Positions 1 through 42,794 of a DNA stretch of 42,794 bases are shown here, piece after piece. The notes beneath the pieces were generated by a model, which worked only from the letters and a program-made list of their open reading frames with translations, searched no databases and had not been told where the DNA came from. This DNA is from an uncultured Monoglobus sp. (GTDB lineage: Bacteria > Bacillota > Clostridia > Monoglobales > Monoglobaceae): positions 1 through 42,794 of the forward strand of contig CANPWW010000011.1 in assembly GCA_947585115.1 (NCBI GenBank). The letters are read 5' to 3'. The position numbers and the translations under genes are program-made. Numbering within the stretch: position 1 is the first letter of the stretch; the number at the start of each line of letters is the position of its first letter.

Positions 1-7
1 AAATTTC

Positions 8-46
8 AAAAAAAGAACCAAGTCCTTTTTCTGAACTTGGTTCTTT
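8..46 (-). terminator. Rho-independent terminator of the toxin-antitoxin operon
   Basis: A 12-bp perfect stem (AAAGAACCAAGT at 12-23 with ACTTGGTTCTTT at 35-46) is followed, on the minus strand, by a run of seven U. It lies about 50 bp after the toxin stop codon. Confidence 0.8.
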
Positions 47-94
47 GCTCTCTTTCTTAACTTAATGACATTGCCCATAACGGGGGCTTAACTA

Positions 95-367
95 TTAAAA
101 CAGATCACTATGAGAGCCTGTTCTTGTAAGATATAAAATAAGATTGTCATTGTCTATTTCATAAACCAACAACCAATCCGGTGTAATATGACATTCTCTC
201 ATACCATAATAGACACCGGAAAGCGGATGATCTTTGTTTTTTTCGGGTAACTGCTCGCCATTGGCAAGTTTTTTGATCACATTTGTCAACAAGGAAATAT
301 CAAATCCGCGTTTCTTTACGCGCTTTAAATCCTTTTGGAATCTTGTGGTTGGCTTTATCTTATACAT
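95..367 (-). CDS. yafQ: YafQ-type mRNA interferase toxin (RelE superfamily)
   Basis: Toxin of a type II toxin-antitoxin pair. YafQ enzymes cut mRNA in the translating ribosome. The protein has about 90 residues, the usual family length, and keeps the residues known to matter in YafQ: the His of KDHPL, the His, Asp and Trp in CHITPDW, and the C-terminal TRTGSHSDLF with its His and final Phe. It should therefore be active. Its gene overlaps the end of the antitoxin gene upstream. The ATG at 367 is chosen, but a TTG two codons earlier (373) sits at a better distance from the GGAGG inside the antitoxin gene and could be the real start. The pair is transcribed from the antitoxin promoter and ends at the terminator near position 40. 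Confidence 0.9.
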   Translation of the reverse strand: MYKIKPTTRFQKDLKRVKKRGFDISLLTNVIKKLANGEQLPEKNKDHPLSGVYYGMRECHITPDWLLVYEIDNDNLILYLTRTGSHSDLF

Positions 368-641
368 CAGCAAGCAGTTCCTCCATCATTTGTTCAACAC
401 TTGAATAAGTCTTGCCAAAACTTGGATTCTCTTTCATTCTTTTTACCTCATTAATGGCTTCAAGAGTTTCTTCGTTTGGCATAGGTGCGCCTACTCTAAA
501 CGGAATAGCCTGCTCGCGAACTGCTTGACGAAGAAAGATATTTACCGCCGCGCTGAGACTTAACCCAAAACTCTCAAATAACTTTTGCGATTCCTGCTTT
601 AAACCTGAATCAATTTTAATATTTGTGCTAACAGTTGCCAT
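360..641 (-). CDS. dinJ: DinJ/RelB family antitoxin
   Basis: Antitoxin of 93 residues partnering the YafQ toxin. The N-terminal part (MATVSTNIKIDSGLK, then a SLSAAVNIFLRQAV helix) matches the ribbon-helix-helix DNA-binding domain of RelB/DinJ proteins, which dimerise and repress their own operon. The acidic C-terminal half should wrap and neutralise the toxin. The ATG at 641 is preceded by GGAG at a good distance; an upstream in-frame ATG at 683 has no ribosome binding site and overlaps the promoter. The downstream toxin gene overlaps the 3' end, which couples their translation. Confidence 0.9.
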   Translation of the reverse strand: MATVSTNIKIDSGLKQESQKLFESFGLSLSAAVNIFLRQAVREQAIPFRVGAPMPNEETLEAINEVKRMKENPSFGKTYSSVEQMMEELLADV

Positions 642-663
642 AATATCATCTCCTTCAACGTCT

Positions 664-693
664 ATTATACATCTGTTATGCACACTTTGTCAA
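664..693 (-). promoter_or_regulatory. Promoter of the dinJ-yafQ operon
   Basis: On the minus strand TTGACA (688-693) and TATAAT (664-669) are separated by 18 bp, about 25 bp before the antitoxin start. The sequence between the -35 and the start codon is where a DinJ-YafQ complex would be expected to repress; no obvious palindrome was identified. Confidence 0.8.
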
Positions 694-938
694 TACTTTA
701 GGCATTATTTTGATGAAAGAAAATATCTCAAAACTGTCTTTCAGTCAAAATGGTGTCAAACTAATTTGTTTCATAAATTTATCACTCAAACCAACGTATT
801 TTCGGGATTTTAAAATATTTTAGAAATTTTTTAGAAATAATTTATAAAAAGTTTATAATTGGGTTTTATAATACTCTCATAAGCTGAAGATAAGCGCTTA
901 GATAACGGCAAAATATATTCTGAAAGTGAGGAATTACT
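694..938 (+). promoter_or_regulatory. AT-rich divergent intergenic region
   Basis: No gene is visible here. The strand is very AT-rich in its second half, with several TTTATAA-like words and a TATAAT at 867-872 that may be the -10 box for the secreted protein starting at 939. No good -35 box stands at 17-18 bp. Confidence 0.4.
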
Positions 939-1889
939 ATGAAAAAGAAAAACAGAAAGCTTCGGGCGGCGCTGTGCGTCTGCGCCGCGCTGCTGATACT
1001 CAGCATGGCGGTTTTCGCCAACTACGACAACGCGGGCGGCTACGCTGCGATCAAAAACGGAGTAAAGAGCCTGCTCTATCAGGATAACTGTACGCTAAAC
1101 GTCAAAGCGGACGTGTCGCTCGACGGGGCGAGTATCGGCTGCGCGAGCGAAATGACATACAAGCTTGACAAAAACGGAGAGGTTCAAACCTACATGAGAG
1201 AGAGCTACGCTAACTTGGATGGCGTTCAAGATGTGTATGAGGTAGTCGAGCAGAACGGCGACAGATATGTTTACAGCGAATACGTCGCTTATGATACCGG
1301 CGAAAAACAAGTGGATAAACTCATGTACCCGGACAGCGGCGACGGAACTTTTTTCGACGTCGACGACGAGCTGTTTGACAAGGGCGTGAATTTTGTCGAG
1401 ACATTAAGCGATGTGCTTGTGGGTGATATCAAGAACAATATCGTGCTGGCGCAGACTGACGGCGCGAACCGCACCTACAGCCTAAACATGTCGGGCGAGC
1501 AGCTGCCCAAGTATATGACCGCGGCGTTTTCGTTTATATGCGCCGGCTCACGTCAGGACGCGGTGTTTGATTTGGGCGGCGATATGGGCGCCGTCATGAA
1601 CAACATGATGATCAATCAAAACGAGCCGTATATCAACAACGTGTGCGGCAATGTGACCCTTGACGACCGCGACAGGATCACCGCTTTCGACGGCAAGGTA
1701 ACGGTCACGGGCTATGATGAGAACAACGACGCCCACGACCTGTGCTTTAACCTGAGCCTCACCGCGGGCGGCTACGGCACCACCAAGATCGACCCGGTGA
1801 ACCCCGATGAATACCAAAATGTGCGCGACCTGCCGAACTACGTCAAAACCGAAAGCGTCGAAGTAAGCGGTGATGATATCGAAGATTAG
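939..1889 (+). CDS. Secreted or membrane-anchored protein of unknown function
   Basis: 316 residues. The start has a GTGAGG ribosome binding site. The N-terminus is a basic stretch (MKKKNRKLRAAL) followed by a hydrophobic segment (about residues 10-27) typical of a signal peptide or single membrane anchor; no lipobox Cys is evident. The rest is acidic, rich in Asp, Tyr and Val, and looks beta-rich; it resembles extracytoplasmic proteins of clostridia, but I recognise no domain. It ends in an acidic tail. A second secreted protein follows after a repeat-filled gap. Function unknown. Confidence 0.75.
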   Translation: MKKKNRKLRAALCVCAALLILSMAVFANYDNAGGYAAIKNGVKSLLYQDNCTLNVKADVSLDGASIGCASEMTYKLDKNGEVQTYMRESYANLDGVQDVYEVVEQNGDRYVYSEYVAYDTGEKQVDKLMYPDSGDGTFFDVDDELFDKGVNFVETLSDVLVGDIKNNIVLAQTDGANRTYSLNMSGEQLPKYMTAAFSFICAGSRQDAVFDLGGDMGAVMNNMMINQNEPYINNVCGNVTLDDRDRITAFDGKVTVTGYDENNDAHDLCFNLSLTAGGYGTTKIDPVNPDEYQNVRDLPNYVKTESVEVSGDDIED

Positions 1890-1902
1890 CGCCTGACGCA
1901 AA

Positions 1903-2003
1903 ACGGGCGGATAATATCCGCCCCTACGGATTTAGCGAAATTCGTGTGGTTTGGCGATACAATATACCGTCGGCACCTGTAGGGGCGGCAATCTACCGCC
2001 CGG
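1903..2003. repeat. Pair of GGGCGG/CCGCCC hairpin repeats (family C)
   Basis: Two palindromic units face each other: GGGCGGATAATATCCGCCC (1905-1923), followed by CCTAC, and GTAGG followed by GGGCGGcaatctaCCGCCC (1983-2001). The roughly 55-bp spacer resembles the spacers of the pairs near 8.55, 17.97 and 18.58 kb (words such as GCCGA, ATA and CCAAACCTG), so the pair moves or is copied as one unit of about 100 bp. Confidence 0.75.
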
Positions 2004-2041
2004 CTCTAATCGTTAATCACTATGTTTGGAGGAACTCACCA

Positions 2042-2503
2042 ATGAAAAAATTCATTTTCTGCGCGGTATTGATAATCGCGATGGCGTTTGTGGCGGCAGG
2101 AGGATATTTTGCGCTAACGGATAGCAACGACGACTATTTTGCCGCGCTTGAACCGGGCGGCGTATCAGCTGAACTCGCGGAGGAAAATATGGGTTCCGCG
2201 ACCGAAATATCGGACGGTATTGTTTTAATACCGATGGACGGCTACGAGATACACGCCGAAAAGACAGACGGCGGAGGCTGCCGCGTGCTGTCGGTCTCGG
2301 TTACTGAACCGAAGCATCGGTTCCGCCGCGGCAAAGTCGGTGTCGGTGATAGCGCGGATAAAGTCAAAAAGGCATATCGCGGCCGAAAGCAAATTGCGGA
2401 TCTGCCCGAAAACGAGTTTGGATTTATCGACGGAAGAACATGGGTGAGATTTAAGACCGAAAACGGCGTGGTTTCGGAGATTAATTTATCCTACGGCCCA
2501 TAA
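2042..2503 (+). CDS. Secreted protein of unknown function
   Basis: 153 residues from the ATG at 2042, which has GGAGG at good spacing; upstream in-frame codons run through a repeat and are rejected. Residues 1-24 (MKKFIFCAVLIIAMAFVAAGGYF) form a signal peptide or membrane anchor. The C-terminal part (VGVGDSADKVKKAYRG ... WVRFKTENGVVSEINL) has the layout of small extracytoplasmic domains in Firmicutes that read 'G-D-x2-x2-V-x2-Y-G ... F-x2-x2-G-x-V-x2-I'. The precise role is unknown. It may be co-transcribed with the secreted protein upstream. Confidence 0.7.
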   Translation: MKKFIFCAVLIIAMAFVAAGGYFALTDSNDDYFAALEPGGVSAELAEENMGSATEISDGIVLIPMDGYEIHAEKTDGGGCRVLSVSVTEPKHRFRRGKVGVGDSADKVKKAYRGRKQIADLPENEFGFIDGRTWVRFKTENGVVSEINLSYGP

Positions 2504-2507
2504 AATC

Positions 2508-2818
2508 AGGCTCGCCCCAAGGGGCGGGCGCTCTCGACCGTCTGGCGCCCCTCGGGGAGAGGCATGATCAGGCGCCCCCCACGGGGGAGCTGCCTGCGGA
2601 GCAGGCTGAGAGGGGGACCTAATCACTATTAGCTAATCACTAATCACTACGTTCCCACCTCCGTCTGCGGCAAGCCGCATTTGTCCGCTCATGTTAATGA
2701 TTTGTGGCCTCGTTTATTCGAAAAATCGGAATACGTTGTTGCCACGAACCCGCTTCGCGGCTCCGGCCGCAGCCACCTCCTCCCGGGAGGAGGCAAATAG
2801 GAATGAACTAAAAGAAAG
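2508..2818. repeat. Composite intergenic repeats (families D, A and E)
   Basis: No gene lies between 2504 and 2828. It holds CGCCCC/GGGGCG hairpins with a variable inner stem (TGCCTGC/GCAGGC near 2592-2612), a heptamer array on the minus strand (AACG then TAGTGAT-type units, 2622-2652), a CTGCGGC-AA-GCCGCA hairpin (2664-2680), and element E (2694-2775). Element E recurs in inverse orientation at 18447-18528. Confidence 0.7.
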
Positions 2819-2828
2819 GGAAAAAACA

Positions 2829-3590
2829 ATGCCAAAGACAGTTTTATCAATCAGGAACATGCGGAAGCTCTACCGAAACGGCAGGGGCGTGCGCGACATT
2901 TCTCTAAACCTCAAGGAAGGCGAGATAATGGGATTGCTGGGGCCGAACGGCTCCGGCAAGACCACCACTATGAAAGCGATATGCGGCATGTGCGGCATTG
3001 ACGCGGGCGAGATACGCGTGTTCGGCACAGACATCGACACCGACTTCGAGAACGCGATGCGCGGCGTTGGCGCGCTGATCGAGGCGCCTGCCGTGTACGA
3101 GAATATGAGCGCCCGAAAAAACCTGCGTCTTGCGGCGAGATTCTATCCCGAGCTGAGAGGCAGAGCCGGCGAGCGGAGGATCGACGAGGTGCTCGAGCTT
3201 GTGAATCTGAGCGAGTACGCGGATGACAAAGCCGGGCGGTTCTCGCTGGGCATGAAGCAGAGGCTGGGCCTGGCGCTGGCGTTTTTGTCGAGGCCGAAGC
3301 TCGTTATCCTTGACGAGCCCACCAACGGCCTTGACATAGAGGGCGTCGTGCACCTGCGCGGCGTGATCCGCGATATGGCCGAGAGCGAGGGCGCCGCCTT
3401 TCTGATCGCCGGGCACATCGCCGCCGAGCTTGAGAAGGTGTGCGACAAAGCCGCGGTCATTCACGGCGGACAGATCCCGGCCCGCGCGGATATGAAGGAC
3501 ATACTTGAGAACCACCCGTCGCTTGAGGATTATTTTCTGTCGGTGACCGGGCACGGCGAAGGAGGATATCATGAACGGAATTATCGCTAA
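2829..3590 (+). CDS. ABC transporter ATP-binding protein (BcrA type)
   Basis: 253-residue ATPase of an ABC-2 exporter. Walker A is GPNGSGKTT (38-46); the signature is SLGMKQR (139-145), the variant usual in bacitracin/lantibiotic exporters; Walker B is LVILDEP (158-164); the switch His is H196 in AGH. The start at 2829 follows AAAGAAAGGG; in-frame codons further upstream run through a repeat and carry no protein signal. The gene overlaps its permease by 20 bp. Gene order ATPase-permease-kinase-regulator is typical of peptide-antibiotic sensing and detoxification modules, but the substrate cannot be read from the sequence. Confidence 0.9.
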   Translation: MPKTVLSIRNMRKLYRNGRGVRDISLNLKEGEIMGLLGPNGSGKTTTMKAICGMCGIDAGEIRVFGTDIDTDFENAMRGVGALIEAPAVYENMSARKNLRLAARFYPELRGRAGERRIDEVLELVNLSEYADDKAGRFSLGMKQRLGLALAFLSRPKLVILDEPTNGLDIEGVVHLRGVIRDMAESEGAAFLIAGHIAAELEKVCDKAAVIHGGQIPARADMKDILENHPSLEDYFLSVTGHGEGGYHERNYR

Positions 3591-4317
3591 TCTTAAAAAC
3601 GAGACGGACAAGCTGCTGAGTCGAAAAAAATATATCGTGTTTATAATAATCGAGCTGATAATCTGCGGCGGCGCCGTCTGTGTCAAGCTCCTGACGACGC
3701 GCGTGTCGGACGGCGTGTTCACTTTGAGCGGCATCAACACCTCAATGAGCCTTATGAGCCTGTTTTTCGAGGCGGTGATCCCTTTTATTTCGATAATGGC
3801 GGCGTGCGAGCTGTTTTCGGCCGAGTTCCGCGACCGCACGATCAGAGCGGTTCTGGCGCGTCCGTGCCACAGGTACAAGATATTTGTCGGCAAGGTCGGA
3901 GCGGTGTTTGTTTTGGCGCTGATAAATATGCTCGCGGTGTTTATTGCCTCCTGCGCCGCCGATCTTATAGTATCACACAAGATCGTCAGTCCCGGCTACG
4001 CGTTTGGCGCCTATATATTGGATGCGTTCCCGATGCTGGTGGTTATCCTGATGGCGGTGATGATAAATCAGTTCACAAAAAGCTCGACAATGGCGATGTT
4101 TTTGTGTATAATAGTATACGCGGGCCTGAAGATCGCGGGAATACGGTTCAGCAGCCTCGGAGGCTTGATGTTCACCGGATATATGCAGTGGCACAAAATA
4201 TTCTTGGGCGGCGGCATGCCGTTTCTGGCGGCCTCGTTCAAGGCGCTGCTGATGATAGGCTACGCCCTGACCTTCACCGCGATCGGGTACTACGCGTTCA
4301 GATTTAAGGAAGCGTAA
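3571..4317 (+). CDS. ABC-2 type permease
   Basis: 248 residues, with about six hydrophobic segments (around residues 20-38, 62-80, 107-130, 145-165, 172-190 and 220-242). The stretch SAEFRDRTIRAVLARP after the second membrane segment is the usual cytoplasmic coupling loop of ABC-2 permeases of the BcrB/antibiotic-export type. The ATG at 3571 has a strong GGAGG and lies inside the end of the ATPase gene, so the two are co-translated and should form one transporter. Confidence 0.85.
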   Translation: MNGIIANLKNETDKLLSRKKYIVFIIIELIICGGAVCVKLLTTRVSDGVFTLSGINTSMSLMSLFFEAVIPFISIMAACELFSAEFRDRTIRAVLARPCHRYKIFVGKVGAVFVLALINMLAVFIASCAADLIVSHKIVSPGYAFGAYILDAFPMLVVILMAVMINQFTKSSTMAMFLCIIVYAGLKIAGIRFSSLGGLMFTGYMQWHKIFLGGGMPFLAASFKALLMIGYALTFTAIGYYAFRFKEA

Positions 4318-4505
4318 GTTCCCCCTCAGTCGGGCAAAGCCCGACAGCATCAAGGAAGCTCTTAGTCAAAATTGCAAGCAATTTTGAAAGATAGCTTTGA
4401 ACCCACAAGCAAGCTTGCTGATTATCCCCGAGGGGGAGCCTATTTAAAGCCTCCTCCCGGGAGGAGGTGGATTTCCGCCGAAGGCGGAAAGACAGAGGTG
4501 GGTCA
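4318..4505. repeat. Composite intergenic repeats (families D and F)
   Basis: The 224-bp gap between the permease and kinase genes carries a TCGGGC-AAA-GCCCGA hairpin, element F (4352-4430; outer stem AAGCT/AGCTT around an inner perfect hairpin at 4366-4387), a CTCCTCCCGGGAGGAG palindrome and a TTTCCGCC-GAA-GGCGGAAA hairpin. Element F recurs in the same orientation at 18352-18428 with compensatory changes in both stems. Confidence 0.7.
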
Positions 4506-4541
4506 TATAGTGGCGTGCCATATAATCGAAAGGAGCAAAAA

Positions 4542-5660
4542 TTGTCGGTCAAAACAAAGTTTTTTATCTCATCAATAATAATGCTGGTGCTGCCGGTTTT
4601 TCTTATGGTGCTGATATCGGCGTTTATTTTGGTGCTGCTGGCCGGATATTTTCCGGGCGTCGCCATTGAGATAAAGGGTCTCGCGCCGACTCTTTACAAT
4701 CCCGTGCTCAGGCGCTACGCCATGCTTTGGATAATTGTGCTGATCATCGTTGTCGCGGGCTGCTGCGCCGGCGTCACGGCCTACCTTACCAAAACGATAC
4801 TTCGCCCGCTCAAAGGCATGTCTGAGGCGATGGAGCACCTGACGAGCGGCGACCTTGACTATGAGGTGCTAAGCTCGGGCGACGGCGAGATCAGAGAGGT
4901 TTTCGACGCGATCGAAAGGCTGCGCCTCAGGCTCAAGCTTTCGGTCAGCGACGAGATAACGAGGGAGGAGGAGCATCGGATGTTAATCGCCAATATCTCC
5001 CACGACTTAAAGACGCCCATAACCTCGATCAAGGGCTATGTGGAGGGACTGCGCGACGATGTGGCCTCAAGCCCCGCTATGACAAGGCGGTACCTTGACA
5101 CTATCCTCGCCAAGACCGACACGCTCGAAAATATGGTGAACAATTTGTCGCTCTACTCAAAGCTGAGCGCCGCCGCCGAATATGACATCGAGGATCGCGA
5201 TATTTTGGAGTTCGCGGCCGAAATGCTCAAGGAATACGAGATCGACTTAAAGTCCGCGGAGATCACGCCGTCACTGGGCGGCGAGCATCTTACGGCCGCT
5301 TTTGACAGAGCCAAGATGAAAAGAGTATTTTCAAACGTGATAGAAAACGCGATAAAATATAAAACTCCGAGCGAGCGAGGCAGTCTTGACATAACGGTGA
5401 GCCGCGACGGAGGCTTTGCGATTATCGCCTTTTCCGACAGCGGGATCGGCATAAGCGAGGATGAGGAAAAGCGGGTGTTTGAGACGTTCTACCGCGCGGA
5501 CAAGGCGAGGAACATGAACGTATCGGGCAACGGGCTGGGCCTCTCGATATGCGACAGGATTGTGCGCGAGCACGGCGGCCGCATGTGGCTCAGAGGCAAC
5601 GGAGAGGAGCCGGGCGTCACCGTGTATATCAGACTGAAAATTTCGGATAAAACTCTTTAG
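4542..5660 (+). CDS. Sensor histidine kinase (HAMP-containing)
   Basis: 372 residues from a TTG start at 4542, chosen because AGGAG lies 6 bp upstream; an ATG 75 bp earlier is inside a repeat. Two membrane segments (about 8-35 and 60-82) flank a very short outside loop, followed by HAMP, dimerisation helix with NISHDLKTP (phospho-accepting H154), N box FSNVIENAIKY, G1 DSGIGIS, F box FETFYRAD and G2 GNGLGLSI. The short sensor loop and the ABC genes just upstream fit an intramembrane-sensing kinase that responds to cell-envelope stress, perhaps through the transporter. Signal unknown. Confidence 0.9.
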   Translation: MSVKTKFFISSIIMLVLPVFLMVLISAFILVLLAGYFPGVAIEIKGLAPTLYNPVLRRYAMLWIIVLIIVVAGCCAGVTAYLTKTILRPLKGMSEAMEHLTSGDLDYEVLSSGDGEIREVFDAIERLRLRLKLSVSDEITREEEHRMLIANISHDLKTPITSIKGYVEGLRDDVASSPAMTRRYLDTILAKTDTLENMVNNLSLYSKLSAAAEYDIEDRDILEFAAEMLKEYEIDLKSAEITPSLGGEHLTAAFDRAKMKRVFSNVIENAIKYKTPSERGSLDITVSRDGGFAIIAFSDSGIGISEDEEKRVFETFYRADKARNMNVSGNGLGLSICDRIVREHGGRMWLRGNGEEPGVTVYIRLKISDKTL

Positions 5661-5678
5661 GTGAAAGGAAGAAATAAT

Positions 5679-6362
5679 ATGAAAATTTTGATTATAGAGG
5701 ACGACAGGAGCATTGCCGAGCTTGAACGGGACTATCTTATCGCCGCTGGTTTCCGCTGTGAGCTTGCGTTTGACGGCGAGAGCGGCCTTGAAAAGGCGAT
5801 GAAAAATGACTATGATCTTATCATAATCGACATAATGCTGCCTCGGCTGGACGGGTTCTCGGTCTGCGAGGAGCTGAGAAAGGCAAAGGACGTGCCCGTT
5901 ATATTTCTCTCGGCGAGGTCGGAGGATGTCGACAAGATCAAAGGCCTCGGCCTTGGCGCCGACGATTACATAGCGAAGCCGTTCTCGCCCTCCGAGATGG
6001 TGGCGCGCGTCAAAGCCCACACCGCCAGATATAAGGCGCTCAAGTCGGGCGGCGCGCAGAAGTCTCAGGCGCTCAATATCAAAGGCCTTGTGATCGACAA
6101 GGATTCGCGCAGAGTTTTCGCCGGAAAAAACGAGATCATACTCACGGTCAAGGAGTATGATCTGCTGTTGTTTTTGCTTGAGAACCCGAACATCGTGTTC
6201 AGCAAGGACAGGCTGTTCGACCGCGTCTGGGGCATGGACGCCATAGGCGATTCGTCCACCGTGACGGTGCATGTTCAGCGCGTCCGCGACAAGCTGGAGA
6301 AATACACCGACGAGAAGTTTATAGAAACCGTCTGGGGCGCGGGCTATAGGTTTGCAAGGTAG
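5679..6362 (+). CDS. OmpR-family response regulator
   Basis: 227 residues. The receiver domain has the acidic pocket IEDD (7-9), phospho-acceptor D51 in IIIDIMLP, and KPF near residue 100. The C-terminal winged helix (about 130-225) is of the OmpR/PhoB type and ends in TVWGAGYRFAR. The start at 5679 follows AAAGGAAG; the kinase stop is 18 bp upstream, so the two are one transcription unit. The likely targets are the adjacent ABC transporter genes; no clear direct-repeat operator was found in the repeat-rich region before them. Confidence 0.92.
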   Translation: MKILIIEDDRSIAELERDYLIAAGFRCELAFDGESGLEKAMKNDYDLIIIDIMLPRLDGFSVCEELRKAKDVPVIFLSARSEDVDKIKGLGLGADDYIAKPFSPSEMVARVKAHTARYKALKSGGAQKSQALNIKGLVIDKDSRRVFAGKNEIILTVKEYDLLLFLLENPNIVFSKDRLFDRVWGMDAIGDSSTVTVHVQRVRDKLEKYTDEKFIETVWGAGYRFAR

Positions 6363-6612
6363 TGATTAGCGATTAGTGAATAGCGATTACGCGGAGATGA
6401 TTTGACAAAAATCATTCGCATATCCCCGCGGACGTAGGAATTAGGCTCGCCCCTTGGGGAGAGCTGTCAGCGGAGCTGACTGAGAGGGGTTCCTAGTCCC
6501 TAGTTACTAATTTATAGTACCTATGCTGACCCCTCTCCGTCTTTCCGCCAAAGGCGGAAATCCACCTCTCTCCAAGGGGCGAGGCAGGCGGGCGGATATT
6601 ATCCGCCCGTTT
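6361..6612. repeat. Composite intergenic repeats (families A, D and C)
   Basis: From left to right: heptamer array TAGTGAT-TAGCGAT-TAGTGAA-TAGCGAT ending TACGCGG (6361-6395), a D unit with inner stem GTCAGC-GGA-GCTGAC (6445-6490), a second heptamer-like array (6493-6530), a reversed D unit with TTTCCGCC-AAA-GGCGGAAA (6527-6585) and a GGGCGG/CCGCCC hairpin (6588-6609). The first TAG of the array abuts the regulator stop, and the last hairpin carries the stop codon of the next gene. Confidence 0.75.
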
Positions 6613-7288
6613 GCCTTATTATACCGCGAGGGCATACCCGCATACAAATACCGCACACGGCGCCGCGTCCGATTTTTTGGTACGCGGCTTTCATATGCCT
6701 GCTGCACGCGAGGGCGTCCACGATATTTTCCCTCGGCTCGCCGGGCTTCCAAAGATTGCCCGATATAGCCATTGCCGGGCATGCTTTCATACACAGATTG
6801 CACTCGCCGCACCCGCACTCGAGGATATTTTGATTTACCTCGAATTCGGCGCAGTCGGTCAGTATCGTGCCGAGACGCACGCGCGGCCCGTTTTCGCTTG
6901 AGATGAAAAGTCCGCTCTTACCCACATATCCGAGCCCCGAGCGCACCGCTGCGTATTTGTGCGAGAAAGCACCTCTGAGCCCGTCCACCGACTGCGACGC
7001 GGGGATCGGAACGTACTTATATCCCGCGCGCCTTAAAATTATTCCGGCCATAAGCGAGTTTCGGTCGATCAGCGCGTTAACGGTCCGGTAGTGGTGGAAG
7101 TAGGTGTGGGTCGGCGCGTCCTTGATGCCGTCCACTATCGCGTCAGACAGCGGAACGGTATATGACACCGCGTGGGTCATGCCGAACTCGTTTTTGCCGA
7201 ACTCATCATCGCCGAGCTCGCAGAAGCCCACCTGCCCCGCGCCGTTTTCAATTAAGAAATTTTTGATTTGGTTCTGGATATTTGTCAT
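6599..7288 (-). CDS. QueG-like double [4Fe-4S] protein
   Basis: 229 residues. Two clusters of Cys (C158, C160, C163, C166, C170 and C212, C215, C219, with C195 between) match the bacterial double 4Fe-4S domain of epoxyqueuosine reductase-like proteins. The N-terminal part resembles the cobalamin-binding region of QueG, but the protein is far shorter than QueG (around 370) and lacks its C-terminal repeats, so it is probably a related reductase or electron carrier and not QueG itself. The ATG overlaps the nspC stop (ATGA), so the genes are translationally coupled. The last residues (QTGG) and the stop are written by a family C repeat hairpin. Confidence 0.7.
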   Translation of the reverse strand: MTNIQNQIKNFLIENGAGQVGFCELGDDEFGKNEFGMTHAVSYTVPLSDAIVDGIKDAPTHTYFHHYRTVNALIDRNSLMAGIILRRAGYKYVPIPASQSVDGLRGAFSHKYAAVRSGLGYVGKSGLFISSENGPRVRLGTILTDCAEFEVNQNILECGCGECNLCMKACPAMAISGNLWKPGEPRENIVDALACSRHMKAAYQKIGRGAVCGICMRVCPRGIIRQTGG

Positions 7289-8409
7289 AATCTTTGTTTA
7301 AAGTCATTGTAATCGAATTGTTTGTGAAGTTCGAGGGCTCCGTTTGGGCGCCTGATGTAGATCGTCGGCAGGTTTATTCCGTTGAAGGTGTTGTTTTTCA
7401 CGGTCGTGTATATAGCCATATCTCCGAACACCAGTTTGTCTCCTATATTGAGCGGCCTTTCGAACGAGTAGTCTCCGATAATGTCTCCGGCAAGACACGT
7501 TGGCCCGCCCAGGCGGTAGATGTGTTTTTTCTCGTTCGGTTCACCGCTGCCGAAAAGGGGCGGACGATACGGCATTTCCAGAACGTCGGGCATATGGCAG
7601 GCCGCCGACGCGTCGACTATAGCGATGTCAATGCCGTTGTTTATGATGTCCATGACCTTGGTGACGAGGTAGCCCGCGTTAAGCGCCACGGCCTCGCCCG
7701 GCTCCAGATATATCGTCAGACCGTATTTGCCGCGCATATATTCGATCGATTTTATAAGCGTCTCTATATCGTAATCGTCTCGGGTGATATGGTGGCCGCC
7801 GCCGAAGTTGAGCCACTTGATCTGCGGCAGGCTCAGGATATGCCCGAATTTTTTGTCTACCTCAAGCACTGTGCGCCACAGCGTGTCCGAGTTCTGCTCG
7901 CACATTGTGTGAAAGTGCAGCCCGCTTATGCCTTCGGGCAGCTTTTCGGGAAAGCCGGAGATCTTCGCTCCCATTCTTGAGCCCGGGAAGCATGGGTTAT
8001 ACATGTCGGTCTCTATCTCGGAATATTCGGGGTTGATCCTTATGCCGCACTCGATGTCCGCGCATTTGTCTTTGTGCCTCTCCCATTGGGAGAATGAGTT
8101 AAACACAACGTGATCGCAGAGCTTAACTATCTCGTCAAAGTCCGTGTCGCTGTATGCCGGGGCGTAGATGTGCGTCTCGGTATTCGGCATTTCCTCGCGC
8201 CCCAACCGTGCCTCGTTGAGCGAGCTTGCCGTGGTGCCCGACAGGTATTTTCCGATAAGCGGATAAAAGGCGTACATCGAGAACGCCTTTTGAGCCAGCA
8301 GTATTTTCGCGCCCGTTTCGCGCTCAACGCCGCCGAGTATTTTAAGATTTCGGATAAGTTTTTCCTCGTCAAATATATAGCACGGGGTTTTTAGGTTTGG
8401 TATGTTCAT
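7285..8409 (-). CDS. nspC: Carboxynorspermidine/carboxyspermidine decarboxylase
   Basis: 374 residues. PLP-dependent fold-III decarboxylase that makes spermidine or norspermidine by removing CO2 from the carboxylated polyamine. K41 in LLAQKAFS is the expected PLP lysine; GGGHH and EPGEAVALNAG bind the cofactor phosphate; DASAACHMPD near residue 270 holds the active-site region of the partner subunit, and the C-terminal GDMAIYTTVKNNTFNG is typical of NspC. The start at 8409 has AAGGAT upstream; longer versions run into a repeat region. The dehydrogenase that supplies the substrate is not in this window. Confidence 0.9.
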   Translation of the reverse strand: MNIPNLKTPCYIFDEEKLIRNLKILGGVERETGAKILLAQKAFSMYAFYPLIGKYLSGTTASSLNEARLGREEMPNTETHIYAPAYSDTDFDEIVKLCDHVVFNSFSQWERHKDKCADIECGIRINPEYSEIETDMYNPCFPGSRMGAKISGFPEKLPEGISGLHFHTMCEQNSDTLWRTVLEVDKKFGHILSLPQIKWLNFGGGHHITRDDYDIETLIKSIEYMRGKYGLTIYLEPGEAVALNAGYLVTKVMDIINNGIDIAIVDASAACHMPDVLEMPYRPPLFGSGEPNEKKHIYRLGGPTCLAGDIIGDYSFERPLNIGDKLVFGDMAIYTTVKNNTFNGINLPTIYIRRPNGALELHKQFDYNDFKQRL

Positions 8410-8457
8410 AGGTTTATCCTTTTGGTATTTTTGTTGTGGAAATTCTTTTTTATCGCA

Positions 8458-8690
8458 AGCGGTAGTTCCCACCTCCGTCTGCGGCAAGCCGCAGCCACCT
8501 CCTCCCGAGAGGAGGCAAAGCGGGCGGATAATATCCGCCCCTACAGGCACCGATGTCATATCGTATTGCTGCAAAAGCTCGAACTTCGCCAAGCCCTGTA
8601 GGGGCGGCAATTTGCCGCCCGTGGCGCCCCCTTGGGGGAGCTGTCGCCGAAGGCGACTGAGGGGGGATTCGCGCCTGTCGTTATTTTCGC
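8458..8690. repeat. Composite intergenic repeats (families D and C)
   Basis: The 284-bp gap between nspC and htpG holds CTGCGGC-AA-GCCGCAG with CTCCTC/GAGGAG (8470-8518), a full C-C pair (8520-8545 and 8588-8624) and a D unit with GTCGCC-GAA-GGCGAC (8627-8668). No gene or promoter was recognised besides these. Confidence 0.7.
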
Positions 8691-8693
8691 TTT

Positions 8694-10589
8694 CTAAAAC
8701 AATTCGCACACCAGTTTGGTGTATTCGATCGGGTCCTCAACGGGGAGGCCTTCGATGAGGCGCGCCTGATTATAAAGAATTTCCGCGTACTTCTTGAGGG
8801 TATCGCCATCCGCGGCTTTCAGCTTTTCAAATACAGGATGGCCCGCGTTGAGCTCAAGCACCTTGTCGCTGACGGGCTTTTCGCCCTCGTTTCCGGGCAT
8901 CGACGCCAGGACCTTTTCCATCTCGATCGAGATCGGGCCGTCAGCGGTGATGCACACCGGGTGGTCGGTGAGGCGCGTTGAGATCTTGACTTCCTTCACC
9001 TTGCCGTCAAGCGCGTTTTTGATAGCGTCCAGCAGCTCGCGGCTCTCCTCTCCGGCCCTGTCGGCGGCCTGCTTTTCCTCCTCGGTCTCAAGCTCAAGGT
9101 CGCCGCTGTTTATGTTCTTGAATTCCTTTTCGTTATACTCGCGCAGAACCTGTAGGCAGAACTCGTCAACGTCCTCGGTCAGAAGCAGCAGGTCGCAGTC
9201 CTTCGAGAGAACGGTCTGCGCCGCGGGCAGCTTTGCCAGACGGTCGGCCGAGTCTCCTGCCGCGTAGTAGATATATTTCTGCTCGCTTCCCATGGCGGTG
9301 GTGTATTCGTCGAGAGTGATCATCTTTTTGTCTCTCGCCGAATAGAACATTAGCAGGTCTTTGAGCTGCTCGGCGTTCTGTCCGAAAGCGTTGTAGCAGC
9401 CGAATTTTATCTGTCTGCCGAAGTTCTTCCAGAATTCTTCGTATTTGTCGCGTTCTGCGGTCAGCATCGACTTGAGCTCGTTTTTGATCTTCTTTTCCAG
9501 GTTCTTTCGAATTATACCCAGCTGTCTGTCCTGCTGCAGCATCTCGCGCGAGATGTTGAGCGACAGGTCCTGACTGTCGACCACGCCCTTCACAAAGCTG
9601 AAATGGTCGGGCAGCAGGTCGGCGCACTTGTCCATTATCATAACGCCGGAGGTGTAAAGCTGCAGACCTTTTTCGTATTCCCTTGTGTAGTAGTCATAGG
9701 GTGTTCTTGACGGGATAAACATCAGCGCGCTGTAAGAGATGGCGCCCTCGGTATTGGTGTATATAACGCGCGCGGGGTCGGAGAAATCCATGAACTTGTC
9801 CTTGTAGAAGTTGTTGTATTCCTCATCGGTAACGTCCTTTTTCGGGCGCTTCCAGAGGGGGATCATGCTGTTGATCGTTTCAAGCTCGGTGTAGGTCTCA
9901 TATTCGGGCTTGTAGTCCTCGCCCGCGTCCGCGGGGCGCTCCTTTTCGCGTGTCTTTTCGCGGTACATCTTTATGGGATAGCGCACATAGTCGCTGTATT
10001 TTTTGATTATTCCGGAAATCTTGTATTCGTCCAGAAATTCGCCGTAGTTTTCCTCGTCGGTGTCGGGCTTTAATGTCATTGTTATCTCGGTTCCGACCGT
10101 GTCTTTTTTAGTCTCGGTTATAGTGTAGCCGTCAGCGCCCGAGCTCTCCCATATCCACGCCTCGTCTGAGCCGAAAGCGCGGCTTACGACCGTGACGGTC
10201 GATGAAACCATGAACGCGGAATAGAATCCCACGCCGAACTGGCCGATTATGTCGACCTTGTCCTCAAGGTCGTTGTCTGTCTTAAAATCAAGGCTGCCGC
10301 TTCTGGCGATCGTGCCCAGGTTGTTTTCAAGCTCGTCGCGGGTCATGCCGATACCGTTGTCGGTAACCTTGATAGTGCGCGCGTCCTTGTCGAGAGTTAC
10401 TAAAATTTCGAAGTCGTCCTTGGAAAGGCCGACCGAGCTGTCGGTCAGGCTCCTGAAATAAAGCTTGTCTATCGCGTCGCTGGCGTTGCTGATAAGCTCT
10501 CTTAAAAATATCTCCTTGTTGGTGTAGATCGAGTTGATCATCAGGTCCATCAGTTTTTTGCTTTCGGTTTTAAATTGTTTTTTTGCCAT
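8694..10589 (-). CDS. htpG: Molecular chaperone HtpG (Hsp90)
   Basis: 631 residues, full length. ATP-binding GHKL motifs are NASDAIDKL near the N-terminus, DNGIGMT, and GQFGVGFYSAF; the middle domain has the conserved LNISREMLQQD and catalytic Arg region; the C-terminal dimerisation domain is complete. The start is preceded by AAAAAGGAG. It is transcribed alone from its own promoter (10682-10710). A strong hairpin sits in its roughly 85-nt leader. No CIRCE element was found, so it is regulated differently from groESL. Confidence 0.97.
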   Translation of the reverse strand: MAKKQFKTESKKLMDLMINSIYTNKEIFLRELISNASDAIDKLYFRSLTDSSVGLSKDDFEILVTLDKDARTIKVTDNGIGMTRDELENNLGTIARSGSLDFKTDNDLEDKVDIIGQFGVGFYSAFMVSSTVTVVSRAFGSDEAWIWESSGADGYTITETKKDTVGTEITMTLKPDTDEENYGEFLDEYKISGIIKKYSDYVRYPIKMYREKTREKERPADAGEDYKPEYETYTELETINSMIPLWKRPKKDVTDEEYNNFYKDKFMDFSDPARVIYTNTEGAISYSALMFIPSRTPYDYYTREYEKGLQLYTSGVMIMDKCADLLPDHFSFVKGVVDSQDLSLNISREMLQQDRQLGIIRKNLEKKIKNELKSMLTAERDKYEEFWKNFGRQIKFGCYNAFGQNAEQLKDLLMFYSARDKKMITLDEYTTAMGSEQKYIYYAAGDSADRLAKLPAAQTVLSKDCDLLLLTEDVDEFCLQVLREYNEKEFKNINSGDLELETEEEKQAADRAGEESRELLDAIKNALDGKVKEVKISTRLTDHPVCITADGPISIEMEKVLASMPGNEGEKPVSDKVLELNAGHPVFEKLKAADGDTLKKYAEILYNQARLIEGLPVEDPIEYTKLVCELF

Positions 10590-10632
10590 TATATATGTCT
10601 CCTTTTTATGTTTTCCGCGCGTCTCAACAAAA

Positions 10633-10653
10633 CGGACGGCGGTTAACCGTCCG
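10633..10653 (-). promoter_or_regulatory. GC-rich hairpin in the htpG leader
   Basis: CGGACGG (10633-10639) pairs with CCGTCCG (10647-10653), followed on the minus strand by TTTTGTTG. It lies between the htpG promoter and start codon, so it could be an attenuator in htpG or, for read-through from abrB, a weak terminator. Confidence 0.5.
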
Positions 10654-10681
10654 GCGCGTTTGCGGTTTGTTCATTATGAAA

Positions 10682-10710
10682 ATTTTAGCACAACGCTTTG
10701 ATAATGTCAA
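10682..10710 (-). promoter_or_regulatory. htpG promoter
   Basis: Minus strand TTGACA (10705-10710), 17 bp, TAAAAT (10682-10687). It starts just after the abrB stop codon and predicts a leader of about 85 nt. Confidence 0.8.
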
Positions 10711-10716
10711 TAGATG

Positions 10717-10959
10717 TTATATAAGTTCGGATACCCGTTTGGCGCAGGAAGCGCAAATGTAACCATTATCCAGTTTTTTCAGATTTTTTGGCGAAGAACA
10801 TATCGCGCAGCGCGCCTCTCTTCGTTTAAGAACGATCTGCTCAATATCATCCATAAGCAGCACATCCATTTCTTCTTCACTATTTATGCCAATTTTCTCC
10901 CGCATATATTTAGGGATAACGATTCGTCCGTTTTTATCAATCAATTTAACACAATGCAT
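10717..10959 (-). CDS. SpoVT/AbrB-family regulator with C-terminal zinc knuckle
   Basis: 80 residues from the ATG at 10959, which has GGAGG 6 bp upstream. Residues 1-47 (HCVKLIDKNGRIVIPKYMREKIGI) are the swapped-hairpin AbrB DNA-binding domain. The C-terminal part has two Cys pairs (CAICSSPKNL and CASC) spaced like a zinc ribbon. Proteins with this architecture occur in clostridia and probably act as transition-state or metabolic regulators; no target can be read here. A structured RNA with terminators lies directly upstream. Confidence 0.85.
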   Translation of the reverse strand: MHCVKLIDKNGRIVIPKYMREKIGINSEEEMDVLLMDDIEQIVLKRREARCAICSSPKNLKKLDNGYICASCAKRVSELI

Positions 10960-10986
10960 GGCGGCCCTCCGAGAAATATCCGCAAC

Positions 10987-11039
10987 AAAAATGCGCGGCA
11001 AAGCCGCGCATAAAAACGCAGCTTTGGTTTTAATGCTGC
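10987..11039 (-). terminator. Tandem terminators before abrB
   Basis: Minus strand: GCAGC/GCTGC stem (11018-11022 with 11035-11039) then GTTTTTA; next the perfect 8-bp TGCGCGGC-TTT-GCCGCGCA (10992-11010) then TTTTTG. They end the rod RNA about 30 bp before the abrB start codon. Confidence 0.65.
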
Positions 11040-11172
11040 TACACATTATGAAAATCAGATCTATTAAGGACAATAGCCAATTCCCCAAACTCAAAGCATG
11101 CATTTTTTCGAAAAATACATATTCAGAGAATTGGTGAAATATTTGTCCTTTTGAAATTCATAATATGTAGCA
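10987..11172 (-). ncRNA. Rod-shaped small RNA, possible 6S RNA
   Basis: Transcribed from the promoter at 11179-11207. The transcript folds on itself: a 15-bp closing stem (11157-11171 with 11038-11052, one G-U), a large asymmetric internal loop, AGGACAA/TTGTCCT, CCAATTC/GAATTGG, and a 10-bp apical hairpin with many A-U pairs. It ends at a GCAGC/GCTGC hairpin followed by TTTTT (11012-11039), with a second stronger hairpin behind (10991-11011). Length (160-185 nt), closing stem, central bubble and standalone promoter are hallmarks of 6S RNA. It could instead be an attenuating leader of abrB. Confidence 0.55.
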
Positions 11173-11178
11173 TCTTAT

Positions 11179-11207
11179 ATTCTATCACATTCTGCCTAAA
11201 AAGTAAA
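11179..11207 (-). promoter_or_regulatory. Promoter of the rod RNA and abrB
   Basis: Minus strand TTTACT (11202-11207), 17 bp, TAGAAT (11179-11184); start expected near 11172, at the 5' arm of the closing stem. Confidence 0.65.
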
Positions 11208-11337
11208 CAAAAATTTTTATTTTTCTATTTGATTGTTTTTTGACATTGAAAATAATCCTTGCATTAACTAATTTTTTATGATATATTTATTATAAATAAG
11301 ATAATTTAACAAACATTTCTGATAGGAGTGATACATT

Positions 11338-12234
11338 ATGAAAAAGCTTATAAGCGGAATTGTGATCGGCGCGGTCCTCGGAACGGCGATCGGAGGATTC
11401 GCGGTCGGAACCGTGGTTGACAACAGGTTCCCCGTCAAGGTGAACGGCGTTGAGAAAAAGATCGAGGGCTATAACATCGACGATCGCACATATTTCAAGC
11501 TGCGCGACATCGCCGACGCGGTGGGAGGCTTCACCGTTGACTTTAAGGACGACACTATCCTCATAGACTCTGTAGCGCCCGAGGCTCCGACAGCGGCTCC
11601 CCCGGCGGAGGCGGTCGCCACATTGGCGCCCACGGCGAAGCCTACGGAAAACCAAAACGTGGACCGCAACAAAGTGTTCTCTGACTTTTTGGCGAACGAC
11701 TTTGAGTCGGCTACAGTTATGACCCAGATCGATCAGTTTAAGTCGATAGAGCAGGACAGCACGAGCGTAGCCTGCAAAAACAAGCGCATATCCGATTATT
11801 ACGCGGATATTGACGGCGACGGACAGGACGAGCTGATCGTGTTCTCGGACGTAACGCCCACCGGCAATCAGGATATGCAGTCGACCAAGTGCATTTCTGT
11901 ATGGGATGTTAATGAAAGCGGATCCATAGCCAAGATGCTGGCGAAAGTCGGCCTCGCCTCGCGCACGTCCTACAGATACTTTGTCATAGAATATAAAGGC
12001 AGAGCGTATCTGGTCGAGTCCGTCGCGGACAGCAACAGCGAGTACAAAAACGGCGATATAAAGGTTCTGGATTATAGGAACGACGAGTTTGTATCGCTGC
12101 ATCGGATCAGATATTCCGAGACCGAAACCGAAAGCGATTACAGCATCGACGGCGACGACGTTTCGAGAAAAGATTATCAGGACGAGGCGGACGGCCTTGA
12201 GGATGCTATAGTATACTCGCCTTTCAGCGATTAG
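11338..12234 (+). CDS. Secreted or anchored protein with stalk-like N-domain and FG-GAP-like motif
   Basis: 298 residues. An N-terminal hydrophobic segment (residues 7-27) serves as signal or anchor. Residues 32-80 (PVKVNGVEKKIEGYNIDDRTYFKLRDIADAVGG) resemble the copper amine oxidase N-terminal-like domain common in secreted clostridial proteins. A Pro/Ala/Thr linker (about 81-105) follows, then a C-terminal domain with YYADIDGDGQDELIVF, a Ca-binding-type DxDxDGxDE loop seen in FG-GAP/VCBS-like repeats. RBS is TAGGAGTG. A good terminator follows the stop. The role is unknown; it probably acts at the cell surface. Confidence 0.75.
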   Translation: MKKLISGIVIGAVLGTAIGGFAVGTVVDNRFPVKVNGVEKKIEGYNIDDRTYFKLRDIADAVGGFTVDFKDDTILIDSVAPEAPTAAPPAEAVATLAPTAKPTENQNVDRNKVFSDFLANDFESATVMTQIDQFKSIEQDSTSVACKNKRISDYYADIDGDGQDELIVFSDVTPTGNQDMQSTKCISVWDVNESGSIAKMLAKVGLASRTSYRYFVIEYKGRAYLVESVADSNSEYKNGDIKVLDYRNDEFVSLHRIRYSETETESDYSIDGDDVSRKDYQDEADGLEDAIVYSPFSD

Positions 12235-12252
12235 CGTAAAATTTAAGACAAG

Positions 12253-12280
12253 CGGGGCGGAGCGATTCCGCCTCGTTTTT
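12253..12280 (+). terminator. Rho-independent terminator
   Basis: CGGGGCGGA pairs with TCCGCCTCG around a 5-nt loop and is followed by TTTTT, 18 bp after the preceding stop codon. Confidence 0.85.
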
Positions 12281-12294
12281 ATATAGCGATACGC

Positions 12295-12323
12295 TTGCAT
12301 AGACGGACAATTTATGTTATTAT
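12295..12323 (+). promoter_or_regulatory. Promoter giving a leaderless transcript
   Basis: TTGCAT (12295-12300), 17 bp, TATTAT (12318-12323). The start codon at 12330 is only 6 bp after the -10 box and there is no Shine-Dalgarno sequence, so the mRNA probably begins at or beside the ATG. Confidence 0.6.
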
Positions 12324-12329
12324 ATTGCC

Positions 12330-13238
12330 ATGAAAAAATACGAAATAGCAAAATCAGACAACGGAATACGGCTTGACAAGCTGCTGTTTAAGCTCATGCC
12401 TGACGCGCCGTCGGGCGTGGTCTATAAGTCTCTGCGCAAAAAACGCGTAAAGGTGAACGGAAAGCGGATGACCGACGGTTCGGCGCGCCTGAGCGCGGGC
12501 GACCTGCTGGAGCTTTATATAAACGACGAGTTTTTCGCGGGAACAAAAACGCCCGCGTGGGAAAGCTGCGCGGTAACTCCCGAGTTTGTTTATGAGGACG
12601 AGAATATTGCCGTGCTGTTTAAGCCGCCGGGACTGCCGTCTCAGGACATGCCCGACAGGCCCGGTTATTCTCTCGAGAGCGGATTCAGAAAAACTTTGTT
12701 CGAGCGCGGAGAGCTTGAGCCGGGCGGAGCGTACATTCCGTCGCTCTGCCACAGGATAGACCGAAACACATCGGGATTGGTGCTCGCCGCCAAAAACCGC
12801 GAGGCGCACAAGATCGTTTCTGACAAGATAAAGTCAAAGGAGATACGCAAGTTTTATATCTGTCGCGTCGAGGGCGAGCTCAGACCGAAAAGAGCCGAGA
12901 TCAGCGGATATATCAGCAAAGTCGGCCAAAACAGATTCAGGTTCACAAAGTCTGATAAAGATGGAGGAAAGGCGGCGTCTCTGAGCTACCGTGTTGTCGA
13001 TCAAGAAAAAGGCATGGGCCTTGTTGAGGTCGAGTTGTATTCGGGCAGGACGCACCAGATACGCGCGGTCATGGCTTATCTCGGCTACCCGATAGTCGGC
13101 GATATAAAATACGGCGCCAAGCGGCGCGAGGGAGGCTATCAGGAGCTTTGTGCGTATAAGATAAAATTTGAGTTTAAGTCGGACGGCGGTATTCTTGAAT
13201 ACCTAAACGGAAGGGAGTTTGAGTATGGCGAACATTGA
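12330..13238 (+). CDS. RluA-family pseudouridine synthase
   Basis: 302 residues. Converts uridine to pseudouridine in rRNA (or tRNA). An S4 RNA-binding domain (about 13-65, VYKSLRKKRVKVNGKRM) precedes the catalytic domain; the catalytic Asp is D144 in HRIDRNTSGLVL, and GRTHQIRAVMAYLGYPIVGD is the second conserved block. Length and domain order fit RluC/RluD. No ribosome binding site is present; see the promoter entry. The 3' end overlaps recO by 14 bp, so recO is in the same transcript. Confidence 0.93.
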   Translation: MKKYEIAKSDNGIRLDKLLFKLMPDAPSGVVYKSLRKKRVKVNGKRMTDGSARLSAGDLLELYINDEFFAGTKTPAWESCAVTPEFVYEDENIAVLFKPPGLPSQDMPDRPGYSLESGFRKTLFERGELEPGGAYIPSLCHRIDRNTSGLVLAAKNREAHKIVSDKIKSKEIRKFYICRVEGELRPKRAEISGYISKVGQNRFRFTKSDKDGGKAASLSYRVVDQEKGMGLVEVELYSGRTHQIRAVMAYLGYPIVGDIKYGAKRREGGYQELCAYKIKFEFKSDGGILEYLNGREFEYGEH

Positions 13239-13983
13239 TTTGCGCGGCGTGGTGACGCGCGAGGTCAAATACAGCGAGAACAGCCGCATACTTACGGTGA
13301 TTTCAAAGGATATGGGCAAGGTCTCGATCCTCGCGGGGCGCTCGAGACTGAGCCGTTCGGGTGCGCTTATCGCCACCCAGCTGTTTTGCTATTCCGATTT
13401 TGAGGTGTTCAAAAACCGAGACGGCGGCATGCTGCGCCTTAACGAGGCTGAGGTAATAGAGCCGTTCGCCGATCTCCGCTCGTCCCTTGACAAAATGGCG
13501 TACGCCTCGTATTTTTGCGACGTCGCCAACCATCTGTGCTATGAGGGCGCCGAGCAGAACGGGATACTCAGGCTGCTTTTAAACTCGCTGAGCAAGCTTA
13601 ATAATGACAGCGGCGACGGCGCGGTCAAGATAGAGGCGGTCTTTTTGCTGCGCGCGCTCAGAGAGGCGGGCTTTGCGCCCGACTGCGGCGGCTGCGTTTG
13701 CGGCGGAGGAGGAAGCATAAAGCTGCTCTGCCCGACCGACGGCGTGTTCTGCTGCGAGGAGTGCGCCGCCGAAAAAGAGGGAAAATACTGCATCGAGGTG
13801 AACGACACAATATACAAGGCGATCTCTTATATAGTGACCTCGGGCGACGCGGCGGCGTTTTCGTTTTCCTTGGGCGAAAACAGCACGCGCTATCTGGCGG
13901 AGGTGGCCGAAAGCTACATGACTGCGCAGCTTGAGAAACAGCTCAAAACGCTGGACTATTTAAAAATGGTTCGAAATCTGTAA
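13225..13983 (+). CDS. recO: DNA repair protein RecO
   Basis: 252 residues. RecO loads RecA onto SSB-coated single strands with RecR during gap repair. The N-terminal OB fold is seen in residues 1-80 (VVTREVKYSENSRILTVISKDMGKVSILAGRSR); the middle is helical; the C-terminal zinc finger has Cys pairs CGGC-CGGG and CCEEC. The ATG at 13225 is chosen (AAGGGAG 7 bp upstream); a TTG two codons earlier is too close to it. The gene overlaps the end of the pseudouridine synthase gene. Confidence 0.95.
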   Translation: MANIDLRGVVTREVKYSENSRILTVISKDMGKVSILAGRSRLSRSGALIATQLFCYSDFEVFKNRDGGMLRLNEAEVIEPFADLRSSLDKMAYASYFCDVANHLCYEGAEQNGILRLLLNSLSKLNNDSGDGAVKIEAVFLLRALREAGFAPDCGGCVCGGGGSIKLLCPTDGVFCCEECAAEKEGKYCIEVNDTIYKAISYIVTSGDAAAFSFSLGENSTRYLAEVAESYMTAQLEKQLKTLDYLKMVRNL

Positions 13984-14040
13984 ATAATTTTTCTTCCAAA
14001 AAATGAAGCTTATATTTGGAAATTATTAGGTATAATAACA

Positions 14041-14070
14041 TTGACACTTCGTTTGATTTTGTTGTATAAT
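14041..14070 (+). promoter_or_regulatory. Promoter of the citrate synthase gene
   Basis: Consensus TTGACA (14041-14046), 18 bp, TATAAT (14065-14070), about 30 bp before the start codon. An imperfect AATAATTT/AAATTATT dyad (13984-14030) lies just upstream and may end recO transcription. Confidence 0.85.
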
Positions 14071-14099
14071 TATTTTAATTAACAAGACGAAAGGCGGGA

Positions 14100-15554
14100 G
14101 TGAATTTGAATTCAAAATCAAGTGATTTTAACGCGAGCATGGAGAGCTTTATAGAGTTTATGAAAAGCCAGAACTCGCGCTGGAACAAGATACCCGAACG
14201 TTACTACGACACATACAACGTAAAGCGCGGCCTGAGAAATTCCGACGGCACCGGCGTGCTTGCCGGAATGACAACGATCGGAGAGGTCCATGGTTATGTT
14301 TTGGACGAGGGAAACAAAATGCCGGTCGAGGGCAAGCTCAGGTACCGCGGAATTGATATAGAGGATATCGTCTCAAGCTGCCGGGAGGAAAAGCGCTGCG
14401 GCTTTGAGGAGGTCGCGTTTTTGCTGCTGTTCGGCTTTTTGCCGAGCCGCTCTCTGCTCGAACATTTCGAAAAGAACCTGGCGGATTTCAGACCGCTGCC
14501 GCCCGAGTTCACCGAGGACATGATCCTAAAGGCTCCCGGTAAAAATATAATGAACAAGCTGGCGCGAAGCGTGCTGGCGCTTTATTCCTATGATGACAAT
14601 CCCGACGATATATCGCTGCCGAACCTGCTGCGCCAAAGCCTGATGCTTATCGCCAGGTTCCCGATGCTTATCGCCCACTCGTACGCGTGCAAGCGCCATT
14701 ATTATGATAACCAGAGTCTTATCCTGCACAATCCCGTCAGGGAATACAACACCGCGCAGAATTTTCTGCATTTGATCCGTCCAGACAATCATTTCACGCC
14801 CCTTGAGGCAGAGATACTGGACCTGACGCTGATGCTGCAGGCCGAGCACGGCGGCGGAAACAACTCCGCGTTTGCGGTCCATGTGCTGTCGTCCACAGGC
14901 ACAGACACATACTCGGCGATAGCCGCGGCGGTCGGTTCGCTCAAAGGCCCCAAGCACGGCGGCGCCAACGACAAGATGCGCTCACAGATGGACGAGATCA
15001 AAAACAACGTCAAAAACTGGAACGACAAAGACGAGATCTATGAGTACCTCAAAAAAATAATGCTCAAAGAGGCCGGAGACGGCAAGGGCCTCATCTACGG
15101 CATGGGCCACGCGGTATACACTATGTCCGACCCCAGAGCGGTCATACTCAAGGAGCGCGCCCAAAAGCTGGCCGATGTCATGGGATACACCGACGAGTTC
15201 AATCTCTATTCCTCGGTGGAGGAACTGGCGCCGATCGTGTTTAATGACGTCAAGGGCTTCGAAAAGCCGATGTGCGCCAACGTGGATTTCTATTCGGGAT
15301 TCGTGTATCAGATGCTTCACATTCCGCAGGAGCTGTTCACCCCGATCTTCGCCATGGCGAGGATCGTCGGCTGGTGCTCCCACAGGATAGAGGAGATAAC
15401 CACCGGCAAGCGCATAATCCGCCCCGCCTACAAGAGCGCGGTAAAGCGTCTTGAATACATCCCGATAGACGAGCGCTTCGAGCCCTCTCCCGAGGACATC
15501 GAGAACACCGATATTAAAGAGGCGATCAACGTCAAGGGCAAAAAAACAAAATAA
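14100..15554 (+). CDS. gltA: Citrate synthase (2-methylcitrate synthase family)
   Basis: 484 residues. Condenses acetyl-CoA and oxaloacetate. The three catalytic residues of the family are visible: H286 in GPKHGGAN, H337 in GMGHAVY and D396 in NVDFYSG; H250 sits in the conserved LQAEHGGG. About 45 extra N-terminal residues precede the usual start, as in other long clostridial citrate synthases. The start is a GTG at 14100 with AAGG close by; a TTG two codons later is possible. It is monocistronic with its own strong promoter. It probably feeds 2-oxoglutarate and glutamate synthesis in an incomplete TCA cycle (inference). Confidence 0.92.
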   Translation: MNLNSKSSDFNASMESFIEFMKSQNSRWNKIPERYYDTYNVKRGLRNSDGTGVLAGMTTIGEVHGYVLDEGNKMPVEGKLRYRGIDIEDIVSSCREEKRCGFEEVAFLLLFGFLPSRSLLEHFEKNLADFRPLPPEFTEDMILKAPGKNIMNKLARSVLALYSYDDNPDDISLPNLLRQSLMLIARFPMLIAHSYACKRHYYDNQSLILHNPVREYNTAQNFLHLIRPDNHFTPLEAEILDLTLMLQAEHGGGNNSAFAVHVLSSTGTDTYSAIAAAVGSLKGPKHGGANDKMRSQMDEIKNNVKNWNDKDEIYEYLKKIMLKEAGDGKGLIYGMGHAVYTMSDPRAVILKERAQKLADVMGYTDEFNLYSSVEELAPIVFNDVKGFEKPMCANVDFYSGFVYQMLHIPQELFTPIFAMARIVGWCSHRIEEITTGKRIIRPAYKSAVKRLEYIPIDERFEPSPEDIENTDIKEAINVKGKKTK

Positions 15555-15640
15555 TTTGAAAAAATTTGTGATTTGTAAAAAATACATCGGCTTATTGAAT
15601 ATAATCGGCGATATTGGCATATAATCCCAATTAACCGAAT

Positions 15641-15699
15641 TTGATAAAAAATAAAATAAGAGTAGAATATAATTAGCACTCTCGGAGAGAGAGTGCTAA
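15641..15699 (+). promoter_or_regulatory. groESL promoter with CIRCE operator
   Basis: A perfect CIRCE element, TTAGCACTC (15673-15681), 9 bp, GAGTGCTAA (15691-15699), follows TTGATA (15641-15646), 16 bp, TAGAAT (15663-15668). HrcA binding here represses groESL until heat shock; HrcA itself is not in the window. Confidence 0.97.
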
Positions 15700-15707
15700 C
15701 AAAATGA

Positions 15708-16016
<309 letters not shown>

Positions 16017-16045
16017 TTTTGGCAAAATCTAATTTCAGGAGGTAA

Positions 16046-17683
<1,638 letters not shown>

Positions 17684-18065
17684 CACGTCGCATCGCGCCT
17701 CTTGGCTTGTTCTGCCGCAAGCGGCAGAAGCTGCGCCTTGCCGGCGGATGCTCCTTTTCCCACAAAGCTCTTCGAGCTTTGCGGGAGCCCTGAATAGTAA
17801 TTAGAGAATAGAGAATACGCGGAGAAACCTAGGCAAAAAATGCTCGGTTATCTCCGCGTTCTTTACTAATAGATACGACATTATGCATACTATTATTCTA
17901 ATCACTATTTACTAATCGCTAATCACTACGTTTGTAGGGGACGGCGCCCTCGGCGTCCCGCGGGCGGATAATATCCACCCCTACGGGTGCCGATGATGTA
18001 TTGAATCGACGCAATCCGCGCGATTGGCACCAAACCTGTAGGGGCGGCAATCTGCCGCCCGTTAT
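17684..18065. repeat. Composite intergenic repeats after groEL
   Basis: No gene lies between 17684 and 19053. This part has CTGCCGC-AA-GCGGCAG (17712-17728), a hairpin on CAAAGCTC-TT-CGAGCTTTG (17762-17780), heptamer arrays on both strands (17796-17820 and 17895-17933), and a family C pair (17958-17986 and 18041-18063). The first hairpins may stop groEL transcription, though they lack a U-tract. Confidence 0.65.
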
Positions 18066-18100
18066 TTAATTGATTAGGCCCTCAAGAGCATTAACTCGCA

Positions 18101-18130
18101 AAATAAAAACGCGGCACACGAAGTGCCGCG
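18101..18130 (-). terminator. Terminator of small RNA copy L
   Basis: CGCGGCAC (18110-18117) pairs with GTGCCGCG (18123-18130); on the minus strand TTTTTATTT follows. A second segment just 5' of it (CACGAAGCGCGGCA, rc of 18137-18150) can pair with parts of the same hairpin, giving an alternative fold. Confidence 0.85.
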
Positions 18131-18256
18131 AAAAAATGCCGCGCTTCGTGTCGCCAAACAGTTTTTCTTTATATTATGATACTTGTATAAAGAGAAGCGG
18201 GTATTTTTGTCATAACAAAAATACAAGCATCATAATTAAATTAAAAAACGTTTGGC
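18101..18256 (-). ncRNA. Rod-shaped small RNA, copy L
   Basis: Minus-strand RNA of about 155 nt from the promoter at 18263-18291 to the terminator at 18101-18130. The two ends pair: GCCAAAC plus a run of U (18243-18256) with AAAAACTGTTTGGC (18153-18166). After a small internal loop comes a 16-bp stem (18173-18188 with 18221-18236, one G-U) and, competing with its tip, a perfect 10-bp hairpin GTATTTTTGT/ACAAAAATAC (18201-18224). Promoter, closing stem and terminator closely match copy R at 32874-33044, while the interior differs. No coding potential is seen on this strand. Not a family I recognise. Confidence 0.75.
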
Positions 18257-18262
18257 AAATTT

Positions 18263-18291
18263 ATATTACCACAAACTCAGCCTTATGTCAA
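18263..18291 (-). promoter_or_regulatory. Promoter of small RNA copy L
   Basis: Minus strand TTGACA (18286-18291), 17 bp, TAATAT (18263-18268). The flanking words (ATCATATT upstream, TGTGG before the -10, AAATTTGCC after) are identical to copy R. Confidence 0.88.
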
Positions 18292-18321
18292 GGATGAATA
18301 TGATCCGGCCAAAAATGCGGT

Positions 18322-18650
18322 ACCCCTCTCCGCCCGCAAGCGGGCACCTTTAAGGAAGCGCTTGGTGAAAATCGCAAGCGATTTTCAAAGGTCGCTTTGA
18401 ACCCGCAAGCAAGCTTGCTGATTATCCCCAAGGGGCGAGGCAGACAGAGAGGCTGCGGCCGGAGCCGCGCAGCGGGTTCGTGGCACTAACGTATTCCTAT
18501 TGCACAAATAAACGAGGCCACAAATCATTAAATCATCTAGGACATGCAGGTTGCCGCCCCTACAGCTGCCGATGATATACCGAATCGCCGCGAACCGAGC
18601 AAATTTCACCAAACCTGTAGGGGCGGATATTATCCGCCCGCTCTAACCAC
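18322..18650. repeat. Composite intergenic repeats (D, F, E and C)
   Basis: A D hairpin GCCCGC-AA-GCGGGC (18332-18345), element F (18352-18428), element E in inverse orientation (18447-18528), and a family C pair (18550-18560 remnant and 18615-18641). Together they fill the space between the small RNA gene and element X. Confidence 0.7.
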
Positions 18651-18654
18651 AATG

Positions 18655-18830
18655 TTCTTACATTCTTACGTCAAAACAATACTCTTATAAATTTTTGTTT
18701 TATTCCTATATACATATATATTTGAAAATTATGTAAGTTTGTAAGTTTTTCCTGAAACTAACGTTTTTACGGGCTTTTCGGGGTCTTACACACATGGATT
18801 TATGTATGTTTTTGTATGTTTTGTATGACA
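18655..18830 (+). repeat. Element X, copy L (GTAAG-word, AT-rich core)
   Basis: An inverted pair CTTACATTCTTAC (18657-18669) and GTAAGTTTGTAAG (18733-18745) flanks a 63-bp AT-rich core. Further out are a CTTAC (18785-18789) and three GTATG words at about 10-bp steps (18804, 18814, 18823). Copy R at 32420-32603 has the same layout and an almost identical core, but with GTGAG words. No gene is seen. Confidence 0.75.
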
Positions 18831-19053
18831 AACTTAGAGAACAGATGTTTTCGGTGGATAAATGATCCAATCATTACAAAAATCAAACAATATAATAAAA
18901 ATTTGTAATAATCGGGAACAAGATCCGTAGTTTTATCGTCAAATAAATAAAGGCAAAAAATCAACACCCGAAAAAACATAAGCAGGAGGCGATGCGCGGC
19001 ATATCAAATTTCACAAAGAAACCGCAACAGATATTTAATGAAAGGATGATTTT
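18831..19053 (+). promoter_or_regulatory. Upstream region of the secreted protein at 19054
   Basis: AT-rich and unique in this window; an AAAGGATG ribosome binding site lies just before the start. I see no convincing promoter pair and no repeat. Confidence 0.4.
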
Positions 19054-20454
19054 ATGAAAAAGTTTACTTGCTTGATATTGACGCTTGCGCTAATGCTCTG
19101 CTCGCTTGGCGCGTTCGCCGCGGGCAGAACTTTGAGCGAGCAGTATCCGCTGCTCAAAACCCCGTCGGAACTGACCGAGGATGAGATCATGTATCAATGC
19201 GAATTTACCGCCGAGCTTGATGAAACATATAGAGACACATGGCTTTATAGCATGTCGGAAAGGGGTATTATCCACGCCGCGCTTACCAGAACAAATTATG
19301 TTCAGGCTGATTACGGAACATATGCGGCTCCCATCTCGGATTATATTCTTACTCTTAAACAAGGCAGCAAAAAGTACAGTATGTTCAATATCGAGGGAAA
19401 CGCGCCGTTCGGCAGCAGAGGATTTTTTGAGTTCTGCGACTGCAATAATTATATCGACGAAGATGATCGTACCGTATCAAGCTATGGCCTGCTCAGCGGC
19501 TCACAATATGTAATGAATATGAAGTTATCGGAGAAAGACGGAGAAAAAAGCATTGAGTTTTTCGTATATAACGCAAGCGCGGGCATAAGAAACGGAAAAT
19601 ATCTGATAAAAACAAATACGATCACGGTTGACGGCGCGGATATTACAGAATATGACAAGCCCGCCGAGAGAGGCAAAACAGAAAGCGACTATGTGTATAA
19701 CAACGGCTATAACGATTATTCTGAAAAAGATCTCTCGGCAATTGCCGCGGCGGCGGAAGAAGCAGCGCCCGACAGCGGAGCCGGCAATGATACGGAGAAA
19801 GGCGGCAATTGGGCGCCGGGACAGATGTTTACCACCGGTGATATGGAAGGGCGCGCCAAAGACAACATGAGGGTAATACGGGGCGAGGATTACGACGATG
19901 TTTATGACTACAACGTGGAATACACCGCCGAGTTTACGGCGAATATAAAAAATTCGCAGACCGCGTCGCAGCTGTCGGGCGACGGCAATATCACCGCCAC
20001 GTATTACGGGATAAGCGTCAGCTGCAAGGGCAAGGACGGCACGCCCAAGGTCGGCAGGAACATCAAGCTGCTGCGGCTCAAGGGAAATAAGCTTGAGCGG
20101 TGGTATGAGGTGAGCGCGATCGAGTATCCCGATATCAAGATCGAGGGCGCGGTGTTCCACAGCGAATACAACAAGGTCTCAAACGACGCGCAGATATATG
20201 AGGGATTCGCTGTAATAAACGGCTTTGACGGCACAAAATACAAGCCCGCCGACAGAACGACGACCAATGTGGGCATAACCTACAATTACAGCAGCGACGC
20301 GCAAACGTTTTTGAAGTCGCTGACCTTTGAGATCGACGGCAGCCGCGCCGAAGTGCCATACAACGATATAGACTATACCGGAAAGTTTATGTCAACATTT
20401 TTCGGAGACGTGTTTGAAAACTCCGATGAGATATTAAGTGAAATGGGGCTGTGA
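19054..20454 (+). CDS. Secreted protein of unknown function
   Basis: 466 residues with a clear signal peptide (MKKFTCLILTLALMLCSLGAFA, cleavage likely near AFA-AG). Mature protein is acidic, Tyr-rich and probably beta-rich, with an acidic low-complexity linker around residues 230-270 (AAAEEAAPDSGAGND). Both halves contain a similar motif (CEFTAELDETY near 48 and VEYTAEFTANI near 289), which suggests two related domains. No known family recognised. The next gene, an SLH protein, begins 1 bp after its stop, so both are probably exported and act together at the cell surface. Confidence 0.75.
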   Translation: MKKFTCLILTLALMLCSLGAFAAGRTLSEQYPLLKTPSELTEDEIMYQCEFTAELDETYRDTWLYSMSERGIIHAALTRTNYVQADYGTYAAPISDYILTLKQGSKKYSMFNIEGNAPFGSRGFFEFCDCNNYIDEDDRTVSSYGLLSGSQYVMNMKLSEKDGEKSIEFFVYNASAGIRNGKYLIKTNTITVDGADITEYDKPAERGKTESDYVYNNGYNDYSEKDLSAIAAAAEEAAPDSGAGNDTEKGGNWAPGQMFTTGDMEGRAKDNMRVIRGEDYDDVYDYNVEYTAEFTANIKNSQTASQLSGDGNITATYYGISVSCKGKDGTPKVGRNIKLLRLKGNKLERWYEVSAIEYPDIKIEGAVFHSEYNKVSNDAQIYEGFAVINGFDGTKYKPADRTTTNVGITYNYSSDAQTFLKSLTFEIDGSRAEVPYNDIDYTGKFMSTFFGDVFENSDEILSEMGL

Positions 20455-20455
20455 T

Positions 20456-21100
20456 ATGAAAAAACTTGTTGCTTTAATACTGAGCGGATTAATGCTCCTT
20501 GGCGGCGCGAGCGCTTTTGCCGCCGAGTATACCAAAGAGGCGGACGCGCTTAACGCCATTGGTCTGTTTAAGGGAACCGAAAATGGCTACGAGCTTGACA
20601 AAACATTCACCAGAGCCGAGGGAGCGGCGATGATAGTTCGGCTTCTGGGCAAAGAAAAAGAGGCGCTGAGCGGCGCCGGAACCGTCAAGTTCACGGATGT
20701 GAGCGGCCATTGGGCAAAGCCATATGTTACTTACTGTTCGGCACATGGGATCACCAACGGCACAAGCGAAAGCAAGTTTTCGCCGGATGATAAAATGAGC
20801 GGCGCGGAATACATGACGCTGGTGCTGCGCTCGATAGGCTACCCGAACATTGAGCCGGGCAGCGTGGAATTAGCCGCGCCGGAGCTGTATCTCGGCTCCA
20901 GCAAGGAAATACGTGAGCTGCTATCGGGAGATTTCACCCGAGACAAAATGGTGCATGTTTCATACAAGGCGCTGAGCGTAAAGGACCCCGAAGGAAAAAT
21001 GCTTATCAACGCCTTGATCGAGAGCGGAGCGGTGAGCAAAACCGCCGCCGACCGCGCCGGAATAAGCCTTGAGACAAAAAATCAATACATAACCCCATAG
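20456..21100 (+). CDS. S-layer homology (SLH) domain protein
   Basis: 214 residues. Signal peptide MKKLVALILSGLMLLGGASAFA. Two SLH-type repeats follow: residues 25-63 (ADALNAIGLFKGTENGYELD ... RAEGAAMIVRLLG) and 75-125 (FTDVSGHWAKPYVTYCSAHGI ... FSPDDKMSGAEYMTLVLRSIG). SLH domains bind pyruvylated secondary wall polymer, so this protein should be wall-attached; no other domain is evident. The start directly follows the upstream stop codon (TGATATG), with a weak GGGG as RBS. Confidence 0.88.
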   Translation: MKKLVALILSGLMLLGGASAFAAEYTKEADALNAIGLFKGTENGYELDKTFTRAEGAAMIVRLLGKEKEALSGAGTVKFTDVSGHWAKPYVTYCSAHGITNGTSESKFSPDDKMSGAEYMTLVLRSIGYPNIEPGSVELAAPELYLGSSKEIRELLSGDFTRDKMVHVSYKALSVKDPEGKMLINALIESGAVSKTAADRAGISLETKNQYITP

Positions 21101-21104
21101 GGGC

Positions 21105-21192
21105 GAGGCAAGCGGGCGGATAATATCCGCCCCTACGGCATTTCGCATACTATTATTCTAATCGCTATTCGCTAATCCCTAATCACTACGTT
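21105..21192. repeat. Family C hairpin and heptamer array
   Basis: GGGCGGATAATATCCGCCC (21114-21132) is followed by a minus-strand heptamer array (AACG TAGTGAT TAGGGAT TAGCGAA TAGCGAT, 21154-21190). It separates two convergent genes; nothing else was seen. Confidence 0.75.
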
Positions 21193-21193
21193 G

Positions 21194-21859
21194 CTATGTC
21201 AGTTCCGTGAAATCTTTGATATATATGTCGGCCTCGGATTTCAGGCGGGGGCGGTCGGGGACCGAGGCCGCGTCCTCGGCGATAACCACGCTGAGGCCTA
21301 TTTTTTTCGCTGTTCTCAGCGCCTCGTATATGTCCTCAAACAACACGGAGTTCTCGGGCTCCGCGCCCATTTGGCGCAGGGTCTCGATGTATATGTCGGG
21401 GCTTGATTTTCCGCTTCCCACATCGTCGGCGAAAACAAAAACGTCAAAATATTCGAGCATGCCGTTGTTTTTGAGGCACACCTCGGTAAGCTCCCTTGAG
21501 TTGGCGGTGGCGACAGCGATCTTCTTTCCAGAATTCCGCGCCGCTTTGACGAACTCTTTCGCGCCCGGCTTGGGCTTTACGTCATGCGCGTACCCGTCGT
21601 AGATCATGGCGAGCCACTCGCTGTAGATATCATCGGCGCTGAGACCCAGATCAAACATCTCGCTCACCAGCGCTGAGCTTTGCAGCAGCGACATGCACGC
21701 CACGTCGCGCAGCAGATCGGGCGGCGTCTCATAGCCGTACCGAGCCAGAAAGTCGATCAGCAGATTGTCCCAAAGGTGCATTGAATCGACCAGAGTGCCG
21801 TCCATGTCGAATATATAATTTTGGATTTTTTCAAAGTCGATCTTCCTGTTTATTATCAT
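21194..21859 (-). CDS. HAD-superfamily phosphatase of the thiamine operon
   Basis: 221 residues. Haloacid dehalogenase fold with motif I FDMDGTLVDS (nucleophile and acid Asp), motif II TAN around residue 118, the Lys of GKSSPD as motif III and a late ED pair (FEDIYEAL) as motif IV; the cap is of the beta-phosphoglucomutase type. Being last in the thi operon and overlapping thiE by 4 bp, it may dephosphorylate thiamine phosphate or a precursor, but the substrate is inference. The stop abuts a heptamer array. Confidence 0.85.
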   Translation of the reverse strand: MIINRKIDFEKIQNYIFDMDGTLVDSMHLWDNLLIDFLARYGYETPPDLLRDVACMSLLQSSALVSEMFDLGLSADDIYSEWLAMIYDGYAHDVKPKPGAKEFVKAARNSGKKIAVATANSRELTEVCLKNNGMLEYFDVFVFADDVGSGKSSPDIYIETLRQMGAEPENSVLFEDIYEALRTAKKIGLSVVIAEDAASVPDRPRLKSEADIYIKDFTELT

Positions 21860-22485
21860 AATTTCCGCGCCTTTTCTTTAAGCTCGGCGGCCGCGGCTCT
21901 CGGGTCGTTTGCCGCCATGATGCAGGACACCACGGCCACGCCGTCTATCCCGGTGCCGCTCAGCTTTTCGATATTTTCGGTATTGATGCCGCCGATTCCC
22001 ACGATCGGTATCTTCACCGCCTTGCGCACCTTGCGCAGCATGTCGATACCCACGTTCTCGGCGTCGTCCTTGGTCGTGGTGGGGAAAACCGCGCCCACGC
22101 CCAGATAGTCGGCGCCGCTTTTCTCGGCCTCGATGGCTTCTTCGACCGTGCCCGCCGAAACTCCGATTATTTTATTATCGCCCAATATGCGGCGCGCCGC
22201 GTCTATCGGAATGTCGCTCTGACCTATGTGTATGCCGTCGGCGTCCGCAGCCAGCGCGATGTCTGCTCTGTCGTTTATCAAAAGCGGCACGTTTCTGCCC
22301 GCGCAGAGCTTTTTCAGCGCCGCCGCCTCCTCATAAAACGCTCTCGAGGATATGTCTTTTTCGCGCAGCTGGATAAGCGTCGCTCCGCCGTCTATCGCCT
22401 TTTCGCACACGTCGAGCAGGTTTTCTCTCGGGCACATGCCCGTGTCGGTCACCAAGTATACGCTGTAGTCAATTTTATCTTTCAT
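21856..22485 (-). CDS. thiE: Thiamine phosphate synthase
   Basis: 209 residues. Joins HMP diphosphate and thiazole phosphate to form thiamine phosphate. TIM-barrel landmarks include TLIQLREKDIS (binds the diphosphate), LLINDRADIALAADADGIHIGQ, and GIGGI near the C-terminus for thiazole phosphate. Starts 4 bp after thiM and overlaps the HAD gene by 4 bp. Confidence 0.95.
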   Translation of the reverse strand: MKDKIDYSVYLVTDTGMCPRENLLDVCEKAIDGGATLIQLREKDISSRAFYEEAAALKKLCAGRNVPLLINDRADIALAADADGIHIGQSDIPIDAARRILGDNKIIGVSAGTVEEAIEAEKSGADYLGVGAVFPTTTKDDAENVGIDMLRKVRKAVKIPIVGIGGINTENIEKLSGTGIDGVAVVSCIMAANDPRAAAAELKEKARKL

Positions 22486-22489
22486 AATA

Positions 22490-23332
22490 TCAGTCCTCGA
22501 TTATTTTTGCTCTTTTTATAAAGTCCTCGTCGCTCATCAGGTAAATATAGTCAAACAGCTTGACCTTAAAGGTGCCGATGCCCGACTCGTTTTCCGCCGT
22601 GTATTCATGCGCCTGCTCGCCCGCGATGCCCAGCATAACGACCGCCGCGGCAGCCGCGGTGAACGGGTCTCCGGCGGCCGCCATGGCTCCGGTCATAGCC
22701 GAGCACATGCATCCGGTTCCGGTCACGCCGCAGAGCATCTCGTGTCCGTTTTTGACATAGCAAACTTTGCCGTCGGGCGCGGCTATCACGTCGATAGCGC
22801 CCGTGGCGCACACCACGCTGCCCGTCTTTTCGGCTAGGGACTTAACAAGCTCTCCGAACTCGCCGCGGTTCTCGTCGGTCACCTCGTCGTCACTTGAAGC
22901 GTCAACGCCGCGGCTCTCAATCGAGCCTCCGCACAGGGCGCGTATTTCCGACATATTGCCGCGAATGATGTCGGGCCTCGCCAGCTCGATCATTTCGGAG
23001 CAGACCCTGTCGCGCAGCTTCGAGGCGCCCGCGCCCACAGGGTCAAGGATTATCGGCTTGCCCTGCTCATTGGCCGCCTTCGCAGCGGCTCTCATCGCCG
23101 CCAGATAAGGCTCGTCCAAAAGGCCGAGGTTCATCACCAGCGCGTCCGAGACCGCCAAGATCTCCTCCATCTCGCACTCTATCTCGGCCATGATCGGCGA
23201 CGCGCCCATAGCCAGCAGCATATTGGCGCAGTCGTTTATAGTGACGCGGTTAGTCAGAGACTCCACGATCGGTTTCTTTTGTTTCATGTTGTTCACAAGG
23301 TCGATTATTGATTTAAGGGTCTCGTTTGTCAT
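22490..23332 (-). CDS. thiM: Hydroxyethylthiazole kinase
   Basis: 280 residues. Phosphorylates 4-methyl-5-hydroxyethylthiazole, the salvage route to the thiazole half of thiamine. Motifs: SLTNRVTINDCANMLLAMGASPIM at the N-terminus, LDPVGAGAS, and GVTGTGCMCSAM near residue 200, where the Cys is the conserved catalytic one. Gaps to neighbours are under 10 bp. Because no thiazole synthase (thiG, thiS, thiH) is seen here, salvage may be this organism's thiazole source. Confidence 0.95.
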   Translation of the reverse strand: MTNETLKSIIDLVNNMKQKKPIVESLTNRVTINDCANMLLAMGASPIMAEIECEMEEILAVSDALVMNLGLLDEPYLAAMRAAAKAANEQGKPIILDPVGAGASKLRDRVCSEMIELARPDIIRGNMSEIRALCGGSIESRGVDASSDDEVTDENRGEFGELVKSLAEKTGSVVCATGAIDVIAAPDGKVCYVKNGHEMLCGVTGTGCMCSAMTGAMAAAGDPFTAAAAAVVMLGIAGEQAHEYTAENESGIGTFKVKLFDYIYLMSDEDFIKRAKIIED

Positions 23333-23338
23333 AATTAT

Positions 23339-24172
23339 TTACTCCTTTTCTTTTACCTTAAATGTAGTCTCAACGTTGGGCTCCGAGGTTTTCCACAGGC
23401 TGTAAAAATGATGTATCGGGCCGTGTCCGCCGCCGAGCTTCGGGGCGTTCGCGATGCCGGTCTCGATATACTTCTTGGCCTCGCCGACCGCCATGACCGC
23501 GTCCATTCCGCGCGCCATGTTTGCGCATATCGCCGACGACAGCGTGCAGCCCGTGCCGTGGGTGCTCTTTGAGTTTATCCGCTTGCCCTCGAATATCGTC
23601 ATGGTCCTGCCGTTGTAGAGCAGATCGTCCGAGCTTGAGCGCAGGTGTCCGCCCTTTATCAGCACGTAGGCGGGGCCCATGTCGCCTATGATCTGAGCCG
23701 CTTTGCCCATATCCTGTATGGTCTTGATTTTGATTCCGCTCATCGCCTCGGCCTCGGGGATATTTGGCGTGACCATGCGCGCCGCGGGAAGTATGCGCCT
23801 TATCAAAATTTCCTCGGCGCCGCCGGTCATAAGCTCGGATCCCGAGGTCGACACCATAACGGGATCGACGATCACGAGCTTCGGATTGTATTCATCAAGT
23901 ATGTCGGCCACTGCCTCGGCCGCCTCTCGGCTGCCCAGCATGCCGATCTTCACGCCGTCTACCGGTATGTCGTCAAAGACAGCCTTTGCCTGCGCCTTTA
24001 TGATATCTGGGCTCAGCTGCTCGATGCCGAAAACGCCCTTCGTGTTCTGGGCGGTGACGGCGGTGATAACGCTCATTCCGTAGCCGCCGTGAGCCGCGAA
24101 GGTTTTAAGGTCGGCCTGTATGCCCGCTCCGCCGCAGGAGTCGGAGCCCGCGACAGTCAATAAGTTCTTCAT
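23339..24172 (-). CDS. thiD: Bifunctional HMP/HMP-phosphate kinase
   Basis: 277 residues. Phosphorylates hydroxymethylpyrimidine and its phosphate. N-terminal VAGSDSCGGAGIQADLKTFAAHGGYG and the C-terminal HGTGCTLSSAI anion hole are typical of ThiD; MVSTSGSEL sits in the ATP region. Between thiC and thiM with gaps of 10 and 6 bp, it processes the ThiC product. Confidence 0.95.
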   Translation of the reverse strand: MKNLLTVAGSDSCGGAGIQADLKTFAAHGGYGMSVITAVTAQNTKGVFGIEQLSPDIIKAQAKAVFDDIPVDGVKIGMLGSREAAEAVADILDEYNPKLVIVDPVMVSTSGSELMTGGAEEILIRRILPAARMVTPNIPEAEAMSGIKIKTIQDMGKAAQIIGDMGPAYVLIKGGHLRSSSDDLLYNGRTMTIFEGKRINSKSTHGTGCTLSSAICANMARGMDAVMAVGEAKKYIETGIANAPKLGGGHGPIHHFYSLWKTSEPNVETTFKVKEKE

Positions 24173-24182
24173 AACGCGCCTC

Positions 24183-25484
24183 CTATATTCCTATGTCCTC
24201 GCCGCCTAATATCTTGTTCATATTCTTGACGGCGCACTGCTCACCGCACATGGTGCAGGTGTTTTCCTCGCGTGGCTTTGAGCTCGCTCTGTATGCCCTG
24301 GGCTTTTCGGGCTCAAGGGCCAGATCGAACATTTTGTCCCAATCTATCTCGCGTCTGGCGTCGGCCATCTTGTTGTCCCAGTCCATCGCGCCCTTAACGC
24401 CTTTTGCTATGTCGGCCGCGTGAGCCGCTATGCGTGAGGCGATTATGCCCTCGCGCATGTCGTCAAGATCGGGCAGGCGGAGATGCTCGGCGGGCGTCAC
24501 ATAGCACAAAAAGTCGGCTCCGTTCGCCGCGGCTATCGCGCCGCCTATCGCCGATGTGATGTGGTCGTAGCCCGGCGCCACGTCGGTCACCAGAGGGCCG
24601 AGCACATAAAACGGCACTCCGTGGCACAGCCGCTTTTCCATTATCATGTTGGCGGCGATCTGGTTCATAGCCATGTGGCCGGGGCCCTCGACCATGACCT
24701 GAACGTCATGCTCCCAAGCGCGCTTGGTAAGCTCGCCCAGCACGATAAGCTCCGAGATCTGAGCCGGGTCGCTGGCGTCGTCAAGGCAGCCGGGGCGGCA
24801 GGCGTCGCCGAGGCTTATGGTAACGTCGTGCTCGCGGAATATCTCCATGACCTCGTCGTAGTATTCATAAAACGGGTTTTCGTTTCCGGTCATCTCCATC
24901 CACGCGAACAGCAGAGCGCCGCCCCGCGACACGATGTTCATTCTGCGGCGGTTGTTCTTGACCTTCTCGGCGGTGGCGCGGTTGATACCCGCGTGTATCG
25001 TCATAAAGTCGACGCCGTCTTCCGCGTGCTGCCGAACCACACGCATAAAGTCGTCCTTGGTGATGTCCTTCAGCTTTTTCTCGCAGTAGCCTATCGCGTC
25101 GTAAACCGGCACGGTACCCAGCATGGCGGTGGATATGTCTAGTATCCTGCGGCGCATTTCGCGGGTCTTGCCGTAGTTCGAAAGGTCCATGATCGCCTCG
25201 GCCTTCATGTCAATGGCGGTGCGCACCTTGTTGAGCTCCAGCTCGATATCCGCCGCGTCTCTTGAGATGCCCAGATTCACGTTGATCTTTGTCCTGAGCC
25301 CCTCGCCTATGCCCTCGGGCGAGAGCGTTTCGTGGTGCTTGTTGGCGGGTATGACCGCGGTGCCGGCGGCGACCTTCGCCAAAAGCTCGTTTATGTCCAT
25401 GTTCTCCTTGGCGGCGACGATCTCCATTTCGGGCGTAACGATCCCTTGCTTCGCCGCGTCCATCTGCGTTGTGTAACTGCTCAT
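24183..25484 (-). CDS. thiC: Phosphomethylpyrimidine synthase
   Basis: 433 residues. Radical SAM enzyme that turns aminoimidazole ribotide into HMP phosphate. The cluster-binding CxxCxxxxC is at the C-terminus ([12 protein letters not shown]), as in all ThiC; conserved [20 protein letters not shown], and MVEGPGH blocks are present. The ATG at 25484 follows GGAAGGAG; a longer frame starts inside the terminator hairpin and is rejected. Controlled by the TPP riboswitch upstream; first gene of the operon. Confidence 0.97.
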
Positions 25485-25503
25485 TTTAAAAACTCCTTCC
25501 GAA

Positions 25504-25535
25504 AAATAAAGCGCTTGCCGTGATAGAGGCAAGCA
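25504..25535 (-). terminator. Riboswitch-controlled terminator before thiC
   Basis: GCTTGCC (25528-25534 read on the minus strand) pairs with GGCAAGC (25513-25519), followed by a U-rich tract (TTTATTTTT). It lies between the TPP aptamer and the ribosome binding site, so TPP binding should end transcription. Confidence 0.8.
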
Positions 25536-25559
25536 CAAATAAATTATCTAAAATATCCA

Positions 25560-25643
25560 TGCTTTCCTACGCCGGTGTTAACCGTCAGGTTCAAAGGGTC
25601 AGGCTCGGCCTATCTCAACCGCCCGCGGCGGTCCCCCCAGCAA
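25560..25643 (-). ncRNA. TPP riboswitch aptamer (THI element)
   Basis: Conserved blocks in order on the minus strand: GCTGGGGGG, GTTGAGAT (the CTGAGA-type block), ACCCTTTGAACCTGA, and CGGCGTAGGAAAGCA. These are the pyrimidine- and diphosphate-binding parts of the THI element. Position directly before thiC confirms it. Confidence 0.95.
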
Positions 25644-25648
25644 ATACT

Positions 25649-25677
25649 ATTATAACCCAAGATATTCCCCAATGCAA
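25649..25677 (-). promoter_or_regulatory. thi operon promoter
   Basis: Minus strand TTGCAT (25672-25677), 17 bp, TATAAT (25649-25654). Start is expected at the first base of the aptamer. Confidence 0.8.
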
Positions 25678-25730
25678 GAGTTTTATTGATAAATTTTAAT
25701 AAATTTCCCGCGCCGCCAAATAAGGCAATC

Positions 25731-25774
25731 AAAAAGCCGCCGCAAACGCAACAGCTCTTTTGCTTTGGCTTTTA
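25731..25774 (-). terminator. Terminator after the DUF2442 gene
   Basis: AAAAGCC (25768-25774 read on minus) pairs with GGCTTTT (25732-25738), with a GCAAA/TTTGC inner stem, followed by TTTT. It begins in the stop codon of the gene. Confidence 0.7.
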
Positions 25775-26038
25775 TGCTACGGGAACGCTCATATTGTAAA
25801 GCGTGTCCGGGCAAATATCAATTTCGTCGTTCCAATACACGCACATGCGGTCCAGTTTAACCTGTTTAAAAAATCCTATATTTTCAAGCGGCTTGTACAT
25901 CGGATATTGAAACAAATCCTTAACGTCAAATTTTCTGCGCTCTCCGTTATTGAATGTAACAAGCAGCTCAAAATTATCCGTAGGAGTAACCGATATTGCT
26001 CTCGGGCCCAAAGGCGCTCCGTATATTATTTCGTCCAT
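25772..26038 (-). CDS. DUF2442 domain protein
   Basis: 88 residues. The pattern 'PRAISVTPTDNFELLVTFNNGERRKFDVKDLF ... FKQVKLDRMCVYWNDEIDICPDTLY' is the DUF2442 domain, a small alpha/beta fold of unknown function. Starts 11 bp after the DUF4160 gene. The two are very often paired and have been suggested to form a toxin-antitoxin-like unit, which is not proven. RBS GGAGG precedes the start. Confidence 0.88.
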   Translation of the reverse strand: MDEIIYGAPLGPRAISVTPTDNFELLVTFNNGERRKFDVKDLFQYPMYKPLENIGFFKQVKLDRMCVYWNDEIDICPDTLYNMSVPVA

Positions 26039-26049
26039 TTGAAAACCTC

Positions 26050-26316
26050 CTATCTCAACGGGTCAATTTTGAAAAACGGCTCACCATCACAAAGTAATTT
26101 CCAGTTTGCCTCAAGTTCTTCCTTATGTAATTCAGCCCATGCAGATATAAATTTTTGCTGTCTTTTCGGCATAGTTCCTTCTATGATGTTTCCGTCAAAA
26201 TCAAACACGGCTACATATTCACCGTATTCCGCATGAAAATGCGGAAGATGATGATTGCTGTTAACTTCTTTAAACATTCTTATAATAATACCGAAAAACA
26301 TACTTAAAGTCGGCAT
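26050..26316 (-). CDS. DUF4160 domain protein
   Basis: 88 residues from the ATG at 26316 with AGGCG upstream; earlier in-frame ATG codons lack an RBS. The sequence MPTLSMFFGIIIRMFKEVNSNHHLPHFHAEYGEYVAVFDFDG is the DUF4160 signature, with conserved HHLPHFHA; the C-terminal half (AWAELHKEELEANWKL) is helical. Upstream partner of the DUF2442 gene. Function unknown; a role as small toxin or regulator is speculative. Confidence 0.9.
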   Translation of the reverse strand: MPTLSMFFGIIIRMFKEVNSNHHLPHFHAEYGEYVAVFDFDGNIIEGTMPKRQQKFISAWAELHKEELEANWKLLCDGEPFFKIDPLR

Positions 26317-26419
26317 ACAAATCGCCTCGCTTTCTGTAATCATTTTAGCATAAAATTCAAAAAATATCAAGTTTTTAAACTGATTTTTTGCATCTTTAAT
26401 ACTCTCGATATTATGCGTC

Positions 26420-26451
26420 AAAAAAAGCACCTAATATTTCATAGGTGCTTT
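26420..26451 (-). terminator. Terminator of the small RNA at 26.5 kb
   Basis: AAAGCACCTA/TAGGTGCTTT, a perfect 10-bp stem (26424-26433 with 26442-26451), followed on the minus strand by seven U. Confidence 0.9.
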
Positions 26452-26572
26452 ATTGACATAAGCCGGGCTTTGGCGGGCGTCGCCTCTCCCGCATCTCTCG
26501 GAACCTTGTTCCTGTCATACCGTCGGCGCGTGGTCGCAACGAAATTTACCACCTCAAAGCCCTCTTTAGCTT
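26420..26572 (-). ncRNA. Unidentified structured small RNA
   Basis: Minus-strand RNA of about 150 nt between a strong promoter (26579-26608) and a terminator (26420-26451). Its 98-nt core is closed by GGGCTTTG (rc of 26555-26562) with CAAAGCCC (rc of 26465-26472), with an outer TAAGC/GCTTA stem. Inside are GTGGT/ACCAC, GGAAC-AAG-GTTCC and GCGGG/CCCGC hairpins. It is GC-rich against an AT-rich background. It does not match the conserved SRP, tmRNA, RNase P or T-box motifs that I can recall. A frame through it has no protein features. Confidence 0.7.
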
Positions 26573-26578
26573 ACTCAT

Positions 26579-26608
26579 ATTATATACCGCATTTTGTCGT
26601 TTTGTCAA
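26579..26608 (-). promoter_or_regulatory. Promoter of the small RNA at 26.5 kb
   Basis: Consensus TTGACA (26603-26608), 18 bp, TATAAT (26579-26584) on the minus strand. Confidence 0.85.
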
Positions 26609-26699
26609 CATAGCGAACAGCGATTTTTATGCCGTATTTTTACAAAATAATAAGGCAATACTAATATTTGGTTAACCTAATATTACAAAACGGTCAAAA

Positions 26700-26729
26700 T
26701 TGACACAAAGTGAAAAATCGTGATATAAT
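26700..26729 (+). promoter_or_regulatory. Promoter of the M16-lgt operon
   Basis: Consensus TTGACA (26700-26705), 18 bp, TATAAT (26724-26729), about 37 bp before the start codon and divergent from the small RNA promoter. Confidence 0.88.
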
Positions 26730-26766
26730 ATTATATTGAAATATTAATATGTAAAGGATGAAACAT

Positions 26767-28041
26767 ATGACCGAGCATATCAAAAGCGGCGTGGATCTTA
26801 AGTATATCCCGGCCGAAAAGTTCAAGACCAACACAATAAGCGTGTTTTTTAACATACCTCTCGCGAAAGAGACGATAACCAAGGCGGCGCTTCTGCCCGC
26901 GGTTATGAAGCGCGGAACCGAAAAGCACAGGACCATGACCGAAATATCCAAATATCTCGACGAGCTGTACAGCGCGACGCTGCACGCGGGCATACGCGTC
27001 AAGGGCGACGGCGAGGTTTTGTATTTCACGATCGAGTATATCCGCGACGAGTTTATAGGCGAGAGCCTGACCGAAAAAATTGTTGAGCTCATGCGTGAGT
27101 TTATATTCGAGCCCCTCTGCGACGAGGGCGGCTTTGATCAAGAATATCTGGACGGCGAGAAGCAGAACCTGAAAAACGCGATCGAGGGCCTGATAAACGA
27201 TAAGCGCGAGTACGTTGAGTTCAAGTGCCGCGAGGCGATGTTTGAGGGCGAGGGCTACGGCATGTTTGAGGCTGGACGCGTCGAGGACCTGCCGGGCATC
27301 ACCCGAGGCGGACTTTATGATTTCTATAAAAACGTGATCTCGACCGCCAAGACAGATATATTCATAAGCGGCAGCTTTTCGGACTCCGCGCTCTCGGCGG
27401 TAAAAAGCGGCCTGTGCGGCGCGTTTGCCGAGAGAGGCGCGAAGTACGCGGCGACGCGCATCGCGGAAGGCTGCGGAAACGAGCCCCGCGAGATAGTCGA
27501 GGAGATACCGGTCGTGCAGAGCAAGCTGTGCATCGGCTTAAAGTGCGGCGTAGAGCCGACCTCGAAGATGTATTACGCGCTGATGCTGGGCGGCTGCGTT
27601 TTCGGCGGCAGCCCGTTCTCGAAGCTTTTCAACAACGTGCGCGAAAAGCTGAGCCTGGCCTATTACGCGGCGTCGCGCACCGAGCGCTTCAAGAGCACCA
27701 TGTTCATAAGCTGCGGAATCGAGACCGACAAGTACGGCGCGGCTCTTGATGAGATCATGGTCCAGTTTGACAAGATGAAAAACGGTGAGATCGAGGACAG
27801 CGAGATCGAGAACTCCAAGCGCTATATGAGCGGCAGGTTCACCTCGATGAAGGACAGCCTGCGCACCATGGAGGACTACTACCTGTCACAGGCGATCATG
27901 GGCAGCGACGACGGGATAGACGAGCTCATCGAGCGCACCAACGCCGTCACCAAGGCCGAGATAGTCGATGCCTTCAATAAGATTGAGATCGACGTTATAT
28001 ATTTCTTAAAAGGGAACACAAGCGAAGGAGGCGCGGAATAA
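26767..28041 (+). CDS. M16-family peptidase-like protein without zinc motif
   Basis: 424 residues; the ATG at 26767 is preferred over 26758, which sits right on the AAAGG RBS. The fold is that of an M16 (insulinase/processing-peptidase) half (LDELYSATLHAGIRVKGDGEVLYFTIEY; LAYYAASRTERFKSTMFISCGIE). Where active members have HxxEH, this protein reads LLPAVMKRGT, so it lacks the metal site and should be a partner or chaperone-like subunit. It is YmfF-like and followed with 1-bp overlap by an active-type partner. Possibly membrane-proximal, as in the B. subtilis ymfF-ymfH pair (family knowledge). Confidence 0.88.
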   Translation: MTEHIKSGVDLKYIPAEKFKTNTISVFFNIPLAKETITKAALLPAVMKRGTEKHRTMTEISKYLDELYSATLHAGIRVKGDGEVLYFTIEYIRDEFIGESLTEKIVELMREFIFEPLCDEGGFDQEYLDGEKQNLKNAIEGLINDKREYVEFKCREAMFEGEGYGMFEAGRVEDLPGITRGGLYDFYKNVISTAKTDIFISGSFSDSALSAVKSGLCGAFAERGAKYAATRIAEGCGNEPREIVEEIPVVQSKLCIGLKCGVEPTSKMYYALMLGGCVFGGSPFSKLFNNVREKLSLAYYAASRTERFKSTMFISCGIETDKYGAALDEIMVQFDKMKNGEIEDSEIENSKRYMSGRFTSMKDSLRTMEDYYLSQAIMGSDDGIDELIERTNAVTKAEIVDAFNKIEIDVIYFLKGNTSEGGAE

Positions 28042-29357
28042 TGAGCTATGAAATAAAAGAATTCGCAAGCGATGAGCTTAAAGAAAAAATGCTTTTCGCC
28101 ACGCACAAGAGCGGCCTTCGGGTTTATGTTTTCCCCAAAAAGGGATTCAGCAAATACTACGCGATATACGGCACCGACTACGGCTCGACCGACCGCGAGT
28201 TCCTCGTTCCGGGCGAGAGCGAAAAGACGGTTGTGCCCGACGGCATAGCCCATTTTCTGGAGCACAAAATGTTCGAGCAGCCCGACGGCAGCAACGCCTT
28301 TGACAGCTTCGCGGTCACGGGCGCGTCAAGCAATGCGTTCACCAGCTTTGACATGACCGCGTATCTTTTCACCTGCACCGACAGGTTTTACGAAAACCTT
28401 GATATTCTGATAGATTTTGTCAACAGCCCGTATTTCACCGACGAGAACGTCGGCAAAGAGATGGGCATAATAGGGCAGGAAATAAAGATGTACGACGACG
28501 ACCCGGGCTGGCGCGTGTTTTTCAACGCGCTGCGCGCCATGTTCCGCGACAACCCTGTGAAGATCGACATAGCCGGCACGGTGGAGAGCATATCGAAGAT
28601 CGACAAGGACATACTTTATAAGTGCTATAACACGTTCTATAATCCCGGCAACATGATACTGGTGCTTGTGGGCGACGTGGACATAAACGAGGTCATGAAC
28701 CGCCTCGACAAGCGCATGGGCGATGAGAAAAATCTGGGCGAGATAAAAAGACCGGAAATCCGCGAGCCCGCCGAGCGCGTCACCGAGTTTGCCGAGCAGC
28801 GCCTCGTGGTGTCGCAGCCGATGTTCAATATCGGCTTTAAGGACATAACGCCGTTCACGAGCGGCGAGGAGCTGGCAAAGCGCGAGGCCGCAACCGAGAT
28901 AATACTCGACACCCTGTTCGGCAAGAGCAGCGATTTTTATATGGAGCTGTACGGCGAGGGACTGATCGACAGCGGATTCAGCGTCGAGACCGAGCTCGAA
29001 AAGCGCTACGGATTCTCGCTGATGGGCGGCGAGTCGAAAGACCCCAAAGCGGTGTATGAAAAAATCAAGGAGCGGATTCGGAAGGCTCAAAAAGAGGGCA
29101 TAGACAAGTCCGATATCGAGCGCACCAAAAAGGTGATGAAGGCCTCGGGAATAAAGCTGTTTAACTATATCGAGGGCATGGGCAACGCCTATATCAGAAT
29201 GCTGCTCAAAGGCATTAATCCGCTTGATTACAACAGAATTATCGACAGCGTGACATACGATGATATTATGGCGCGCCTCAAGACCCATTTTGACACAAAC
29301 AACTGCGTGCTCTCAACGGTGCTGCCGACCGGGAGCGGCGGGGAGGCGGAGCGATGA
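28041..29357 (+). CDS. M16-family zinc peptidase (YmfH-like)
   Basis: 438 residues. Zinc motif HFLEH (H71, E74, H75) is intact, with the distal Glu in GKEMGIIGQEI near residue 146. C-terminal half shows the typical non-catalytic M16 half (LVVSQPMFNIGFKDI; SLMGGESKDP). It overlaps the inactive partner upstream by 1 bp (TAATG) and lgt downstream by 4 bp (ATGA). It probably forms a heterodimer that degrades peptides, perhaps in the cytoplasm since no signal peptide is seen. Confidence 0.93.
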   Translation: MSYEIKEFASDELKEKMLFATHKSGLRVYVFPKKGFSKYYAIYGTDYGSTDREFLVPGESEKTVVPDGIAHFLEHKMFEQPDGSNAFDSFAVTGASSNAFTSFDMTAYLFTCTDRFYENLDILIDFVNSPYFTDENVGKEMGIIGQEIKMYDDDPGWRVFFNALRAMFRDNPVKIDIAGTVESISKIDKDILYKCYNTFYNPGNMILVLVGDVDINEVMNRLDKRMGDEKNLGEIKRPEIREPAERVTEFAEQRLVVSQPMFNIGFKDITPFTSGEELAKREAATEIILDTLFGKSSDFYMELYGEGLIDSGFSVETELEKRYGFSLMGGESKDPKAVYEKIKERIRKAQKEGIDKSDIERTKKVMKASGIKLFNYIEGMGNAYIRMLLKGINPLDYNRIIDSVTYDDIMARLKTHFDTNNCVLSTVLPTGSGGEAER

Positions 29358-30157
29358 CCAACAGGATATCATTCCCGGGCCTCGGCCTTGATTTCACGAT
29401 AAACCGGGCGGCGTTCACGATCGGCGGCGTTAATATCTACTGGTACGGCATAATACTCGCCGTGGGAATGATGGTCGGCCTGTTTTACGCGTTCCGCGAG
29501 TTTAAAAAACAGGGCCTCAAGCAGGACGACGCGCTCAACATGTTTTTGATTGCGGTTCCGGTCTCGATCATCTGCGCCAGGCTGTACTACGTGATATTCA
29601 GCTTTGATATGTACAGAGGCGATCTGCTCAGCGTGTTCGACATACGCAGCGGCGGCATCGCGGTCTACGGCAGCTTTATCGGAGCCGCGGCGGTGGTTAT
29701 CATATACTGCCTGAAAAAGAAGATCAGCCTCGGCAAGGTGCTGGACATTCTGGCGGTCGGATTCCTGACAGGTCAGGCGATAGGCCGCTGGGGCAACTTT
29801 GTGAACGGCGAGGCGTATGGCGGGCCCTGCTCTATGCCCTGGGCGATGACTGTCGCGCCGACCGACGGCTCGGTCGCTGCCGAGAGCGTTCACCCGACGT
29901 TTTTGTACGAGAGCCTTTGGGACGCGCTGGGCGTGCTGCTGCTTTTGCTCTACAAACGCCGCAAAAAGTTTGACGGCGAGGTGTTCTGCCTCTACATATT
30001 GTGGTACGGCATAGGCAGGTTCTGGATAGAAGGCATGAGGACCGACTCGCTATACTTAGGCCCGATAAGAATATCGCAGCTTGTGGCGCTGGTCTCGGCG
30101 GCAGCGGCCGCGGCGGCGATAATAATAATCAGAAAAAAGTCAAAATCCAAAGAATAA
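29354..30157 (+). CDS. lgt: Prolipoprotein diacylglyceryl transferase
   Basis: 267 residues, seven membrane segments. Transfers the diacylglyceryl group of phosphatidylglycerol to the lipobox Cys of exported prolipoproteins. Landmarks: YWYGIILAVGMMVG, FDIRSGGIAVYGSFIG, GRWGNFVNGEAYG (the Lgt signature), and HPTFLYESLWD with GIGRFWIEGMRTDSLYLG near the end. Starts inside the M16 gene stop; translationally coupled. Confidence 0.96.
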   Translation: MTNRISFPGLGLDFTINRAAFTIGGVNIYWYGIILAVGMMVGLFYAFREFKKQGLKQDDALNMFLIAVPVSIICARLYYVIFSFDMYRGDLLSVFDIRSGGIAVYGSFIGAAAVVIIYCLKKKISLGKVLDILAVGFLTGQAIGRWGNFVNGEAYGGPCSMPWAMTVAPTDGSVAAESVHPTFLYESLWDALGVLLLLLYKRRKKFDGEVFCLYILWYGIGRFWIEGMRTDSLYLGPIRISQLVALVSAAAAAAAIIIIRKKSKSKE

Positions 30158-30170
30158 CGGGAGGCCGAAT

Positions 30171-30308
30171 ATGGAACAGGATATTCAGATATTAAAGCAG
30201 AGAATGGCGGAGCTGATAAGCTCCGACGACGTGAAATACGAGGATATTTACAAAATGAAGCTCGAAATGGACGCCCTGATCGACAAATATTACTTTGAAA
30301 ATATTTAA
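30171..30308 (+). CDS. Spo0E-like aspartyl-phosphatase peptide
   Basis: Only 45 residues. RBS GGGAGG precedes the ATG, 13 bp after lgt. The sequence MEQDIQILKQRMAELISSDD, then KMKLEMDALIDKYY, matches the two-helix hairpin of the Spo0E family, which dephosphorylates the sporulation regulator Spo0A. The hallmark SQELD is changed to KLEMD; the key Asp is kept but Ser and Gln are not, so phosphatase activity is uncertain. Suggests a sporulating host. Confidence 0.7.
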   Translation: MEQDIQILKQRMAELISSDDVKYEDIYKMKLEMDALIDKYYFENI

Positions 30309-30317
30309 AATCTTTTG

Positions 30318-30346
30318 TTGACAGCGGCGCCTTTCGGTGCTAAAAT
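30318..30346 (+). promoter_or_regulatory. Candidate promoter upstream of the hydG operon
   Basis: TTGACA (30318-30323), 17 bp, TAAAAT (30341-30346). The leader would run about 340 nt through repeats to the TM1266-type gene, starting with a small CCGAGGG/CCCGAGG hairpin near 30362-30380. Confidence 0.55.
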
Positions 30347-30390
30347 AAATACGACCTGACACCGAGGGTTCGTCCCGAGGGTGAAGGCAA

Positions 30391-30660
30391 CGTAGTGATT
30401 AGTGATTAGCGAATAGCGAATACGCGGAAATAACTATCCGAAAACTTTGCATTGTGCCCGCGTTCCCTACGACGGTGGTTTGCAAAATACCTGCCTCGCC
30501 CCTTGGGGAGAGGTGCCCGCTTGCGGGCGGAGAGGGGTCTCCAATGTGATTCGGAACATAAACCCCTCTCAGTCAGCTCCGCTGACAGCTCTCCCCAAGG
30601 GGCGAGCCTGTAGGGGCGGATATCATCCGCCCGCGTTTCCCTATTCCCTAGTACCTATGT
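30391..30660. repeat. Composite intergenic repeats before the hydG operon
   Basis: No gene lies between 30309 and 30695. It contains a heptamer array (AACG TAGTGAT TAGTGAT TAGCGAA TAGCGAA TACGCGG, 30390-30428), facing D units with inner stems GCCCGC-TT-GCGGGC (30508-30523) and GTCAGC-TCC-GCTGAC (30573-30587), a C hairpin (30610-30634) and a second heptamer-like array (30640-30660). Confidence 0.75.
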
Positions 30661-30695
30661 TGTTTTCTCCCTCATTTATGAAGGGAGGTTTTTTT

Positions 30696-30944
30696 ATGCA
30701 GCAGAACCGTGTCGCGCTGATCGGGATCATCGTTGAGGATCTGTCTGTGACCGACAGGATCAACGAGGTCATCCACGATTACAGCTCATACATAGTCGGC
30801 AGAATGGGCATACCATACCGCAGCCGAGGCGTCGCGATAATCAGCCTCGTGATCGACGCGCCCGCCGACGTTATATCCGGTCTTTCGGGCAGGCTCGGCA
30901 TGATAAATAATGTCAGCGTTAAGGCCCAGTACACAAAAATATAA
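30696..30944 (+). CDS. TM1266-type [FeFe]-hydrogenase system regulator
   Basis: 82 residues from the ATG at 30696 with GGGAGG. The sequence RVALIGIIVEDLSVTDRINEVIHDYSSYIVGRMGIPYRSRGVAIISLVIDAP with alternating strand/helix pattern is the TM1266 family, an ACT-like ferredoxin-fold protein usually next to hydrogenase maturation genes. It is followed by hydG 27 bp later. Proposed as a regulator; mechanism unknown. Confidence 0.88.
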   Translation: MQQNRVALIGIIVEDLSVTDRINEVIHDYSSYIVGRMGIPYRSRGVAIISLVIDAPADVISGLSGRLGMINNVSVKAQYTKI

Positions 30945-30971
30945 ACATATCAAAAGGAGAGATTTTTTATC

Positions 30972-32405
30972 ATGGAAAAAACTTATAAATACGACGTTAA
31001 ATCCCCGATTGCCGAGGAGTTCATAAACGACGATGAGATCAACGAAACGCTCAAATACGCCGTGGAAAACAGCAAGAACCGCGAACTTATAGAGTCGATA
31101 ATCGAAAAGGCGCGCGAGTGCAAAGGCCTGACCCATCGCGAGGCTGCGGTGCTGCTCGACTGCGAGCTGGACGACTTAAACGAAAAGATGTTCGCTCTGG
31201 CAAAAGATATAAAAGAAAAGATCTACGGCAGGCGCATCGTGCTGTTCGCGCCGCTGTATCTTTCCAACTACTGCGTAAACGGCTGCGTCTACTGTCCGTA
31301 CCACGCCAAGAACAAGACCATCTGCCGCAAAAAGCTGACGCAGGAGGACGTGAAGGCCGAGACGATCGCCCTGCAGGACATGGGTCACAAGCGTCTGGCG
31401 CTCGAGGCCGGCGAGGATCCCGTCAACAACCCGATCGAGTATATACTTGAGTGCATCGACACCATATACAACATAAAGCACAAAAACGGCGCCATACGCC
31501 GCGTAAATGTTAACATAGCCGCGACCACGGTCGAGAACTACAAGCGCCTTAAAGACGCGGGAATCGGCACGTATATTCTGTTCCAGGAGACGTATAACAA
31601 AGAGAATTATCTGAGCCTGCATCCGGCGGGCCCCAAGCACGACTACGCCTACCATACCGAGGCGATGGACCGCGCTATGACCGCGGGCATCGACGACGTG
31701 GGCTGCGGCGTGCTGTTCGGGCTGAACCTTTACCGCTATGATCTGGTCGGACTTCTGATGCACGCCGAGCATCTTGAGGCGGCGTTCGGAGTGGGCCCGC
31801 ACACCATCAGCGTTCCGCGCATCTGCCCCGCCGACGACATCGACGTCAACGACTTTTCAAACGCCGTGTCCGACGAGATTTTCCACAAGATAATCGCGGT
31901 CATCAGGATAGCGGTGCCGTACACCGGAATGATAATTTCTACCCGCGAGAGCGAAAAGAGCCGCGAAAAGGCGCTTGAGCTGGGAATCTCCCAGATAAGC
32001 GGCGGCTCGCGCACCAGCGTCGGCGGCTACGCCGAGCCCGAGCCCGAGGAGGAAAACTCGGCGCAGTTCGACACCAGCGACCGCAGAACCCTCGACGAGG
32101 TGATAAACTGGCTGGTGGGCCTCGGATATATACCCAGCTTTTGCACCGCCTGCTACCGCGAGGGCAGAACCGGCGACCGCTTTATGCCGCTCGCCAAGTC
32201 GGGCGCGATACAGAATTGCTGCCAGCCCAACGCGCTTATCACCCTCAAGGAGTACCTCGAGGACTACGCCTCGCCCGAGACCAAGATAAACGGCGAAAAG
32301 CTGATAGAGCAGGAAATTAAAAAGGTGCCCAACCCGAAGGTTTATAGCACCACCAAGGAATACCTGAAAAAAATCGAGCAAGGCGCCAGAGATTTCAGGT
32401 TTTAA
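30972..32405 (+). CDS. hydG: [FeFe]-hydrogenase maturase HydG (tyrosine lyase)
   Basis: 477 residues. Radical SAM enzyme that cleaves tyrosine to give the CO and cyanide ligands of the H-cluster. The SAM cluster motif is CVNGCVYC (C101, C105, C108), the C-x3-C-x2-C of HydG; the second cluster motif near the C-terminus is CTACYREGRTGDRFM. RBS AAAAGGAG. HydE, HydF and the hydrogenase are not in the window. Its stop is followed at once by element X. Confidence 0.97.
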   Translation: MEKTYKYDVKSPIAEEFINDDEINETLKYAVENSKNRELIESIIEKARECKGLTHREAAVLLDCELDDLNEKMFALAKDIKEKIYGRRIVLFAPLYLSNYCVNGCVYCPYHAKNKTICRKKLTQEDVKAETIALQDMGHKRLALEAGEDPVNNPIEYILECIDTIYNIKHKNGAIRRVNVNIAATTVENYKRLKDAGIGTYILFQETYNKENYLSLHPAGPKHDYAYHTEAMDRAMTAGIDDVGCGVLFGLNLYRYDLVGLLMHAEHLEAAFGVGPHTISVPRICPADDIDVNDFSNAVSDEIFHKIIAVIRIAVPYTGMIISTRESEKSREKALELGISQISGGSRTSVGGYAEPEPEEENSAQFDTSDRRTLDEVINWLVGLGYIPSFCTACYREGRTGDRFMPLAKSGAIQNCCQPNALITLKEYLEDYASPETKINGEKLIEQEIKKVPNPKVYSTTKEYLKKIEQGARDFRF

Positions 32406-32419
32406 TAACGAAATTAAAT

Positions 32420-32603
32420 ATAAATGTCTCACATATCTCACATGATTCTCACATAAATTTGAGGTATGTGAGACACCGCAAAGCCCGTGGATACGTTGTT
32501 TTTGAGACAATGTCTCACATTCTCACATAATTTTCAAATATATATCTATAAGAATAAAACAAAAATTTATAACAGTATTGTTTTCACGCGAGAATGTGAG
32601 AAC
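32420..32603 (-). repeat. Element X, copy R (GTGAG-word, AT-rich core)
   Basis: Same layout as copy L at 18655, on the opposite strand. The inverted pair CTCACATTCTCAC (32514-32526) and GCGAGAATGTGAG (32588-32600) flanks a 61-bp core nearly identical to that of copy L. Further words: CTCAC at 32428, 32437 and 32448 (spacing 9 and 11), GTGAG at 32468. An extra palindrome GAGACAATGTCTC (32504-32516) is specific to this copy. Confidence 0.75.
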
Positions 32604-32820
32604 GTAGGGAATTGGGCGTCCGTTTGCCTCGCCCCTTGGGGAGAGGTGCCCGCTTGCGGGCGGAGAGGGGTCAACGTAGGGACTAGGGACTAGGAACCCC
32701 TCTCAGTCACCTACGGTGACAGCTCTCCCCAAGGGGCGAGCCGGGACGTCCGGGGCCGTCCCCTACGAAATTGGTACGCAAAATGTTGTAGGGGCGGATA
32801 TCATCCGCCCGTTTGTTTTG
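32604..32820. repeat. Composite intergenic repeats (D, A, D and C)
   Basis: D unit with GCCCGC-TT-GCGGGC (32643-32658), heptamers AACG TAGGGAC TAGGGAC TAGG (32670-32693), inverse D unit with GTCACC-TAC-GGTGAC (32706-32721), a GGGACG/CGTCCC run and a C hairpin (32789-32815). They separate element X from the small RNA promoter. Confidence 0.75.
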
Positions 32821-32838
32821 TCCGAATCATATTTATCC

Positions 32839-32867
32839 TTGACACAGACCCGAATTTGTGGTAATAT
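32839..32867 (+). promoter_or_regulatory. Promoter of small RNA copy R
   Basis: TTGACA (32839-32844), 17 bp, TAATAT (32862-32867). Conserved with the copy L promoter, including ATCATATT and ATCC before the -35. Confidence 0.88.
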
Positions 32868-32873
32868 AAATTT

Positions 32874-33044
32874 GCCAAGCAAATCCGAATAATTATGGAA
32901 TTTATACTTTTTAAAAAGCAATAGTTTTATTTCGTAAAAAATGCGGAATATTTATGCTTTTGCTTTACGAAAGTATAAATTCGGGTTTGTTTGGCGACAA
33001 CGAGGTTCCGCATTTTCCGCGGCGCTTCGTGTGCCGCGTTTTTT
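32874..33044 (+). ncRNA. Rod-shaped small RNA, copy R
   Basis: RNA of about 170 nt. GCCAAGCAAATCCGAA (32874-32889) pairs with TTCGGGTTTGTTTGGC (32980-32995) in a 16-bp closing stem; then AATTTATACTTT (32899-32910) with AAAGTATAAATT (32970-32981), and TTTCGTAAA (32930-32938) with TTTACGAAA (32964-32972); edges overlap, so stems compete. A GC-rich segment (33000-33016) follows and the terminator closes the RNA. Ends and promoter match copy L; the interior is AT-rich and divergent. No open frame with an RBS was seen. Possible 6S-like or novel RNA. Confidence 0.75.
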
Positions 33045-33047
33045 ATT
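33018..33047 (+). terminator. Terminator of small RNA copy R
   Basis: CGCGGCGC (33018-33025) pairs with GTGCCGCG (33031-33038, one G-U), followed by TTTTTT. As in copy L, an upstream segment (ACGAGGTTCCGC, 32999-33010) can pair with its 5' arm. Confidence 0.85.
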
Positions 33048-33265
33048 TGCGCGATGCTCTGAGGGCCTAATTAATTAAACCACGGGCGGCAATATGCCGC
33101 CCGCCTGCCTCTCCCCTTGGGGAGAGCCTAACACATACGTTCGCGGGAAAATGCGAATGAATTTCGCCAAATCAACTCCGCGTATTCGCTATTCGCTAAT
33201 TACTAATCGCTACGTTGGCTGAGGGGGGATCCTAGTCCCTAGATCCTATTCCCTAGTCCCTACGT
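33048..33265. repeat. Composite intergenic repeats after small RNA copy R
   Basis: The first bases (AGGGCCTAATTAATTAAAC, 33062-33080) match, inverted, the end of the left block, followed by a C hairpin (33084-33104). Then come a partial D unit, heptamers on the minus strand (33180-33215 and 33233-33265) and a CGCGGG-like hairpin. The last array supplies the stop codon of the nitroreductase. Confidence 0.7.
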
Positions 33266-33803
33266 TTATCTCACTCATCGGGCGTTTGGGGACGTTTATT
33301 ACTCCGTTTTCGTCCTCGTAATATTTTATGTTTCCGTCTGTCTCATCAACGACGCGGCTTTCCTGCGCCGGATAACCCACCGCCAGCAGGTACAGAACCT
33401 CGTGCTTGGTGCCCAGCATTTCCTTGAGCTTCGCCCTGTCGATGGCGCCCAGCCAGCAGGTGCCCAGACCCATTTCATGCGCCGCCAGCATCATGGTCGT
33501 GACCGCCGCGCCCGCGTCGGGCTCAAAGGTCTTTTTTATGCCCGCGTCGCCCAGGATCGCTATGTAGCACAGCGGCCTCTCGTTCTCGGCCGGGTCCCAA
33601 TCGGTCAGATAGCCCGCCCATTTGGTGCAGGGATAGACCTCCCTATGGTTCCTCATCACCGCGTACTTGATCGGCTGCATGTTGGCGCCGCTGGCGGCGT
33701 AACGTGCGGCGTCGATGATCGTTTCGATGTCCTTTTGCGGAACATCCTGCTGTTTGAATTTTCTGATGCTTCTGCGTCCTTTGATCGCGTCAATTACATT
33801 CAT
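33246..33803 (-). CDS. Nitroreductase-family FMN oxidoreductase
   Basis: 185 residues; ATG at 33803 has AAAGGAG. FMN-binding pattern: RRSIRKF at the N-terminus, AARYAASGANMQPIKYAVM in the middle, and MGLGTCWLGA near residue 120 (nitroreductase signature). It resembles the small single-domain nitroreductases that reduce nitro compounds or flavin-dependent substrates with NAD(P)H; the substrate is unknown. The last six residues (NVGTRE) and the stop derive from a heptamer array, so the natural C-terminus may have been changed. Promoter with an operator-like palindrome upstream. Confidence 0.9.
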   Translation of the reverse strand: MNVIDAIKGRRSIRKFKQQDVPQKDIETIIDAARYAASGANMQPIKYAVMRNHREVYPCTKWAGYLTDWDPAENERPLCYIAILGDAGIKKTFEPDAGAAVTTMMLAAHEMGLGTCWLGAIDRAKLKEMLGTKHEVLYLLAVGYPAQESRVVDETDGNIKYYEDENGVINVPKRPMSEINVGTRE

Positions 33804-33836
33804 AATATCGCTCCTTTCGAAAATATCTTTTCTATA

Positions 33837-33865
33837 ATGATACACAATATATTGTATATTGTCAA
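33837..33865 (-). promoter_or_regulatory. Nitroreductase promoter with palindromic operator
   Basis: Minus strand TTGACA (33860-33865), 17 bp, TATCAT (33837-33842). The spacer holds a perfect 12-bp palindrome, ACAATATATTGT (33844-33855), placed as a repressor site would be. Confidence 0.7.
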
Positions 33866-33966
33866 ATTGTTTTTGTTTTGTATTATACTATTAACAGAAT
33901 CGTAATGTTTTTTGTCCGACTTTGTAGTATAATTATTCTGTAGATTTGTGAATCAAAGGTGATTAA

Positions 33967-35634
33967 ATGGCTGATGTTACATATAAAACCATAAAGAAAA
34001 CCGAATACGAGAACCGAGGCAACGCGCCGATCTATATCGACACCAGCGAGGTGCTGAAAGAGACCGGAGGCAGGACCGCGCTGCGGCTCAAGCTTTACAA
34101 CAACTGCGGCAGCAATGTCCGCTCGGCCTACTTCAACGTGGGCTGCTTTGACAAAGACCTTAATCTATGCGTGCAGCTCAAGAACCTGCCCTACGTCAAC
34201 GTCAACGCGAAGCCCGCGACGCTGTTCGGGCAGGAGCAGCTTAATGAGGTGCCCGAGCTCACGCAGTCGGTTTTCGTCGAGGTGGCGAAGGTGCTGTTTG
34301 AGGACGGAACATCATGGGTCAATCCGAATCAGAGCCTGGCGGACGATATAGTGTCCGAGGAGGCGCTGGGCGAAGAGTGGCTGCGTCTTAGGCTGACAAA
34401 GGAGATAAAAGACAGAAATTCAGAAAAAAAGCCGAATAAAAAGCTGATGTCCGAAAACCGAAAGCTTGTGATGATCGCGGCGGTCATAGTCTGCGCGGCG
34501 GCTCTTATTTTCGGAGGCGGCGCGGCGGCGCGGCACTTTTCGGTCAGGAGCGGCGCGTTTAAGCAGGCGATGAACCTTTACATAAACCGCGACTATGCCG
34601 CGGCTGCACCCTCTCTGGCGGCTCTGGATGATAAATACAATTTTTCGGGAAACGACGGTAAAGAAATAAAATACTGCGCCGCGCTTTCTTATATGAACAT
34701 AGGCGAATACGGCGAGGCGCTGAAATATTTCCACGAGTGCGGGGACTACAAGCGCAGTGTTTCAAACATGAGGAATATTTTGAACGCGGGCGGAAGGCTG
34801 ATCTCGGCGGGATACAACCACAGCGCCGCGGCGCGGAAGAACGGAACAGTGGCAGCGTACGGAGACAACGGCAGCGGCCAGTGCGACACGGGCGAGTGGA
34901 CAAAGATCATCGCGGTGTCCGCCGGGGGCAACCATACCGTCGGAATGACATACGACGGGTATCTCACGGCCTGCGGCGACAACGAGTACGGCCAGTGCGA
35001 TGTTTCGGGCTGGTCCGATATTGTGGCTGTATCGACCGGAGAGGGCCACACGATCGGCCTCAAGGCAAACGGACACGTGGTCGCGAGAGGCAACAATAAC
35101 TACGGCCAGTGCGACGTGCAGGAGTGGAACGACATAGTTCAGGTTGCCGCCGCGGGCAATCACACGATCGGCCTCAAGAGCGACGGCACGGTGCTTGCGA
35201 CGGGCTGGAACGAGTACGGCCAGTGCGACGTCGAGGGCGAGAAGAATGTGCTGCGCGTAGCCACGGGCGAGAAAAACACGGTGCTCATAAAATACGACGG
35301 CAGCGTGAAGGTGCTGGGCGACGACAGCTACGGTCAGAAAAACACGTCCGGTATCAAAGACGCGGTCTCGGCGGCCGTGGGATCGGGATATATAGTGTAC
35401 TGCGGCGCGGACGGCAAGGCCGTGTCCGTGGGCGACAATTCTTTGAACCAAGGCTCGCTGGGATTCTGGGACGGCGTTATCGCGGTCGCCTGCGGAAATT
35501 CCCATTCGCTGGGCCTGTCGCTGTCGCCCGGCGAGGCGGTTTTAGCGGTGGGCAGCAACAGCCAAAAGCAGCTGGATATAACGTCGGAGACCGCCGAAAA
35601 CATAGGACCCGAGAATATACCGTTTAACGAATAG
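33967..35634 (+). CDS. RCC1-repeat membrane protein
   Basis: 555 residues. N-terminal cytoplasmic-looking part (1-155) with an unrecognised domain, one membrane segment (about 162-182, VMIAAVIVCAAALIFGGGAA), a short helical stretch with a TPR-like pair (195-255), then about seven RCC1/ATS1-type repeats to the end, each near 38-40 residues with YGDN/GDNxYGQCD. These repeats usually form a beta-propeller. Bacterial RCC1 proteins are of unknown function, often secreted; here the propeller should be outside the membrane. RBS AAAGG. Stand-alone or with the DUF-like gene downstream. Confidence 0.85.
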   Translation: MADVTYKTIKKTEYENRGNAPIYIDTSEVLKETGGRTALRLKLYNNCGSNVRSAYFNVGCFDKDLNLCVQLKNLPYVNVNAKPATLFGQEQLNEVPELTQSVFVEVAKVLFEDGTSWVNPNQSLADDIVSEEALGEEWLRLRLTKEIKDRNSEKKPNKKLMSENRKLVMIAAVIVCAAALIFGGGAAARHFSVRSGAFKQAMNLYINRDYAAAAPSLAALDDKYNFSGNDGKEIKYCAALSYMNIGEYGEALKYFHECGDYKRSVSNMRNILNAGGRLISAGYNHSAAARKNGTVAAYGDNGSGQCDTGEWTKIIAVSAGGNHTVGMTYDGYLTACGDNEYGQCDVSGWSDIVAVSTGEGHTIGLKANGHVVARGNNNYGQCDVQEWNDIVQVAAAGNHTIGLKSDGTVLATGWNEYGQCDVEGEKNVLRVATGEKNTVLIKYDGSVKVLGDDSYGQKNTSGIKDAVSAAVGSGYIVYCGADGKAVSVGDNSLNQGSLGFWDGVIAVACGNSHSLGLSLSPGEAVLAVGSNSQKQLDITSETAENIGPENIPFNE

Positions 35635-35689
35635 CTTTGCGTAAATTTTGTGAATATAATATTAATGAAAATGAATAGGAGAGAAAATT

Positions 35690-36220
35690 ATGGACATGGA
35701 TCTGTTCGCGGAACAATTGGTTAAGAAAAAGAAGGACAGCGGCGACTATCTGAAAATAGTTCTGAGCATAGTCGGCGCGCTGGTGATCATCGCGGCGCTG
35801 GGCGCTCTCAGCGCGTTTATACCGTTTGTCGGCATGTTTCTGCTGATAATCGTGGTCGGCATTATTTACGCGCTGTATCTTTTAATAACCTCGACCAACA
35901 TGGAGTACGAGTACGCCTTCACGGCGGGCGAACTGGACGTTGACGCGGTTATAAACGCGAGGCGCAGAAAGCGCGTCACGAGCTTTAACATAAACGATAT
36001 GGAAATATTGGCGCACAGGAGCAGCGACGACTTTAACCGCTACATGAACAATCCGGGCCTCAAAAAAATATACGCCTGCACCGACAAGAACGCCGACGAT
36101 CTTTATTTCGCGGCGTACACCGAGAATGGAAACGGACGGCTGCTGCTGTTTAATCCAAACGACAAGATACTCGAGTGCTTTAGGGCGATGGCGCCCAGAA
36201 AAGTGTTTTTGAATAAATAA
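35690..36220 (+). CDS. Small membrane protein of unknown function (possibly DUF6106)
   Basis: 176 residues. Charged N-terminus (MDMDLFAEQLVKKKK), two adjacent membrane segments (about 23-47 and 48-70), then a soluble C-terminal domain (YAFTAGELDVDAVINARRRKRVTSFNINDMEILA ... FNPNDKILECF) resembling a family found in clostridia and annotated, from memory, as DUF6106; this is not certain. RBS AGGAGAG. Precedes the acpS-nnrD fusion by 43 bp and may be in one operon. Confidence 0.7.
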   Translation: MDMDLFAEQLVKKKKDSGDYLKIVLSIVGALVIIAALGALSAFIPFVGMFLLIIVVGIIYALYLLITSTNMEYEYAFTAGELDVDAVINARRRKRVTSFNINDMEILAHRSSDDFNRYMNNPGLKKIYACTDKNADDLYFAAYTENGNGRLLLFNPNDKILECFRAMAPRKVFLNK

Positions 36221-36263
36221 GCGGAATGAAACAGTGCGCGAAGATGATAGGAGAAGATGAAAT

Positions 36264-37511
36264 ATGATAGGAATTGACGTAATCGAAATATCCCGCTTCA
36301 GGGATATGAAAAACCTTGAAATGTTTATACGCCGCGTGTTCACCGACGGCGAGACCGAGTATTTCACATCAAAGGCCGCCGCCAAGAAATTTTACGAGTC
36401 GGTGGCGGGGCATTTCGCGGCAAAGGAGGCTTTTTCAAAAGCTCTCGGCACCGGGGTGCGCAACTTTGATATGTCTGATATTGAGATCTGCCACGACGAG
36501 CTGGGCATGCCCTACATAAAATTCGGAGGCGTGAGGATAAACGCCTCGGTGAGCATATCACATTCCGACACCGTTGCGGTCGCGGCGGTTTATATTTCCG
36601 AGAATATCCCCGGCACGGGCCTGCCGTTTTACGAGGGGGTCGACTACTACGCCCGCCTGATACCGCGCAGGGCTCCCGAGGCCAACAAGGGCGACTGCGG
36701 CAAGGTCATGATAGTTGGCGGAAGTCCGGGAATGAGCGGCGCGCCGTGTCTGGCGGCTCTTGGAGCGCTCAGATGCGGCAGCGGACTTGTGACGGTGGGC
36801 GTGCCTAAATCACAGCAGCCCATAGCCGCGGTAAAACTGACCGAGGCGATGACCGCGCCTCTGCCCGAACTGAGCGACGGCACGCTGAGCCTTGACGCTC
36901 TGGGCGAGATAAAAAGGCGCCTCAGCCGAGCCGACGTCTGCGTTTTCGGCCCCGGCCTGTCGCGAAACGGCGATATGCCGAAGCTTATCGACTCGCTCCT
37001 AAACGGCTCGACCGACATGGTGCTTGACGCCGACGCGCTTAATGTTATCTCGGAAAACCTCGACATACTCAGAAAGCACAAGAACCGCATGTCGTGCAGC
37101 GTTGTTATAACGCCTCACCCGGGAGAGATGAGCCGCCTGACGGGCGAGCCGATCGAGGCGGTGCAGAACGACCGAAGCGGCGTAGCGGCGGAATTCGCCA
37201 AGGAATACGGCGTGACCGTGGTGCTAAAGGGCAAGGACACGGTTATAGCCTCGCCCAGCGGAAAGCTGAGAGTCAATAACTCTGGCAGCGAGGCGATGGC
37301 GAGCGGCGGCATGGGCGACGCGCTCTCGGGAATAATAGGCAGCCTGATGGGTCAGGGCCTCGAGAGCTTCGACGCGGCTGTTCTGGGAAGCTTCGTTCAC
37401 GGAGCGGCGGGAGATCTTGCGCGCTGCGACATAGGCGACCGCGGGATCTTGGCGACAGACCTTTGCGAGCGGATACCCAAAGCGCTCAGAATGATATCAA
37501 ACGCGGAATAA
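36264..37511 (+). CDS. Fused holo-ACP synthase and NAD(P)H-hydrate dehydratase
   Basis: 415 residues in two enzymes. Residues 1-115 are AcpS, which attaches 4'-phosphopantetheine to acyl carrier protein: D5 in GIDVIEI and E55 in FAAKEAFSKALGTG bind Mg. From about residue 125 on is NnrD, which dehydrates damaged NAD(P)H hydrates with ATP or ADP: GKVMIVGGSPGMSGAP, VITPHPGEM, and ASGGMGDALSGIIG with the catalytic Asp. The usual middle NnrE epimerase domain is absent. Upstream of alr, as in most Firmicutes acpS-nnr-alr operons. Confidence 0.93.
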   Translation: MIGIDVIEISRFRDMKNLEMFIRRVFTDGETEYFTSKAAAKKFYESVAGHFAAKEAFSKALGTGVRNFDMSDIEICHDELGMPYIKFGGVRINASVSISHSDTVAVAAVYISENIPGTGLPFYEGVDYYARLIPRRAPEANKGDCGKVMIVGGSPGMSGAPCLAALGALRCGSGLVTVGVPKSQQPIAAVKLTEAMTAPLPELSDGTLSLDALGEIKRRLSRADVCVFGPGLSRNGDMPKLIDSLLNGSTDMVLDADALNVISENLDILRKHKNRMSCSVVITPHPGEMSRLTGEPIEAVQNDRSGVAAEFAKEYGVTVVLKGKDTVIASPSGKLRVNNSGSEAMASGGMGDALSGIIGSLMGQGLESFDAAVLGSFVHGAAGDLARCDIGDRGILATDLCERIPKALRMISNAE

Positions 37512-37540
37512 CGGCGCCGAGCAAATAGGGGGAGCTTATT

Positions 37541-38743
37541 ATGAATAACGAAAAGCGCGCCTGGGCCGAGATCGACCTGGACGCGATATCCGAAAACATG
37601 CGTGCCATACGCGCCCACGTGGGAGACAACACAAAAATCATGGCGGTCGTCAAGGCCGACGGCTACGGCCACGGCTATCTGGAGGCGGCCAAGACCATGA
37701 TCGACAGCGGAGCCGACGCGCTGGCGGTCGCTTTTATCGACGAGGCCATCCAGATACGCAAGTGCGGGATAACGACCCCGGTGCTTATTTTGGGCTACAC
37801 CGACATAAGCTACGCCGAGGAGCTTATCGAAAAAGACATCATGCCCAACTGCTACACCTTTGAGATGGCAAAGGCGGTGTCCGACGCGGGCGCGCGCCTT
37901 GATAAGGTCGGAAAAATACATATCAAGATCGACACGGGCATGGGCAGAGTCGGTTTCAGGTACTGCGGCGACGAGGCCGCGAAGCGAGCGACTATCGAGG
38001 AGATAGAGCGGATATCCGAGCTTCCGAATCTTGAGATAGACGGAATATTCACGCATTTTTCCGTGGCCGACGACGATGACGACGAGTATACAAAGCGGCA
38101 GTTCGAGCGCTTTTCCGAGCTTTGCGAAAAGCTCAGAGAGCGCGGCGTGAAAATAAATCTACGCCACTGCTGCAACAGCGCGGGCCTGATGCGCTTTCCC
38201 GAATATCACATGGACATGGTGCGCCCCGGAATTATTTTATACGGCCTGATGCCGAGCGATTTCGTGGATAAAAGCATATTAAAGCTGCGCCCCGCCATGT
38301 CGCTCAAGGCGAGGATAACCAACGTCAAAACCGTTGGAGCGGGCGCGTCGGTCAGCTACGGCAGAAAGTATATAACCGAAAGGCCGACCAAGATCGCCAC
38401 CGTGTCGATCGGGTACGCCGACGGTTATTCGCGGCTTTTGTCGGGAAAGGTCGAGGTGCTGGCGGGCGGAAAAAAATGCCCCCAGATCGGAACAATTTGC
38501 ATGGACCAATGTATGATAGACGCCGGGGATGTCAATAATATCAGTATCGGTGACGAGGCCGTACTCTTCGGCAAAGACTCAATGGGAAGCGAGCTCCCAA
38601 TTGAGGAGATAGCCGGGATTATGGGAACGATAAATTATGAAATTCTTTGTGTCATTGGAAAGAGAGTGCCTCGGGTCTATCTTAAAGGAGGTCGTGTGAC
38701 CGACGTTCACAATTACCTTCTCGACAGCCCGATAAAAACCTGA
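37541..38743 (+). CDS. alr: Alanine racemase
   Basis: 400 residues. PLP-dependent fold-III racemase providing D-alanine for peptidoglycan. K38 in VVKADGYGHG carries PLP; the catalytic Tyr is in SYGRKY near residue 270; other marks are GRVGFR and VSIGYADGYSR. It starts with GGGAG 30 bp after the acpS-nnrD gene. The 3' end (about 22 residues past the usual stop) is a little longer than common. Confidence 0.96.
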   Translation: MNNEKRAWAEIDLDAISENMRAIRAHVGDNTKIMAVVKADGYGHGYLEAAKTMIDSGADALAVAFIDEAIQIRKCGITTPVLILGYTDISYAEELIEKDIMPNCYTFEMAKAVSDAGARLDKVGKIHIKIDTGMGRVGFRYCGDEAAKRATIEEIERISELPNLEIDGIFTHFSVADDDDDEYTKRQFERFSELCEKLRERGVKINLRHCCNSAGLMRFPEYHMDMVRPGIILYGLMPSDFVDKSILKLRPAMSLKARITNVKTVGAGASVSYGRKYITERPTKIATVSIGYADGYSRLLSGKVEVLAGGKKCPQIGTICMDQCMIDAGDVNNISIGDEAVLFGKDSMGSELPIEEIAGIMGTINYEILCVIGKRVPRVYLKGGRVTDVHNYLLDSPIKT

Positions 38744-38865
38744 TCTGTACATAGGCGTCGGCGTTTTGTCACCGCAAGTTCCGCCGTCCGAACCAAAACA
38801 GATTTAAGGCATAAAATACTACCAAAGGCATTTAGAAAAACTAAACTTGCGGAGTGTGAATTGAT

Positions 38866-39216
38866 TTGGTAGTAAAACGCGGAGACATTTATTACGCGGA
38901 TTTAAGTCCGGTCGTGGGCTCTGAGCAGGGCGGAGTGCGCCCGGTGCTGATTATACAAAACGATGTGGGCAACAAGTACAGCCCGACCGTTATCGCCACC
39001 GCCATAACCTCTCAGCTCAACAAAGCCAAAATGCCCACCCATATAGAGCTTGACGCCGGGGGATACGGCCTTTCGAAGGACTCGGTGGTCCTGGCGGAGC
39101 AGATACGCACGATAGACAAACGCAGACTGAAAGAGAAGATCGGCCATCTTGACGACAGACTGATGACGCGCGTCAACCGCGCGATAAGCATAAGTTTCGG
39201 ACTTGACGACAGATAA
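38866..39216 (+). CDS. mazF: MazF/EndoA-type mRNA interferase
   Basis: 116 residues, full length. Cuts single-stranded mRNA at short motifs. [30 protein letters not shown] with the conserved Arg, and the TAITS block with the catalytic Thr, are present. Starts with TTG, with GGAG 11 bp upstream. No antitoxin gene is found before it: the 122-bp gap after alr is too short for a MazE and has no frame with an RBS. Location beside alr is the same as in Bacillus, where an antitoxin is present. Confidence 0.93.
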
Positions 39217-39249
39217 TATTTTTTGAAAATCACATAAGGAGGTACTATT

Positions 39250-39723
39250 ATGAAATCCGATTTAAAAGGTGTGATAGTTAAAATAATGATCGCGGCGGCG
39301 GTGATCGCCGCGCTGCTGGGCGTGACCTCGGTCCTGGCCGAGCCGGGCGATACCGACGACCCGGTCGTTACCAAAAGCTACATAGTAAACGTGGTTGTGC
39401 CGCAGTTTAAGGCGTATGTCGAGGAGCGGCTGGGCGAGGGCTCGTCCGATTCCTATTCCGACAATTTTTCGGTGGTAAACGTGAACCCCGGCCAGACCGT
39501 TATATTCGACGGCGGGGCGCAGTTCGTGCTCAGAAAGGGCAACGGCGTGATAATCGGCACCGAAATGGGAGGAATAGCCGACACGACCTGCGGCTACGAC
39601 CTGCCCGACGGCACCGAGATGCCCTCGAATCATATGCTGATCGTCCCGCGTGACGACGGCCGCGGATTCAAGGCCAGCAACGAGGTCATAATCATGGTAA
39701 AGGGCGGCTATTCGTTCAGATAG
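39250..39723 (+). CDS. Exported protein of unknown function
   Basis: 157 residues. Hydrophobic segment 10-30 (VKIMIAAAVIAALLGVTSVLA) is a signal or anchor. A short helical stretch (YIVNVVVPQFKAYVEERL) follows, then a compact beta-rich domain (FSVVNVNPGQTVIFDGGAQFVLRKGNGVII). I have seen similar small exported proteins in clostridia but do not recognise a named family. RBS AAGGAGG. Followed by a terminator. Confidence 0.75.
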   Translation: MKSDLKGVIVKIMIAAAVIAALLGVTSVLAEPGDTDDPVVTKSYIVNVVVPQFKAYVEERLGEGSSDSYSDNFSVVNVNPGQTVIFDGGAQFVLRKGNGVIIGTEMGGIADTTCGYDLPDGTEMPSNHMLIVPRDDGRGFKASNEVIIMVKGGYSFR

Positions 39724-39756
39724 CAAATAGTCAATCAGACAGCAAATAGTCAATAT

Positions 39757-39787
39757 AAACCGATAAGCGCGGCTTGTCGGTTTTTTT
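39757..39787 (+). terminator. Terminator after the exported protein
   Basis: AACCGA...TCGGTT with an inner AAGC/GCTT, followed by seven T (39781-39787). Just upstream AGCAAATAGTCAAT occurs twice (39722-39735 and 39741-39754), a 19-bp direct repeat. Confidence 0.9.
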
Positions 39788-39799
39788 GCGCCCCGATTG

Positions 39800-39871
39800 C
39801 GTGAAATGCGGGTTTTGGGGCGTGAAATGTGGGATTAAAGTATTGAAAGCCACAAAATGTTGTGCTATAAT
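39800..39871 (+). promoter_or_regulatory. LytTR-operon promoter with direct repeats
   Basis: Two copies of CGTGAAATGYGGG (39800-39812 and 39821-39833) are offset by 21 bp, two helical turns, and end 9 bp before TTGAAA (39843-39848), 17 bp, TATAAT (39866-39871). This spacing is typical of LytTR-domain regulators, so the site is probably bound by the product of the gene below. Confidence 0.75.
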
Positions 39872-39926
39872 ATTTTTGGATTACTGCGCTTAAATACACG
39901 CTAAACGATCTTGGGAGGTATGCGGT

Positions 39927-40643
39927 ATGAGGATCGCGGTTTGCGACGATGATTTGAGAGAGCGCGAGCAGTTCGAGGAAGCGCTTGAGGCTTGGGACCC
40001 GACGCGCACCGCGGAAGTGTTTTCAAACGGCGCGTCACTGCTCGCCGCGGCAAAGGAATACCCGCCGTTTGATATCGCGTTTTTGGATATTTATCTGCCC
40101 GGCGAAAACGGCCTTGACATAGCGAAGCGGCTGCGTGAGATCTCTCCCGAAACGGGCATTGTGTTTGTGACGGTCAGCCGTGACTTTGCGGTGGACGCTT
40201 TTTCTCTTTACGCCGTGCACTATCTGGTAAAGCCGATAACGGCCGACGGAGTGATAGAATCGTTCAGGCGTCTGACCGAGTCGCGCTCCGAAAACAGGGA
40301 GCGCATCACGCTTAAATCGGGTGCCGAGCGGCACACGATACTGCTCGACCAGATATGCCTTATCGAGAGCGACAACCACTCGGTCATCATCACGCTTGCC
40401 GACGGGCGGCACATTAAGATACGGATGTCGTTCAGCGAGCTTGAGAACCAAATGAATAAGAATTTTTTAAGAATAAACCGCGGCATAGTCGTCAATATGG
40501 ACTATATCTCGCAGATGGAGAGCGGCACCTGCGTCTTGCGCAGCGGGATCAGGCTGCCGATCGCCACAAGGCAGAGCGCGGCGATACGCGCGGCGTATGA
40601 TAATTACGTGTTTGAGCGGCTTTCGCAGCGGAAAGGGTTATGA
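39927..40643 (+). CDS. LytTR-family response regulator
   Basis: 238 residues. Receiver domain with DDD at 7-9 and phospho-acceptor D54 in AFLDIYLPG; the conserved Lys is in LVKPI. From about residue 135 the LytTR DNA-binding domain (LDQICLIESDNHSVIITLADGRHIKIRMSFSELENQ...FLRINRGIVVNMDYI). RBS GGGAGG. The kinase starts 25 bp after its stop. An AgrA-like system that controls peptide-related or cell-surface functions in Firmicutes. Confidence 0.95.
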   Translation: MRIAVCDDDLREREQFEEALEAWDPTRTAEVFSNGASLLAAAKEYPPFDIAFLDIYLPGENGLDIAKRLREISPETGIVFVTVSRDFAVDAFSLYAVHYLVKPITADGVIESFRRLTESRSENRERITLKSGAERHTILLDQICLIESDNHSVIITLADGRHIKIRMSFSELENQMNKNFLRINRGIVVNMDYISQMESGTCVLRSGIRLPIATRQSAAIRAAYDNYVFERLSQRKGL

Positions 40644-40668
40644 ACAGAATTATAAGGGAGTGTTTGTT

Positions 40669-42051
40669 ATGACGGCATATTTGCAGAATTCTTTGGGATT
40701 CTTCATACAGTTTTTTCCCTGCGCCCTGATGATCTTTCTGCCGTTTCCGCAAGATTCATACCGCTTTCGGCGCGTGCGTATTTTCATATGCGTGACGGTG
40801 GCTACAATTATCGCGGCGGCGCTGTTCCCGGCGGCGATGCAGCGCGGCTATTCGGGAAACGCGGCCTATATCGCGAACGTGTTCATGTTTTCCGCTATAC
40901 TGCTGACGATGCTGGCCTACATCTGGCTGGTGCGAGAATCTCTGATAAAAAAGCTGCTGGTCTTTTTCGTGGTCTTGTTCTACGCGACGCTGCAATACTG
41001 CCTGGTGAACGCGCTCAACGGCCTGCTTCCGGGATTTTATCGCGTGTATGAGAATGTCGCGGAATGGGCGGTGTATTCGCCGAGCGGAGTGCTGCTTTAT
41101 TTGATAACCGCGGCTTTTCTGCTGCCGCTGATGCTGTCTTTCGTTATCCGCATACTGCGCGAATACATAACCAAAGTCGAAACGCGGAGCATGAGGCGGG
41201 AGTTTATTATACTTATCGCGTCAACGACCGTGTTTGTCATAATGATAATATGCGTCGATTTTTCGTATTATTATATGGAATACCGACTGTATTTGCTGCT
41301 GCTGACAATGTTTTTGGTCATGCTGGTAGATCAGGTGCTTATATACTGGCTGATCTTCCGCGAATCGCTGCGGCGCGAGGCGGACAACGAGAGAAAGCGC
41401 ACGTTGGAAATTCAGCATCTGCAATACGAGAGAATCATGGACGATATGGAAAACACGCGCCGAATGAGGCACGACCTGAGGCACCACTACACCTCGCTGA
41501 GCGATATGCTTGACAGAGGAAAGCTTGACGAGATGAGGGAGTACCTCTCTGAGGTCATAGATATGACAGTCAGGCGCGACAGCGAGGCGTACTGCAAAAA
41601 CATGACTGTCAACGGCCTTTTGCAGTATTATATCGGCATGGCGAGAGACGCCGACATAAGCTGCGATGTCTGCGCCGAGTGCGGCGAGCTTGACATAGAC
41701 GCCGCGGACCTTACGGTGCTGTTCGCCAATTCTTTTGAGAACGCGATAAGAGCGTGCAAAAATTGTTCCGAGGATCGGCGTATAAGCGTCAGGATCGGCA
41801 CGGTGCAGGGCTCGTTTGCGATAGAGATAACCAATTCCTGCAAAGAGGCGCGGATAATCAGGAGGTTCAGGACCGAGGACGGATTCCTGCCCGCCGAGGC
41901 GTTTCTGAGCGGACGAGCGGGAGGAGGCTACGGCCTTACGAGCATAGCGCGCACCGCTCAAAAATACGGCGGCAGCGCCATGTTCCGCTTCGATGCCGAA
42001 AAAGAAATATTCACGGCCCGAATCCGCCTCAACAATCACTCGGATGTTTAG
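40669..42051 (+). CDS. GHKL-type sensor histidine kinase (AgrC-like)
   Basis: 460 residues from an ATG with AAGGGAG; longer frames overlap the regulator gene. Six or seven membrane segments (about 10-230) form the sensor. The kinase part has H268 in TRRMRHDLRHHY as phospho-acceptor, N box FANSFENAIRAC and G box GGGYGLTSI with the short GHKL-5 ATPase. This is the usual AgrC/ComD layout; a signal peptide gene was not seen nearby. Confidence 0.92.
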   Translation: MTAYLQNSLGFFIQFFPCALMIFLPFPQDSYRFRRVRIFICVTVATIIAAALFPAAMQRGYSGNAAYIANVFMFSAILLTMLAYIWLVRESLIKKLLVFFVVLFYATLQYCLVNALNGLLPGFYRVYENVAEWAVYSPSGVLLYLITAAFLLPLMLSFVIRILREYITKVETRSMRREFIILIASTTVFVIMIICVDFSYYYMEYRLYLLLLTMFLVMLVDQVLIYWLIFRESLRREADNERKRTLEIQHLQYERIMDDMENTRRMRHDLRHHYTSLSDMLDRGKLDEMREYLSEVIDMTVRRDSEAYCKNMTVNGLLQYYIGMARDADISCDVCAECGELDIDAADLTVLFANSFENAIRACKNCSEDRRISVRIGTVQGSFAIEITNSCKEARIIRRFRTEDGFLPAEAFLSGRAGGGYGLTSIARTAQKYGGSAMFRFDAEKEIFTARIRLNNHSDV

Positions 42052-42144
42052 CGCGCCGCTAAAAAATATATTATTTAAAAAATATATTATTTATATATGA
42101 AAAAAATTAATTTATTATAAAACTCACCAAGGAGGAATTATTAC
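42052..42144 (+). promoter_or_regulatory. AT-rich promoter region of the M13 peptidase gene
   Basis: The word TAAAAAATATATTATTTA-like unit is tandemly repeated (42060-42095). A TTATAA at 42115-42120 may serve as -10. An AAGGAGG RBS stands before the ATG at 42145. Confidence 0.45.
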
Positions 42145-42794
42145 ATGAAGAAGAAATTAATCGCGCTGTTTATAAGCGCGGCGATGCTGCTCACCGCGAT
42201 GCCCGCGGCTGTGTTCGCCGACGAGGCGACCGCTGATGATTACGCCACCCGCGGCGAGGTCTGCGACATGCTGCTCACCGCCGCCGACGACTACAACCCC
42301 GGCGTCCAAAAGACCGATGTTTTAAAGGGCTATGAGGACGGTCTGCTCCACGAGGACTGGAGCGTGACAAGAGCCGAGGCTCTGGTTATGCTGAAGCGCG
42401 CGTTTGGCGAGATCCCCGAGATCGAGGGCGCCAACGAGTACATCGCTTTCCCCGCCGAGACGTTCACCGATATCCCCGACTGGGCCGAGACCGAGCTTTC
42501 GGACGTGTTCGACTCGGGCATAGTCGCGGGTAAAGCCGAGGGCATATTTGCGCCCGACGACAACGTGACGACAGACGAGATGGAGCTGTTTATCGAGCGT
42601 ATGTACCGCGTGTTCGGCACCAACCTCAAGGACAACTATTATCAGACCGTTAATCATGACGCGCTTGACAGCGCCGTGATTCCTGACGGAGAAATCAGCA
42701 TGGGCACCATGTCCGGCCTTGAGGTGCAGGATCAGATCAAGGACATCGTAAAGAACGTGGCCGCGTCAGATCCCGACAAAAACTCAAAAGAGGG
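42145..42794 (+). CDS. SLH-domain M13 (PepO/neprilysin-like) metallopeptidase, 5' part
   Basis: Partial; 216 residues before the window ends. Signal peptide MKKKLIALFISAAMLLTAMPAAVFA. Two SLH-type repeats (about 30-90 and 107-155: FTDIPDWAETELSDVFDSGIVAG...FAPDD) anchor it to the wall. From residue about 160 the sequence NYYQTVNHDALDSAVIPDGEISMGTM and DQIKDIVKNVAA matches the start of the M13 N-terminal domain. The zinc site (HExxH) would lie several hundred residues further on. RBS AAGGAGG. Confidence 0.85.
   Translation, partial: MKKKLIALFISAAMLLTAMPAAVFADEATADDYATRGEVCDMLLTAADDYNPGVQKTDVLKGYEDGLLHEDWSVTRAEALVMLKRAFGEIPEIEGANEYIAFPAETFTDIPDWAETELSDVFDSGIVAGKAEGIFAPDDNVTTDEMELFIERMYRVFGTNLKDNYYQTVNHDALDSAVIPDGEISMGTMSGLEVQDQIKDIVKNVAASDPDKNSKE

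Follow-up and report, generated by a model that had tools for sequence, protein, structure and literature searches.

Leader RNAs and small RNAs of related design

T-box and riboswitch leaders are multi-copy, structured RNAs in which terminator and antiterminator folds compete ahead of genes. In attenuators of the pT181/pIP501 type, an antisense small RNA acts on the nascent leader and decides between a terminator and a competing stem, and the targets of LoaP, a specialised NusG, carry a hairpin leader followed by a terminator. In B. subtilis, abrB is under the control of Spo0A, whose boxes lie downstream of the promoter. The rod-shaped element analyzed here precedes an abrB-like gene in the window, the whole stretch of 42,794 nucleotides from an uncultured Monoglobus sp. 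that was studied. The rods resemble T-box and riboswitch leaders in being multi-copy and structured, and in having terminator and antiterminator folds that are predicted to compete. However, no such Rfam match was found over the rods at gathering score or, in 18 loci, at E≤1, and about half of them have no SD+ORF directly behind; no T-box row appeared in the Rfam scans of the window, of 20 loci or of 18 loci (E≤1). The choice that we propose for the rods, in which a small RNA pairs with the nascent leader to select the terminator or a competing stem, is the one known from pT181/pIP501 attenuators. Yet the proposed partner of the rods is the same-strand product RNA and not an antisense RNA, and the rods are chromosomal, with 22 copies found in one genome. 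We consider it probable that they are a multi-copy family of autonomous structured small RNAs in some Clostridia, with a switchable terminator, about half of which serve as attenuating leaders as well.

The rod element of the window and its promoter

The features of the element and of its relatives in the window are listed below; R1 is the covariance model of the family.

11179-11207, minus strand: promoter from the promoter scan, with -35 box TTTACT (11207-11202), a 17-nt spacer ending in TGTGA and -10 box TAGAAT (11184-11179)
10987-11173, minus strand: whole RNA element (rod, tail and terminator); covariance-model match of 96 bits, E 4e-14; fold z -8.25
11038-11171, minus strand: rod of 134 nt, from the fold of the element
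11171-11165 with 11044-11038, minus strand: closing stem P1, the outermost modelled pairs of the rod
11115-11121, minus strand: 5' strand of P3, which can pair with the apical strand to give the terminal hairpin
11086-11107, minus strand: apical strand and the bulge region after it, AAAAAUGCAUGCUUUGAGUUUG, with the family-invariant A-run and GCU; complementary to the tail
11012-11037, minus strand: tail, consisting of segment X, AGCAUUAAAACCAAAGCUGCG (11037-11017), and U5 (11016-11012)
10987-11011, minus strand: intrinsic terminator, a 9-bp stem AUGCGCGGC/GCCGCGCAU with loop UUU and a U-tract after it
10717-10959, minus strand: AbrB-family regulator of 80 aa with a C-terminal CxxC..CxxC part (by eye); TIGR01439, 36.8 bits (cut-off 28.3)
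18105-18258, minus strand: second family member; R1, 73 bits; no SD+ORF found within 80 nt
32872-33043, plus strand: third family member, divergent; R1, 54 bits; no SD+ORF found within 80 nt

The 198-nt stretch 10980-11177 folded at -74.9 kcal/mol against -42.2 (sd 4.0) for its shuffles (z -8.25), 0 of 200 of which were as good. The predicted fold contains asymmetric internal loops (8/3 and 1/8 nt) and, next to the terminal hairpin, a 3' bulge of 7 nt. It confirms, as a stable structure, the 134-nt rod with closing stem, asymmetric loops and terminal hairpin described in the original prediction. The promoter claimed ahead of the rod was also recovered: its -10 box is TG-extended, the two boxes match the consensus at 9 of 12 positions, and the position of the -10 box is constant across the family. 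Promoter-like matches within 10700-11400 numbered 7, against 3.9 +/- 2.0 in shuffled sequence, which is not clearly above chance. The element begins 6 nt past the -10 box, and transcription is expected to start at about 11173, at the base of the rod. Two terminators had been predicted as well. One of them was found by the terminator scan as the sole hairpin (stem 11011-10991, minus strand, GC-rich and with a U-tract), and the other turned out to be the conserved segment X with U5 (11037-11012). Two pairings are open to these 26 nucleotides, with energies in the window copy of -17.4 kcal/mol for the apical strand of the rod and -15.5 for the 5' arm of the terminator. The isolated tail and the 187-nt element of this copy folded as the terminator, and the longer 198-nt stretch folded as the antiterminator.

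The start codon of the AbrB gene lies 27 nt 3' of the element, a distance that leaves no space for a second promoter. The encoded regulator scored 24.1 bits against the MazE_antitoxin model, just below the cut-off of 24.7. As a fallback, the original prediction had proposed a stable leader able to attenuate abrB, and this reading gains in silico support from the 27-nt gap, from a terminator that covaries throughout the family and from the predicted competing pairing. A Type III toxin-antitoxin RNA (ToxI) was considered and rejected, as the protein behind the window copy belongs to the AbrB family and is not a ToxN-type endoRNase.

Relationship to 6S RNA

The element had been named a possible 6S RNA, that is, a rod imitating an open promoter and binding RNA polymerase. 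Its rod shape with asymmetric internal loops, its length and its own promoter are indeed those of a 6S-like small RNA. However, the Rfam search proposed as a check returned no RF00013 row at E≤10 over window positions 10940-11340, and none at gathering score in the whole window. The genome carries a canonical 6S RNA at another locus, in one copy (G000:C1:10368-10561; RF00013, 82.2 bits against a gathering score of 46.4), which is what the original prediction had said would speak against it. A 6S match at E≤1e-5 was present in 96 of the 116 genomes searched, the window's own included, and the covariance model of the rods does not report the 6S locus of this genome. Moreover, the genome has 22 rods, and such a copy number is not known as a trait of 6S RNA. 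The 6S identity was thus not borne out, and we give it next to no chance.

A multi-copy family in Clostridia

A DNA BLAST search with the element alone returned chiefly terminator-like matches and near-identical orthologues. The family was recognised only through the rods ahead of other abrB-like genes in related genomes, which differ in sequence but have a common architecture. Of the 32 rods first collected, eight were dropped by hand (near-duplicates and the two longest), and the remaining 24 were aligned (alignment A2) and used to build R1, a model of 157 positions and 18 pairs. At E≤0.1, R1 found 22 copies in the window's own genome, three of them inside the window. The earlier remark that no long word is common to the element and the two rods elsewhere in the window was misleading: R1 assigns 18105-18258 (minus strand) and 32872-33043 (plus strand) to the same family. 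Counting the window's own genome, R1 matched 50 of 116 related genomes at E≤0.01 and 94 of 391 genomes of the class at E≤0.001; in a sample of 398 genomes of the phylum it matched the own genome only. Among the relatives, copies per genome reached at least 25, and all copy numbers are lower bounds, with 25 candidates scored per genome in the 116 relatives and 7 in the 391 class genomes. A strict pattern gave eight matching stretches in named MAG records (Monoglobus sp., Eubacteriales, Clostridiales UBA6363 and Clostridia RGIG7508).

Rods also occur in tandem arrays of two or three, at L068 (G005:C27), L210 (G003:C5), L237 (G314:C138) and L257 (G360:C18). In the L068 array, where the sequence was read, each rod has its own promoter and terminator.

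No Rfam 15 family reached its gathering score over the rods of the window or of 20 loci, 19 of which contain a rod. In the scans of these 20 loci (gathering score) and of 18 loci (E≤1), one row fell over a rod, MIR8007 on L103 with 34.7 bits against a gathering score of 195, and was taken as chance. Nine sub-threshold rows at E≤10 over the window rod were dismissed likewise; all lay below half of the gathering score except isrJ (19.6 of 37), and the best was asX2 on the plus strand (26.2 bits against 70, E 0.0041). Two exact patterns, of one subtype each, had 0 matches in viral_contigs. No description of the rod RNA was found in the literature searched, a comparison that stopped short of the candidate supplement of PMC8040213 and of the 224-motif paper. 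An unnamed entry for the rod RNA is possible in the former, a human-microbiome survey with thousands of candidates in its supplement. Apparently the family is uncatalogued: its general logic, an attenuating leader combined with a small RNA, is familiar, but the family and its self-complementary design are not. A structured RNA present in 94 of 391 genomes of the class without an Rfam 15 match at gathering score would represent a sizeable unlisted bacterial family.

Covarying stems and fixed ends

Covariation was examined in alignment A3, which holds the 115 matches at E≤1e-5 from 100 loci searched (L152, one of the 22 copies of the own genome, was above this limit and was left out), and in the held-out alignment A4, with 48 matches from 40 further loci. 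The A4 loci were those class matches that had the higher R1 scores, and 39 of the 40 came from genomes outside A3, the exception being L258 (G066). In the 114 distinct rows of A3, P1 and the terminator were paired in 98.0% of cells, against 13-53% for slid structures, and 12 of their 13 pairs showed changes on both sides. Double-change cells numbered 249 compared with 53.6 after shuffling, and 0 of 500 shuffles reached 249, although these shuffles, like the permutations used below, leave shared ancestry in place. For P1 alone (114 distinct members), all seven pairs changed on both sides and 98.2% of cells were paired; for the terminator helix of A3 the values were five of six pairs and 97.8%. 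In A4, P1, P3 and the terminator were paired in 96.8% of cells, with 137 double-change cells against 32.3 shuffled, and four of the five P3 pairs changed on both sides. Both alignments were fitted to P1, P3 and the terminator and all their members were found with the model, which favours the modelled stems; with so large an effect, and in view of the slid controls, this bias is unlikely to explain the covariation.

The 5' end was equally regular. The best -10 box started 10-12 nt 5' of the element in 113 of the 115 members of A3 and 10-11 nt upstream in 45 of the 48 members of A4. From the position of the promoter together with the covarying stem and terminator, we infer that the element is a discrete transcript running from the base of the rod to the terminator.

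Predicted pairing of the apex with the tail

The invariant columns of the rod lie in its apical strand, AAAAA-YG-YA-NGCUY. This strand is complementary to the tail X-U5, located between the rod and the terminator, and the pairing falls outside the structure modelled in R1. By counts taken from the alignment columns, 81.2% of the apex-tail cells of A3 were paired against 42-66% in slid structures, and 11 of 16 pairs had changes on both sides. Double-change cells amounted to 97, compared with 40.3 in shuffled alignments, and 0 of 500 shuffles reached 97. The paired share itself scarcely exceeded that of the shuffles (81.2 against 79.6%) because A5:U5 hardly varies, and the number of further pair types was not above shuffles, 108 of 500 of which reached it. 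Columns 166-168 and 170-172 were unpaired in 34-82 of 114 sequences. Only bulge positions 4 and 5 scored above permutation in the first set (26 of 27 against 20.7, and 21 of 27 against 13.9); positions 6-9 did not.

Duplex energies gave a similar picture. The apical strand paired with its own tail at a mean of -15.9 kcal/mol, with foreign tails at -12.1 and with shuffled X at -6.3, and 113 of 115 members reached -10. When tails were permuted within genomes (seven genomes, 67 elements), the observed own mean was reached in 0 of 5000 permutations; the own tail nevertheless ranked first among the possible partners in only 25 of the 67 elements, and in genome G109 own and foreign partners were nearly equal. 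Permuting the bulge alone over all elements gave 0 of 5000 in both sets. In the held-out A4, all 48 full apex-tail duplexes were at -10 kcal/mol or better, again with 0 of 5000 permutations. By these tests, apex and tail thus co-vary, on average, with their own locus.

A fold-back of the apex onto the base of its own rod would have to span the whole rod. Nine members have a P2 arm of 24-48 nt and a linker of 4-12 nt, and all of them keep the apex-tail pairing. The lengths of the P1 and P2 arms were uncorrelated (Spearman 0.02), P2 and linker lengths showed a weak negative correlation (Spearman -0.18, p 0.048), and longer 5' arms went with a slightly weaker apex-tail energy (Spearman 0.28, p 0.002). 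Since the P1 and P2 lengths are uncorrelated and the nine long rods keep the pairing, a fold-back in cis is disfavoured.

The tail as a proposed switch

Segment X has a second complementary partner, the 5' arm and loop of the terminator at its own locus. Within genomes, own partners exceeded foreign ones with 0 of 5000 permutations reaching the observed value, and the result in A4 was the same (0 of 5000). When the tail was folded alone, at least 6 bp between X and the terminator appeared in the minimum-energy fold of 54 of 115 members, in comparison with 113 of 575 folds after X was exchanged between elements and 8 of 575 after it was shuffled. The mean energy was -16.0 kcal/mol for the terminator by itself and -18.0 for the best tail fold; this mean gain of 2.0 kcal/mol is small and compares with 1.2 for swapped and 1.3 for shuffled X. 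The two states of the tail are accordingly predicted to be close in energy. Members without an SD+ORF keep both pairings like the leaders do, with -15.8 against -16.1 kcal/mol for apex-tail and -14.8 against -14.2 for X-terminator.

Genes behind the rods

An SD+ORF, meaning an ORF of ≥35 aa whose start codon has a Shine-Dalgarno-like site, was found within 80 nt behind 54 of the 115 copies of A3, in 51 cases at 16-44 nt and in three at 76-78 nt. The same search gave 0 of 115 on the opposite strand in the outward direction and 132 of 2300 at random same-strand positions; in the held-out A4, an SD+ORF followed 23 of 48 copies, against 0 of 48 in the control. As a distance of 16-44 nt offers no space for a further promoter, these genes should depend on read-through of the terminator. 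The 61 copies in which the search of these 80 nt found no SD+ORF comprise 16 followed by a tandem copy, one at the end of its stretch and 44 with neither. The next ORF of ≥80 aa behind these 61 lies on the opposite strand in 20 cases; in 35 it shares the strand of the rod, at a distance of 15-852 nt, and six copies have no such ORF. Some of the 35 same-strand cases may be genes missed by the SD+ORF test.

In the window's own genome, such an ORF with a Shine-Dalgarno-like site lies within 130 nt behind 17 of the 22 copies, one of them merely 36 aa long. Six of the 22 copies precede an AbrB-like protein, and nine of the other 11 downstream ORFs start with a stretch that by eye resembles a signal peptide; the one scanned is a BspA-type LRR protein. 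Overall, the proteins behind the rods comprise AbrB regulators, a BspA-type LRR protein, a Cu-amine-oxidase-N protein and small proteins without a Pfam match (seven were scanned). The share of abrB in A3 (15 of 115 by motif search) is inflated by several loci that had been chosen for the abrB gene they carry, and inspection by eye of 23 downstream proteins of A4 revealed none like AbrB. AbrB behind rods therefore seems to be a speciality of the genus of the window.

The abrB-linked copies also differ in their upstream regions. The motif TGTCGAA, which we take to be the core of the Spo0A box (0A-box), occurs within 110 nt upstream of nine of the 15 abrB-linked copies but of only one of the 100 others (0.5% in shuffles), and this lone copy heads the tandem array at L068, which ends in an abrB-linked copy. 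The motif starts at -49/-50 or at -59 to -61 from the element; the window copy lacks an exact TGTCGAA box. A 0A-box core upstream of these nine copies recalls the Spo0A control of abrB in B. subtilis, although the rod-linked boxes are upstream of the promoter and not downstream of it.

Two small proteins recur behind the rods. One is cysteine-rich, with a start like MIIDxTGIxLxPGNxGKDC, and was seen at L104, L172, L175, L184, L185, L233 and L242; the one scanned (L104) had no Pfam match. The other, of about 50 aa and with a start like MxxYKKxYxKLxNxITDxIExLxKAQ, follows rods of genus g9 (L121, L125, L129, L177, L179 and L192), and no Pfam match was found in the one scanned (L129).

Proposed mechanism and alternative explanations

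Under the reading that we favour, transcription would start at the base of the rod and would normally stop at the terminator some 140-210 nt further on, releasing a discrete RNA. Pairing of X with the 5' arm of the terminator would allow read-through into the gene, and pairing of X-U5 with an apical strand would leave the terminator free and cause a stop. In about half of the copies, the window copy with its AbrB-type gene among them, the gene would depend on this read-through and the RNA would act as an attenuating leader. Since copies without an adjacent gene keep the same pairings, an independent function of the terminated RNA is probable, and since the 61 of 115 copies without an SD+ORF keep them equally well, attenuation cannot account for the function in full. 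The choice between the pairings would most likely depend on the apical strand of a second molecule of this RNA; we favour such homotypic pairing because it would explain why complementarity follows the locus. A metabolite, a protein or another RNA acting on the apex is a possible agent as well.

A more specific version, which we put forward only tentatively, is that of a self-recognising RNA in which two antiparallel copies swap their apex-tail contacts, so that the finished RNA drives the termination of its own next transcript. The covariation of apex and own tail (although the own tail ranks first in only 25 of 67 elements) fits this version, as do the long rods and the gene-less copies that keep the pairing. 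If true, a pairing code that is private in part would let each locus sense the level of its own RNA, and the 20 or so loci of a cell would be partly insulated from one another. The family connects an apparently self-complementary RNA switch with AbrB-type regulators and with secreted-looking proteins in gut bacteria, and should the self-pairing model hold, it would illustrate how a large number of paralogous RNAs could regulate themselves in parallel.

A leader acting only in cis, in which the rod would bind a metabolite, an ion or a protein and the tail would be the expression platform, would account for the conserved apical and internal-loop motifs, for the competing tail folds and for the 54 of 115 copies located directly ahead of genes. 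The weaker apex-tail energy of rods with longer 5' arms (Spearman 0.28, p 0.002) is also what a contact in cis might predict. We nevertheless consider it unlikely because no SD+ORF was found within 80 nt of 61 of 115 copies, because the nine members with P2 arms of 24-48 nt and linkers of 4-12 nt all keep the apex-tail pairing, and because the downstream proteins have no obvious common pathway, a mixture that suggests no riboswitch ligand. The rods could also be read as a plain trans-acting small RNA family, whose apical strand would be the seed for other mRNAs and whose adjacency to genes would be incidental. The many copies, the tandem arrays (a further copy follows in 16 of 115), the 44 of 115 with neither a gene nor a tandem copy behind them and the 20 of 61 copies without SD+ORF whose next long ORF is on the opposite strand would agree with this. 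Yet the presence of an SD+ORF at 16-44 nt in 51 of 115 copies, when the control has 0 of 115, is too regular to be accidental, and the apical strand covaries on average with its own tail, which a conserved foreign target would not require; this explanation thus appears quite improbable to us.

The many dispersed copies, the inverted closing stem and the proximity of several copies to contig ends might also indicate a mobile or repeat element, such as a MITE or a cassette-like palindrome, and not a functional RNA. However, the copies differ in sequence and still keep their pairing, their promoter and terminator are at fixed places, and two exact patterns had no match in viral_contigs. In addition, what by eye appears to be the same gene is faced by a copy in three genomes of genus g9 (L131, L181 and L199), and we attach very little weight to this explanation. 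Recognition of the rods by a LoaP-type processive antiterminator, suggested by their resemblance to the hairpin leader and terminator of LoaP targets, is hardly credible: hits above the cut-off of 125 bits of the LoaP model NF033641 were confined to 14 of 116 genomes, all outside the 50 rod-bearing ones, and the single hit in the own genome (an assembly about 90% complete) scored 73.4 bits.

Other RNA elements near the rods

The window contains a TPP riboswitch at 25547-25648 (minus strand; 67.1 bits, gathering score 54.3) and a skipping-rope RNA (RF02924) at 26465-26562 (minus strand; 54.2 bits). The latter is, like the rod, a small RNA in the same window, and is listed in Rfam, but it has a separate model whose matches do not overlap the rods, and it was discarded as their identity. 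Skipping-rope RNA was also found in the fetched rod flanks at four of 20 loci scanned (L064, L070, L072 and L080), so that the two RNAs may share neighbourhoods. Three consecutive tRNA genes adjoin the rod-abrB units at L066, L069, L075 and L081 (G003:C9, G010:C39, G009:C16 and G000:C7). At L076 (G004:C6), three tandem c-di-GMP-I riboswitch aptamers are located at 148-611 (minus strand), on the opposite strand upstream of the rod-abrB unit. Genes for tmRNA and RNase P RNA occur close to rods in two genomes (L102, 1974-2321, minus strand; L104, 1935-2282, minus strand).
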